DNA from: Gigantopelta aegis | Lineage: Eukaryota; Mollusca; Gastropoda; Neomphalida; Peltospiridae | DNA: 64,000 bases | Assembly: GCF_016097555.1 (NCBI RefSeq) | Contig: NW_024533068.1 | Coordinates: 34,803 to 98,802 of the forward strand | Reading direction: 5' to 3' | In this document: in pieces, positions 1 to 64,000 of the stretch | Layout of the letters: every line of letters starts with the position of its first letter | How positions within the stretch are numbered: the stretch's first letter is position 1 | Program-made: the position numbers and the translations under genes | Notes under the pieces: model-generated | Seen by the model: the letters and a program-made list of their open reading frames with translations, nothing else | Told to the model about the DNA's origin: nothing | The model's database searches: none

Positions 1-1587
1 GCTCTACTGAAATTTTCTCTTTTTCATTTAAAACGTTGCCCTACTATCAATTCTTGTAATGGCTTGTTCCATCATGCGCAATGGCCCCAAGGAGTTACGA
101 AATGATCGCTATGAAGAGTAATTCCGCATACATCTGTCTAGTGCAGATTTGCAGAGATCTAGCTGTTCAGCTTTTTCTTCAAATATAGCAGTCTTAAAAA
201 CATACCCCCAATAACCCAACATGACCTATTAAGAAGCTAGGGAAATTCCCAAATCACGCATGCTATCCAAGTGTTCTTCATTTAGAAGAGAGCAATGTTC
301 AATACGATGTCTTTTTGTAAGACCACTTTTTCCATCAAGAGCTTCTCTATAAGCTTTGATAGCTAAGTCAATTGCTTTTGTTGTTACCATTAGCATGAAT
401 CATCATTGGCCATCCCTTGTCTGCAATAGTTTTCACCCTACCCCATATATTCCATATGATTGGAAAGTTAAACTTTCCTTTATTACCTGGAGGCTCACAA
501 CAATATGGTTCAGTTTGCAACCCATTATCCTTGATTCGATCCATCTGAAATCAACTTAACGCTACCCTGGTAGAAAATTTTTAAATTCAGTCGGTGGAGG
601 GTTCACGAGGGCCATGATCTTTAGCTTTTTTTAACTGATTCCGCAAAGCTCAGCATAGCCAATTCTTCTACTGTGTGTTTTCTTAGAAACAAGTAGATAT
701 CTATAATCACTTTGGAAAAAAAAAGACATTGCAGCATCATACATTAATGTAACCCCACGTTGTAGCTGTTTCAAAGAATGAATCGAAATCTTTTATTATT
801 CCCTTTGTCATCATATAATTTGCCATTTTGCAGCTAACATAGCTGGTTTCATCTCTTTCAACTCTTGTAGTCACCATTCACCAATAAAATGATCTCTGTA
901 TTTATCAAATGATGAATACTTATCCCGACCTCTTCAGAAGAGAGTCTATTTTTTGTAAGGCTGGAGTGTTGACGTATGCCGTGTGTCCAGAAGCACTCAT
1001 CCTCATCAAGGAACTTTATCTCCAATTTTATCGAGGGTATCACAGTTAAATTTTGCAATATATTAAGTCTCCTTTATGCTGTTAACAGTGAATTGCATCA
1101 ATGAAGGGTCTACATTAAAACCTAATATCCAAGTCTGATAAAATTTGAGTTTACCAGCAACACTCTTATTTTTCTTTTGTCAGCCATTCTAGATTATATG
1201 GTTCTCCGCATATACTGTCCTTCAAAGGGCCAAATCATGCCATCATCCCTCATTATAACTGAAGGTACAATGTGAAGGTGTGGCTCGATTAATCTGGCAA
1301 TAAAGTTTGCCTCTCAGACAATTCAACTGCTAGTGCTACTTACTTTCGTACCCAAGTTGTTCCATTGAGTCTTCCATCAGATTCGAGCCTGAAGCCACCA
1401 CCTGACCGCCATGAAAGCCTATGGCATCGACTTTATCTATAGCTCCACAATAACAGGGCGTATGTTCCACCGTATACATGACCTGAGACCGGTTCGGCAG
1501 AAGCCATGAATTTTTCCTCCTTTTATATCTGAAATCTGCTTCAATTACATCTTCATCGCTGAACAGAACGTCTGTCAAAGATTCCAT
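1..1587 (-). CDS. Amidohydrolase family 3 (YtcJ-like) enzyme, 3' end beyond the window
   Basis: The reverse strand encodes a metal-dependent amidohydrolase of the Amidohydrolase_3 group, which hydrolyses amide or related bonds; the substrate cannot be told. From N to C: AIGFHGGQVVASGS (about 1400-1440), the metal-binding start of the barrel IEPHLHIVPS (about 1261-1290), SGHTAYVNTPAL (about 960-996), the MMIHANG strand (about 395-415), KRHRIEHCSLLNEEHLDS (about 260-330) and GPLRMMEQAITR (about 50-90). The order and spacing fit the family. The pieces lie in different frames, so several indels separate them; no intron is needed, unlike almost every other gene here. The C-terminus runs off the left edge. 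A weak open frame continues upstream to about 1690, so the start is uncertain. It is divergent from RMI1. It may have been acquired from bacteria (inference). Confidence 0.75.
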
Positions 1588-2045
1588 ACTGGCTTATATG
1601 ACACATGCAATGCATATCCACCTTCACGAAATGATTCTGATATACTAACAAGTTCGTTTTGCCGGCCATTGTCGTACGCTGCTTGCTTGGCCATTTATAT
1701 AGTCTCGTTCATATAGACCACGCCGTCCGGGCAAACACCTGCAAATTGTTTTTCATTGGTAGAGTCAATAGTCTGTGTAGTTTAAAGTTCCCAGAAACTA
1801 GTGTCTTAGTCTAATACTAAAACCAATAAAAACCAAATGCTAATTTTATGTGGGTGTAATTTAATTTGTTCATGTGGGTGAGTCTAGTGAGACATTCATG
1901 ACATTCTGGTCGTATAATTAAAATATATAGTAAGTCACTTAAACCCAAAAAATGGTTTGTAATCAGGTTGGTCTTTGTTCTGTACTCTCTATTGTACTTT
2001 AATCAATATTATCTTAATAATATTCATTGGTGAGGGGGTGTGGTT
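1588..2045. promoter_or_regulatory. Divergent intergenic region between the amidohydrolase and RMI1
   Basis: This stretch lies between two gene starts pointing away from each other. The left part (1600-1790) has a short open reverse frame that may be an N-terminal extension of the amidohydrolase. The rest is AT-rich with a GGTGTGG word just before the RMI1 start. I see no clear TATA box. Promoter function is inferred from position only. Confidence 0.3.
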
Positions 2046-3537
2046 ATGGAGCATGGACTGGAGCAATGGATGAGAGATCAAAATATTAGCTATTAAAATT
2101 GATTGGTTAAGAGCATTGTCTAACTTGGATACAACAAGAAAGGTCAGTCATTTCTATATTCATAACAATATAATTATACTCAATTTAGGGAAATATGTTT
2201 GGAGGGGGAATATTCAGAAAACTTAGTTTTCAGCAGAATGTTGCATGCTGATATAAGGGACTCATGTACAGGATGCTTACCCCCAGCACTATATCAAACA
2301 TCAGTAGGGGTGCTGAATGGACACTTTGTTGTACAAGTATGGCTGTATATTTATCTATGACATCACAATGACATCATCATATTAGATTGATTCCAGTATA
2401 CAATGTAGGTACATCAGCATATAGTCAATTAATGAAAATAAATGGACGGAGAATTGAAGGGAAACTGAACCAAAAAATGTAAATACTTTTAATTTTCCTA
2501 ATTGTATAACCTTCTTCTTGCAGACATTTGAAAGCAAAACCTACTCGTATGGTTCTTCTTGATTTATCTGATGGGTGTGGCCAGATGCAGGGAATGGAAT
2601 GTCAACATTAGTCAATAAAATACAGACACAGCCCCTGGTACTATAAGGTAATGATGTATATGATCTCATATGACATCATAATGATATCATAGATGTACTA
2701 CAAGGAACTATACCATATAGATAGGTGTATTGTTATTAGATGGTAGTCATGTGTGACTGTTTTTGGGCGGAGCTGTCGAACATTTTAATAGAAGAAAATA
2801 GTCAGAAAAAAGTCTTAGCACGAGAATTGTATGTAATATAATTAATGTTAATAATTATTAATAATTATTAATTATTCTATTGTTTAGAAATCGTGATGAT
2901 TCGCTGGTAACCTTCCCTTAATATTCAGTCTAGTCATCAATTTGTGATCTGAATGTTATCATATGTTGAAGCTAACTTAGAGCTCATATTGCCCAAAGCT
3001 ACTTAGAGCCATGTTGACTACCCCCCCTCCCCCCCTGTTCTAGTACCACTCTGTGATGTATTGATATTTGGCAATATCGGTCAAAATCATCTTTGTTAAA
3101 GTATGTCATGTGATCCTATCTATTATATCATAGTGATTTTTTGGTTATGTCATGTGATTTATCTATCTTATTAGGCAAACTATTAAAAAACTAGATGGTG
3201 AACCTTAGATACACTGGAGGGTCCCCTGGTCATTAAAGGGAACCCATAGCCGATGGTACAGGGGAACTGCCTGTGCTGCTAGCAACCAACCATTAGAGGC
3301 ACTAATTGGATTCTCAGCTCAACATTTTTCTTGAGACAATTGAACCAAATCCTCCATATAAAACAATAGGAATTGAGGTACATTAAAGGACTGTAATGAT
3401 ATAATTAATGGGTGTGGTTAAAGGGACTGAGACGATTCCCACGTCATAGCTTATCTACTATTCATTGTGTAATGGAATTACAATGGAGGCGATGTCCGAC
3501 TATGTTATTCAGATTACTAGATAGTTATATAATATGA
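2046..3537 (+). CDS. RMI1: RecQ-mediated genome instability protein 1 (OB-fold subunit of the BLM/TOP3A complex)
   Basis: RMI1 is the OB-fold scaffold of the BLM-TOP3A-RMI complex, which dissolves double Holliday junctions in the nucleus. Visible exons give a helical start (MEHGLEQWMRDQNI), VFSRMLHADIRDS near 2222-2260, LPPALYQTSVGVLNGHF near 2277-2325, IPVYNVGTSAYSQLMKI near 2391-2440, LKAKPTRMVLLDLSDG near 2527-2575, GQMQGME, then GVLLLDG and EENSQKKVLAREL near 2725-2830. This is the family's N-terminal OB fold in order. A second, C-terminal OB fold is suggested by ADGTGELPVLLATN and ALIGFSAQHF near 3250-3335 and a helical end closing at a TGA at 3535-3537. Introns are short (about 45-75 bases). 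Several one-base frame changes occur. It is shorter than vertebrate RMI1 because the long low-complexity middle is missing or very small. The start at 2046 is tentative. Confidence 0.85.
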
Positions 3538-3539
3538 AT

Positions 3540-3860
3540 ATTCAATAGTACCAGATATAATGAGTTAAAGATAACTGATGTCATATTCATGATAAGACTG
3601 GACTGTATTTTCTTAAAAATATATATCATTTATTAAGACTGTTACCAAGATAATATAGAGTAATAATGATGGTCATATTCATGCATATAAGACTGTATTA
3701 TTAAAAAATAATATTATATAGTTACCAGATTAAATGAATGTAATAATGATGTCATATATCATGATAAGACTGTATTATTAAAAAATAATATTTTATATAG
3801 GTACCATAAAATGATGTAATAATGATGTCATATTCAATGATAAGACTGTATTATAGCGTA
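3540..3860. repeat. Degenerate tandem repeat, about 80-bp unit, four copies
   Basis: Four imperfect copies share a core close to GATGTCATATTCATGATAAG followed by ACTGTATTATTAAAAAATAA; cores begin near 3576, 3668, 3746 and 3820. A fifth, isolated copy lies near 4454-4497. The array starts right after the RMI1 stop. Confidence 0.8.
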
Positions 3861-4511
3861 CACCCCATTCCACAATCCTTGAGTTTATTTTTATTAACAA
3901 TAACTTATTAAAACTATTACATTTTAAAAAAAAAAGGAGTAATTGTGTTATCAATATAATCCTTGACTCACCAATAAGCCCTCCTCCTACTTAGTATATT
4001 ACTGAATATAAGATTGAATACTTAAAGAAGAATGAATATTATAATATAGAGGAATGTTGACATAGTAAATGTCAAAATATGAAGAACTTAAAAGTATTAA
4101 AAAGTAAGTTGCTTTAAAAGAAATAACCATTAAATGTTAAAAATTGAGAATTTGTCCCATGTCAAAAAGATTTCTATTGAGCTATAGATCCATTAATAAA
4201 TACTGTTCTCAAATGTGCGCATTAAAACTTATAATAATCCCAAATTTTTTTTACATATTTTAACAAACGTTCTGAAACAATTACTTTACTTAACAAGGAC
4301 CTATATAGCTAACTTCATTAAAAAACCAGGTGATATGTCCTCATAATTGTAATCCACTATAGACCTTTTACTTGTATAGCATGCATCTAATGGTCATTAC
4401 TAGACTATAAATCAGTCAGTGATAGATGTTCATATATTGACCAGATAATGATGGTAATAATGATGTCACTTTCATCATAAAGTTGTATTATTAAAAATAT
4501 ATATCTTTGAT
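3861..4511. other. AT-rich intergenic stretch, no gene seen
   Basis: I find no convincing exon on either strand between the RMI1 repeat array and the end of the reverse-strand beta-propeller gene. It holds an A-run near 3927-3936 and one stray copy of the upstream repeat unit near 4454-4497. Confidence 0.5.
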
Positions 4512-6425
4512 CTCAAAAATAATCTTTTGATGTAAAATATTGAGTTCCAATGACCAGTTCACTGTCTGTTGATTCAACTGGAATAGATACAATGGAGTCT
4601 CCATAGACCACAACTGAGTCTTTATTGGAGTCTTAGGGAGCAGAGACTGAGTCTAGTGGGACCCAGATTGAGTCTTTGACTGTTAGTGGTTGAGAATGAG
4701 CCCTAATATGACTATCACTGATATACTTTCCCTCTAATTCAAAAGAATGATAAAACTAAATGAATAAGAGAGAGAGAGAGAGGGAGTAACATTAATATTA
4801 ATACTTGTCTTACTTGCGCGTTCAATATCAAATGATGTCATCAATGGTTCTATATATACTGGATAATCAAATACCTAATAAAAGGAGAGATGACCCTAAT
4901 ATAATTACAGTTATTATTATACCTGAGATACTACAGGGAGGTGTGGTCAATACAATAGGTATATCCTCTATTAATGGATACGTAAATGGACGCCTTCGAT
5001 GCCGTCTCTTTTTAATGGAGGTGGAGTGACCTGTTGGCATGGCGACAGATATGACAAACATCATCATCATATCGTTTTCCCCTCTTTCTTACCAACTGGT
5101 TCAATATCAAAGTCATCTTCACCAGGTTGTTTTCCAGTGACAGGAGTAGAGGGGAATATCTGGTCTCAGTTATTTGATAATGATAATGGCTTCTTCCTCT
5201 TCTTCTTATGTCTCTTAACTGTTCACGATAGTAATCAACACTGTAAACGATGTGGGGTTTGATCTACTTGCTAAGTTAGTACGAGGTACTGACAAAATGA
5301 AACATTGTCCCCATTTTTTCAAACATAAACCTTTTTTTCTTTTTTTGGAAGTTTAGGATACAAAGGAAGTGTGGCTGGTCATCCTCTTTCTTATGAACAA
5401 AGGCTACAGAGAGTGTTGCCATGACAATATCACCACACCCATGAAATGGGAGTTTAGATACTTGCATAACTGGTCCAACCAGTTTTATCATGTATACAGT
5501 ATCACCATTGTCTGATATACCATACAATATCGACTGATCTGATGGATGACAAGATATAGCAGTTAATTGGGGGTGGGAGACAGTCAGGGAACTGTGTTTG
5601 TGTCCATGATGCTTTAAACGAGACACTCGTTACTGAAAAATAATAGCTTGTATTATTAAAAGCCATAGTTCATGAGATTCTTTTTATAGCACCAAATACC
5701 ATCAGCAAAACTAACAACAGAGTCGAATGAAGTTACTAGGTTCACCTTTGAAACAGAGACCTAAAGAAGCCTCGACGTTTGCTAGAGGTGGAGCTTTTGA
5801 TAGTTGCTCCATTTGAGGGCATTATCCTTTTCTTGTATCCCATAGCAACCATAGATGTCACCATTACTCGTAACACCAAATAATACCATCATTACAATTC
5901 ATTGTATGTGGATAAGATTTGTTGGGTGTGGCATTGTCGATTTCAATCCATTTAAAGGCAAAAATCAGTATTCCTTATCAGACCAAATTTTCTCCAATTA
6001 AAATTCCTCCATCTTTTAACCAGGCATGCAAACATAGCTCCGCCCCACTGCTATATTTCTCCACTAAGCATCCAGAACGAGCACTTTCTTACCCAAAGGA
6101 GACTGCAAATGATACTCCAGTTCGTAGACAAAGATTTTTGAAACAGATTGATTGAGACCACATATAACATTATGTGTACAGTCTATGTGACTTATTGTAC
6201 CATCCACTTCTCGCCACTTCATAATACTAATCTGTCACGTGACATAGAACATGGGACATGAACTGCCTTCCTGTATCACATATCCATATATGGACAGCAC
6301 TGTTTTGATTCTCAGAAGATGCCATTAAATAGCTAAGATACATATTAGTATACTCGGTTCAATTCGAATGAGTACGCGGGAAAGGGAATACGGGGCGTGG
6401 GCTCCAATGTTTTGCCGTTTGCATT
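4512..6425 (-). CDS. WD40/beta-propeller-like protein, unidentified
   Basis: A reverse-strand gene of several exons. Near the start, MASSENQNSAVHIWICDTGR (about 6255-6330) has the shape of a WD40 blade. Further on are KWREVDGTISHIDC, CGLNQSVSKIFVYELEYH, LHAWLKDGGILIGEN (about 6010-6050), GVTSNGDIYGCYGIQ and FADGIWCYKK. The longest open piece (5276-5626) reads LTAISCHPSDQSILYGISDN, again blade-like. The 3' part is basic (KRHKKKRKK near 5195-5215; IKKRRHRRRPF near 4990-5020), then IWVPLDSVSAP and a stop at 4512. A nucleolar or ciliary WD protein are both possible; I could not match it to a named family. Several frame changes are needed. It is divergent from the gene starting near 6488. Confidence 0.5.
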
Positions 6426-6500
6426 TTCTATAGAAATTTCAGAACGTTTCCGGATAAAACACAATATCCGGGTCTGTATACTATTCACTATGAAGATATG
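6400..6500. promoter_or_regulatory. Likely bidirectional promoter
   Basis: A locally GC-richer stretch lies between the likely starts of two divergent genes. Its position is the only evidence; no core promoter motif is obvious. Confidence 0.3.
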
Positions 6501-7236
6501 GTTGTCTCTCTAGGGAAGATAAGGTTGATGCAGCCAGCCATATTGTAGTGCATCGACTGGTAATTTGGGCTATACTGTTTTTGTATTTAGTGACAGCTCT
6601 GGGATGCCAAAATTTGAATATTTATAATAAAAAGGTGTATATTCAAAATAATATTAATTATTACAGTACTTCAAAAATATATTTTAAATTTTTAGAATCT
6701 TTCACTTAATTGACTACAATCTTTTTATTTTTTGTCATGTTGCTCTTGTCTCGGAGGTTGATGTGGTCAGCTTTTCAAGAATTACAACTCAGAGTTCATT
6801 CCTTGGATGGAATTCAAGATACTGGTTTGTAGCAGTGTCAGTAGTAGCATTAAAATAGCTTGGGGTCCTACAACAATTACTTTCAAAAGACATCGTTATT
6901 TAACCTGTTATTTCTGTTTTATCCGTAAGTCCATCTTGCACACCAGATTTGTATTTAGCCACACCCCTCAGGATGCTTTTGTATATTTCCCTTTTGGGTT
7001 CACATTGGATCCTCGACAATATCGCCAGCGCTTCTCTCTCTCCTAGAAAGTTTCTTGACCACATCATATGTCTGGAAGAAACAATTGAACCGATACAAGT
7101 TTTCCTGAGCTAATCAGAGTCAACAGAATGAAATGAGAATCTTGTTGCTATACCGGCAACACCAGATGAAATCCGTACAGAAGTGGGCGTGTTGATATCT
7201 GATTTGATTGCTCGTTTAAAAACAGTTGCTCTTTAA
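6488..7236 (+). CDS. Unidentified gene, open C-terminal exon
   Basis: Function unknown. A likely first exon near 6495-6630 reads MVVSLGKIRLMQPAIL and, after a frame change, GNLGYTVFVFSDSSGMPKF. A later exon (about 6723-6830) reads MLLLSRRLMWSAFQELQLRV. A donor GTAAGT at 6929 and an acceptor near 6959 lead to a last exon with LLGSHWILDNIASASLSPRK, then FLDHIICLEETIEPIQVFL and, after two disruptions, VAIPATPDEIRTEVGVLI, ending DLIARLKTVAL and TAA at 7234-7236. The long helical, leucine-rich C-terminus looks genuinely coding, but the exon joins upstream are guesses. It shares its start region with the reverse-strand beta-propeller gene. Confidence 0.4.
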
Positions 7237-7299
7237 TCTTTAATTTGTGCTTATTATGTAGGGTTTATCCCTATTCTATTTACTCCAGTAAGTAATATT

Positions 7300-7810
7300 G
7301 AATAGAAAAACATTTATGTTCTTTAACTACCAGACCCTATGTCTATTTTGGATTAAATGGTGGAGTATCGAATTGACATTTTTTTATTTGGGCCAATTTC
7401 ATTGTCTTTTGTCTTGGTTGTCTCTTATTACCTCCTAATTATTGTCACATTCTATATCAATGTGGTTACATTTAGGATGTTGGGCACGCTGTTCACCTGA
7501 TATGAAAGCACCAAAGTACGGCTTTTAGTATGTATCTATCTATTTCTTTAATATTCATCCATTGAGTAGGTGGGTCACCAGACATTAAATGGATGGTGAT
7601 TCTGTAGTCGAATGGAATACAGAATATTTTAAAGGAGAAGGTTTACAAAATGTAGCTATTCCTTGTGACTCCACTCAAGAATGCTTTTATGTGAGAATAT
7701 ATAAATTATAAATATGATTTTATTATTTTTTTAGGCTCTTATTTAGTTCACAAACTTCATGTCCATACATGGTTATTAGCCATTGCAGTGTGGTAGTTTG
7801 TGATATTTGA
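7300..7810 (+). CDS. Putative small membrane protein, unidentified
   Basis: Function unknown. Around 7385-7475 the forward strand reads a hydrophobic stretch (SLSFVLVVSYYLLIIVTFYI) fit for one or two membrane segments. An open piece at 7590-7715 reads DGDSVVEWNTEYFKGEGL and VAIPCDSTQECFYV, with a possible donor and an acceptor near 7734. A further hydrophobic piece, HKLHVHTWLLAIAVW, follows. Exon joins are uncertain, and it may belong to the gene before or to the TMEM230 gene after. Confidence 0.3.
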
Positions 7811-8008
7811 GGTAGTCGTGTTAACACGAGTTGTTTATTGTATCAAATATTGAGTATGTCCCTGTTTTTTACTACTTTTAATTATCTCATTTTTGCACAA
7901 ATTACTGTATACAGATTATTATTTAGCAAATAAAAAAATTTGGTCATCATCATAACCATGGCAACAATGTTGGGTGTGGCTAGTTATTAATTAACCCTTT
8001 GTATTTTA

Positions 8009-8373
8009 AAGCAATGTCTAGTGCCAGAAAGTCCAGAGTCCGTTTACAGCAGATTAACTCAAGTATCACGTGATCATGATGAGACAGAGTACAGTGATGA
8101 GCAATTTACAGAGGCACCTCCAAAGATCCCCTTAAAAATCAATAGCACTAGCTATATTATGTTTAGTTTAGGATCTGTTCTATTGATGGCTGGCTATTCT
8201 GATGTTTGTGGGTGTTTTTTTGTGTGATAACCCTGATGCTAGTGCCACGACCCCTCATTATCATCGGTGCTATTACATTTATACCTGGATTCTATCATGT
8301 TCGATTGGCATATTACGCCTGGAAGGGTTACCATGGTTACTCCTTTGATGATATACCAAGTTACGATGACTAA
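8009..8373 (+). CDS. TMEM230: TMEM230-like endomembrane protein
   Basis: TMEM230 is a small two-pass membrane protein of secretory, synaptic and recycling vesicles. The reading gives [20 protein letters not shown], the characteristic PPKIPLK before membrane segment 1 (8126-8146), [12 protein letters not shown], then, after a frame change near 8200, [20 protein letters not shown] (8250-8310) and the signature end [17 protein letters not shown] with TAA at 8371-8373. Length matches the family (about 120 residues). The coding part opens at an acceptor near 8011, so the initiator probably lies in an upstream exon I could not fix. It lies about 180 bases before the TRPA-type gene on the same strand. 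Confidence 0.88.
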
Positions 8374-8553
8374 TACACACTACATAATGACAATATCATT
8401 TTCCTTTTTCTATTTTAAATTCAGTGGGGGCAAAAGGGTTTGTCCCTTCGTTTAATATTAATATTAGTATTATCATTGTGTTGATTAAATTTGTTGATAT
8501 TCATAACGCATCCTGTACTGAGCAGTCACTCTATTCTACAGCTAGGGGCGAGA

Positions 8554-11500
8554 ATGGCTGAACCAGGAGGCGATAGGACCCATTTAGTGGAAGATGAGGG
8601 AGGACGGGGTCTTCTATGCGGTCTATCAAGTCAGATCAACCTAAAATGAGGTCTACAGCAGGTTAGCTTAGAACACAACCTTGTCTCGCAAGACTAACGC
8701 CCTTTGTAAACAATGTGGTTCCTCTTAACAAAACCAATTTGGTAACAAGGGCTGTCCTTTTGAGAGTAATGTTGTATATATATTATTATGCAGTTTATAA
8801 TACACTCCTCTGGAGTGTTGCTTTAGGCAGTACGTGATGGGAAGAGAGGAGATTGTAAAGACTTGGTTGACATCTTTGATTGGTCGTAAGAAGAAGCGCA
8901 TCATTGATGGTAAAGATTCCTATGGATTTACAGCAATGCATTATGCTGCAAGATTTAATCGAGTTAAAAATTATGCAACTATTGTTATCTAATGATGCTG
9001 GTATGTAATGGATGGATGGATGCATAAGACAATGTATATATATATATATAGATGAATGGATGATTGAATGCATAGGACAATGGCGATATATATATAGTGT
9101 TTGTGCAATGTTTTTTACTTTACAGTTTGTTTGTCAATTACTTGTAGTTATTTTATTGACTGTTGTTAGCTAATATAGTATAAAGTGATGGATTATTTGC
9201 ATATTATTATAAAGTTAACATATTATATATTATAAACTGTTCAACTGTTCCAGTAAACGATTATTTACCCGTAGGCAATGGAAGGAGAATTTAATTGAAT
9301 GACAATAAATAATATAAAATTATGTATTAATAAAATAAATAGATAATAGTTTTGTCTTGATATTTTAATTGTATGTACTATTGTTTGTTAAAATGTATTA
9401 TATGATTTACCTGACAAATGTTACAATGATATATCTGATAATATCTGTGTTCTTTTGTTCTATAGTTGTACTGAAATATTATTCAATTCTATCATTAATT
9501 ATAGGGTCAACCTCTTTTCTATGTATCTATTATAATACCTATATATAATATCTATTATATATATTATATTATATAGTATAGTTTTAGTTAATTAACAATT
9601 ATTTGCAATTAGATAGTTTTGCTCTCGCAAATAAATTTAATTATTTATATTTTTACATATTTTAGTTACTAAAATATAAGTAAATTAAAAGAGTATTAAA
9701 TATAATATAATTAATAGTATTAAAGGGATTCTGATGGACATTTGGGAAAAATTATAGTACCACAAATTCCAGTACAGAACTCTAATAGTTTTTATACTAC
9801 ATATTATATTACTCCTTTACTTATCACATAGATCCTGGACAATTCGTACAGAAGAAGGGTTAACCCCTCTTTCATTATGCTGCTCGTTACATCCTCTTTC
9901 CCATGGGACCTCTAACGATGATGAGTCAGTACCAGTCACATTACATTCTACCCCAGTCGTCAGATATGCAGTTTTCTAATTACATTATGTCGATGAACGT
10001 CAATGTTCAAGACCGTGTATGGGTTAACCCCTCTTCATTTAGCTTGTAGTCGTGGCAACCGTGCTGCTGTCGAAGCTCTAGTTAATGCTGGAAATATCAA
10101 CATTTATATTCAAGAACAAGAAAGATGAGACGCCATTACATGCAGCTTTGTCTCCTTTCCTTGGTGATCCTTATATTTGTTGAGCAACTCTTCGTAAAGA
10201 TGCTGACTGCCTTCTTAAAAAGATAGAAAATGTCACACCTCTCCTATAGAATAGTCAGAAGGGCACATTGAAATTGTTAACCTTATAATGAGGTAAAGAT
10301 TTGGGGGCCAGCGCAAAGAGTTACTGGGAATGCTTACGTACCTGCGAGTTCAACTTTCCCCTTAACTTAGCCTGTGAGAGTGGGGAGGTGGAAATTGTGA
10401 AGGGGTGCTTTTCCTCAATCAAGATGATCCCAATGTTATCCAAAATACACGACATTACTCCTCCTCCATATCACAGCCTAAAGAAGGTTTCACAAACGTT
10501 GCTGAAGTTCTATTGCCAATATGAAGGTCTTGCTGTTGATGTCACTGATGAAATCTCCTCACGCCACCTTCATTATGCCTGCTCGTCATAACAATATTAG
10601 TATGATCAAGTTTTTGTTAAAAGTAAGAGAATAATTTTAATTACCTATTATTATTTTTAATTATAGAGGGGGATGCTATGAGCTCAAAGATGTATACTCT
10701 TATACTTGCCTTTACTCACTTGCTGTGGCACATGGTCACTTTCAAGCCAATGGATGTTTTTAATTGAGAGTGGAGCTTTGTATTGATGATGTTGATAGAA
10801 ATGGAAATTCTGTTTCATATTTATTGCATCTGAAAGGAATCAGACGGAAATCCTCAGGTACTCGGTAATAAAACCCTTTAATTATATTATAATTAAATAA
10901 CTAATTAGAGTCTAATTTTGGAGCTGCATGAGGCAGTTGGTAAACAGTTTAGTTAGTACAGTAGATAGTACTAATAATACTCCATTACATATTGCATGTG
11001 AAAAAGGAACTTTGGAAGCTATTCAAGGTAACGAAAATTATTTCATACTTTTAAATAGAATTTTCCCTGTTTAGATTTTATTGCGATCTGAGGAAATTAA
11101 CTTGATGCTTCGTATGAGTTCGTAGAACCCAATGCATATGGCAGCTATAATGAAGGACACACAAAAGTAATAAATGAAAACCAACCTCTCATCTTTTGAC
11201 TCACCCTTTAATTTCTAGTGTAATCCCTTGAGCTAGGACGCTACTCCTGTCGTCAGAGGAAGTTAATGTTGTCAAAGATGATAAAGATGATAAAAAAAAA
11301 TGCTAATACTCCATTACATTAGCTCTGTATTAATGGCCACTGATAATGCTTCTAAGGCCTGCTGCTGGAGCGTGGAGCTGATCCTGATCCAGGATAGGAT
11401 GAGTCCTAAGTACTATAGGGAATGATGCCTTAAGTAACATTCTTAATGTGGTATATGGATGAGTCGAAAGTACTGCAGGAATGAGCCTTAAAGTTAATTC

Positions 11501-14410
11501 CATTCTATGTAGGACATGAGCCTATAGTAAGTAAATTCATAATGTGATATTATAATTGATATCCTTTTTAGTAGTATTGGGCTAAGCCTAAAATGATAGT
11601 AGTACAAGAATAAGTATAAAAACAGAGTGTGAGAATGAAATTTATAGATGAGTCTTATGTAGTAATTGAAGGTTTAAGTTGAAATTTCTTATAGGAATGT
11701 TCGTCAATGGACACCATTGGATTGGCTGCTTCTGATAAAGGCGAGATTGAAATTGGTTCATTTATTCATTGATGCAGAATGCTGATATTGACCCCAAGGA
11801 TATTGCTAGTGTAAGTGGGTGGAGCACCATATTATGACCCTAGTTATCTTAATAATAAATATCATAGGTACCTCCCCTTCAATTAGCTTTGTCAACAAGG
11901 TCATTTAAAAGTTGCTAAACTCCCATGGAAAATGGGGCCAAAGCGCTCTATACGTAATGCAAGTGAATTAAATGCTTCTCGATATTGCTGTGGAAAAATG
12001 GAAACATTTTGTATTCATATTTAAATTAATATATTTATTAATAATTTTAGGGACGTTGCTATGATGATAATAAACGTCCCTCAATGGCAATCGCTCTACG
12101 TAATGTTACTCCATATCCAAATGGCAAGTTTACCACGCCCATGAGAGTATCATTAAACAAATGCCAAGTATGATGAACCACACCCATGTTTTGTTGATAA
12201 CCACACCCCTTAATTAGGTGTTGCAGAGGAAGTCTTAATCGATGTACTACTACTAATGAAGATGAAGCAACAATAGATAGTGCGCTTTTAAAATGAATAT
12301 TTAATTATGAATTTTGGAAGATTTCCGGGAACCTCCACGTCATCATATATTGTAAGTATATATCCATTTTATAATATCACGTATCCAGTTTAGATTAAAT
12401 CATATATCCATTTTGGATAAATCGGTATATCCATTTTATATTGTCATTTTATTGTTTTTTATGTATCTGCATTATTAATTCAGTTCACTGATATACAGCC
12501 AGTATTGCTGTATTGACGATGAAAAAAACTGTTATTCTTGAACCTATTGATGCTGAACATACTGGATTTCAGACAAGTTGGGGGACCAGTAGGTACTTCA
12601 TCAAAATACCACACCTTCAAATATTGGTAAAAGAGAGAGAAATAATTTTATTGTATTATTTTTAGTTTTTATAACCCTGGCACGTTCAAAGAGTCAAGAG
12701 TTGTTAAGGCATCCATTAATAGCTAGTCTCCTAACTTATAATGGCTCAGTTATGGTCAATGGATTTATTTTTGCAAATGTTTTAATTCAATTTTATATTT
12801 GTGATATTTTTGACCTCCCTTTGCTTTGACTGTCCTCTCTCCTACACCACGGACTTGTAAGTGATGTCACTATGATGTCATATGAATGTTGTTTGTAATA
12901 GGTATAAGTGTTTTTAGTGGTGCCAATGAAACTGACTGTACTGCCGGTAATAGTCATGTTGGACTATATTAAGTAATAATGTGATTCTATTTATAAATCA
13001 TTGATTTAGTGTGTTATCATTTGATAGTCATATGTATGTCTTGTGTAATCATGTGATATAGTGTGATAGTCTAATGACTTTTGTTTTTCAGAAAACAGTC
13101 GAGCTAATCAAATATATGTCCCATTGGAGCAACTATTGTCATTTTATTTGCTGCTATTAAATTGACGTTTGAATTCTTTCAATTTGTCAAGTTTCGTCTC
13201 AACTATTTTCTGGATTGGGTGAATTATTTGGAAATATGTCTCTTTGTGTTTTCCATCTTGTTTGCTGCCATTATTCCATTTTTTTCACTGATTGTTTTTT
13301 GTCCTAAAAACTTCAATGGCAGTTAGGAGCTATTGCTGTCTTCCTTAGTTGGATGGTGATTTGGTTATCATTATACGTAAATTTCCAGTAACTGGTATAT
13401 ACGTTTGTAATGTTCATGAACCTTTTCTACATCTTCTTGAAGTTGGCCTTTCTTGCTGTTCTTTTAATATTAGCATTTGGTTTGTCATTTTATATGGTGT
13501 TCTATAATCCAATGAACATCGTATTAAATATAGTATGTCCATTTCTCTGTTTATTCATCTATTTACCTATTCATCTATCCATTATAAGCGTAGACCATTC
13601 CAGGATCCTGGACGTAGTCTAATCAAGACAATGACAATGACCACAGGAGATTTGAATTCGATAGTTTTATTCGACAAACTGGAGAGAATGCTAATGTCCC
13701 CTGATATCCAGTTTCCTGTGGTCTCGTACATTTTGTGGTATTGTTCCTCATTTTGATGCCAATTTTACTCACCAATCTATTGGTAAGCTAGTGTGTTGAC
13801 CACACCACTGACTCCACCCATAGGTTGGTTTAGCTGTTGATGATATTAAAGGTATACAGGATCTGCTTCTATTAATCGATTGGCCCTCAGGGTAAGGGGT
13901 GTGGTTTTGAATGAGTATTTTTTTATTTGATATAATAGGCTGAATTAACTCTTTCAGTCGAAGAGTATATCCCTGCTAGATTACGTCGTCGGTTATTTAT
14001 CGGAAGACGTGTGATGTATCCTAATCGGCAGTCAGGTTTTGTTGAATATATCCGTTACAATCTCTTAGGATTGTTTCCGTTTTGATTCTGTTGAGAACAT
14101 AAAGAGTGCCTTAAATCCACAACCAGTATGTTAACAATGACATCATATGACATCATGACCTTATGATATATTAGGAACCCATTGAAGAGGTCCAGGATCA
14201 AATCGTCATTTATCTGAACAAGTTGATGAATTACGTCGTACATTGGAACACGTTAGTGAACAAAATGAACGTCTTGCTCAACTGATAACAGCTATTGCTG
14301 AAAATCAAGGAATGGCCTTAGAGCCTACAATGTCAGTACATTCACTATCAGTGGATCCTGACCGTACTGCTCGAGATCGTAGTGTATCTGTCCCTCTTAG
14401 CGAGATGTAA
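8554..14410 (+). CDS. Ankyrin-repeat TRPA-type cation channel
   Basis: This is a transient receptor potential channel of the ankyrin (TRPA) type, a plasma-membrane cation channel. The first exon reads MAEPGGDRTHLVEDEGG. Ankyrin repeats follow: DSYGFTAMHYAARFNRVK (about 8915-8965), GLTPLHYAARYI (about 9860), GLTPLHLACSRGNRAAVEAL (about 10020-10085), LHYACS (about 10570), NTPLHIACEKGTLEAI (about 10975-11025) and several degenerate ones to about 12300. The pre-S1 part ELLRHPLIASLL (about 12692-12725) matches TRPA. Membrane segments run 12770-13790, with GAIAVFLSWMVIW near 13327-13365 and AFGLSFYMVFYNP near 13475-13515; the pore loop TGDLN is near 13641. The C-terminus has LTNLLVGLAVDDI and a leucine-heptad coiled coil near 14205-14330, ending LSEM and TAA at 14408-14410. 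At least 15 short introns are present. The intron at 9005-9830 is long and AT-rich. Confidence 0.88.
9005..9830 (+). other. Long AT-rich intron of the TRPA-type gene
   Basis: Between the first ankyrin exon and the next recognisable one, the sequence is AT-rich with a TA microsatellite near 9036-9050 and no exon that I can support. Confidence 0.5.
11380..11640 (+). repeat. Degenerate repeat within TRPA introns
   Basis: Words close to ATGAGTC, AAGTACT and AGGAATGA, followed by CCTTAAGT, recur about every 55-65 bases. The copies are poorly conserved. Confidence 0.4.
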
Positions 14411-14564
14411 TGTCATGTGATAGTCCATGACATACTATATACCTACTGAATTAGTGACACTATGTTTTTTTTATTAGACCCACACCCCTTTTAGCTCATT
14501 TGTTTTGCCCCTATATTTGCTGGAATAATAACATTTTAATTAAAATGGTCTTTAGTAATAAGTA

Positions 14565-17500
14565 TTATTTACATTGAATACAAATATCATATTGTTGATC
14601 TAGTCCCAGATAACAGTCACTGATAACATATAATGTATAGATCACGTGACATGGATAGGGCGGGGCACAAACAGATATTACTCCGAGTTGAGTAATGTAT
14701 TGCTCCTAATCTCTTCATAGCAATAAGTCTTTAGTATCAACTTCACCAAGTACTAACCACCATCCTTCATCTTTAGTCTTAGGAAATCTTGGAGCATAAA
14801 TATGACGATGAGATGACTAGAGACAATAAGAATATTAATGGAATGACACCCTCTATGTTGAAGACAAGTGTCCTCAATATAGAGTTGTATAATACACTAA
14901 AGTATTAGTATGGGACTAGAACAAGTGTCCTCAATATAGAAGTTGTATAATACACTAAAGTATTAGTATGGGACTAGAACAAGTGTCCTCAATATAGAAG
15001 TTATATAATACACTAAGTATTAGTATGGGACTAGAACAAGTGTCCTCAATATAGAGGTTGTATAATACACTAAAGTATTAGTATGGGACTAGAAGACACT
15101 TCTACACTAAGGGCAGTTTAATGTCCAGTAATTAAGGAGTAGTTATATTTAAACCATATCATACTTGACTACCTTTCTCTCAAGAGATGTTCTTTTAATA
15201 ACTACTTCTAACACACATTCCTTGTCACATGGTACCACTATACTTCCATTTTCTACTGGTAGGGATATGCCCTCCTCGTTATCCTCTGATTGACTCTTTA
15301 ACGACCATGATATATTTAATAATGGAAGACAATTTAATACAGTTTTAATCTACGGGAAACCTTAAAAATAATATTGATAATATGATAATAATTACTTGTG
15401 TAATTTGCTCTGATGACAGGGGTCTGGTTTAATGCATTATCAGAAATCTCTTATCTTTCTCTTGAACAATACATAATTCTGGAAGACAAGATAACTGTCT
15501 AATACCCTGCCCTCTTTATTAAACTTTTGTTCCTATATTAAACATTAAAATAATCGAAATATATTATAATAACCACACCTACCTTATTAATGCATTATTG
15601 AGTGTATTAAGATGTTCTACTTCCATATATGGTAATGTCAATATTGATGAATCATAATACCACAATCCTTGTACACACATCTGTACTAGAAACATTACAT
15701 ACAAAGTACATTGTAACCAACCCTCATTGGCTGATATATCAACCAAAGCCTATGTTGTGAAATGATTAATTAATTGAGGGTGGTATGGTGTTTATACCTG
15801 AAGTATTCTAAGAGCTTGATCTAAGATTGATTTAGTATCAGTGATATAATCAGCAATTGGTAAGGAGACGTGAGAAAAGTGAGCTTGAAATAACAGGAAT
15901 GTTTTAGTATGAGGGTTGCTATAACTTTGAGGATCTACTGGTAGTCGGAGATGAGTTGCTAAGGTACTGGATGGAGAATAATGTATTGATGATGTTTTCT
16001 TGTCAAACCTGTTTAACTTGTCTTCATTATGACGTACTGGTAATTCATCATACTCAGATGACTCCTATAATTATAGTGTTAATTAATTTTCTATTAATAG
16101 GGAAGGGTACTTACACTGACTAATACTAATATCTCCTCTAATTTGCTGTTTTGATTAAGCTTCTCATGAAATAATTTTATTGTTTTATGATGTAAATAAT
16201 AATATGAAGCAATACATCCTAATACTTCAGGTCTAATAGTACGATCATCCTAGAACATAATAGAAAAATATACAATTCTAAAAATATTATAATAATATCT
16301 ATTGTTCTACTGGTACATATAAAATAATAAATCCTTTGTCCAAGTCCAAGGGGAGGGCAAGACTCTGGCAAGAGGGGGCAAATGTCCCCTCCCCCCCCAA
16401 ACGAAACCCTGGACCTATATTCTTGTTAATATATCATTTTTATATCTACAATATATTTTTTAAAAATTTAGAATTTTTTATATAACTTTCTAATGTAATA
16501 ATTATGAGCTATAGCTGACCTCTTCTAGATTAATACAGTAAGACTCGTTAAGTTCTTGAAGGGCGTGGTCAACTGTATTGGTGAGAAATTTATTAACATG
16601 ATTTCCACTGGCGTCTTCTAATTGATAATAACTGTGGGCAGGAATGAGGGCGGAGTCAATTAATATCATTATGTAACTATTGTATTATCATATATTAGAC
16701 AGACATTAATTATAATAATATTGTACTAATTACCTGGGGTTTATAATAATATTGTACTAATTACCTGGGGTTTATAATAATATTGTACTAATTACCTGGG
16801 GATTATAATAATATTGTACTAATTACCTGGTGATTATAATAATATTGTAATAATTACCTGGGGTTTCTCAGTAATCTTCTAAAAAAATAAGTCCATGTCA
16901 CATAATCTAATGCGTCTTGTTTAGAAGTAATTGTTCCAGCAACAATCTCAGCATTTAAATGATCAGAAAGCACAGCTAAAAGACTAAGTCACATGACAAT
17001 AACACCAATGTCACATGATATATCATGTGACTTACTTGCTTTCAACAGGAAAAGGCTCATAAAGAAACTTCTTGTAAAATCTTTCTTAATATCTTGTACA
17101 AATATGACAGCCACCCCAAAGTCATCATACTGAGGTCTTAAGACATATATAAAACATTAGGGACAATTGTTAAATCTTACCTTCCTGCACGACCCATCAT
17201 TTGAAGGACATCGGTGATAGGATAATCAACATAGCGACAAGTTTTGCCATCATAATACTCTGTTCCTTTAACAATAACAAGGTGGGCGGGGAAATTAACT
17301 CCCCAAGCTAATGTAGCCGTTGCTATGAGGATCTATACATAGCAACCAGTGACAATATAGAAATATAATACATTATTACTGACTTGGATTTTCTGATTTA
17401 CAAAGAGTTCTTCAACGATTTTTCTGTCTTTCTCATGAAGTCCTGCATGATGGAGACCAATACCAAATGATAGAGAGAACCTGAGGTTAGTATCTTGAAT

Positions 17501-20500
17501 ACGAGTGAGGAGAGGATCCAACTGAAAGGAGAGATAGATAAATAAGAGGTTGAGAGAGAGAGAGAGAGACAGAGAGACAGAGAGAGAGACAGAGAGAGAG
17601 AGACAGATTGACAGAGACAAAGTTCCTTACTTCTTTTTCATCCATATGAAGCCACTCTTTAGAATTATATTCCGTTGCAACATATGACACAAGGTCAAAA
17701 GCTGTTAAACGAGTTTGACGACGAGATGACACAAAAATCAAAACAGGTTTATTAGGAGAATGTGTCTTTATAGCAGCATAAGCTGGTTTTTTCATAGTTG
17801 CCATACGAGGACAATAATGTTTACCAGGGAATCCATTAATATGAACTTCTAATTGGACAGGACGTACAGCAGGATGGAAATTGAACAGTCCACCAGATCC
17901 TATACCAAGCCACGCCCCTAAATCACCAGCATTAGCCAGTGCTGTTGACAATCCTATAATTCTTACAGCATTGTTTGTATGTGAGCTGATAAAATTAGTT
18001 CGTGAGACAATCACTTCGAGAACAGGTCCTCGTTCGTCACCCAATAAATGAATCTCATCAATAACAAGTAACCTCATTGCCTGAAAGATAAGTAAGTTAA
18101 ATGGATACATAATTCAATTAAATAGACATATGTTTATTAAATGGATACATAATTCAATTAAATAGACACATATGTTTATTAAATGGATGCATATAAAATT
18201 AAATAGATGTATAGTATAACTGACTTGTACATAAGCTCTATTTTGCCAACTTCGACTAATACCGTCCCATTTCTCAGGAGTAGTTACTATGACATCAGCT
18301 TTTTCTATACTACGTATATCAGGAGCTGTATCACCAGTTAATTCAATAACACTATGGATGTATAAATAAATAATGGATACATAAATTAGTAAATAAATGC
18401 AAAATAAATTTTAATGGATACATATGTCTAGTGATAGATGCACACATTAATTTTAATGGATGATATTATTACCGTCGTCCTAATTTCCGTTCAAATCTCA
18501 CAGTCCAATCATCAATTCTTTCTCTAACTAATGCTTTTAATGGAGCAATATAAATACATTTCCCACGAGGGTAGTGCTCAAAAACACGGAACATTGCCAA
18601 TTCAGCAGCTATTGTTTTACCACTACCTGTAAATGGATTGATAGATACAAAATGGACAGATAGATATAGCAATGGACATTACCTGTAGGAGCTCCCAATA
18701 GAACATTGGTATCTGTGTGATAAAGAGTATGAAATAATTGAGTTTGTATGGGGTTAAAATATGGGAACTTGAAGAGGACTTCGTATTGTGGTCTCTTTAG
18801 AGCTGATATAGGAAGAGGGTGGAGATCTAGGAGTTTGGTGTGAGGTGGGTGGAGCTCTGGCAAGATAAGATGCTTAAATGAGATAGCAATGACTGCCTCA
18901 GCTTCAAGCCAACGATCTGAGATCATTCTAATGAGATATTGAGGTGGGAGTGGCTCAAAAATTGGTATAGTGAAGATCAAATCTTGTGACTCTTTTTTAA
19001 GTACTTGTTTTTGTTGTAACAGGAAATATTCCGAGTGATAAATATGTTCATTTTCAGCATCTTCAACCCACACCCACCATGGTTCACAGCTGTTGCCATG
19101 GATACGGGTGTCCCATTTCGAAATCAGGTGTCACAGTTAGACGTACTCTGAGAACAGTGCGTGTTATGGTTGAATAGTTGCGTCTAGTGACAATGCAGGA
19201 AATGCCTCTACCAACCTCTTGACTTTCTCTTCCCATCCTCACATGATGTATCATGTGACCTGTATATAAAGATCATATGATTGTCAAGTGATATGACATC
19301 ATACCTATATCATCTGCTTCCATATCCTTCATACTTTGCAATGTTATCTTTCTCATTTCTAATTTCTCTAAAATTTCAAACGAGAGATGTTTGAACTGTT
19401 TCAATGGATGTTCAAAGCTCCATTGTTGAAGATCAATACTCTTACTAAATGTCAGTAACTTATATGATATTGCAGGCCACCTTTCTTAAGAGCTATTTCA
19501 AATAATCCTCTCATTATACGACTTGAATTTTGTGAAGTGTAAGCTAAATCTGACACAAGAGAGAAACTTTCAACATTGCCTCGAGAAATATATGTTTGAA
19601 GTAAAATATTGACTTTGCCATGAGTATTTTCAACACCTCCTTTTACTGGTAAATAACAGTCTCCTTTAAGATGCGAGTCAAGTTCGGATAACTCATCGTC
19701 ACGTACTTTAATCTGCTCAAATTCATGTGATTGTGCTACCATGGCAACGATATCACCCTCTGTCATTTGAGATTTAAATAAACCATTGAAAGTCTAAGAA
19801 ACCAAAGAAGTATATTTTAATATAAAGTGGGTGTGGCTTACCTCAATGGTAGCATGCTTTATATAAAAGTTAGAAGCTATTCTACCAACATCAGTTGAGC
19901 TTAAAGATCCAGTTCTCTCAACATAACGAATCATTCTTGCCTTATCAAGACTTTTGGCCGCATTGACAATAATCCCTCTTTGATAATTTTCAAGAGTTGG
20001 ATCCAACTAAATGGATAAATAAAAAGTAAAATGGATGAATACTAAACAACACATTACTTCTTTGTCATGGTAGTTAATACCATAAGCTAATGAATTTCGA
20101 TGTATTCTGATATGAAGATAAGTATATGTCAGCCATTGGGTAGCCTCCTCAATATTAGAAACAGTCCCTAATGAGATCTAAAGGGTTAAATATTAAAATG
20201 CTACATTCTCAATCAGGAACATACCTCAGCATTCAAGCAATCTGCTAAACTTCCTAAAAGTTGACTTTCTATTGGTTGTTGTCGTGTTAACAATGATATA
20301 TAATGTGACAGTTTGTCATGTGCTGTTATGATAGTTCCCTCCCCAAATGTATCAAATTGAGGACGACCAGCACGACCAAATATTTGAAGGACATCTAATA
20401 TACCCAAATCAACAAAGGAGCCTTTTTTAGCATCATAGATTTGAGTTCCTAAAACAAATATATATAATATCTTATAAATCTATGATCATTGGGCTAATGG

Positions 20501-23500
20501 TTATTTTGTAGGTCTAATGGCAATAATGAAGACATTATAGCAGGAATTAATGGATGAAAAATAAAGTAAGAGACATTAAATGAGGAGGAATTAAAACATT
20601 CCTCCTCATTTAATTTCTCCTTTAATTTCTCATTGTGTTATTTAAAAATTTTACATAGGTCTAATGATACACATGTCTAACAGTACATAGGTTTAATGGT
20701 ACATAGGTTTAAGTGGTACATAGGTCTAATGGTACATAGGTCTAATGGTACATAGGTTTAATGGTACATAGATCTAATGGTACATAGGTCTAATGGTACA
20801 TAGGTTTAATGGTACATAGGTCTAATGGTACATACCTAATGGTACAACAGTCTAATGGAGCAGGTTTAATTGTACTAGATCTAATGGTACATGTTGTCTA
20901 ATGGTACATAGGTTTAACTTTAATAGGTCTAATGAACATAGGTCTATGGTTCATAGGTCTAAGATTACATAGGTTTCTGGTACATAGGTCTAATGGTACA
21001 TAGGTTTAATGATACATATGTTAATACTTGAAATAACAGCATGAGGTAAATTGACTCCCAAGCTAATGTTGCTGTACAAACAGTACTTTAATAAGTCCAT
21101 CAGAAATATTTCTCGACAAGATTACGATAGTAATACCAGCATGAGTACACCAAATCCATGAGGAAAGAGATCTCTAAGTGCTTATATCCAGACTACGCAC
21201 CTATATAATATACTATAGTAAGTAAACAAGAAGATATGAAATATATACTTGTTTCTCAGCTTGTCCTAATGCTGGAGACTGTTCTGGAGCAATCAAGTCA
21301 CCTTCTCCTTTAGAAGCTGCCATTTCTTTCAGAGCAATAGCAGTTCTTACAGTAGCATTACGAGCATGTACAAAAACCATTACCTATTAATGGTATATTA
21401 TATTACTAGTACAATACTACTATTATACTAATACAATACTAATACAATATTAATACTAGTACAATACTATACTAATACAATACTAATACAATACTAATAC
21501 AATACTACTAATATAGTAATACAATACTAATACAATACTAATACAATACTAATGTTATACTAATACAATACTAATACAATACTAATACAATACTAATACA
21601 ATACTACTAATATAGTAATACAATACTAATACAATACTAATACAATACTAATGTTATACTAATACAATACTAATACAATACTAATACAATACTAATACAA
21701 TACTAATACAATACTAGTAAAATCAGTACAATATTACCTGATATCCACTACGTATATTGTTTAATACTTTATTATAACATATTCGATCCATATCACGTAA
21801 TTGATGTAGAATATTGGGAGTTTTAACTCCAATAAAAGTCTGTGATAAAGGGACAGGACGAAATCTCCCATCAAAATAGAAGAGTCCCTTATAAGGATTA
21901 ACACGTAGAAAACGAGCAACATCAACATAATTTGGTAAAGTAGCTGACAAGCCAACAATACGAATTAATTTTTGACTAGACTCCACCTATAAAACAGCTA
22001 TAAATATAATTAACATTAACCACACCTCTTCATTAACCTGGCGTAATGTGCGAGCTACAAGACACTCAATAACTGCCCCTCTATCTTCATGAAGTAAATG
22101 AACTTCATCAATAATTAAGAGACGAACTAATTGAGAGAGAGCAACATCACCAGTTGCTTTTCTTGTCACAACATCCCATTTTTCAGGTGTGGTAACTATC
22201 ATCTATAATTAAGAGGTGTGGCTAAGATAATAATAAGGGGTGTGGCTAACCTGAGAAGTGTGTATTTCCTGCTTTGTTAATTGTATATCTCCAGTTAATT
22301 CTCTTACAGTAATACCGAGTGGAGCTAATCTATAACTAAAATTACGTACCATTTCAGCAGCTAACGCTTTCATAGGAGCAACATATATGACCTAATAATA
22401 ACACCTGTAATAGTGGGCGTGGCTTAGCATTGTAGTTACCTTAAACTCAGACGTTTTAATGACTCCAGCCTCAATATTATTGGAGATTTCTCTTAAAATA
22501 GTTAGTAATGCTATATTAGTTTTTACCAGCTCCAGTTGGTGCAGATATTAAGAGGTTTTCATTGGTATAAAAGGGCAGTGTCAAATACAGCTGACTGAAT
22601 TGTGTTTAATGACTTAATCCCTTGAAATGCCATCTAATTAAATATTATTAATTATAATTATAGGATTCTCTACTTACTTTGACAATTTCATCAAGTTCTT
22701 TAACAAGTACTTTATCAGCAACATTAGGTGGAGCTGTGCTTGAGTGAGGGACACATATCTCTTCAAAATAGTCTGTGTTCTTTCTTGTGGCATTTTCTGG
22801 CAAACCTACCTGTTATTATATTATAATATGTAAACTTTTTGTAATACACACACACACCACACACACACACACACACATACACACATACATATATATATAT
22901 GACCTGTTTTCCTGAAATGAAAGCTGATGAAAGTTGAGCTTTAGCCAAAGTGTCATAGACATTAGGATATTGTTGAGTGGAATCACTAGATGAGCGAACA
23001 TTGGAGGTCAATACTGGACGACATGCTGCCTCTTCTAATTCTATTTCTCTATACAATAATGTAATAATGTAATTAACTTATGTTGTTAAGATATCATAAT
23101 ATACCTAGCTATTCGTAAAATAGACGGATCATATCCTTGAGATTTCAAATGTGTTATATGATCTGTATCTTGTTCTTTTTCAAGTTTAATTTTCAATTTC
23201 TTTTCTTTTTTTTCTTCTCGTTTCAACTTCTTCAACAAATCCTTTTCATCCTCAGACTAAGAGAGAGAACAATACAGCTGCTGGACCTTAACAAACCACT
23301 AACCATTATTGTTACTTGACTACCTACTACAGGATGTTGATGAGGAAGTTTACTAGTACCTGTATCAATGTACTTATATGTAATATAATATATTAAATTA
23401 ATATGTTATTCACCTGTTGTCACATGACTTTTTGTCTTAGTCACATGACTTGATATATGAGTAGGTGGGTCACTTAAAATAGTATCAACAATAGTTGCTT

Positions 23501-24474
23501 TGTTTGTTATTAGTTCTTGAACAAAATCTAAATTGGAAAACCCAAGTAGTTCAGCAATCTAATACCAGAAAAAAATAATTTCATGCTTATAATTAGAATT
23601 ATAATACTTACACCACTTTCGATGGCTGCTCCTTCAATATCAGATACTAATAAATCAAATAATTGATGATAAAGCTGTTCCCATGGCAACTCGGACATGC
23701 ACTTTTTGCATTGTGTCTCCAACCATTTGTAGCTATATTTATTAGAGTCATGTGACTTCTTTGGTTTAGCCACATGACTAGTCACTTGACGATCATGTGA
23801 TTCAGTTAATCCAGTAAGAAGCGTTTTACTGATAATGTCATGTTTTGACTTGACTTCTTCTTCATCAGAAGAGAGAGAATCACGAGCTGAAGTGAAAGCA
23901 TCAGTCTTTTCAAGAAAGTTAGAATTATATTTGAAGAAAATTTTACTGCCAAACTCTACAATTTCTGCTACAGAATTATTTTCTGCAATTTCTTGACTTG
24001 TTTCTGGTAAAATGGAAGTAATTCTTTTTACCAGATCACAAGCTTTCATTGCAACTGATGCTGGATAAGGTCCAAATGTTTTTACGAATTGTTTCTCCAT
24101 GACTTTACACACAGTCTGGTGAATTGATAAAGAGATTATAAAGGAACACAGTGGCTGAGTCTACGGCAGCCTTATCTTCATCTCCAATAAGATCTTTGGC
24201 AGTCTGTACAAACTCTTTTAATACTGATTGTAACTATGTTAATGAGAAGATATAATTGTTAATGTAGTAATGATAATGATTTCAAATGTACTTTAGTAAT
24301 ATCACCCGGCTTGCATTGTTTTAGAATACCATCTGATATGTTAGACCACGTCTTTTTGTCTTGAGGTAAAGTTCTCTTTTTATGAGCTAGCAATGCCTCT
24401 TCATCAATATCTGATTGAAATACATCATTAAACAGTCTTAATGACTTAGTAAGTCGAGGTGGATCGTCTGCCAT
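14565..24474 (-). CDS. ASCC3: Activating signal cointegrator 1 complex subunit 3, double Ski2-like helicase
   Basis: ASCC3 is the 3'-5' helicase of the ASC-1 complex. It unwinds alkylated DNA for ALKBH3 repair and splits collided ribosomes. Start [19 protein letters not shown] at 24474. Cassette 1: Walker [10 protein letters not shown] (about 22515-22545), [31 protein letters not shown] (about 22075-22110), GLSATLPNY (about 21930-21955) and [12 protein letters not shown] (about 20350-20385), followed by a Sec63-like block (19450-20410). Cassette 2: [13 protein letters not shown] split by an intron (18600-18700), [18 protein letters not shown] (about 18010-18065), [21 protein letters not shown] and QMMGRAGR (about 17180-17205), and a second Sec63 block down to the C-terminal [12 protein letters not shown] (about 14740-14775) and [10 protein letters not shown]. 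The stop is TAA at 14565-14567. Both helicase cassettes and both ATPase motifs are present, so the full length of about 2,100-2,200 residues is likely. Helicase-C of cassette 1 (about 21040-21200) is badly frameshifted. Confidence 0.95.
14866..15092. repeat. Tandem repeat, 57-59 bp unit, four near-identical copies
   Basis: Copies begin at about 14868, 14925, 14984 and 15042, each opening GTGTCCTCAATATAGA and closing AGTATTAGTATGGGACTAGA. Copies differ by one or two bases or small indels. The array lies in an intron near the 3' end of ASCC3, close to the convergent TRPA 3' end. Confidence 0.92.
16711..16866 (-). repeat. 31-bp tandem repeat that copies a splice donor in ASCC3
   Basis: Five copies of a 31-bp unit sit at the 5' end of an ASCC3 intron. 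On the coding strand each unit contains CCAGGTAATTA, the same bases as the end of the exon (CCCCAG) and the donor (GTAATTA). The real exon end is near 16861, after RNP-coding sequence. The repeat therefore carries up to four extra donor-like sites. Confidence 0.85.
17544..17612 (-). repeat. GA/CT microsatellite in an ASCC3 intron
   Basis: A run of AGAG and AGAC units lies in the intron between the cassette-2 exons. On the coding strand it forms a long CT-rich tract. Confidence 0.85.
18105..18205 (-). repeat. Short tandem repeat in an ASCC3 intron
   Basis: A unit near TTAAATGGATACATAATTCA, of about 46-48 bases, is present about 2.5 times between two cassette-2 exons. Related ATGGATACAT words recur to 18430. 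Confidence 0.7.
20645..21020 (-). repeat. 16-bp tandem repeat in an ASCC3 intron
   Basis: About 20 copies of TACATAGGTCTAATGG, alternating with a version carrying TTT in place of TCT. The array degrades at both ends. It separates the exon with [14 protein letters not shown] from the disrupted helicase-C exon. Confidence 0.92.
21409..21722 (-). repeat. 11-bp tandem repeat in an ASCC3 intron
   Basis: About 27 copies of ACTAATACAAT with interspersed ACTACTAATATAGT variants. A longer unit of about 100 bases is repeated twice inside the array. Confidence 0.92.
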
Positions 24475-24510
24475 GACTATTGCACCATTAGTTAGCCACA
24501 CCCATCTAAT

Positions 24511-24742
24511 ATGGTTAAATTATTAACTACAAAATCTTGTGTAAAAGTAGCTGGACATCAATATGTGAGTCTTTTATTACTATTAGAAAATCCACATTCA
24601 GGACTTGATTTTTGATGAGTCAGATAATTCAGACAATATTCTAGACTACATTTGTGAAGGGTATACACCTATAATCCTGTTATTTGACAAGATCAAACAT
24701 ATTGTAACAAATAACGTTTATGACATCAATTGTTGTGTTTAA
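24511..24742 (+). pseudogene. Decayed copy of HDHD3 exon 1 beside the ASCC3 start, with a downstream open frame
   Basis: The exon at 24511-24564 reads MVKLLTTKSCVKVAGHQY, a shortened version of the HDHD3 first exon at 31660 (MAKLLTIDVTN then CIKVAGSVGHQY). The 24 bases before the ATG match those before the other two copies. A GTGAGTCTTTTATTA donor follows as in HDHD3, but the next AG comes after only 22 bases. If spliced there, an open frame of 51 codons follows (KIHIQDLIFDESDNSDNILD onward) to TAA at 24740-24742. A 22-base intron is too short to be credible, so I regard it as a broken copy, possibly still driven by the promoter it shares with ASCC3. Confidence 0.5.
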
Positions 24743-25610
24743 TAGAACTGAGTGTCCAGTTGTTCAAGTACAGGTATAAAACATTAGATAAGATGTATGT
24801 AGCTAACACATACATCTGTATATTAACAATGTATGTATTTTTTTTGTATCGCATTCAGAAAACTATATTAAAAGGCAATGCCATTTATAAACTTGTGGGT
24901 ATAGTGAAATATCAAAATAAACAATACTCTTCATTATACTCTCCACATAAAACAATACTTAATAGTTCTATATCAGTAACAGTAATATATGTGCAAAATT
25001 GTGTTTTATATAATTAATTAATCACCAGTAACATAGGTTACTCCTGTTAATACAGCAAAATCATTCAACAAGATTCATGTTTTTCTATCAATCAGATGAA
25101 GGTTCAAATGTACATGTACTTTTCATATAGAAAATGTAAACTGCAGGCAATAGAAACAACCACTGTCTATGTCATCTATTATATGTCTCACTACAATGGA
25201 TTACATAACAGATGAGGTGAATACTATGACTGACCATATAGTATACACATATATGTGTATACTATATGGTCAGTCTGAAGAAAATGATTTCATATCATTC
25301 AAGTGTATATGGACATCATACTGACAAAGGCATTAACAAACTACCAAAGATCAGGACATTGTCCCTTCTCAAGATCAGTGTACAATTGAGAAGTTAATAT
25401 TAGAAGTACCTGAAGATCTTACATCTACTGATGAGAGATATAACGAAGCCTCACCTCTTTCTTTATCTCCGCCTTTAGAAGGGAGTTGACCCTTATCCCT
25501 TGTTTTGACTGATAATATAGATTTATTATATCCAAACCTGTTTAACCGGTATTTTTAACTTTGTGCTTTTAATTTATTATTTACCTGGTTTCTCTTGATG
25601 TACTATATTT
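24743..25610. other. Intergenic stretch with a palindrome and no supported gene
   Basis: I find no recognisable protein. A forward open frame (24730-25017) and a reverse one near 25400-25500 (reading DKGQLPSKGGDKERGEASLY) are both short and match nothing I know. The latter could be an alternative 3' exon of the DCAF17 copy that ends at 25613. Confidence 0.4.
25228..25275. repeat. Perfect 48-bp palindrome
   Basis: The left arm GACTGACCATATAGTATACA plus CATA is followed without a gap by its exact reverse complement. The centre is between 25251 and 25252; the match stops at both ends (T/T). It could extrude as a cruciform or fold as a hairpin in RNA. Confidence 0.97.
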
Positions 25611-25612
25611 TT

Positions 25613-26165
25613 ACAAGCTACATTATCAGTACTTAAAGTCCCAATCTAGCAAGTCTATTAAATAACGAGGTTCCTAAATGTATAAGTTACCAGTTGTCCA
25701 GAGCGTAATGTTCTTACATGAAATTCATTACATGCAGCAGGTTTTGGATTATGGATATAAACATGAGGGGAGCCTCCAAAATGGACTCCTACTTCAGAAT
25801 TACATTGTGTTTGAAATAACAGTGGTGGAAGTTCTACAATAGTGTAGTATAATGTCAGTTGATAATCATGTGACATACCAGGTATTAATGGTTGTAGGAA
25901 TGCTATTAGGAAATGTACCAGGAGTATATACTGTAGTATCATTAGACTGATAGGATATCCCTAATTTAACTGTAGCTATAGTACACTAGAAGAGAGAGAG
26001 AATATAGGTTATCTTGTCTAATACACTAACATTGTCCAATATCCATTGAAAACTATAATATTGACAATGTTGTGATGATAGCACAAGGAGAAGATCTTCA
26101 GTCAGCGAGACATGACGGATGTTGTCACCAAATATCTATGATAGAGTTAGTGTTATGTTAAACTG
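25613..26165 (-). pseudogene. DCAF17: Partial DCAF17 copy: middle exons only
   Basis: Reverse-strand exons, from upstream, read IFGDNIRHVSLTEDLLLVLS (about 26075-26145), TVKLGISYQSNDTTVYTP (about 25905-25980) and ELPPLLFQTQCNSEVGVHFG, then HVYIHNPKPAACNEFHVRTL (25690-25840), then IGTLSTDNVA (about 25616-25650). These match the second half of DCAF17, a CUL4-DDB1 substrate receptor. The exons are in frame and tidy, but the C-terminal exons present at 29390-30080 are absent: similarity stops at about 25613. No N-terminal exons are visible upstream, where the GC-rich element begins at 26301. It is either a truncated duplicate or an artefact of unmerged haplotypes. Confidence 0.75.
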
Positions 26166-26300
26166 ACATCAAAGGAACTTCCAATATGTTCTTTTATTTT
26201 TACTTTTAACAACTAAAACTTAACATTAACTTTACTTTGGATTGACTGACATTTCTTGTAGTTTAAATAAAGTAAAGATTTATTAAAAAAAAAAAAAAAA

Positions 26301-26650
26301 CATGTTGTGTTGCCCAAACGATTCCTACTCGCTCACCCACTCAGGCTTCCACTTAGGCTCCAGGATTCCCTGCTATTGCTAGCTGGGACCGCCACCTGGC
26401 TTGGTAACCTCGTCTTCGCGAGGTAATCCTGGCTGGAGCATCGCCCTAACTTAAAACCAGCCGTACGGGATTCCAGCTCTTAGGGAATTTCGCATTCAGG
26501 AACCGGGAACCACAAATACACCAGCCTCTTCTCGTTTAAAGGGAGACTACCAGCCCTATCCTAGTCGGCCTTTCGGATACTCCGTAGAGTATGCTGGTAA
26601 CCATCTCAGAGGTCTGATGCATTGCAGAACGCTGGCCCACAACACAACCT
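26301..26650 (-). mobile_element. GC-rich repeat element, copy A (about 350 bp)
   Basis: A block near 50% GC in an AT-rich setting. On the forward strand it starts TGTTGTGTTGCCCAAACG right after a 16-17 base A-run and ends GCCCACAACACAACC. Its ends are roughly inverted copies (TTGTGTTG), as in a short terminal-inverted-repeat element. On the reverse strand it would end in a long T-run, as a pol III transcript does. No reading frame of note. A second full copy lies at 30631-30978 and an inverted partial copy at 27705-27875. I could not match it to tRNA, 5S, 7SL, RNase P or rRNA by eye. Confidence 0.65.
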
Positions 26651-27367
26651 ATCCAAGTTGGTTTTCATTTCCTTTTATATGTACGTCAGATTTTGTCTTC
26701 ATGCTCTTGTGGGGCGCGCTGTTTGTCGCCTATGAATATCATTAACGCTAGTTAGCATCTGTGAGCTATTTAATAACTAAAATTAAACTATATTTTAAAA
26801 GGTCAAGAATAAAACTAGTCCTGCTTAAGCAAACTATAACAACACTACTAATTATATATATTACAATGTCATATACTACAATTAAGAGGTAATAGATATA
26901 AACATGTACATGTTTATTTGTACATGTACATTTATTTAAGTAACAAGTCAAACTAAGTTAAGGTTCTACCTCCAGTGAGGTTGCCATTGATACAGTTGTA
27001 TACTTACACCAACTCACAAAAACATATATAGAACTTGTAGATGTACCTTCATTGGACTCGTATTTGTACATTAAGTTCTGTGTAGACAGTCAGACAAATA
27101 GTATTGACAGTCTTGATATACCTTACATGTACTATTCCAAAACTAAATGCAATACTTGATAACTACATTTGACAATTCTGTAATACTGAGTGTGACACTA
27201 AATAGTACAGTTGTCTGCTTGTGTCAAAATATTTGTTTTATTGTATTTATTTCATATTACTAATGTAAAATATCATTGTCTCTTTTTATGTTAAAACAAA
27301 TAAAAACCATTACCTAAACACTCTATCAATCTAATTTATGTTCATTAGTTAGCCACACCCATCTAAT

Positions 27368-27439
27368 ATGGCTAAATTATTGACAATAGATGTTACAAAT
27401 ATTTGTATAAAAGTAGCTGGATCTGTTGGACATCAATAT
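27368..27439 (+). pseudogene. Duplicate HDHD3 exon 1 (copy A)
   Basis: This exon of 72 bases reads MAKLLTIDVTNICIKVAG then SVGHQY, followed by a GTGAGT donor and the first bases of HDHD3 exon 2 (reading LKHVKK). After that the sequence diverges from the copy at 31660 and the frame closes within about 25 codons. The later HDHD3 exons are not here. Confidence 0.8.
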
Positions 27440-27704
27440 GTGAGTCTTTTATTCCTATCTCTTATATTATTATCATCATTAGTTGAAACATGTTAAGAAG
27501 TACTACTCACTGGTAAATAGATGTATAAAAATAGGTCAATACATTAATGCATATAAAGTTTCAATTGAACATGTATAGTGTGTAAATGCATCTTACTATA
27601 GAGATTAATATTACTATATCAAAAATATTTTTATTATTATTATAGCTGTATTAGCTCTCAGTATTCCTGACCTTGATGATCTTACTACATGAGTTGGTGA
27701 AACC

Positions 27705-27875
27705 AGGATTACCTTGTCTTCGGACAAAGGTTACCAGACTACGGTGGCAGTCTTAGCTAGCAATAGCAGGGAATCCTGGAGCCAAAGTGGAGACCCTAGT
27801 GGGTGAGTCAGGAGGGATCATTTGGGCAACACACAGTTTTTTATAAATTTAGATTTATTTAAAACTACTGGGAAA
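27705..27875 (+). mobile_element. Inverted partial copy of the GC-rich element
   Basis: The forward strand here matches the reverse complement of about 26303-26435, including AGCTAGCAATAGCAGGGAAT and TTTGGGCAACAC, with scattered changes. Weak similarity continues into the flank past the T-run (ATTTATTTAAAACTAC), so the repeated unit may be longer than the GC-rich part. Confidence 0.75.
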
Positions 27876-28147
27876 CTACCTGTCAGTAGAACTGGCCCTC
27901 AGACTGTCATAGAAAATATTTCACAAATTTGCTTAAGTTGTATGGTATATACAAAATATACAATTGGTGTTACAAACATAAAACTGACAAAGAAAATTTC
28001 ATGAAATATTATTAGCATAATTTTTTTTCATACAAGTTTGAAAAAGATACAGTAGTAAGAAAAATTATAGATTCATCTCTTGATACTATGATACCAAGAG
28101 ATGAAATCTATAATTTTTAATTTAAATTTATAATGTTAAGTTAACAG
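27876..28147. other. Stretch before the EGF/CUB gene
   Basis: A forward open frame of 60 codons (27822-28004) lies on the edge of the inverted element and shows no family signature. No signal-peptide exon for the EGF/CUB gene is visible. It holds the hairpin at 28060-28118. Confidence 0.4.
28060..28118. repeat. Imperfect inverted repeat, 23-24 bp arms
   Basis: The arm AAAAATTATAGATTCATCTC plus TTG (28060-28082) is repeated in reverse complement at 28095-28118 with a single extra base, around a 12-base loop. It lies 30 bases upstream of the first EGF exon, inside what would be an intron or leader. Confidence 0.9.
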
Positions 28148-29292
28148 ATGAACATGGTGGATGTAGTCACAGCTGTGTTAATACTAGGGGGTCTTATTAC
28201 TGTACCTGTCCACTTGGATTACAACTGAAATCAGATAATAGAACATGCGAAGGTAAGTTACAATATCTACTGATGTAAATTCTGACTTCTTTACAGATAT
28301 CAATGAATGTTTAACAATTATCATGGATGTAGTCATGCCTGTATTAACAATCCAGGATCATAAATCTGTATATGTCTTAAAGGATTCCAACTGAAATCAG
28401 ATAATAAAACTTGCGAAGGTAAGTTATAATATCTCCTAGCACATGTCATCTTTTTTTATAGACACCAATGAATGTCTAACAGATGATCATGGATGTAGTC
28501 ATAGCTGTGTTAATACTACAGGATCATATTATTGTACCTGTCCATCTAATATGATTCTATCATCTGATAATCGAACATGTATTCAACAATGACAAGATTG
28601 TTCCCATACTCTCACTGATGCTAGTGGTACAATATCTTTACCAAATACAAATTGTACTTGGAAGATTGTTATTTCTGACAAAACTCTTGTCATATCATTG
28701 ACATTGTCTAATCTCCAAATATCATCATCATTGTCCAAGGCCTGTTCTGATGGTTATATTGAAGTATTTAATGGACCTGATACTACTAGTGTATCACAAG
28801 GTAAATTCTGTACTGGTACGACAACTATTACATCATCAACTGAGGAGTTAACTATAAAGTATCATTATAATACTGGTAGTACAGGCACTATGACATATTC
28901 CAGTATTAAACCATAGTAAGTAAATATATATACTTTGTCATAAATTTGTTGTTGCTTTAGTTAAATCATGCTTTAGTCTTGTCAATGAAAACCAAATGCT
29001 GTCACTTAGTACTTTCCCAGGGAAATATACACAGACCGTTAACTGTTGCTATTATATTTTCCTTAACAATAAGAAACCAACTTTCCGACTTCTCTACACT
29101 GATCTTGACTTTACAGACTGTACTTCTGACTACCTAACTGTATATTCTGGACTTGCTACAAAAATTGATGCAATTTGTAATAGTCAAGGACAGACAGAAT
29201 ACACTAGTACAAGTACTATTATGAAGATAGAATATAAAGGAACAACACTATCAAAGTATCGTGGCTTTCATGGAATCATAATTACAAAATAA
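28148..29292 (+). CDS. EGF/CUB domain protein, probably secreted, 5' end not found
   Basis: Three EGF-like modules on successive exons: HGGCSHSCVNTRGSYYCTC (from 28148), DINECLT with HGCSHACINNPGS (from about 28297) and DTNECLTDDHGCSHSCVNTT (from about 28461). The second and third begin with the D-x-N-E-C calcium-binding signature. A CUB domain follows (about 28590-28916: NCTWKI, LSLTLSNLQI, CSDGYIEVFNGPD, GKFCTGT), then a second CUB domain (28960-29292: CCYYIFLNNKK, LDFTDCTSDYLTVYSG, ending GFHGIIITK, TAA at 29290-29292). Such modules act in extracellular binding and matrix or signalling proteins. No signal peptide, transmembrane segment or protease domain is seen. It is flanked by the two copies of the duplicated block, and its upstream exons may have been lost or displaced. 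Confidence 0.8.
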
Positions 29293-29389
29293 ATAACTCC
29301 TTAATAATATCATAGATATTAATATCTGTGATTATATCTGTGATTAACTTTGTAATGAAGACCGTTATATGTCTGTGGTTAACTTTTTA

Positions 29390-30600
29390 TTAATGACTGT
29401 TATCAGTTAATGATGAAGTTTCTCTTGTCAATCGATAAAAGTAACAGATGTTACCAGCAACATATATTAGACAATCCAGTTCATAATAAATACTGTTAGA
29501 TTCAGCCTATAAAAGGAATGGATATATGAATCAAGAATTGATGGATGCATTCTGGATTCCAAGTTGGAAGTAGTACAGTTTTAGTAATTTTTCCTGTATT
29601 GTCATCTAAAAAAACACAATTGAGCTACTGTTTCTTCTCCTTCAGGTAATGTGATAACAGTATATAAGAAATCTAATTCATTTTCATGATCCAAGTCTTG
29701 AATAGCCGACTATATATTATAGAACACATTATCATTAATTTTTAACCCTTTGACCACAAAATCTCCATAATGTGGTTCTGGTTTCTTGGCTTTTAATAAT
29801 ACGTCCTCGATAGAAACTTATATGGCAATGATGTCAATATTATGTCATTATGATTGCATCATTATTTTTTACCACTTCTGTATCTTGTTCTGTTTTCAGT
29901 GCTTTGAAATTAGTCAAATATTGAAGAGTCAAACCATTTGTTGTTAATCTATAACACCTGATAATAAATACATGAGTAATTGCATTAATGGTGGGTGTGG
30001 TTGTTACATGAGGGTACATCCACTTATATGAAGTATACGTTGGTAGTCTTCAAAATGAAATGATGCAACATCATGATGGAAAGCTACATTATCAGTACTT
30101 AAAGTCCCAATCTAGCAAGTCTATTAAATAATGAGGTTCTTAAATGTATAAGTTACCAATTGTCCAGAGCGTAATGTTCTTACATGAAATTCATTACATG
30201 CAGCAGGTTTTGGATATGGATATAAACATGAGGGAGCCTCCAAAGACTCCTAGAAATAGAATTACATTGGACTAACAGTTTTCCAATTCTACAATAGTGT
30301 AGATAATGACAATGTTGGATCAGTCAGTGAGACATCAGATGTTGTCACCAAATATCTATGATAGTATATAGTAGTATAGTGTTAGGATATCCTAATTTAA
30401 CTGACTATATCTAGAAAGAGAAGGAATAACTTGTCAATATTGTCCAATTCCTTGAAAACTTTTTGACTTTTATGATAGCACAAGGAGGAGACAACTAAAA
30501 CGGATGTTTAACTATTAGTTACTTTGAACTTTAAAGGAACTTCCAATATGACTTTAACACTTTTAACAACTCTTGTAGTTTGACTGAATAGTTTAAATAA
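29390..30600 (-). CDS. DCAF17: DDB1- and CUL4-associated factor 17, C-terminal half
   Basis: DCAF17 is a WD-like substrate receptor for the CUL4-DDB1 ubiquitin ligase, found in the nucleolus in vertebrates. The intact 3' exons read IGTLSTDNVAFHHDVASFHF then EDYQRILHISGC (about 30010-30105), RLTTNGLTLQYLTNFKALKT (about 29890-29950), SIEDVLLKAKKPEPHYGDFV (about 29755-29815), AIQDLDHENELDFLYTVITL with GEETVAQLCF (about 29620-29705), TGKITKTVLLPTW and IYYELDCLIYVAGNICYFYR, ending LTDNSH and TAA at 29390-29392. This follows the family order to its end. The upstream exons (30110-30600) are the block-B version of the exons at 25690-26145 and are corrupted: pieces of the IFGDN exon and the TVKLG exon are interleaved. 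N-terminal exons were not found. Confidence 0.85.
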
Positions 30601-31797
30601 GTCAAGATTTATTAAAAAAAAAAAAAAACATGTTGTGTTGCCCAAACGATTCCTACTCGCTCACCCACTCAGGCTTCCACTTAGGCTCCAGGATTCCCTG
30701 CTATTGCTAGCTGGGACCGCCACCTGGCTTGGTAACCCTCGTCTTCGCGAGGTAATCCTGGCTGGAGCATCGCCCTAACTTAAAACCAGCCGTACGGGAT
30801 TCCAGCTCTTAGGGAATTTCGCATTCAGGAACCGGGAACCACAAATACACCAGCCTCTTCTCGTTTAAAGGGAGACTACCAGCCCTATCCTAGTCGGCCT
30901 TTCGGATACTCCGTAGAGTATGCTGGTAACCATCTCAGAGGTCTGATGCATTGCAGAACGCTGGCCCACAACACAACCTATCCAAGTTGGTTTTCATTTC
31001 CTTTTATATGTACGTCAGATTTTGTCTTCATGCTCTTGTGGGGCGCGCTGTTTGTCGCCTATGAATATCATTAACGCTAGTTAGCATCTGTGAGCTATTT
31101 AATAACTAAAATTAAACTATATTTTAAAAGGTCAAGAATAAAACTAGTCCTGCTTAAGCAAGGTAACAACATAGATATATAAACATGTACATGTTTATTT
31201 GTACATGTACATTTATTTAAGTAACAAGTCAAACTAAGTTAAGGTTCTACCTCCAGTGAGGTTGCCATTAGTACAGTTGTATACTTACACACCTACTCAC
31301 AAAAACATATATAGAACTTGTAGATGTACCTTCATTGGACTCGTATTTGTAAATTAAGTTCAGTGTAGACAGTCAGACAAATAGTATTGACAGTCTTGAT
31401 ATACCTTACATGTACTATTCCAAAACTAAATGCAATACTTGATAACTACATTTGACAATTCTGTAATACTGAGTGTGACACTAAATAGTATAGTTGTCTG
31501 CTTGTGTCAAAATATTGTGTTTTTATTGTGTTTATTTCATATTAGTAATGTAAAATATCATTGTCTCTTTTTATGTTACAACAAATAAAACCATTACCTA
31601 AACACTCTATCAATCTAACTTCTGCTCATTGTATCATTAGTTAGCCACACCCATCTAATATGGCTAAATTATTGACAATAGATGTTACAAATACTTGTAT
31701 AAAAGTAGCTGGATCTGTTGGACATCAATACGTGAGTCTTTTATTCCTATCTCTTATATTATTATCATCATTAGTTGAAACATGTTAAGAAGTACAC
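30084..31797. repeat. Duplicated block, copy B
   Basis: Direct repeat of 25612-27510. The part from the A-run through the GC-rich element and its right flank (about 30615-31160) is almost identical to copy A. The left part has many deletions. About 60 bases present in copy A at 26832-26890 are missing here. The right part continues into a complete HDHD3 gene. Confidence 0.9.
30629..30978 (-). mobile_element. GC-rich repeat element, copy B
   Basis: Differs from copy A at about one position within 350 bases (one extra C near 30738), with the same preceding A-run and the same right flank. Near identity beside diverged flanks suggests recent duplication or gene conversion of this segment. Confidence 0.7.
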
Positions 31798-32710
31798 ACC
31801 AGATACTGCAATGTTGGAAGACTCTATTGAAAAAGCGTTCAGGTGTGTATCCATTAGTCGTATCTATGTATCCATTGTTTAGTTCAATCTATCCATTGTT
31901 TAGTAAGATTTATCCATTTCCATAGAGTCCATTACAAAAGAATGTTAATTGAGCAACCTAACTTTGGCTGTTACTCTAAACTAGGATGTCGTCAATGGTG
32001 GAATATTGTAAGCAACATTCCTATATTATGTGTCATTTTTACAACATTCATTACAGGTAGTGACACAGACATTATTGTCATGTGGTTTATAAAGGACCTA
32101 CTGATCTTATTTGTCAGTCATTGTATGATGATTTTACTGATAGTCAATACTGGGTAATTTATGATGATGTCATGATTGTTTAACTAAGATGAAATCAATG
32201 GGCTTAATGATAGGGGCTGTATCTAATTTTGATGAGAGATTAAGTAGGTCTGTGATATTGATTTTTAGTTTCATTCCTGTTTTTAGATACAATTTTGGAT
32301 GGAATAGGTCTGAGTCCTTTCTTTGATTTCGTATTAACATCATATATTGAACAATGTCACAAACCAAATATTCAGTAATCAAATAATAAGATTATATAAT
32401 ACATATATTATTTTTAGGATATTTCATAAAGCATTAATACATGGTAATGTATCTGCCAAGGAGACCTGGCATATCGGTGATGATTATGTGAGTATAGAAC
32501 ACACAATGACATTTACATTCTATTAATAGGATAATGATTATGTTGCTGCTACTAATGCTGGACTACATGCTCTGTTACTGATAAGGGACAAAGTAAGGAT
32601 TGTTGCTATGGTAATCACTTCATTTTTGCAGACTAAGGATCCTCCTACAGGTGATGTACCTGTAATCAGAAACAATGAGAGAAGCAGTGGAGGTTGTAAG
32701 ACAGTGCTAA
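31660..32710 (+). CDS. HDHD3: HAD-like hydrolase domain-containing protein 3
   Basis: A haloacid dehalogenase-superfamily protein, presumed hydrolase. Exon 1 (31660-31731) reads MAKLLTIDVTNTCIKVAG; motif I is D-V-T-N-T, with the nucleophile Asp present and the residue two further on being Thr. Exon 2 reads LKHVKKYTPDTAMLEDSIEK. Next comes YKRMLIEQPNFGCYSKLGCR with QWW (31936-32007). A piece near 32060-32160 reads GPTDLI, SLYDDF and YWVIYDD. Motif II is in LMIGAVSNFDERL (about 32206-32242); motif III and the cap end are in LTSYIEQCHKPN and RIFHKALIHGNVSAKETWHI with GDDY (about 32417-32488), then DYVAATNAGLHALLLIRDK. The end is probably TAA at 32708-32710. It lies head-to-head with DCAF17. Its first exon also occurs at 27368 and, degraded, at 24511. 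Confidence 0.88.
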
Positions 32711-32748
32711 CTGCAATGACTCTGGATTTCCCTTTATCGTTATCAGCT

Positions 32749-32821
32749 GCCCAGTTAGCTCAGTCGGTAGAGCATCAGGCTTTTAACCTGAGGGTCAAGG
32801 GTTCGAGTCCCTTACTGGGCG
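32749..32821 (+). tRNA. tRNA-Lys (anticodon UUU)
   Basis: A complete cloverleaf of 73 bases. Acceptor GCCCAGT pairs with ACTGGGC (32814-32820). The D loop carries the A-box TAGCTCAGTCGG; the anticodon arm CATCAGG-CTTTTAA-CCTG has a TTT anticodon; the T arm AAGGGTTCGAGTCCCTT carries the B box. There is no intron. It starts 38 bases after the likely HDHD3 stop and ends 151 bases before the GPN2 stop. Confidence 0.97.
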
Positions 32822-32822
32822 C

Positions 32823-32835
32823 TTTTTTTTTTTTT
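32823..32835 (+). terminator. RNA polymerase III T-run terminator
   Basis: A run of about 12 T directly follows the discriminator and CG of the tRNA, as expected for pol III termination. Confidence 0.85.
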
Positions 32836-32972
32836 CGTTGATTTTAACAATTCTTGTTTATTTATTCTTATTAAAATGACATGTACCTGTAAAATATGTT
32901 TTGTTTATTTTTTTGTTGTCAAGTGTTCACGTACAGATAAGTTCCTAATTATTGATATCATAACGCTTGTTT

Positions 32973-33971
32973 CTATAGCAACACATACCTAGTATATTGA
33001 TAATCAGCTGGATCTACTGCTGACATCAAACCAGTTAATGTATCTCTCTCATTTTGAGTATAAATATAACCACTAGCTTTATCAATAGCTCTTGTAACCT
33101 CCAATAAACTCTCCTTATCCTAATAAGTGATAATTAATAAATAATTTTATATGATTATTATACCTGAATATTAAGAGGTGTAAATGATACTAGACTATAG
33201 TCTTTAATTAAACTAATTAGAGATTGATTAAGGGACTTGTAACGAATGTAAAAAGGATCATCAGAGAGATGTTCAAGAAGATATGACAAGTCTAGTACAT
33301 CAGTATAATAATCCAAGCTAAATGCTGAGAAAGAATTCATGAATAGTATTAAACTAACAATACCTAATTGATCATATTGTTGTAATAGATCTACTTTGGA
33401 GAGGATATTAAACATGAGGTAATTCTATTTGTATCATACAAGCTAGAGATGTTAATAAAACTGATATAAATTTGCCCGGGATCAGTGCAATAATGTGAAT
33501 CAACTAAATGAACAGCTGAAACCTAAAAATAATAGTAATTATTAACATCAATTATCAAGTTCCATAACTCACTTTCATACCCCATTTTTGTAACTGTGAT
33601 GCTAAATTCCTTACTGAGTTATGGTGAGTGTATAACTCTACTTGTCCAGGACAATCAATGATGTAATAGTTAGAGTATTCTATATGCTGTAGTTTTGCGT
33701 GTAGCCATTCAACGTTCTTTTCCAAATATTCCATACAATATATCAATGCTCCATTTGGTCCCAATTGTAATCGTTTCCATTACATCATCTAACGTTATAA
33801 GTTCCATAATATCGACAGCACAGTCATATGGTAGACTGTCGTTTGCAGGATCTAAGTTAACTACTGCCACTGAACGACCCAGAGTTGATAAAAATTGCTT
33901 CATGCCATTACAATATGTAGACTTACACTACCTGGCGGCCCCATTACTAGCTGTACATAGCAAGTGGCCAT
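32973..33971 (-). CDS. GPN2: GPN-loop GTPase 2
   Basis: GPN2 is a small GTPase that works with GPN1/GPN3 in assembly and nuclear import of RNA polymerase II. The start is at 33971; the P-loop GPPGSG-K-S/T (about 33910-33945) has one base missing after GSG. Next come [20 protein letters not shown] and [16 protein letters not shown] (33800-33890), then the family-defining GPN loop in [20 protein letters not shown] (about 33705-33765) and [12 protein letters not shown] (about 33625-33660). G4 lies in [14 protein letters not shown] (about 33360-33410). Then [31 protein letters not shown] and [20 protein letters not shown], with stop TAG at 32973. Its length of about 300 residues matches the family. 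Introns are about 40-130 bases. The start faces the CEP126-like gene 150 bases away. Confidence 0.93.
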
Positions 33972-34121
33972 TTCTGTATTACGGTATGTGTTGATCTAAT
34001 TATACGGAGCAATCACCTTCAATAGAAAATTGAACCGAACTTTGTTTATTTCGATGGTGCAGCAAAAGAAGTGAAAACCGCAGCGCTTTTCCAAAGCAGT
34101 ATCAACTGTTTTAAGGCTGTA
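33972..34121. promoter_or_regulatory. Bidirectional promoter region, GPN2 / CEP126-like
   Basis: The 150 bases between two divergent ATGs must hold both 5' leaders. No TATA box or known operator is obvious. Confidence 0.4.
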
Positions 34122-36424
34122 ATGGCCTCACAAGAAACAAAAGTATTCTACAATGGTGCTTATTCGTATCTTATCTCAATAATATACAGTACTATACTAT
34201 TATAGTAGTAACAGTGTGGTTGCTAGGTGGAGCTGGTTTTCCTTAATTGTGTTATTATAGAGTACAGTTCAAACTAATGGAACACGAAAGACTAAGAAAG
34301 ATGCATGATGAGCGATATAAATCAGTAAGATCTGCTAGAGAAAAAGCTCATTTGCTATCAAAAGAAACAATGATAAGAAAAAAGTAGACACAAAATTTCA
34401 TTTTTGATAATATTTTCACTCTCTCTTTAGAGCATTGGAAAAAGAAATTAGCAATGGCCAGAGCTGAAGAGGAAAGGAGACGTAAAGCATTAGAGGAACG
34501 TCACATAAAACAACAAGAGGCAACTAATAAATTTCGTAATGCAACATACCGTTTCAAAAACTTCAACCAAATCTCATTATTTCAACGATACTATACTATT
34601 AGATGGTAACTGAGTACTTTGTATAACATAGTAATGATTGTTTGTGCTTTATATCCAGCTAAACTGGTTAAACCAGTTGCAAGGGAAGATGACAGAAAAC
34701 GACAGCAGGATAAGATTGTTCTAGGTCAGGATGTTGAAGTAACAAGACTTTCTCATCATATACCTAATCTAGATGATGTATTAGACAATATTAGAGGTAT
34801 ATACTCATCAGTTTTACTATAGCATTGTGTGTTATTTGTATAGGTAAAGTAGTCCAATCTGTTAGGTCAATTTCAGGTAATACATATGATGTAATAAAGA
34901 CATCTAAAGATGTCTTACCTTGTCTCTTACTGAGAGTAAACCCACCATTACTATCGGTTTGCCTGGTTCAATCACACCCACTAATGGAAAAATATTATAT
35001 CCAGTTCCATCATGCAATAGTCATCAAAGTGTTCTCATACATCCATCATCATCAGATCCACTAGAAGAGTTATCATCTAATAATTCATCTCTTCATGATA
35101 GTCTGGAATCACTGTCTCCACCTCCTCACAGATGAAAAGAAACACCAATTAAGTTACCTGTTCAAGCTGTAAAAAAACCAGTTTTATCAGCTCAACCAGT
35201 AACCAAACCCCCCTCAACCAGTAGCCAAGCCTGTTTTACCAGCTCAACCAATAATCATACCTGTAGTATCAGGTCAGCCAGTAGCCAAAACCTGTTGTAC
35301 CAACTCAACCAATAGCTAAGTCTGTTTTACCAAGTCACCAGTAGTCAAACCTGTTGTACCAGCTCAACCAGTAACCAAACCTGTTTTATCAGCTCAAGCA
35401 ATAGCTAAGCCTGTTTTACCAACCAAACCTTTTTTACAAGTTCAACCAGTAGCCAAACTGGTTCAACCAGTTTTACCTGTCCAACAACTAGAGATAACCA
35501 CAAAAACAACAGAACCAGTATCTCCCCAAGAGACCACACCCACTAAAGAAGAGAAGAAAGTAGTTGGCATTTTAAAGAAGACATCAGATAGTCCATGCAA
35601 ATATATTGAAAGGGTTGATAGCAGTATTAGTAATACTATTAGTAGTTGTACATTATTAAGTGGACTGTCTCTTGCAACAAGCAAATTATCAAGTGCAAAA
35701 CGAGTTCGATTTGTTGATGATCTACAAATGGAAGCTGAGACAGCTATCAATGGTTTCTCTGAAGAGGTTCACCATCAACTGATGGTTCAACTCCAAAAAT
35801 GAAGATATCACTTCTTAACAGCAAGGAATTAATATATCTTCAAATATAGATGAACCAGATACTACTAAAAAAACAACTCTGGATAAAACACCAACAGATG
35901 ATGACATTGATGCTCTCTGGTCACAAATAAATGGCTATCTTCATTATCATAAACATTCTAATGGAACTGATACCAAAGTTAACTCCACCCCTCAATTAAC
36001 TCGTCGTTGTCACAATGCACACCAACCAATCAAGTTATGGCGCAGACAAGGATCAACATTTTATATTGGAGATCAATACAATGGACAGAAACCAAGTAAG
36101 ACAACAGTGCCATGGCAACATATCATTGGACATTGTTTAGGTATAACTACAATGGAGAATCGACTTTTGGAATCTTATTGAAGCACTAAATGAAAAATTA
36201 AAGGGGCGTGTTATCACTGTGGATACATATAGTCCAATATCACATGGTCCTGAAAGCACTAATAAAAAAGTAAGCTAAATATAGTAACATGTTCTATTTA
36301 TAGTAACTTTTTACAGAGTCAAAACAGATCACTTACTGAATTACCACGCACACGTGTACGCCATCACCCTAAAACAATTATACAGACCACACCCACTCCA
36401 AAACAACATTTAACAAACAGATAA
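34122..36424 (+). CDS. CEP126: CEP126-like centrosomal/ciliary protein
   Basis: Likely homologue of CEP126, a centrosome and basal-body protein needed for microtubule organisation and ciliogenesis. Exon 1 reads MASQETKVFYNG. An N-terminal charged coiled coil follows: MEHERLRKMHDERYKSVRSA, then EERRRKALEERHIKQQEATN and KFRNATYRFKN (34275-34570), matching the family's helical block. Next comes DVEVTRLSHHIPNLDDVLDN. The middle is a run of imperfect decapeptides near QPVAKPVLPA (about 35160-35480). The block VVGILKKTSDSPCKYIE with KRVRFVDDLQMEAETA (35560-35740) resembles the conserved SILKK...RWFDE region of CEP126 and is the best diagnostic. The C-terminal part holds DDIDALWSQINGY and ends LTNR, TAA at 36422-36424. 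It is shorter than the vertebrate protein. Assignment rests on two short blocks and the coiled coil. Confidence 0.65.
35160..35480 (+). repeat. Coding 30-bp tandem repeat in the CEP126-like gene
   Basis: About ten imperfect units close to CAACCAGTAGCCAAACCTG then TTTTACCAGCT encode a ten-residue Pro/Val/Lys-rich period. Single-base losses between units break the frame several times, which is where long-read error would be expected. Confidence 0.85.
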
Positions 36425-36463
36425 TGTACATTTATTATAAATGTTATTTTTAATAAGTTATTA

Positions 36464-38482
36464 ACTGTCACCTTTGTCATTAGTTTGAGGTGAAGACAAG
36501 GTTATAAAATTAACTCTTCGAGGTTTTGTTGGCTCCTTAATATGAGGAGGAGTTGATAAACTAGTAATTGGTTTATCAACTGGTATGGGAGTGATCCTTC
36601 TAGAGGGTGTAACAGTGGGTGTTTGGTGAGAGGTAGGTGTGTCTTCACATGATGGTGACTGCACTATATTTAAAACTGGCGAGCTCTGAGGGTGTTTTTC
36701 TTCAACTAAAGGTGTTCCAAGTTCATTCTCATCAAAACCAATAATTGTACAATAGCCATCAGAAGATGATATGGCCAGTAAGAGACCATCCTTAGACCTA
36801 AATATCATAATATCATAATAACTTAATGAAGTTGCCTTGATAAAGTGAACATATTAAGAATTGTTGCATGACTAAAGGAATTTTAGTATAGCTATATGTT
36901 TACTGGCAAAGTTAGTATAAACTACTACTACTATTAACTGACCAGGTAGCATCTGTGAGAGATGTGTAATGTATATCAGCGATATAACCCAATGGGTGTG
37001 GCTTGATAAGTGTCATAAAGCAGTACTTTATTAAGAGTTACAACAGCAAATATCATACGATAAGGCAAACTAAATGGACAGATAAAAATAAAAATGGATG
37101 TATATATATATATATACTTACTCTATAGTGGTTGCACTGAATCTATGATGTCATTATGATGTAATTCAAATAAGACAGGACAAAATCGTACAACAATTGA
37201 TGGTTTATCAGGAGCTGGTAAAATACAACACTGGTCTAAAGTATATACATGTATATATACAAACTAGAATGACATATGACTTACTTTGGAAAACTGCTCT
37301 TTGAAAAGATCCATGTTACATTAATAGTTTGGTCAGTAAATTCAACTTTACCTCCTGAAATTTATCAGATACAACATAATTACATCATTAGTACATTAAT
37401 TACCAGGGGCTACCAGAATATTTCCATCAGGAGAAAATGTAAGACGTCTAAAAAATGAAGAAGAAATGTTTCATCGTGAAACATTCTGGTTGACTTCAGG
37501 CCCTCAAGCTGTAATATTCCATTTGGCAATCATGTAACAGTCATGTGACACTTACATCATTGAATTTATCAATACTATGAACACATTTGAACTTGTCTTT
37601 TGTTGTTCTATAAATACGAAGTGTTCTAATTAAAAGAAAGAAATATTTAACTACTATTACTACATACATGGTTATGTATTACCTGTCAGTTCCTAAGGTT
37701 GCTAGGCAACCATCACTAGGATCCCAAGCTACACCTTGTATGTAATGATGACTTTCCTTTAATATAGCTAACTTATCTCCTAATTACAAGAAGTACACCC
37801 CTAGTAATCAATTTTATAATTACCTGTAGATACATTCCATACTATAGCAGTGTTATCAACTGATCCTGATATGAGATGAGTTGAATTAGACCAACAGAGA
37901 TCATAAATGTCTTCCAAATGGCCTCTGCAATATTAATATTAATTAAATAATTACTAATAATTACTGAGGGTTTACCTCAACATTTTATGTATTGTCCAAT
38001 TCTCTTTGTTAGCCTCGGAGTTGTAGTTTCCATGGAAACAATCTCAACATCATTGTCACTTGTATTTAACTGCCATATACATATCGTACAATCTAGATCA
38101 CATGATAATCACATGACATCATTACAACATAACTTTTACCATCACCTCCTGAGGCAAGAAACTCTCCTATAATAATGATGACTAATTAATAAATATTGTT
38201 GATAACTAACCATTTGGTGAAAAACGTACTACATTAACAGATTTAGTATGTCGATCCAAATTAGACAAAAATATAAGTTTTATTTTAATCTCTTTCTAAT
38301 CACTTTCCATATCTAAAATGTATGAGATATCATTTTAGATATATCATTTGTTTTCCTTACTTTAACAGTGTGGTCAGCTCCTGATGATGCTAGCCGCCAT
38401 ATTTGGTCTGAATAATGAAAAGTCGACGCTAAATATTGGTTCTTTGTTGTGCCAAACGATTTGTGTGTTGTAAGGAACATAC
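36464..38482 (-). CDS. CHAF1B: Chromatin assembly factor 1 subunit B (p60)
   Basis: CHAF1B is the WD40 subunit of CAF-1, which deposits H3-H4 behind replication forks with PCNA and ASF1. From N to [16 protein letters not shown] (about 38405-38450), [32 protein letters not shown] (about 38210-38270), [20 protein letters not shown]-type text (about 37860-37935), [16 protein letters not shown] (about 37690-37740), [15 protein letters not shown] (about 37405-37445), and the last blade [29 protein letters not shown] (36700-36800). The tail is Ser/Thr/Pro-rich, with [13 protein letters not shown] matching the basic C-terminal RRINLT block of the family, and ends GDS at 36464. Introns are about 40-120 bases. 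There are frame changes near 38400. The start is uncertain by a few codons. Confidence 0.92.
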
Positions 38483-38642
38483 CTCGTACCTCTCAGTATA
38501 CTGAATAAGCTAGTTCCCGCCACTAGCTACTGAGCATGCGCAGAAAATTTGAGGCGTGTGATCAATAAAAATGTGTAATTAATTATATTATCAATATTAA
38601 AAGTAATTTAATTGATTATCGCTATAGCAACACAAAGAAAAG
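38483..38642. promoter_or_regulatory. Bidirectional promoter region, CHAF1B / secreted protein
   Basis: About 160 bases between divergent starts. It includes a locally GC-richer part with GCATGCGC (about 38533-38540), a palindromic word of the NRF1-site type. Binding is inference. Confidence 0.35.
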
Positions 38643-40076
38643 ATGGTTCTTTTATTGTCTGCATTATTGGTGATTCTGTCTTGTTTTCAGAGCATATACT
38701 CTCATATAGTGACCAACCAGTAGTTGTACTGGTAAGATATATAATATGAAATAAAATAACAATGTTTTTTTTGCAGTATTCTGGTAACGATGAGGTTGGT
38801 CAATTCTCCACAGCAATAAAATTAAGTAAACCATATTTATTATTATTTTTTTGCATCAATTCTTATATTTTTGCAGAATTAACTTTAAGTAATACTGCTA
38901 GCAGCATATATCAAGTCACTGTATTACCTCAACAATGTTGTCTGGACATTGACATCAATGACACAGATTGTGATGTAAGACTAATATTATCATGATATTT
39001 ATTAATAATTATTAGATAATCAAGCTGGGACAGCCTCAATTGATAACACTGGGACATCATCAAACAGTATAAACTCTACAGCAACAGTCACTTTTACCTA
39101 CAGAATCTGGTAAATATTAAAATATTAATACTTATTTTATCAGTAACTATATCTCTGTGTAGTACGCCAGATATCGTATTGGACAGTGCTATTTTACTAT
39201 CAGTGCTGATGGACAGATGCCAACAGAATGGATGCATACTCTACCATTTAATACTACTCCTGATGATGGTACTGTATTGTTCTGGAATTGACAAAGTATT
39301 AAAGAATGTGTCTAGAGAATTTATGTCAGGTTTTGTTAGGATCCTGATAGGGCTTGTTCACCAGTTGATTGTGCTATTAAATATAAGGAAAAAGGAAATA
39401 TTATCGTAAAGCAAGTGTCAAATGTGAGGCAGTTGCTCCCTGTAATACTCGAAGTAGAGATGGACTGACAGTAACAGAGTAAGAGACTGTACTGTATATC
39501 AAATTATGATGTGTTGTAGTATTATGATGGGAGAATAATGTTTGTGTCCAGTACAAGTGGTTTCAAGATGACAACTATTTCCAACAGATTGAAAGTGATA
39601 CTGAAATACCAGCAGAAATAGACCCTCACAGTCTAAATATTTCCCAGATTTAGAACCTAATCTTATAGCGGTACTTACTACATGACCTATATGTATATAT
39701 CTTTGTACTATTAGAACAGATCTATGAAGTTAGATTGTCATCATGGTCATCAAGAAGGACTCCACTGTCTCTGTGACTCAGGATGGATTTCGAGTGGTAT
39801 TCATCATGATAATCCTATAGATTTCCATTGGTGTGATACTCCTGAGGTTTCAGCATTAACTACACAATCATTAGCTCCTCGTAAATTGAGTAAAACCCCT
39901 GGAATATACAGCTATAATAGTAAGTTTATTAATAAATCTTTGTATAAGTAATATTCAGTTATAGCTAATGTCAATAGCAAATTTGCTGTTAATGGTGTCA
40001 TGGATTTATTTGCTATTCAAAACTGACTTGTCCAAATTATAAACAGAGATGTTCTAGAGGGCTCTGTTGTAAATGA
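38643..40076 (+). CDS. Secreted Cys-rich protein, unidentified
   Basis: Function unknown. The start MVLLLSALLVILSCFQSIYS is a good signal peptide. After a frame change come YSGNDEVGQFSTAI, ELTLSNTASSIYQVTVLPQQ then CCLDIDINDTDC, RYRIGQCYFTISADGQMPTE, DPDRACSPVDCAIKYKEKGN, SVKCEAVAPCNTRSRDGLTV, YKWFQDDNYFQQIESDTEIP, and an EGF-like-looking piece LDCHHGHQEGLHCLCDSGW (39725-39780). The likely end is LTCPNYKQRCSRGLCCK with TGA at 40074-40076. The many cysteines and the signal peptide support an extracellular protein; no membrane segment is seen near the C-terminus. I do not recognise the family. At least six short introns. It is divergent from CHAF1B and convergent with the coiled-coil gene. Confidence 0.6.
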
Positions 40077-40189
40077 ACTTATAAATTATAACAGAGAGAA
40101 TATGATATAAAAGGTTGGTCAGTTACTATATATTTATCAAAATCCTTGAAACCTAATGAAATAAAATGAATATTTAAATATCATTTAAT

Positions 40190-41165
40190 CTAATAGTACC
40201 TTTGATTTAAGCATCTGTGAAGATCTTTAGATTCTCGAAAGAAAAGTTTCCGACATTTATTTTTTCTATCAGCTTCTTCTTTAGCTTCTATGTTTTACGA
40301 TGTAACCATCTGATGTAAAAAACAATAGAAGTTATTAAAATAGTTTGTATTAATAACTTACTCTTTATATGCTGTTTGTGCTATCTTGGAGTCAATTGTT
40401 TTAGCAGTTTCAGCTAATTCTTTTTGTCTCTGTTCTCTAATTCTATTAATCCTTGTTTCTCTTCTGATTTTCTTTGTAGCCATATTTTAAATGCTTCATC
40501 TCTTTTCACTTTTTTTCTTCTTGATCAATATTATAATCTTTTGTAGTTGATCTTATAGCAGACATCTGTCTTTGTTCATAGCTAACCAATGCTCAAATGC
40601 TTTTCGATTTCTTTCTTCTTTCTGTTCTTGACTTTCTTCCTCTTTCTTACTCAATCTTTCAAGTTCTCGTTCTTGGCCAGTTCAGAATTTTTCTTTTCTA
40701 GCCATATTTGGAATGCTTGTTCATTTAGTGCTGCTCTCTCTTGTTCAGCTTTAACTAAATGTCTACTCTGTTGTCCTGGAGGAGCAGAAATGCTACGTCT
40801 TGTTAATGGGGAGACATTCCCTTTCATAGCTAATGTTGATGTAGATACAGTTAATAATTCTATAGTTACATTAGTTGGAGGGTCATTTGTATCAGCAGGA
40901 TTATTTTTAGTGTTAATTAAAGGAGCTTGTGTTTTTATCCCCTCTTTATCATCATTATTTGGTGCTTCATCAATTTTAATTGGGTCTTTGGCATTTTCTG
41001 GTACAATGGTATCTGACGTTGACAGTGCATGATCTCCTTGTGGTTGTTCCTCTGTCAGTAAGTCCGCCATTGTTCTGCTTGTACATCAGAAGTACTAACT
41101 AACTCAAAATGTCCGTCTCTTTCAATTAAAACTTTATCTTGACTCACTGCATCATCATTCTCCAT
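40190..41165 (-). CDS. Coiled-coil protein with repeated AFxxWL motifs (CCDC181/MAP9-like)
   Basis: The best start is 41165: MENDDAVSQDKVLIERDGHF. An indel near 41070 joins this to ADLLTEEQPQGDHALSTSDT. An acidic, disordered N-terminal half runs to RRSISAPPGQQSRHL (about 40790). Then a charged helical half carries at least four AFxxWLxxK units: AFQIWLEKKN (40700), AFEHWLAMNK (40600), AFKIWLQRKS (40480) and a final WLHRKT near 40310, followed by KEEADRKNKCRKLFFRESKD and a TAG at 40190-40192. Such repeated Trp-Leu-Lys units occur in microtubule- and cilium-associated proteins such as CCDC181 and MAP9; the assignment is by motif style only. It is divergent from the receptor-like gene. Confidence 0.6.
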
Positions 41166-41485
41166 TTTCTATACGTTTATTTTGCTTGTTGCCATGACAA
41201 CTATAAACGTCAGTTTTTATTAATTGAATAAATAAATGACGTCAAGTCTGATCAGTCATACCCACTCAGTCTTTTTTGACCGAGAGAGAGAGAGAAAAGT
41301 AAAGAGCAGCGCTGTTCTACGTCCAAATTACTAAAACTAGCGGGAAGAGAGACGGTTCCGTTAATTGTTTTCGTCACAGGTAGTGTACGCTGAGACTACG
41401 ACGATTTATTTTTACAAAGTGTTATATTTGAAGTGTTTATCACTTGTGGGCTCTTGACTTAAGTGCTCATTTCTGGACACTTAAA
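41166..41485. promoter_or_regulatory. Bidirectional promoter region, coiled-coil gene / receptor-like gene
   Basis: 320 bases between divergent starts, with a GA run (41281-41294) and no exon. It contains an almost palindromic ATF/CREB-type word (AAATGACGTCAAG near 41233), one of the few with the CpG form TGACGTCA in the window. Binding is inference. Confidence 0.4.
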
Positions 41486-44257
41486 ATGAAGTATCTTTTG
41501 GAAGTAGTGGCCGTATTTCTCTTGTGTTTTAGTTTAGTAGAGCTGACTTATGTCAGAACAAATTCGTTATACAAAACTGTCCGGATAGCACTACCCTTGA
41601 ACCTAATTAAATGCTTTTGTATACAGTAAGTTTTCTATAATAGTTTACGATTTTATTCTCTCTCTCTCTCTCTCTCTCTCTAGACCTCAACTGAACAGTC
41701 TACATTACTATGTCCACAGACAAGGACTATCAATAGCAATGTTATCTCTTCAGTACCAGAATGGCGCATGATCTCCTCAAGTAGTGGTAAATTTTGTACT
41801 GAAACAAATTATCAGAACATGAAATGTGTGTTATTGAAAATAACAGCTCGATATTAGTTATTAATGACAACCTTTTTGCTAATATATCAAGGGGAGAAAT
41901 AACTGTCACCTTTGTTCATAATGTCACTGTATCAAATATTTTCACAGTTAGATTTGGTAAGTATGACATCATTTATTATTATGTTATTGACATTTCTTTA
42001 GCTGACTTTGGCGTATATCCTCAAATGACCTATACTACTGCAATGAAATGAAGAGATGCTGGGATTTCTTTTGCCTTTGACATTTACATTGAGAAAGGGA
42101 AGCTCGCTACTGCTTCAGAGTCATTGTATCACATGAAAAATGACACAAAGACACCCATTAATATTATGCCTGACATCAGTCCACCTGAGTTTTTATCATG
42201 TAAAAATCGTAATTCTAGTTCATGTCAATGTACCAAGGATGAAGAAATCGCTCATGTCTACAAAAGTCACGTTACCAAACCCCACACCCTGCTAACGATG
42301 GAATATATTTATTAGAAGTTACTGTTGAGAGTCGAACTTTTTCTGCATCAATTACATTATCAGGTAATATATTTAATATATCTATAAATTATTAATTTAT
42401 ATATTTTTAGTCACACCATCGACTATCACTTCAAAATCTACGACTATTACATCATCTATATCAATATCATCATCACAAACTGCATCACTGTCACCATCAC
42501 AATCACCCTCATCATCATCCTCCCTACAATAGGTAAACATACATGTACATGTATATACTGTTCATATATAATATACATGTCTTGTGTATTGACCATCTGC
42601 CACACACATTCTTAAATAATTAATGGTGCTAAGGAGTTAAGCCTGCTATGCAAGCCTCAGTTTCCAATTACATACCATATATGGTCATTGAGTACTTAAT
42701 GACATGTTGGCAATATTAATATCATTAATATGTAATGGCTCCCTTCTTTTTTAACAGTACCTTCACATCAGTTCAGTCCACTAATTCCACCAGCTTATAC
42801 CAGGTGTGTAGTTGTAGTGTCAGCATTTGTTAATCGTAATTTAATTATTAATTAAATACTTCACAGATGATGTAAGATTTATATTTCATTAATCTGGTTA
42901 CCAGGTGGCCTTGAGCTATAAATACACTCTTAAAGACACATCCCCTTTTTTATGTTGCCTGGTCTAGTAAAAATAGGGGATTTTTTCTTATCTTTTAGGA
43001 GAACCTTTTAAATGTCTTACCTGTTATGTTAGTGTCTTTTCTCTCTCTATAATTATACAGTAGCTTACATTGGAATCAGCATAGTAGTGGGTTGTACTTC
43101 TAATTGTGGTTGTTATTATCGCTATAATAATGGCGTTGTTCTTTTGTTATCGGAAATATAAAACTCGAAATACTCCTCATGATAAGAACATGGAGGATGG
43201 AATTCCAATGGGAAAATGGTCATCATCCTGTTGGCAATGGACGTGAGTATACTACTTGTATTGTGTGTGTGTGTGGTGTGTGTGTGTGTGTGTTGTGGTG
43301 TTGTGTGGTGTGTGTGGGTGTGTGGTGTGTGTGCATAAGACACTTCTTAAGTCAGTATCACATGATGAACTGTCATGCAGTATAACATGATGTTAACAGT
43401 TATTTCAATAGAAATAATTGCTACTTCAGACTATTGACATCATTATCATTGAAAGTTTAGCAGTTTATTTTATTTCCCTTTTTCTCTATAGTCCCCACAA
43501 TTCTCCTCGTACAAGCAGTGTTAGCTCAGACCGACCTCTAGTTAGTGGTAGTGCTACATCATGTGAGTAAATATTTGCCTTATCAGCATTATCTTACTCC
43601 AATAAATATATTTGTGTGTATATAACATGTGGTCATATCATGTTGTCGCTCTATTCTATAGCTAACGTCAGCACACCTACTACTAAAGCACCATCAGATT
43701 GTAAGTAAACAAACTAAACTGTGTAATTCCTTTCTCTATTATTACTAGATACTGGTGTATACTGTGATATGAAACATCAAAATATAGGAAAAATGTGGAA
43801 AGACAAACATGACGAGGCTATTCATATAATGGAGACTATTGAAGATATAGTTGTTGCTTTACCAAATCATCATTGTATTGAAATCCTTGTTTATGCTAAG
43901 ATAACAGATGACTTTTCAAGAGAGTTATTAAGTCGAGGTATTAAAAGTGACCGCAGCAAACTGAAATGGTGGCAGTTTGTTGATAAAGATCGGACACCAG
44001 ATAATACGATAGAAATTAATGGTTTTAGAGTAATACAAGTTGAAGGAGATCCTAATGACTTTGATACTCACCAGTTAGGGATCTTAAAGTCCGAATATCC
44101 CAGTATTAAAACAGTCAACACAAGTTACCAGAAAAACAAAGAAGATACAATAAAGGACTTGAGGAAACAGATCACCCTCGAGATAGTCCACAGACAATTC
44201 CTCATTCTCTACCTGTACAGACGTCAACTCCTCAAGCTAAACAAGGTGGAGAAGTAA
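41486..44257 (+). CDS. Single-pass receptor-like protein with an unrecognised cytoplasmic domain
   Basis: Function unknown. The start MKYLLEVVAVFLLCFSLVEL is a signal peptide. The extracellular part, over several exons, has Cys/Asn-rich beta-strand text (CVIENNSSILVINDNLFANI, ITVTFVHNVTVSNIFTVRF, SCKNRNSSSCQC, YLLEVTVESRTFSASITL) with many N-glycosylation sites, resembling an Ig or fibronectin-like fold. A Ser/Thr-rich stalk follows (about 42420-42530). The membrane helix (about 43062-43165) needs a frame change: YIGISIVVG then VVVIIAIIMALFFCYRKYKT. Cytoplasmic exons carry short Ser/Pro pieces (SPRTSSVSSDRPLVSGSA) and then one open exon (43750-44257) of about 160 residues: KHQNIGKMWKDKHDEAIHIM, EILVYAKITDDFSRELLSRG, KLKWWQFVDKDRTPDNTIEI, ending KLNKVEK. 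That domain is mixed helical and strand and matches nothing I know. A (TG)n tract lies in the intron at 43255-43330. Confidence 0.6.
42535..43060 (+). other. Introns of the receptor-like gene
   Basis: No exon is well supported between the Ser/Thr stalk and the membrane helix except a short possible one near 42760-42802 (PSHQFSPLIPPAYTR). The rest is AT-rich. Confidence 0.4.
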
Positions 44258-44477
44258 TTGATATCTGAAGGAGCTGAAGGAGGAAGGAAGTAAAAGAAAA
44301 TTAAAGGTAATACAAAAAAAGGAGTTGACTTGCAAAAGGAACAACTTGACGTCAATAAAGAAGTCAGAGACCTTACAAGAACAAGGGAATGAAATAGCAA
44401 GTGCACAATTAGCACATCATGAAGCAACTGATGTTGCTGTAGAAGAAGAAAAATCACCTGAAGATACTGGTAGTATG

Positions 44478-44508
<31 letters not shown>

Positions 44509-44850
44509 TCACACACACAGTATTATTTTTTAGACACGTCCAATATCTCCACATTCCAGACCTTATCATATCTTCTCTCTTTGTCTCTCTTTGTCATTTG
44601 ACTTTCATTAAATGAAATACATGAATTACTTTTTTTTTGTACATTTCTATTGTACTTTTAGCATTGTGTTTTAGAATTTTTCAATTGAAAATGAACTCCT
44701 CATTACTTTGTCTGTTATTTTGTTTTTTCTCATTTCAATTATTATTGTTAACAGGTATGCATTCATGACTCAAATAATAATTTTCCAAAACTTAATTATT
44801 AACATCAATGATATTTAATGAGCTAGTCATGTGCAACTCCATCTGTAATA
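44258..44850 (+). other. Interval between the receptor-like gene and ATM
   Basis: Forward reading at 44270-44470 gives charged coiled-coil-like text (LQKEQLDVNKEVRDLTRTRE) after a frame change, so the receptor tail may extend to about 44470. It is followed by a (CA)n tract at 44479-44507. From 44520 to the ATM start I see no exon. Confidence 0.4.
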
Positions 44851-47800
44851 ATGAGTAGAGAACTTACTGATCTTGTACAAGCTTGTCATCACTTGGACTC
44901 TGATAAGAACACAGAGAGAAGAGTAAGTGCTCATTATTTAGAATGACACTACTGGACTATATCGTATATATATTATATTATAGAAAGGAGCTGAAAGGTT
45001 GCGGGAATTGTTACAAGTTGATAAAGTACGAGATTTGATACAAGAGAGTTCCCTAAATTAAAACGAAGTTCATCGTTAATTACGTGGGATGGTTTATTTA
45101 AATCAGTTTCAAGTAATTAATTAATTAAAATGATAATTAATTATATTAATTATAGGGTTATGTTTATCGTGAATCAGAAAGTATTTTGAAACTTGAGAAA
45201 CAGAGACCCAATCCTACAGGCTCAGCAGCTACTATTAGGAAGGGATTAAAACAGGTTAATATAGTATATAGTGTATGTTAATGTATTTTTAATAATAGGA
45301 TGTTGCTGATACTGTGCGTGCTGTTTTGAGGGCCTCTAATCATGTATGTACAAGAAAAATATTAGACTATTTCTCTCTTGAACCATTCATCCATTTATAC
45401 TAATCATTGATCCATTTCTCTCTTAAACCATTCATCCATTTATCATTACAGGTGGTGGCACATTAAATGTTTCTACTATACTAAGTCATGTGACTGATAT
45501 ATTACGTAATACTAAACTACAGAGATGGCTAGCAGCTGACTATTCTCATATTCTGTTAAATCATGTTTTTTCCCTATCCTCATTATACTATAGAGATACC
45601 ACTGTCATTATGGACTGGTACAAAGTTCATTATATAACATACTATATTATCTCACTCCATCTTGTAGATCTACAAAACATTTATTGTCAATTTTATATGT
45701 CTCCACTTGACTTGTTGGATCGCTCTGTTATATCTCGTATTATACATACAATATTAATACAGAGTTCTCAACAATTTGATATTATAGTACCACAGTGGTA
45801 TCAGTTCTTTACTACAACACTTAAACCGTCTATGTAAGTAGTATATGTCCATTGTATAAAACACATGTCCATTGTATACAAATATGTGTCTATTCATATT
45901 GTTATACATCCATTGTAATATATTTGCATCTATTGTTATTAACTTCATCCTTTTTATCTATCCATTATAGCAATGATTGTAATCCTACAATATTAGAACA
46001 TTTGTTGTCAAGTTTTAATGTTTATTGTTTTCTTGTTGCACCTAATGCGAGAGGACGACTCTGTAAAGTTGGTGAAGAACTTGTCCAACCTGTTTTTACA
46101 TGCTTGGATAAAAAGTGGACCATCAGTAAAAGTATGTGGTTATAAATAAGTAATTATTATTTAATATTTACTAATTGTTAGGAGCAGATATTGATATTAT
46201 TACACAGCCAAATTAGATTACATCATCCTGATGGAGCTAGTCTAGAAGATAAGGGGGCATGGTCTTCGATGATCATTTATGGGAAACAAGACTTGGAGAA
46301 AATGTATGAGTTTGTACTCTCAGAACTTGAGAGTTCTGCCAAGAGACTTTGCAGGTCGAGGTAACAGTAATGGTATTGTAATGACATCATTATGATGTCA
46401 TCCTATTCTATTTATAGCAAAGGAGAGACAGGCTTATCTCCAGCTCTTGTAAATTTTGCAGTAGATGTTATGCAACAAGTTAGTTGCCATGGCAACATAG
46501 TAATATATTTCTATATAGGTCTTTTATCTCCATGGCAACAAATATACAACCCATAGTGTTCCTCAAGGTACTAGTCTTTGAGAAATTGTGTTAAAAATGT
46601 TGTATTAATAGCAAAACGTCCACGACTTGACTTTAGTTGGTCAATATTGAAGGAATCATTAAGTACTCATCATCTAACTAGTTCATCATTACTAATTGTG
46701 TGGTAAGTGTATTTTGTCTTCCATTAAATAGTGTATACAATAGTTGAAGTATTTATATTGATTGTATTGTAAATGTGTTTACTGGTATAATATCGGACCA
46801 GTTATAAAAAACAGGTTTGAGATAATTGCATTTCCATAACTTTATTGGTCAGTAGCCAATTATGCCTAATATAGTAACATATGACATCGTATTCTATTAT
46901 TAGTAAAATGTATTGATAGGTTACAAGTCACTGCCCACACACTATCAAAATTGACAACATCCTTTCCTCAAACTGAACTCCGCCCACTCTTAGTAGAACT
47001 ACATGATGTACAGAAACAAGCTAAAAAGTATGACTCATAATGACATCATATGATATCATCATGATGACATTACAGACCTGAGTGTTGTCGTTGGGTGTTT
47101 ATTGCTATGAGAAGTCTTACACATCACAGAATCACAGATGTTGAAGAGTTATGGCAAAACATATGGCAATGTTGTTTACGGTAAACTGTTCGTGTTAACT
47201 TTGAACTTTGTTTTTGTCTAAAAAAACTTTACTTTCCTTTGTAAAGTGCAAACTATTCAATGATATAAATTATATGAAATGTTTACATAAATTTTTGAAT
47301 AATGAAGGTCATTCCAAAATCAATTTAACATATTGTTATTTTGTAGAACATTACAATATAAAGTCGCTGAAGAAGAAGGATTTACTCTATTGAGTGCAAT
47401 ACTTGACGTAAGTTGATCACATGACAGTCACTATGATATGTTCCGCTAACAGTTAAAGTTGTTTAATACAGTTGACTTGGAGCCTTGGAAATTAATTGTG
47501 TCTACTAAGCCTACACGGTAAGGATGATGTCATAATGACATTGTTATTATTGTTCTATTTTTAGAGCTGTGATGTCACTTTTGATCTCTTTATTACGTCA
47601 TCATAAACTTCCTGAAAACCTTCAAGTTTCTTTACCTCTTCCACTACCTCCAAATAGTGTCACATTATCTAGTCAATATTCATATCGTACCTCACTTCTA
47701 GTATATCTTCTAGGACAAGTACATAATCAAAGAGGTGATGATACCACAGAGTCTAATAGTATGAGGGGAGTTATAATGTTAGCTATAAGGATAATGTTCT

Positions 47801-49477
47801 CTTTAGAATTCCTATATCACAGCTCTCATATTTGCTGGTATCATTACTTCAACCTTTATGTTCTAATAGTTTGAGTATAGCACTTAACAATGACAAGTGA
47901 GGTGATTCTACATGTTATTTAATGTTGCCATGGTTACATAGTTTGGAATGGATTACTAGTGAATATAAGCAGGCCTTAGAATCATTTGAACAAAGTTGGT
48001 CTCTGCCGGAACTAGTTTATTTGAAGTCATCATTTGAAAAACATCCATTATCAAATGTACCAGACATGTCAAAGAGTTCAAAGGTCACTGCTATAAGGTG
48101 TGGCTTATTTTTATAATGATGTCATAATTTGATCTATTTTTAGAGAATCAGTCAATGATATATTATGTCAATATTTATGTGAATTATTAAGTGGACAATG
48201 TCAGTTATTATTACAAACCATTAGATCATGAAGTAATATTTTATTATAATAAATCAATTAATATGGTTATATTAGGTCCAATCTACTGCTAACACATTAT
48301 CAGTAACAATGCAGAGTGCAGTCTGTCATTCAACTCTCATATTACAAGTATTATATCTTCTTGAATCAAGTGGTGCTTTATCATGTAAAGAACAGACATC
48401 ATATCACCAGATACCAGTAAAAACTAATGATAATATTATAATATCTATAATGTATCTCTGTAGTCTCTACTTCTCAAGTAACTGTTGGATTGAAAGATCC
48501 TTTATGGAGTGATGTTGATAAGACATTATATCAGAGAACAGTTAGAGGTGTTCTGAAATGTCTTATAAATTTTCTAGAGTGGTCTAAATGAAGGAGGTAT
48601 TATGATCACAAGTTGTATAGAATGTTATATTTATTGAGTTAGATATCAAAGTTGTTTAAAGAGTGTTTTCCTCTGGACCTCTTACAGGAGATAATAACCA
48701 TTAGTACAGGAAAGGTGTCCATTTTTTTTTCAACTATTTATCTATTTCTCTATTATTCAGTATGATCTTATACTCGTTCAATATCAGTGACCAGTAGCGT
48801 ACATTTAGTTTTAATGGAAGTAATTCTACAGCAATAGCTGGTAATATTAAAGATGGCAGTGATGATATTGACCTATGGAGGATAGTGGACCATCTAATGA
48901 CAGTGATATCTCTAGTTCTACATTTCCTCAACACAATATTGGATATCTTAAATCCAACATTATTAAATGATAAAGCATTTGTTCAACAAGATGCTTGTCA
49001 TTTCTTAGTGTTGTGGTATTCAGCTCAACTTGATACTGATAACTTAGTAGTTGGACTGCACTTAAAAAATTACTAACTGAGGTATTATATAATGTTATAT
49101 ATAATACATTATAGTATAATATATTATAATATTAGGACAGTGATCTCTCTCCAAGGATAGTTCAACTATTTGTCTCAATATTATCAGATTTTGTATCATA
49201 TAGTACAAGTCTTCCTCAAGATATTTTAAATATTTTATTGAGTTCTCTGAGGTAGATTTTGATATTTCTATTCTATTATTAATTGGAGTATAGGAAAGTG
49301 CTATCTAGGCATCATAAAAATTATTTTATTCACAAGAAAGCACTCGTTTTATGTAATCATTTTTGTTCCTCTTGTAACTTGGAATGGAGACAAAACCTGC
49401 TGGTCTCTATGTCTCAATATCTTGTCTGCATTTTGGTAAACATTAAACAAACATTGTATATCATTTTATATATATAT

Positions 49478-49521
<44 letters not shown>

Positions 49522-52500
49522 AGATATATATATATATATATAATATTTATTCTATTATATATTATTATTTATAAAGGAGCTTGTATTGTGAAAAATAGCT
49601 TTACGTGCCTGATGTCCGATGTTGTTTAGCAGACTCACTTGATGCTGTAGTCCGTCATGATATCACTGGAGAGACATTGTTCTTGTCAAGAAAAAGGAAA
49701 AAAAAAGTTGACAAATGATTCTCTCTTTCTATATATTATATTATATATATATATTTTTTCAGATGATGATGATAAATACTATTCTGTTCGATCAGCATTA
49801 ATCAGATTATTAAATGATAATGATCATAGTGTACGTGTTTCATTGTGCTAAATAATAACTGTATTATTTTCTAACACACTCTCTGGAAATGAACAACTTA
49901 GATTATATTTTGATGAAGTCAAAAAAATGTTACAAAAAGCTTATCTGTTAAGGTACTAAGTAACATAATAGATTTTCTAGTTATTAAATTCTTTAGTCTA
50001 ATTTGGATCCTTTGAGCAGTGAAGATGAATCCTGTTAATCGTGTCCTGAGTATGTTATGTACATTACAATGTATAGCTTGTGTTGCTAAGTCATGTGAGC
50101 GTCATGTGATCTCTGTATTGGTGTGTGCATACTGGACAAGGTCATGTTGATGGAGGCCTTGTAAAGAAGGTAAATTTATTATAACAAGTAATATTGTAAT
50201 TCATTGTATTAGGTTATTGATCAAGTGGCAATATATTTTAGGATATACCAGTGTATTGCTTTAATGGAAGAAGTGTTAAGTTTTTTAATAAACCCAATGG
50301 TTAATTGAGGGACCTATTGAAGATTTCCCTCATCAATTGTTTGATATTAAAGACAAAGGAGTGTTCTTTAAGTAAGTTAATGTAATAATGATGTCATTAA
50401 TTTAGTTTTATTTTTTTATAAGAACTTATTATAAAAGATAGTACCCCATCTTGTAGATTGTTGTGATGATAAACACATCTATTGATACAATATCTAAACT
50501 AACAACAGTTACTAAAGCTGATCTTATTATGATTGTTTATCAACATGTATGGTCTTCATATTGACTAGTTTTTGGCTGAGAGAGAAGGAGACGATGATAG
50601 TCAGAAAGATGTTTATTAGCTTCACAAACTCACGACTTTATCATTTCAATTTTATCAAAGGATATTTTGGACCCAAACTATGAAACGTTGTGTATCTCCA
50701 ATTTGTAGTAGAATTGTTATGTCAATTGTATGAACCCTTCACATACAAAGTCTCTTGTCAGTAAATACTTCAGGTAATATATACAATGAGAAATGATGAG
50801 TTATTTTGTTGTATATAGCTTCCTTAGATCCTGAACCACCCCCACCTCATATACTTCAAATACTATTAGGGCTACATTGGATTAATTTACCATCTTGTTA
50901 TTTTACGGTACTAATAGTAGTGTCAATTACAATGTTAGCTAAAAAGAAAGTAAGTTTGAACCTTTTTTCCTTTTTTTTTTAAACATTTTTCTAATAATTT
51001 TAAATATTTAGGATTTAGGATTCTACAAACTATTTTTCTTCAACTTAATCTTAAGATATATTCCACTCATCGATTGCATGAACGCAAACGACTCTTTTTA
51101 TCATATAGCTTGTTTGCTAATCTTGTTTTGTCAAGAATAAAAAACTGTTTAATGGTTTAGTTCCGTATAGTGTAATGGACATTGTCTCCAGTATTAGTCG
51201 ACTCCTCCAAACTCACTGGCATCAAGATGATGTGTCTCAACTGTTTTCCTCCATGTTGTGATACATTAACAGTATTATGTAAAACTGCACTGAAGATTGT
51301 CCCTCAAGTAATAAATATTTTAATATAATATAATTTTATATGTCTCTCTTGTTAACAGATACTAGGACCATATTGTCATGTCATAGTTAATACTGTATTG
51401 CCATTTACTTTACATGATAACACAGATCATAGAAAGCTGGTAATGTCTAATGAAATTACTATATCTATCTGTCCATTTTTTAGGCTATGCATCTTTTGGA
51501 GTTGTTGATACAAATGGAGGAGATATTTTACAAGATTATTTTTTTTTTTGTTTTTTGATATTATTGATCCATTACCAAAATATACCCTCATGTTAACAGT
51601 ATCGTAAAAAATTGGACACATTAAAGCAGTCATCATTAGAGGAAGACTGAGTAGTGTGGATAAGTGTGGATAAAGTAAGGTCTAAGGGTTCTTGTATGTA
51701 TATGTCAGTCAGCTTCTTGTATTATTAAATGTACATATTCAGTACATGTCAGGGTTTCTTGTATTATAAATGAAACATGTCAGGGTTCTTGTATTATTAA
51801 TGAACATGTCAGGGTTCTTGGATATTTTTTCTGAAGTCAGCTGTATAGGTTCTTGTTAAGTGACATTAATATTACTGTTCTCTAATGTTGCATTAAATTT
51901 TTAAAATATTGTAACAAGTCTCTTGTATACATGTATATGTAATTGAATGGTCTTTAGTTTTTATAGACCTAACAAGATTCCTGAGCTATTTACTATTATA
52001 TTAAAATTACCCTATTGATTAATAATCTATTAAAATTACAACAACTCTAGTACATGTACATGAAATCACATTTGAATTTATTATATATAGGCCATTGTCA
52101 ATATGTTCATTTTTATTGTAATATGATTTAGGAGATATTGAGATTTTGTCTATGAGGGAGCAGTCATCAGTGACTTCAATAGAAGGTCTGACATCATTAT
52201 ATGCAATCCTTCTATAAGTCATGGCTACATGTGCACCAGTTAGCACAGCAATATGGTATCATTATATATAATCACACACACTGTTGACCACACCCACCTT
52301 TCAGATAACAACACTATTACACAACTAATTCTAACATTGCTTGACATTGTTAAGAATACTTGTAATAGTGATAATCATGTTGCCATAGCAACTGAAGTAT
52401 GTCGTTGTTTGGTGAGTTAGGTTACATGGAGTTATCACATATTGCGATATCAAGTAAAAAGCGATCATTTGCTGGTTAGTGTTATTATCATTAACACACT

Positions 52501-55500
52501 ATATAATATTATATTGTATTGTATTGTATTGTATTGTATTGTATTATATTATATTGTATTATATTATTGTATGATATTGTATTATATTGTATTGTATTGT
52601 ATTGGTAATTGTATTATATTATATTATATAGTATATATTATCTTGTACAAATTGTATTAGAATTATATTTATCCAACTCATATCTACTTATTCTGATACT
52701 TTTCATCATATAAGTGAGAAGAGGAGATTTCCACAAGATACTCTCCATTGTTTTTCTCTCTTGTAGTATTGAGGTGGTACATGCTAGTTCAGACAGTTTA
52801 CGTTCAATATTGTCAACAATATCTGGATCAAATGTACTAGGAAAATTACAACAGAATTATCCAAATCTATCATGGTGTTTAACACTTGAACCTTTTAAAA
52901 CAACTAAAAAAAAGAAAGTGAGATGATCTCAGAAAATTTTACAAATTCTTAACATTTTAGGCTTACTCTTCAAATTTAGTTGATTGATGTTTCCATACCA
53001 GACTTTGCGTCTGTCATTGATGTACCATCACTATGGCAACCATCAGAGGACCATTCCTCGTGGTTAACACAGCTATTACTAGCATTATTAAGGTGGGGGA
53101 GTGAGTGACGAAGTGTTTAGTTCTTTGTAGAACCTGTTGTCGAGTTAAACCAGAATTTTGTGAACACATCTTTCGATAGTTATCTATGACATGTTATCAA
53201 ATGATAATACTGCACATTATGACATTCTCTCTAAACAAGTACAATAAATTAACAACATTATTTTTTTTATAACAGTTTTTAGTATAGGTATCTAATTTTT
53301 TTTGCTATCGCTAATTCAATGATTCCAGCTCCTGTACCAATCTATTACTATTATGTTAAATATGATAATGTACTTGAGAACAATAGATAAATCTAAAAAA
53401 ACAAGTCATATATAATAATGATTTATAATGTATTTATTGTTTTTAATGTAGTACTTCATGGGAAAACAACTTTTGGTTGCAGTTAGACTTTTTACAAATT
53501 TCTAAAGCATCTTTGAAATGTTCCTCATAGTTTTCACATCTCTACTATATCTTGAAATATGGTATATACTCTCCATGTCCTACGAGGTACAGGTACATTT
53601 AATATATAATAAATATTACATATAAATATCTTATGTAATTCTTATATAGTTCTCATGTAATTATATTAGTATTGTGTGTACGTATTAACATTGACATAAC
53701 ATGATATGCATTTAATATTTCTCTATGATATGATGAGTTGAATTCTTTTAATCTCCTTGTTTACATATTATTTTGATAATGTTATTTCATATAGAAATGA
53801 AGAGGATTGTGACGATATATTAACACAACATCCATTAGCCAGTCAATGTTATTAGATGTTTATTGTCAAATTGGAGAGCCTGATGCGATCTTATGGCGAT
53901 TGTATATTATTCTCTCCAGAGAATGAATTAACTAAAAAAGATTATATGAACATCAAAATGAATGGCAGTGAGTTATTTTGTGAGTTTGTATAACATCAAT
54001 GATGTAATCATGACATTATTGATATAATTACGACATCAATGATGCATATGAATATACTAACATATTAGATATGTAATAATTATAATATCATAATGTAATT
54101 ATAATATCAATGATGTAATTATGGATATCACTGATGTATATATTAATATAATAGGTTATTATAATTATGAAAGCTACTACTATTAATACTACTAGTCCTG
54201 ATCCTCACTTGTTAAAGGTATAAAATTATTTTATAATATATCATAATTTTGATGTGATAGAGTGTTAAAAATTTGGGTTGTTTTCATATCATGAAAACAT
54301 TACCTCAAAGGATTTGATACGAGTGATCAAGTATGATATTTTATTATACTACTAAATTAATATTATATGATATAGTTCTCTTCATATCAACATGAAGTAG
54401 CTTGGAGGGTGTTGTCAATGGGAGGACAGTACTGATATGTGAGTATGTGTGTATAAATAGATTATTTCTAATTATTTAAATTATAATAGTTTGATAACGG
54501 GGGTTACTAACGATTATAATTCTTGTGTTTAATACACTTCTTGTGGCAATGAAAGATGGACAAATAATTTATTAATGATACCATGACAAACAGCTAGGTA
54601 ATAATTAATAAAATAGATATTTGTAGTAAGTTATTATTATTTTTAGATTATCAATTTTACATGATTTATGTGAGACAAGTTCTGAAAGGTGTGTAATTTC
54701 TATCCCTCATTTAACAAAAAATGCGACATTACTTGATATTGAGTATACAGCAGAGCTAGTATTTCATTCTGATAGGTTTGATCTATATCTATTATTACAT
54801 AAACTATGTATTGTTAGATGTCATCTCCCTCTTATCACGGAGAGAGTGGCAACAGAGACTACCCTATATGACAAATGATTTTCAGTTTAATGATTGATAA
54901 TGGCTGTGCGTATAAAGCTCTTTTACGTTCTCTTCTAGTTCATTTCAAAGATGATCCTATACAAATGTAAAGAATTAACTTCAACACTGGTTAATCTCCT
55001 ATTAATACAATCTAATTATCAAGGGAAGATGGTCAATATCAAGTAAATATATTATATTTAGTATAGTATTTTATTAATAATTTATTAGGTTGCTAAAATG
55101 CTGTTGTCTTTTAAAAACAAGTACTCTCTCAAACATCATTGTCTTGTATTTATTTATTAGAGGAAGCTAAGTTAACTTGGAATCAAGGAAGAAAATCGAT
55201 TGCTTTATTGTTAATGAAAAATCTATTGAAATCTCTAGATAATGTATAAAACTATGATATCATTATGACTCATCTTTATATCTTCCTTTGTTGTAGTTGG
55301 AGTCACAATCTCCTGAGGCTCACAAAATCTTCCTATTGTATTACGTCTCTATGGCAACTGGCTAGCAGATACTTTATCAGAGAATCCAGTTGTCATTTTT
55401 AGAAGTGTATTTAGAAGAAGTTAATATATTAATATAATATATTACGTTATTGTTAATCTAGGCTGTTAGATTATTGGAAGTCAGCAATGTAATAATGAAC

Positions 55501-58500
55501 TGTTAGAAGCTTATCTCTCATAGCACGATTTGCTGATAGTCAATATCAGAGGATAGCCAGTCATATGAGCACAGCAATGTATAAAGCAAAGAGAGATTTA
55601 ATACAGCAATCAAAGGTATTAAGTAGTAGTATCATAAAATTACAGTGTTAGTCTTTGAGTTAGATTGATGTAGAAGCTCTTCATGACGTAGGTCATGGCA
55701 ATAAAGCTATCCAAAGGGTTATTATAATAAGTAATATTATTAATAATAATAATATTTTATTATAGACATGTTCGTCAATTAATAAAACATAGCGAAGAAG
55801 ATGAATCAATTATGAAACAACAGGAAACAAGACCGTAAACAATTTCTTGAGAAAGCCATGTTAATTATGCACTTTGTCTTAAATCTGGAGTGAGTACATA
55901 CCATATATGGTAGAAGATCATAATTAATATTATTAGGATCAGTATAATTTAAGAGTGTTTAGACTTTGTTCTTTGTGGTTTGCCAATAATAGTGACCTTA
56001 CTATCAATACATTAGTCAAGGTCAGCTTATCATAACATTAAAATATGTCAGAACAATGTCTCTCTAGGACTATCTTACTGAATTACCAAGTTATAAATGT
56101 CCTGCCATTAATTATCAATTAGCAGCTAGGATGAGTTCACTCAATAAAGATTCATTTCAGACATTGTTACATGAGGGGGGGGGGGGGGGGGTGGTGTGTC
56201 TTAATTGTATTATATGATGTTATCTCTTACTATTTTAGATATTATATAAACTAGGTCATGATCATCCATATCACACAATATATGTATTTTAGCATTAGCT
56301 AATGCTGGACTTGATAATGACTTCCCTAATAAAGGATATGTTTACTGGTCATGTAATTAAGAGTGGGCGGAGACAAACACGTAGTAGTTTATCTATGATA
56401 CGAAACATTGTACAGTTGATGAGGTAATTGTCATAGCAACCTAAACAATATATATTGTAACTATATATCTGTCATTGTATATCTGAGTACATACTAGTAC
56501 ATTAGCTAGTTTATTTTAATGTATTGATTTATATGTCTTTCTATAGTAAAAGTATTGTCCTCATTGTGATTTGTTGATATTAGGAAAAGGTTAAAGCTGC
56601 TATTGATATCTTAATAAACTGAAGTGTGGTTAAACCAGCATTTACTAAAGATATGATGCAACTTTGTGAATGTTATATTGATTTAGCCTATCATGATGTT
56701 GAAGCATTTCGTACAGAGAAAAGTCAGTGGTCTCTTTAAAAATATTAATAATTTTTTTGTTATTATAGAACCCATTAAAATACCTTCCTCTTGTCCATTA
56801 TTAAAACTGAAACCAAGTCAAGTTGCTATCCCAAACACTAAATTTACCGGTATATAAATGATGTAAATTATGGATACAATCATGACATAATAGGTTGATC
56901 CTTTGTGTGAATATAAATCCATTATTACTATACAAAGTTATGACGGTCACTTGACATTATGTGGAGGTATTAATTTGCCTAAAATCTTGTCATGTTTGGG
57001 TAGCCGATGGCCGCAGAAGAAAGACAATTTTAAAAGGAAGAGATGATTTAAGACAGGATGCTGTAATGCAACAAGTATTTAGTTTAGTAACACCAATTAC
57101 TTCTAAAGAATCCATCAACTGTTAAAAGGAAGTTATCAATAAGAACTACAAAGTAAAAAAAATAAATTATAATATTTTTATTGATGTGATGTGATAGGTT
57201 ATTCCCCTCTCTCAATGTTCTGGGATAGTAGAATGGTGTGAAGGGACTATACCATTAGGTACTTATCTTATTGGATCAAATGAGAACCCATTTGAGGGAG
57301 TCACTGTCGATATCGTCCTAAAAGATTGGAAAAATTTAGAATGCAGAAAGAAATTTGCTGTAAGTCCTACGAGTCACATGATCATATATAATTATATAGT
57401 CCATAATATAGATGGGGCTATGTCCACATGGATACATGACATATATAGTATATACATAATATAGATGGGCTATGTCACATGATCATATATAGTTATATAC
57501 ATAATATAGATGGGTCTATGTCACATGATCAATATAATTATATACATAATATAGATGGGCTATGTCACATGATCATATATAATTATATACATATATAAAT
57601 TGCTATGTCACATGATCATATGTAATTAATACATAATATAAATTATGTCACATGTCACATGATACATATGTAATTATATATCATATATAGATTGGCTAAA
57701 TCTAAACATCAAAAGTCATTGATCTATAAAGAAATCTGTCGTCATTTTAAACCAGTCTTAGTCCATTTTTTCATGGAATATTTCACTGATCCTGGATTGT
57801 GGTATGAACGAGTCGACTTGCCTATACTAGATGTATGGCAGCTTCTTCCATAGGTTAGTGTATGACAAACATATTACATCATTATGATGTCATTGTCTAG
57901 TGGGCTATATAATGGGGTCTTGAAGATAGACATGTTCAAAATATACTAATTGATAAACAGACAGCGGAAACTCATCCATATTGACTTAGGTGTATATACT
58001 TCTAATCAACATGGATTGTCATTGTGATTTTATTTGTAGGTGTGGCTTTTGAACAAGGTCGTACATTACCAACTCCTGAGGTGATCCCTTTTTCGATTAA
58101 CCCGAGATTTAGTTAATTGGTATGGGATTAACTGGTGTAGAGGGTGTGTTCCAACGTTGCTGTGAAGAAACATTGGCTGTTATGAGAGCATCCCGGAAGA
58201 ACTAAAGACCATTGTTGAATAAGATGCATATGTGTATAGCTACAATATAAACAGGGTGTGCTCTTCAATAGTTTTTCCTCTTGTCTATGATCCATTGTAT
58301 ATTTGGACATTGAGTCCACGAAAAAGTCCGTCATATTCAAAGAAGAATGCCAGATGAGGACTTGACATTAGAGACACGCCCATCAGAAGGGACTGCCCCC
58401 CCTGAGTCCATACTGCGTCATCAGGATCTCAGTCTAATAACAAAATGGCAGAACGTGTCCTTATAAGGTAATATAATGTGTGTGATATAAGAGAATGTAC

Positions 58501-58645
58501 GATATAATAGATTACAAGAGAAACTAGAAGGATTAGAAGATGGCGTACATTTAAGTGTTAATGGACAAGTGACACACTTAATACAGGAGGCTACAGATTC
58601 TGTTAACTTGTCTTTATTATTCTGGGTTGGCAACCCTGGCTCTAA
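44851..58645 (+). CDS. ATM: Serine-protein kinase ATM
   Basis: ATM is the PI3K-like kinase that signals DNA double-strand breaks. The start [20 protein letters not shown] at 44851 and [20 protein letters not shown] match the family N-terminus (TAN region). HEAT-type helical exons run to about 53 kb. FAT-domain exons: [16 protein letters not shown] (about 55350), [20 protein letters not shown] (about 55505-55570), [15 protein letters not shown] (about 55938-55985), YQLAARMS (about 56120) and [13 protein letters not shown]. Kinase: [20 protein letters not shown] and [11 protein letters not shown] (about 56910-57005), [15 protein letters not shown] (about 57035-57085), [20 protein letters not shown] (about 57200-57255), the catalytic loop [11 protein letters not shown] (about 57915-57950), HIDLGV/AFEQG across an intron (57980-58050) and [20 protein letters not shown] (about 58085-58140). 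[24 protein letters not shown], ending LF-GWQPWL, TAA at 58643-58645. More than 50 short introns and many frame changes. Confidence 0.95.
49471..49560 (+). repeat. TA microsatellite in an ATM intron
   Basis: Interrupted (TA)n of about 85 bases, with a related tract near 49735-49755. Confidence 0.9.
51685..51830 (+). repeat. Degenerate tandem repeat in ATM
   Basis: About five units close to GTCAGGGTTCTTGTATTATT followed by AATGAACAT, spaced 30-45 bases apart. No coding exon is visible inside. Confidence 0.75.
52508..52640 (+). repeat. TATTG/ATATT pentanucleotide tract in an ATM intron
   Basis: Repeated GTATT and ATATT units over about 130 bases; the open frame across them is low-complexity and not a protein. 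Confidence 0.9.
53995..54140 (+). repeat. Cluster of ATGATGTAAT / GACATCAATG words in an ATM intron
   Basis: Four to five imperfect copies of a unit near ATCAATGATGTAATTATGAC lie in tandem in a single intron. Confidence 0.7.
56175..56191 (+). repeat. G17 homopolymer in ATM
   Basis: Seventeen consecutive G directly after the FAT exon that reads QTLLHE, at or just inside the next intron. The length is likely to be inexact in the assembly. Confidence 0.9.
57385..57695 (+). repeat. Tandem repeat, about 55-60 bp unit, in an ATM kinase-domain intron
   Basis: Five to six copies of a unit with ATGGGCTATGTCACATGATC followed by ATATATAATTATATACATAA. The array fills the intron between the exon ending ECRKKFA and the exon starting with [20 protein letters not shown]. 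Confidence 0.9.
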
Positions 58646-58741
58646 CTTTTATAACATAATAATTTTAGTGTGTTTTGTCAAAGGATATATTGAACCTGTG
58701 TAGTTGTACAAATAATTAAACAATGACTTAAAGGGTATGCA

Positions 58742-58862
58742 TGTGACATATACTGTATACAAAGATACACAAAGATATACTGATGTATACATAGATATAC
58801 TGGTGTATACAAAGATATACTGGTGTATACAAAGATATACTGGTGTATACAAAGATGTACAA
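58742..58862. repeat. 20-bp tandem repeat between ATM and TULP4
   Basis: Five to six copies of GATATACTGGTGTATACAAA, itself with partial dyad symmetry (GTATAC, TGTATACA). The first copies are degenerate. It lies between the convergent 3' ends of ATM and TULP4. Open frames on both strands across it are repeat artefacts. Confidence 0.93.
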
Positions 58863-58996
58863 CACAATAAAAGAAATATGAATATACGAATCCATTTAAA
58901 AAACAAAATATATAGGAAGTGTTAACAAGGTTATGAGAAAAAATTATTGATTGGATTAAAAATGACAGAAAATCAATAACAAAGTCAGTTACGTTT

Positions 58997-61900
58997 TTAT
59001 ACAAGATTAGCAAGTGCTGTAGCAAAGGCTTTGTATTGGAGTGAATGGAGCTTGATAATCTAATATAAAACTGCCATTTTCTATCCTTCCAAAACTGAAG
59101 GACCTATTATGAGTGAAGAGAGAGAGAGAGAAAGTGAATGAGCTGTTTACAAAACTTGTCAGTTAGTATTATAAAACTTAATAGTTTTAGACTAGATGCA
59201 AGATGGTGAAGCCATATTATCTCTTTCCCATGAACACATCAAACTATATTGGGTGGGAGGGTTTTACTTACTCGATATAACACCCACTAGTTATGATATA
59301 ATTATACATAACCACATATACATTTACAATACATGCACCACAATGACTACTCTATTCAACTAGTATGGGAACATATAAACATGACTGGGCCCACTTTGTC
59401 CTTGATTTAATACTAGTGTTGTCATAGTTAAATATAGTGAAGCCAGTTATAAAGAAATATAAGGACTAAATAAAGGATGGGTGACATTCTTTAGAGCAAT
59501 ATGGACCAAAACAATCCCATGTATACACACTATATCATGTACACATTATCCTTTTGGGGTCCCTGTCTTTACTATAAACATGATAGATTCACGTAACCTG
59601 TTCTGATTCCATTAAGGTTGAAAGTTTTAGCAATTTGGTTGTGACACGCCCCCTCCAAAGTCAAGTGATAGATCATATTGCTGTTCATTCCATGTTGGTG
59701 TCTTGCTGTGTATTACTAATGGAGTTGATGGACTTGAAGGTCTGGAGCAGGAATGCTAGAATCTGTTGTTGTTGGCGAGTTTCCGCTAATTCTTCTAATG
59801 AACTGAGGATATCAAGATATAATCAGATTCTAAAAAAGCCACTGGTATCATTTGATACAAATATCTTCAGATGCAGAATCATACCAGAGTCATCTTCAGT
59901 TACTGGGAAGATGAAACAATACTTTACCGAGGTTGTATGATGTAAAATGATTTCTTTATTGTAATGCTACCTTGATCCACTAGGCAACAAAGGGTTAAGA
60001 TTTGATATACGAAAATTTAGATGCAATAATGTGAGAACTGACCTCAGCCCAAGTGTCTGGAAGATGTAGAGTTTACCCTGAATTGACGACTGTCCCTCTA
60101 CAGTACTTGTCTGTTAGGATGTGTATTCGAGGGTGTTTCTCCCATCATCTCTTTACATGCCAATTGGAATAACAGAATGCGGTATTGAGTGAGTTATGGA
60201 ATCAGGATTGATCAGCATTACACAACGTAATGGGGAATGTGTTCCATGAAAAAAAAACCACTCGCTCCTAGCTCTAGAGTAGATCTTGGGGCGTGTCCTC
60301 TGGGAGAGTCCAGGAGTGTGAGGTAAAGTATCCGAACAAGAAAAATGATGTAGGCAGAGATATTTGTAAAACTCAGGTCGAATTTTACTGTTTCGGCGTG
60401 TAGCTTCTAATATTGGTACAAGCGTTCCTAGATGTTCTACGTAGAGTGTTTATTGAGATGGGTGTCTTGTGGTACGTTTGTGTTATAGTATTGGCTGAAA
60501 AAGATTTGTAGCATTGAAGGTATAAGTGTGCAATAAATACGATGTGTTTTGGGGGAGGAGGATGAGAGACGTAGTCAAGTAGATTGTTATCTCTTGGTAC
60601 ATGACCCTATGACAAAAAAATAATAGCTGATTTTTAACATCAACAGTCTGTGATTAGTTTATTTAACTAATGTAGACTTCACACAACTAAAATGACACTC
60701 TAACAAATTAATTTGATATCATAGCTGTAGTAAAACCTGTTCACATATGTAGACATCAGATGTTATGATCAGATGTTGTATTGTATGCTATACAATTACT
60801 TAGATTATATTTGTTTTTTAAATACCAAAGATTCTTCACACTAAGAGGTTGATCAACACATGTTAAATGAAGTATGAAAACAACAGACATTGTCCAAAAA
60901 CCTTGTCAATAGATATGATTAGTCCCAATAGAAAGTTTTGACAGAAAGGAGGTTTGAGGTTTGTTAGTGGCTTCCCTAGCAACAGCTGGTTTTGATGGCC
61001 CACACAAAAGTTGAAGCCATAATAGATTATTCATATTTTAAAGTAGTCCCCTTAACATTATGTCAACATATTCTGATGTCCACTTGGCATCTACCTAGTT
61101 TCCTGACAAGACTGTCAACATCAAATTAATGATGTATTCTTACCTCTCCACTTCAATATTATTGCCAAAAATTATTATTAATAATGCAATATAAACATAC
61201 ATTTATTATACCAGACATGGTCTTTGGTGGCAGACACCAAAAGAGCTTCTATTTAACCTACCAAAAACAAATGCTCAGCCTACTAGTATCAAATTACACT
61301 AAACTTTACATGTAAAAACATTTATCTGTTTAAACTATGCAGTCAATGTTAAAATGAATAACTCACTCATGAACTATTTTTACCTTAATTAATTGATGAG
61401 AAGGTCTCAGCAATGCCAATTTAAATCGTCGGTAACAACAAGGTCCAAAACTTGTTCTTGTTATTAAGACCGGCAGCAATAACAGATTTTGTTAAGTCTT
61501 GTAATGTTGGTATTGATCTTTGAATATTTTTATAGTGTGCAAGAATGTAGTGGTAGCTACAAACAGTTTGCTGTCTTCATGAGCCAGCTAATGGCAGTAC
61601 ACAGGATCCTAGGGGGGGGGGGGGGGGGGGGAGGAGAGTGTGAGGTAAGTCAGATGTTAAAATAACACATGAAATGATTTTAGAATTTACACGACTGTCA
61701 AAAAAACTTTCATCTTATCAGATCAAGGCAAGACATGACTACTATAAAGACTTGTTGCCATAAGAACCACTAACTTAATTATGTAGTCTAAAGACTGACA
61801 TAACATAATATTTAGGTCCAAAGCTGTTGGTCAAACTTTATCCTGACTAACAGGATATAGAGACCTTTAACTGATTTCAATAACAACTAGGAACTAATGA

Positions 61901-63436
61901 GCTCACATTCTAAGGAGACAAAGTTGAACCAACAACAACATGATTGATACTATAATAATTTGTACTTTAACCTATAATTATATATATATATATATATATA
62001 CATAGCATATATATATAATATATATACATATATAACTATATAATGTGTACTACATACATATATTTCTTAGAATAACTAAAACATTAAAATTGTGTATGCG
62101 ACTAAATTGAACACCTATGTCCTCTAATTACACAGATGGTAGTATAAATACATCAAGTACAAATTACTACTACATCAAATAATAATTACTACTTTCATTG
62201 TTGTCTCCTGACTATTATTAATCATAACATCAACTATAATAAATCTATTTCGTTTTTCATTCTAACACACACACACACCCTAACCACACAAGTTAAGGAG
62301 GGTCACACAGCGTATAATGATGGGTGTGTAATTTACCTTGGTATCCAATGGGTAATGTAAAGAGGATTGACCTGATGGCTGAAAGAAACGAACTGTTGAA
62401 ATGCCTTGACTTTTTACGAAGACCAATACAGCAAGAATTGATCCGTTATCACTCCCAACCATTTTCCCATCAATTAATCCATTCTTATAATAGTAGCTTG
62501 CTGATCACCACAAGAATTCATTAATACAACTTTTCCATTACGCAAATAAGAGACACTAACGAACATTTTGTTTATCTTCATTGCCCTCTAATATTCCAGC
62601 TGATGACAGGGGCTTTTCTTTAATTGCTTTCTTCACCTGGGGTACACGTACCCATTGTAAACCAATAATACCAATACAGGTAATACTTCTGTAGTAGATA
62701 CTAATGAACCATTACTGAAGGGCATCTAACTCAATGAGTTTCACCAATACTACTTCCTACTACAATACGGTGAATCGTCAGGACTCCATGTTGAACTTAA
62801 CAACGTAGATGGCTGAGTATGATTAGAGGGTGTGGTTACAAAAGAACCAATGTTCAACTGACGACCCATATTCTTCTTCCAAATCTGTACCCACTAACAC
62901 ATAACCATCAACATATGTAATGAGGACTTTCGATCCATCATGACTCCATTGGAAGTCACTTATTTGACTACCTCGATTATTAACGAGTTCCATATAGATC
63001 GGGCCATTATGATTTTTTCTCCACACAATAACTGTTCTGACGAGTCACAAGTTTGCTATCTTGTCTAATAAAGGATTCCAACGTACAATTGTTACCTAAA
63101 AATGAGTGAGTTTTAATAAAATATGATGTGTAAACAGATGGTTATAGAACATAATATAATTAGACAAACTCCTATATGTAATTTTAGTTACCCTCATGAG
63201 AATGTTCTCTAAAGTTTAAAGTTTCTACGCATTCCTTGTCTATTAAGAGTAGGTCGGGTTGTTCATCACTTGCTGGTAACTCTATGTCTTCTGCTAACTC
63301 GGTATATGTCACACCAACTGTGTTAGCCGTGTTACCAAGACTAACCATCCATATTTCAAGTTCCCTTTCCACATAAACCACTGAACAGATCCGCATCCAG
63401 CTTTACCGGTCGAACTGCGATCGAACATAGCATCAT
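58997..63436 (-). CDS. TULP4: Tubby-like protein 4 (TULP4/TUSP)
   Basis: TULP4 combines N-terminal WD repeats, a SOCS-box region and a C-terminal tubby domain and is thought to act with cullin ligases. From N to C: LGNTANTVGVTYTELAED and ECVETLNFREHSHEGN (63184-63330), VTIVRWNPLLDKIATCDSSE (about 63035-63095), VWRKNHNGPIYMELVNNRGS with QISDFQWSHDGSKVLITYVD and GYVLVG (62870-63025), SDNGSILAVL with STVRFFQPSGQSSLHYPLDT (62330-62460), then beyond a long intron LYVEHLGTLVPILEATRRNS with KIRPEFYKY (about 60360-60450). The tubby part has IHSKTPTWNEQQYDLSLDFG (about 59640-59705) and FGRIENGSFILDYQAPFTPI with QAFATALANL (about 59005-59095), ending TAA at 58997. The long linker of vertebrate TULP4 is missing or much reduced. 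Several frame changes. The start at 63436 is tentative. Confidence 0.9.
60615..62275 (-). other. Long TULP4 intron or unread linker
   Basis: No exon is supported on either strand in this 1.6-kb stretch. It contains a G20 run (61612-61631) and TA microsatellites near 61977-62040. A weakly conserved linker exon could be hidden here. Confidence 0.5.
61612..61631. repeat. G20 homopolymer
   Basis: Twenty consecutive G followed by AGGAGAG. The true length is uncertain in a long-read assembly. Confidence 0.9.
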
Positions 63437-64000
63437 TATCTCGGTAGTTTCGTCTAAGAGCTTCGCTCGGTAACAATACTTACAATCGCTTCAAAAGAAG
63501 TGCAGTAACTTTTTTACTCAATCCTAGCGCTAATCGTCTCTTCAAATTGTACTTTATACCTCAAGGAATTGTCTACATATTTGTGGTTAGGACAACGTAA
63601 TAGCCCAACCCACAGTTGTGTACAGTAATAGACATCTATACTTTAGCTGTGACTGTTATTGTTTAGTGTTAATAGAACTATTGACTGGCACCATTATCAG
63701 ATATGACTGGTTTGCAAACAGTCTGTACATGTAAATGAGTTGATCAAAGCAAAGCCCTGGCCAGATACATTAACACTTCACTTGAAATCACATTTTTTGA
63801 ATTAACAGATATATAATATCAAAAGAGTGTAGAACATTCATATTTTAAGTGTGACAAAATGTGTGTTAAACTTAAGAGACAAGTGATAAAAGTAGTTAGA
63901 CTTTAAATGAACAGAACCCACTTCAAACAAAGTCGCTTTTAGACATAGCCACTATTGATTATAGTACCTAAATTAGTATTAAAGAGGGATAATTGGTACT
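63437..64000. other. Upstream of TULP4, no gene seen
   Basis: The first 150 bases are locally GC-richer (GCGATCG, AGCGCTAATCG) and probably hold the TULP4 promoter and leader. Beyond 63600 I see AT-rich sequence with no supported exon on either strand. Confidence 0.45.

Follow-up and report, generated by a model that had tools for sequence, protein, structure and literature searches.

Genes and Features of the Locus

The window analysed here is a stretch of 64,000 bases from the gastropod Gigantopelta aegis, and it contains one long direct repeat, the two copies of which lie on either side of a gene with EGF and CUB domains. Copy A occupies positions 25615–27503 and copy B positions 30081–31795, both read on the forward strand. 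Each holds, in the same order, reverse-strand exons of DCAF17, a run of A, a G+C-richer core and exon 1 of HDHD3. Two blocks of 1.7–1.9 kb with a shared order of genes and element had been proposed in a preliminary description of this DNA, and self-BLAST and alignment confirm them. The same description had placed an EGF/CUB gene between the blocks; both kinds of domain are indeed matched there, in open frames that span 28126–29292 on the forward strand. The frame of this gene is broken at 28316, and a stop lies at 28590–28592, between the EGF and CUB parts. Upstream of copy A lies ASCC3, and between the two is a perfect 48-base palindrome (25228–25275), with arms of 24 bases and no spacer.

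HDHD3 is represented three times. In copy A, exon 1 is found at 27368–27439 on the forward strand, its end read from the alignment, and homology to the HDHD3 locus stops at 27503. Beside copy B, the gene was followed from 31660 to 32592, the end of the last piece searched, as joined pieces on the forward strand, with a frame break and an exon 2 whose first part is shortened; the joined exon pieces match the human HDHD3 structure (PDB 3k1z) with E 1.8e-9. This copy had been described as a full HDHD3. It does continue beyond exon 1; however, the alignment to the human protein lacks about 7 residues close to where exon 2 begins, and a shift of frame occurs between 32171 and 32180. The third representative is a degraded exon 1 with its upstream sequence at 24479–24583, detected on the forward strand by self-BLAST. 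Relative to copy B, it has two 9-base gaps, both of which keep the frame, and 37 bases separate its ATG from the start codon of ASCC3, at 24474 on the minus strand. The presence of this degraded copy suggests that real duplication has taken place at the HDHD3 locus. A tRNA-Lys gene (anticodon TTT), found at 32749–32822 with ARAGORN and Rfam, lies between HDHD3 and GPN2.

Extent and Alignment of the Two Copies

In the self-BLAST of the window (E limit 1e-5, low-complexity masking on), copies A and B form a single long direct repeat with 85.1% identity over 1908 columns (E 0.0). The 24 other listed matches are shorter than 300 columns and consist mostly of short tandem arrays; no second repeat of comparable size was found in the window. 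The global alignment of the copies was then split into segments, the borders of which were picked after the alignment had been viewed. The left end (25615–25790) has 3 substitutions in 171 ungapped columns (98.3% identity) and 4 gap events, and the right flank (26896–27503) has 14 substitutions in 607 columns (97.7% ungapped identity) and 5 gap events, so that the flanks together hold 9 gap events in about 780 columns. Between the left end and the core lies a patch (25791–26283 in copy A) with 42 substitutions, in which B lacks 143 bases and A lacks 8, and in an A+T-rich stretch between the core and the right flank B lacks a further 48 bases. Outside the patch and this short gap, A and B are 97.7–98.3% identical without gaps. 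The diverged flanks that had been described around the core are therefore not what the alignment gives, as the divergence is that of the patch and the 48-base gap.

The two copies end differently. The left edge of copy A (25615) cuts a coding exon of DCAF17 and its right edge falls inside intron 1 of HDHD3, beyond which other sequence follows and not exon 2. Copy B runs on leftward into the C-terminal exons of DCAF17 and rightward into HDHD3 exon 2 (31802) and onward. Since the edges are cut in A and both genes continue in B, copy A is the partial copy. Inspection by eye showed no target-site duplication at either end of copy A, the sequence on either side of it has no long match within the window, and the 2.6-kb stretch between the copies holds, within the window, short repeats only. 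There is no run of N in the 64,000 bases, hence none between the copies.

The Identical Core

The core lies at 26284–26832 in copy A (A-run at 26285–26300) and at about 30612–31161 in copy B (A-run at 30614–30628). The near-identity over 540 bp noted earlier is confirmed by the alignment, in which 548 columns are identical, with no substitution and two one-base gaps. Compared with the two flanks, the core is depleted in substitutions (0 of 548 versus 17 of 778 columns; Fisher p 1.9e-4, with borders chosen post hoc).

One candidate explanation of the block is that the core belongs to a mobile element present in further copies, and that two loci were brought together through it, by assembly or by recombination. 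In the window, self-BLAST finds a piece of the core's left end in inverted orientation at 27703–27863 (minus strand, 77–80% identical), so the core has a nearby relative. A 25-base signature of the core occurs three times in the window and in none of 100 shuffles, and a 9-base inverted match (26304–26312/26640–26648) is located near the core ends. These three observations could fit a mobile element. No target-site duplication was apparent on inspection. The homology of the two copies extends far past the core on both sides, which an element alone does not explain. Moreover, a 24-base signature of the core has no exact match in viral_contigs or genome_contigs, two collections of viral and prokaryotic sequence from which the genome of the window is possibly omitted. 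We consider this origin of the block improbable.

Other identities of the core were considered. A Rfam scan of the window at gathering thresholds returned the tRNA-Lys alone, and a permissive scan of 26250–27350 gave a single match with E 0.31, so the core was rejected as a known structured RNA. The minus strand of 26296–26660 folds with a z-score of −1.76, and 5 of 100 shuffles were at least equally stable. As a protein, the core was likewise rejected: its 96-aa forward reading belongs to no Pfam family.

DCAF17 Divided Between the Copies

The middle exons of DCAF17 are located in copy A at 25676–26135 on the reverse strand, where two parts of the Pfam profile PF15802 are matched. Positions 178–217 of the profile are found with E 0.018, below the curated cut-off and with an unrelated family at 0.067; positions 240–301 reach E 2e-4, or 2.9e-5 when the open frame alone is searched, also below the cut-off. 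The middle exons of copy A, which had been called clean, are thus Pfam-supported, albeit by weak matches. No PDB relative of the copy A exon was detected at E 1. Further right in copy A, Pfam searches of the right flank for the N-terminal half of DCAF17 were negative in all three frames, and an approximate human DCAF17 sequence used as query gave a very weak match (E 8) at 27089–26967, in the right order, which is at most a lead.

Beside copy B, joined pieces from 29505 to about 30100 match profile positions 306–451 with E 3.1e-6 and 26.6 bits, just under the cut-off, and they agree with the earlier placement of the DCAF17 C-terminus here (29505–30093, reverse strand). One of these exons, 30093–30022, reaches across position 30081, at which copy B begins, and the same exon is truncated at 25615 in copy A. 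Copy B also retains the end of one of copy A's DCAF17 exons. A Pfam search of 29400–30630 in three frames gave no DCAF17 match at E 0.5, but it missed the C-terminal exons there as well, so this negative result carries little weight by itself.

When the middle exons of copy A were joined to the C-terminal exons beside copy B, the match to DCAF17 improved from E 3.1e-6 to E 4.8e-18 (65.6 bits, cut-off 27). Selection of the pieces was by eye, with the expected family in view, and the comparison is that of the C-terminal exons alone with the same exons preceded by those of copy A. The gain suggests that the two copies carry parts of one gene.

The Garbled Patch of Copy B

The counterpart of the copy A middle exons in copy B had been described as scrambled, and it is. 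The patch in B (30245–30612, reverse strand) differs from A 25790–26284 by an edit distance of 176 over 495 bases, i.e., about 36% edits, and one cluster, A 26062–26144, appears early in the B patch, at 30307–30364, out of order. For comparison, 20 shuffles of the B patch averaged an edit distance of 238 to A and never came below 232, and 52 random segments of the window gave a minimum of 224. The observed distance lies below all of these minima, indicating that the patch is related to A but badly altered. A derivation from elsewhere in the window was rejected, as all matches of the patch with E ≤3.7e-5 go to copy A. We regard B as the damaged version because the DCAF17 match resides in the A version. 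Such dense damage between stretches of 98–100% identity would be hard to produce by mutation, and a failed consensus would be the simpler cause. Noise from a single read was judged insufficient, given the displaced cluster.

False or Real Duplication

We favour the reading in which the duplicated block is a false duplication in the assembly, and we give it a probability of roughly 60%. It is favoured by the complementary gene parts brought out by the joined DCAF17 search, by the left edge of copy A, which lies inside a coding exon that runs uninterrupted in B (30093–30022), by the garbled B patch of about 370 bases between flanks of 98–100% identity, and by single-base frame breaks in conserved genes elsewhere in the window. 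The animal probably has a single locus, in which reverse-strand DCAF17 would stand beside forward-strand HDHD3, with the core between their exons and perhaps within a DCAF17 intron. The assembler may have retained this stretch a second time, taken from the alternative haplotype or reassembled from noisy reads, and may have placed this version some 4.5 kb upstream, as copy A. The outer parts of both genes would then have remained with copy B, in which one patch was written from a failed consensus, and the identical core could be due to polishing with shared reads or to a stretch where the haplotypes agree. This route to the join is our inference, like the single locus itself.

A report on false duplications (PMC9516828) describes them where haplotypes diverge and where reads carry errors, and the cases presented there include exon gains and losses on one scaffold. 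The locus resembles the heterotype and homotype false duplications of that report in that gene copies on a single scaffold are partial, exons are lost in a complementary way and the sequence is error-prone. Of the four marks listed there, the analysis covered the assembly gap, and here the locus differs, as no N run separates copies A and B. The missing gap counts against a false duplication. So do the flanks of copy A, which have no long match in the window, meaning that one haplotype was not simply placed after the other, as well as the older third HDHD3 exon-1 copy and the lack of any other repeat of such size. The core is also difficult in this respect, as two gaps and no substitution in 548 columns would demand, from independent noisy copies, a further cause such as shared polishing. 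On balance, the evidence leans towards the earlier suggestion of unmerged haplotypes or a mis-joined repeat, and the true tandem duplication with gene conversion, also named there, is the less probable reading.

In that alternative, a recent partial tandem duplication would have placed a second DCAF17/HDHD3 boundary between ASCC3 and the EGF/CUB gene, with truncated parts of both genes in copy A, and gene conversion would afterwards have made the two cores alike. We hold this to be possible, at clearly lower odds than an assembly error. The direct orientation and the uninterrupted sequence agree with it, conversion would give a core free of substitutions between flanks that carry them, and the older exon-1 copy and the presence of short repeats only in the intervening 2.6 kb point the same way. 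With partial segmental (tandem) duplications with gene conversion, the locus shares direct orientation, short distance and a core that is closer in sequence than the flanks are. A garbled patch bordered by near-identical sequence is unexpected there. A real event leaves this patch unexplained, and also leaves unexplained why the Pfam-matching middle exons are in the truncated copy and the end of DCAF17 is beside the other. A serial version appears unlikely: an old exon-1 copy beside ASCC3 would have been followed by a recent 1.9-kb copy, and either gene conversion or selection on a regulatory element would have prevented the 548-bp core from diverging.

Under either a false or a real duplication, the finding is an ordinary one, and its use is as a warning for annotation. 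Gene models in this region would show one HDHD3 fragment too many and DCAF17 in two parts, along with frame breaks in ATM, ASCC3 and GPN2; the animal itself is probably without all of these defects.

Frame Breaks in the Genes of the Window

Eight single-base frame breaks were read in five genes, and three of them, one each in ATM, ASCC3 and GPN2, are backed by an alignment. The reading covered genes that could be named, and the error rate implied by the breaks is a rough estimate. In ATM, one piece ends at 57004 and the next begins at 57006, and the residues of human ATM (PDB) to which they align adjoin each other. The ASCC3 break, supported by a PDB alignment, lies near 22522, at the ATP-binding loop of the protein. 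In the gene matching PF03029, which we take to be GPN2, two overlapping frames match profile positions 9–66 and 59–120; three more breaks were read from its translation, given this family assignment, and the breaks span 33409–33927. The breaks in conserved genes leave no room for an intron, and the introns of this animal appear to be short.

The breaks in ASCC3, GPN2 and ATM suggest a consensus that carries indel errors. By rough estimate, an error rate of this kind would produce about as many gap events as the flanks of the repeat show (9 in about 780 columns). The frame breaks in HDHD3 and the EGF/CUB gene could also be real null alleles or mark pseudogenes. Tandem repeat stretches were seen as self-matches at 20652–21032 and 57373–57729, within or next to ASCC3 and ATM.
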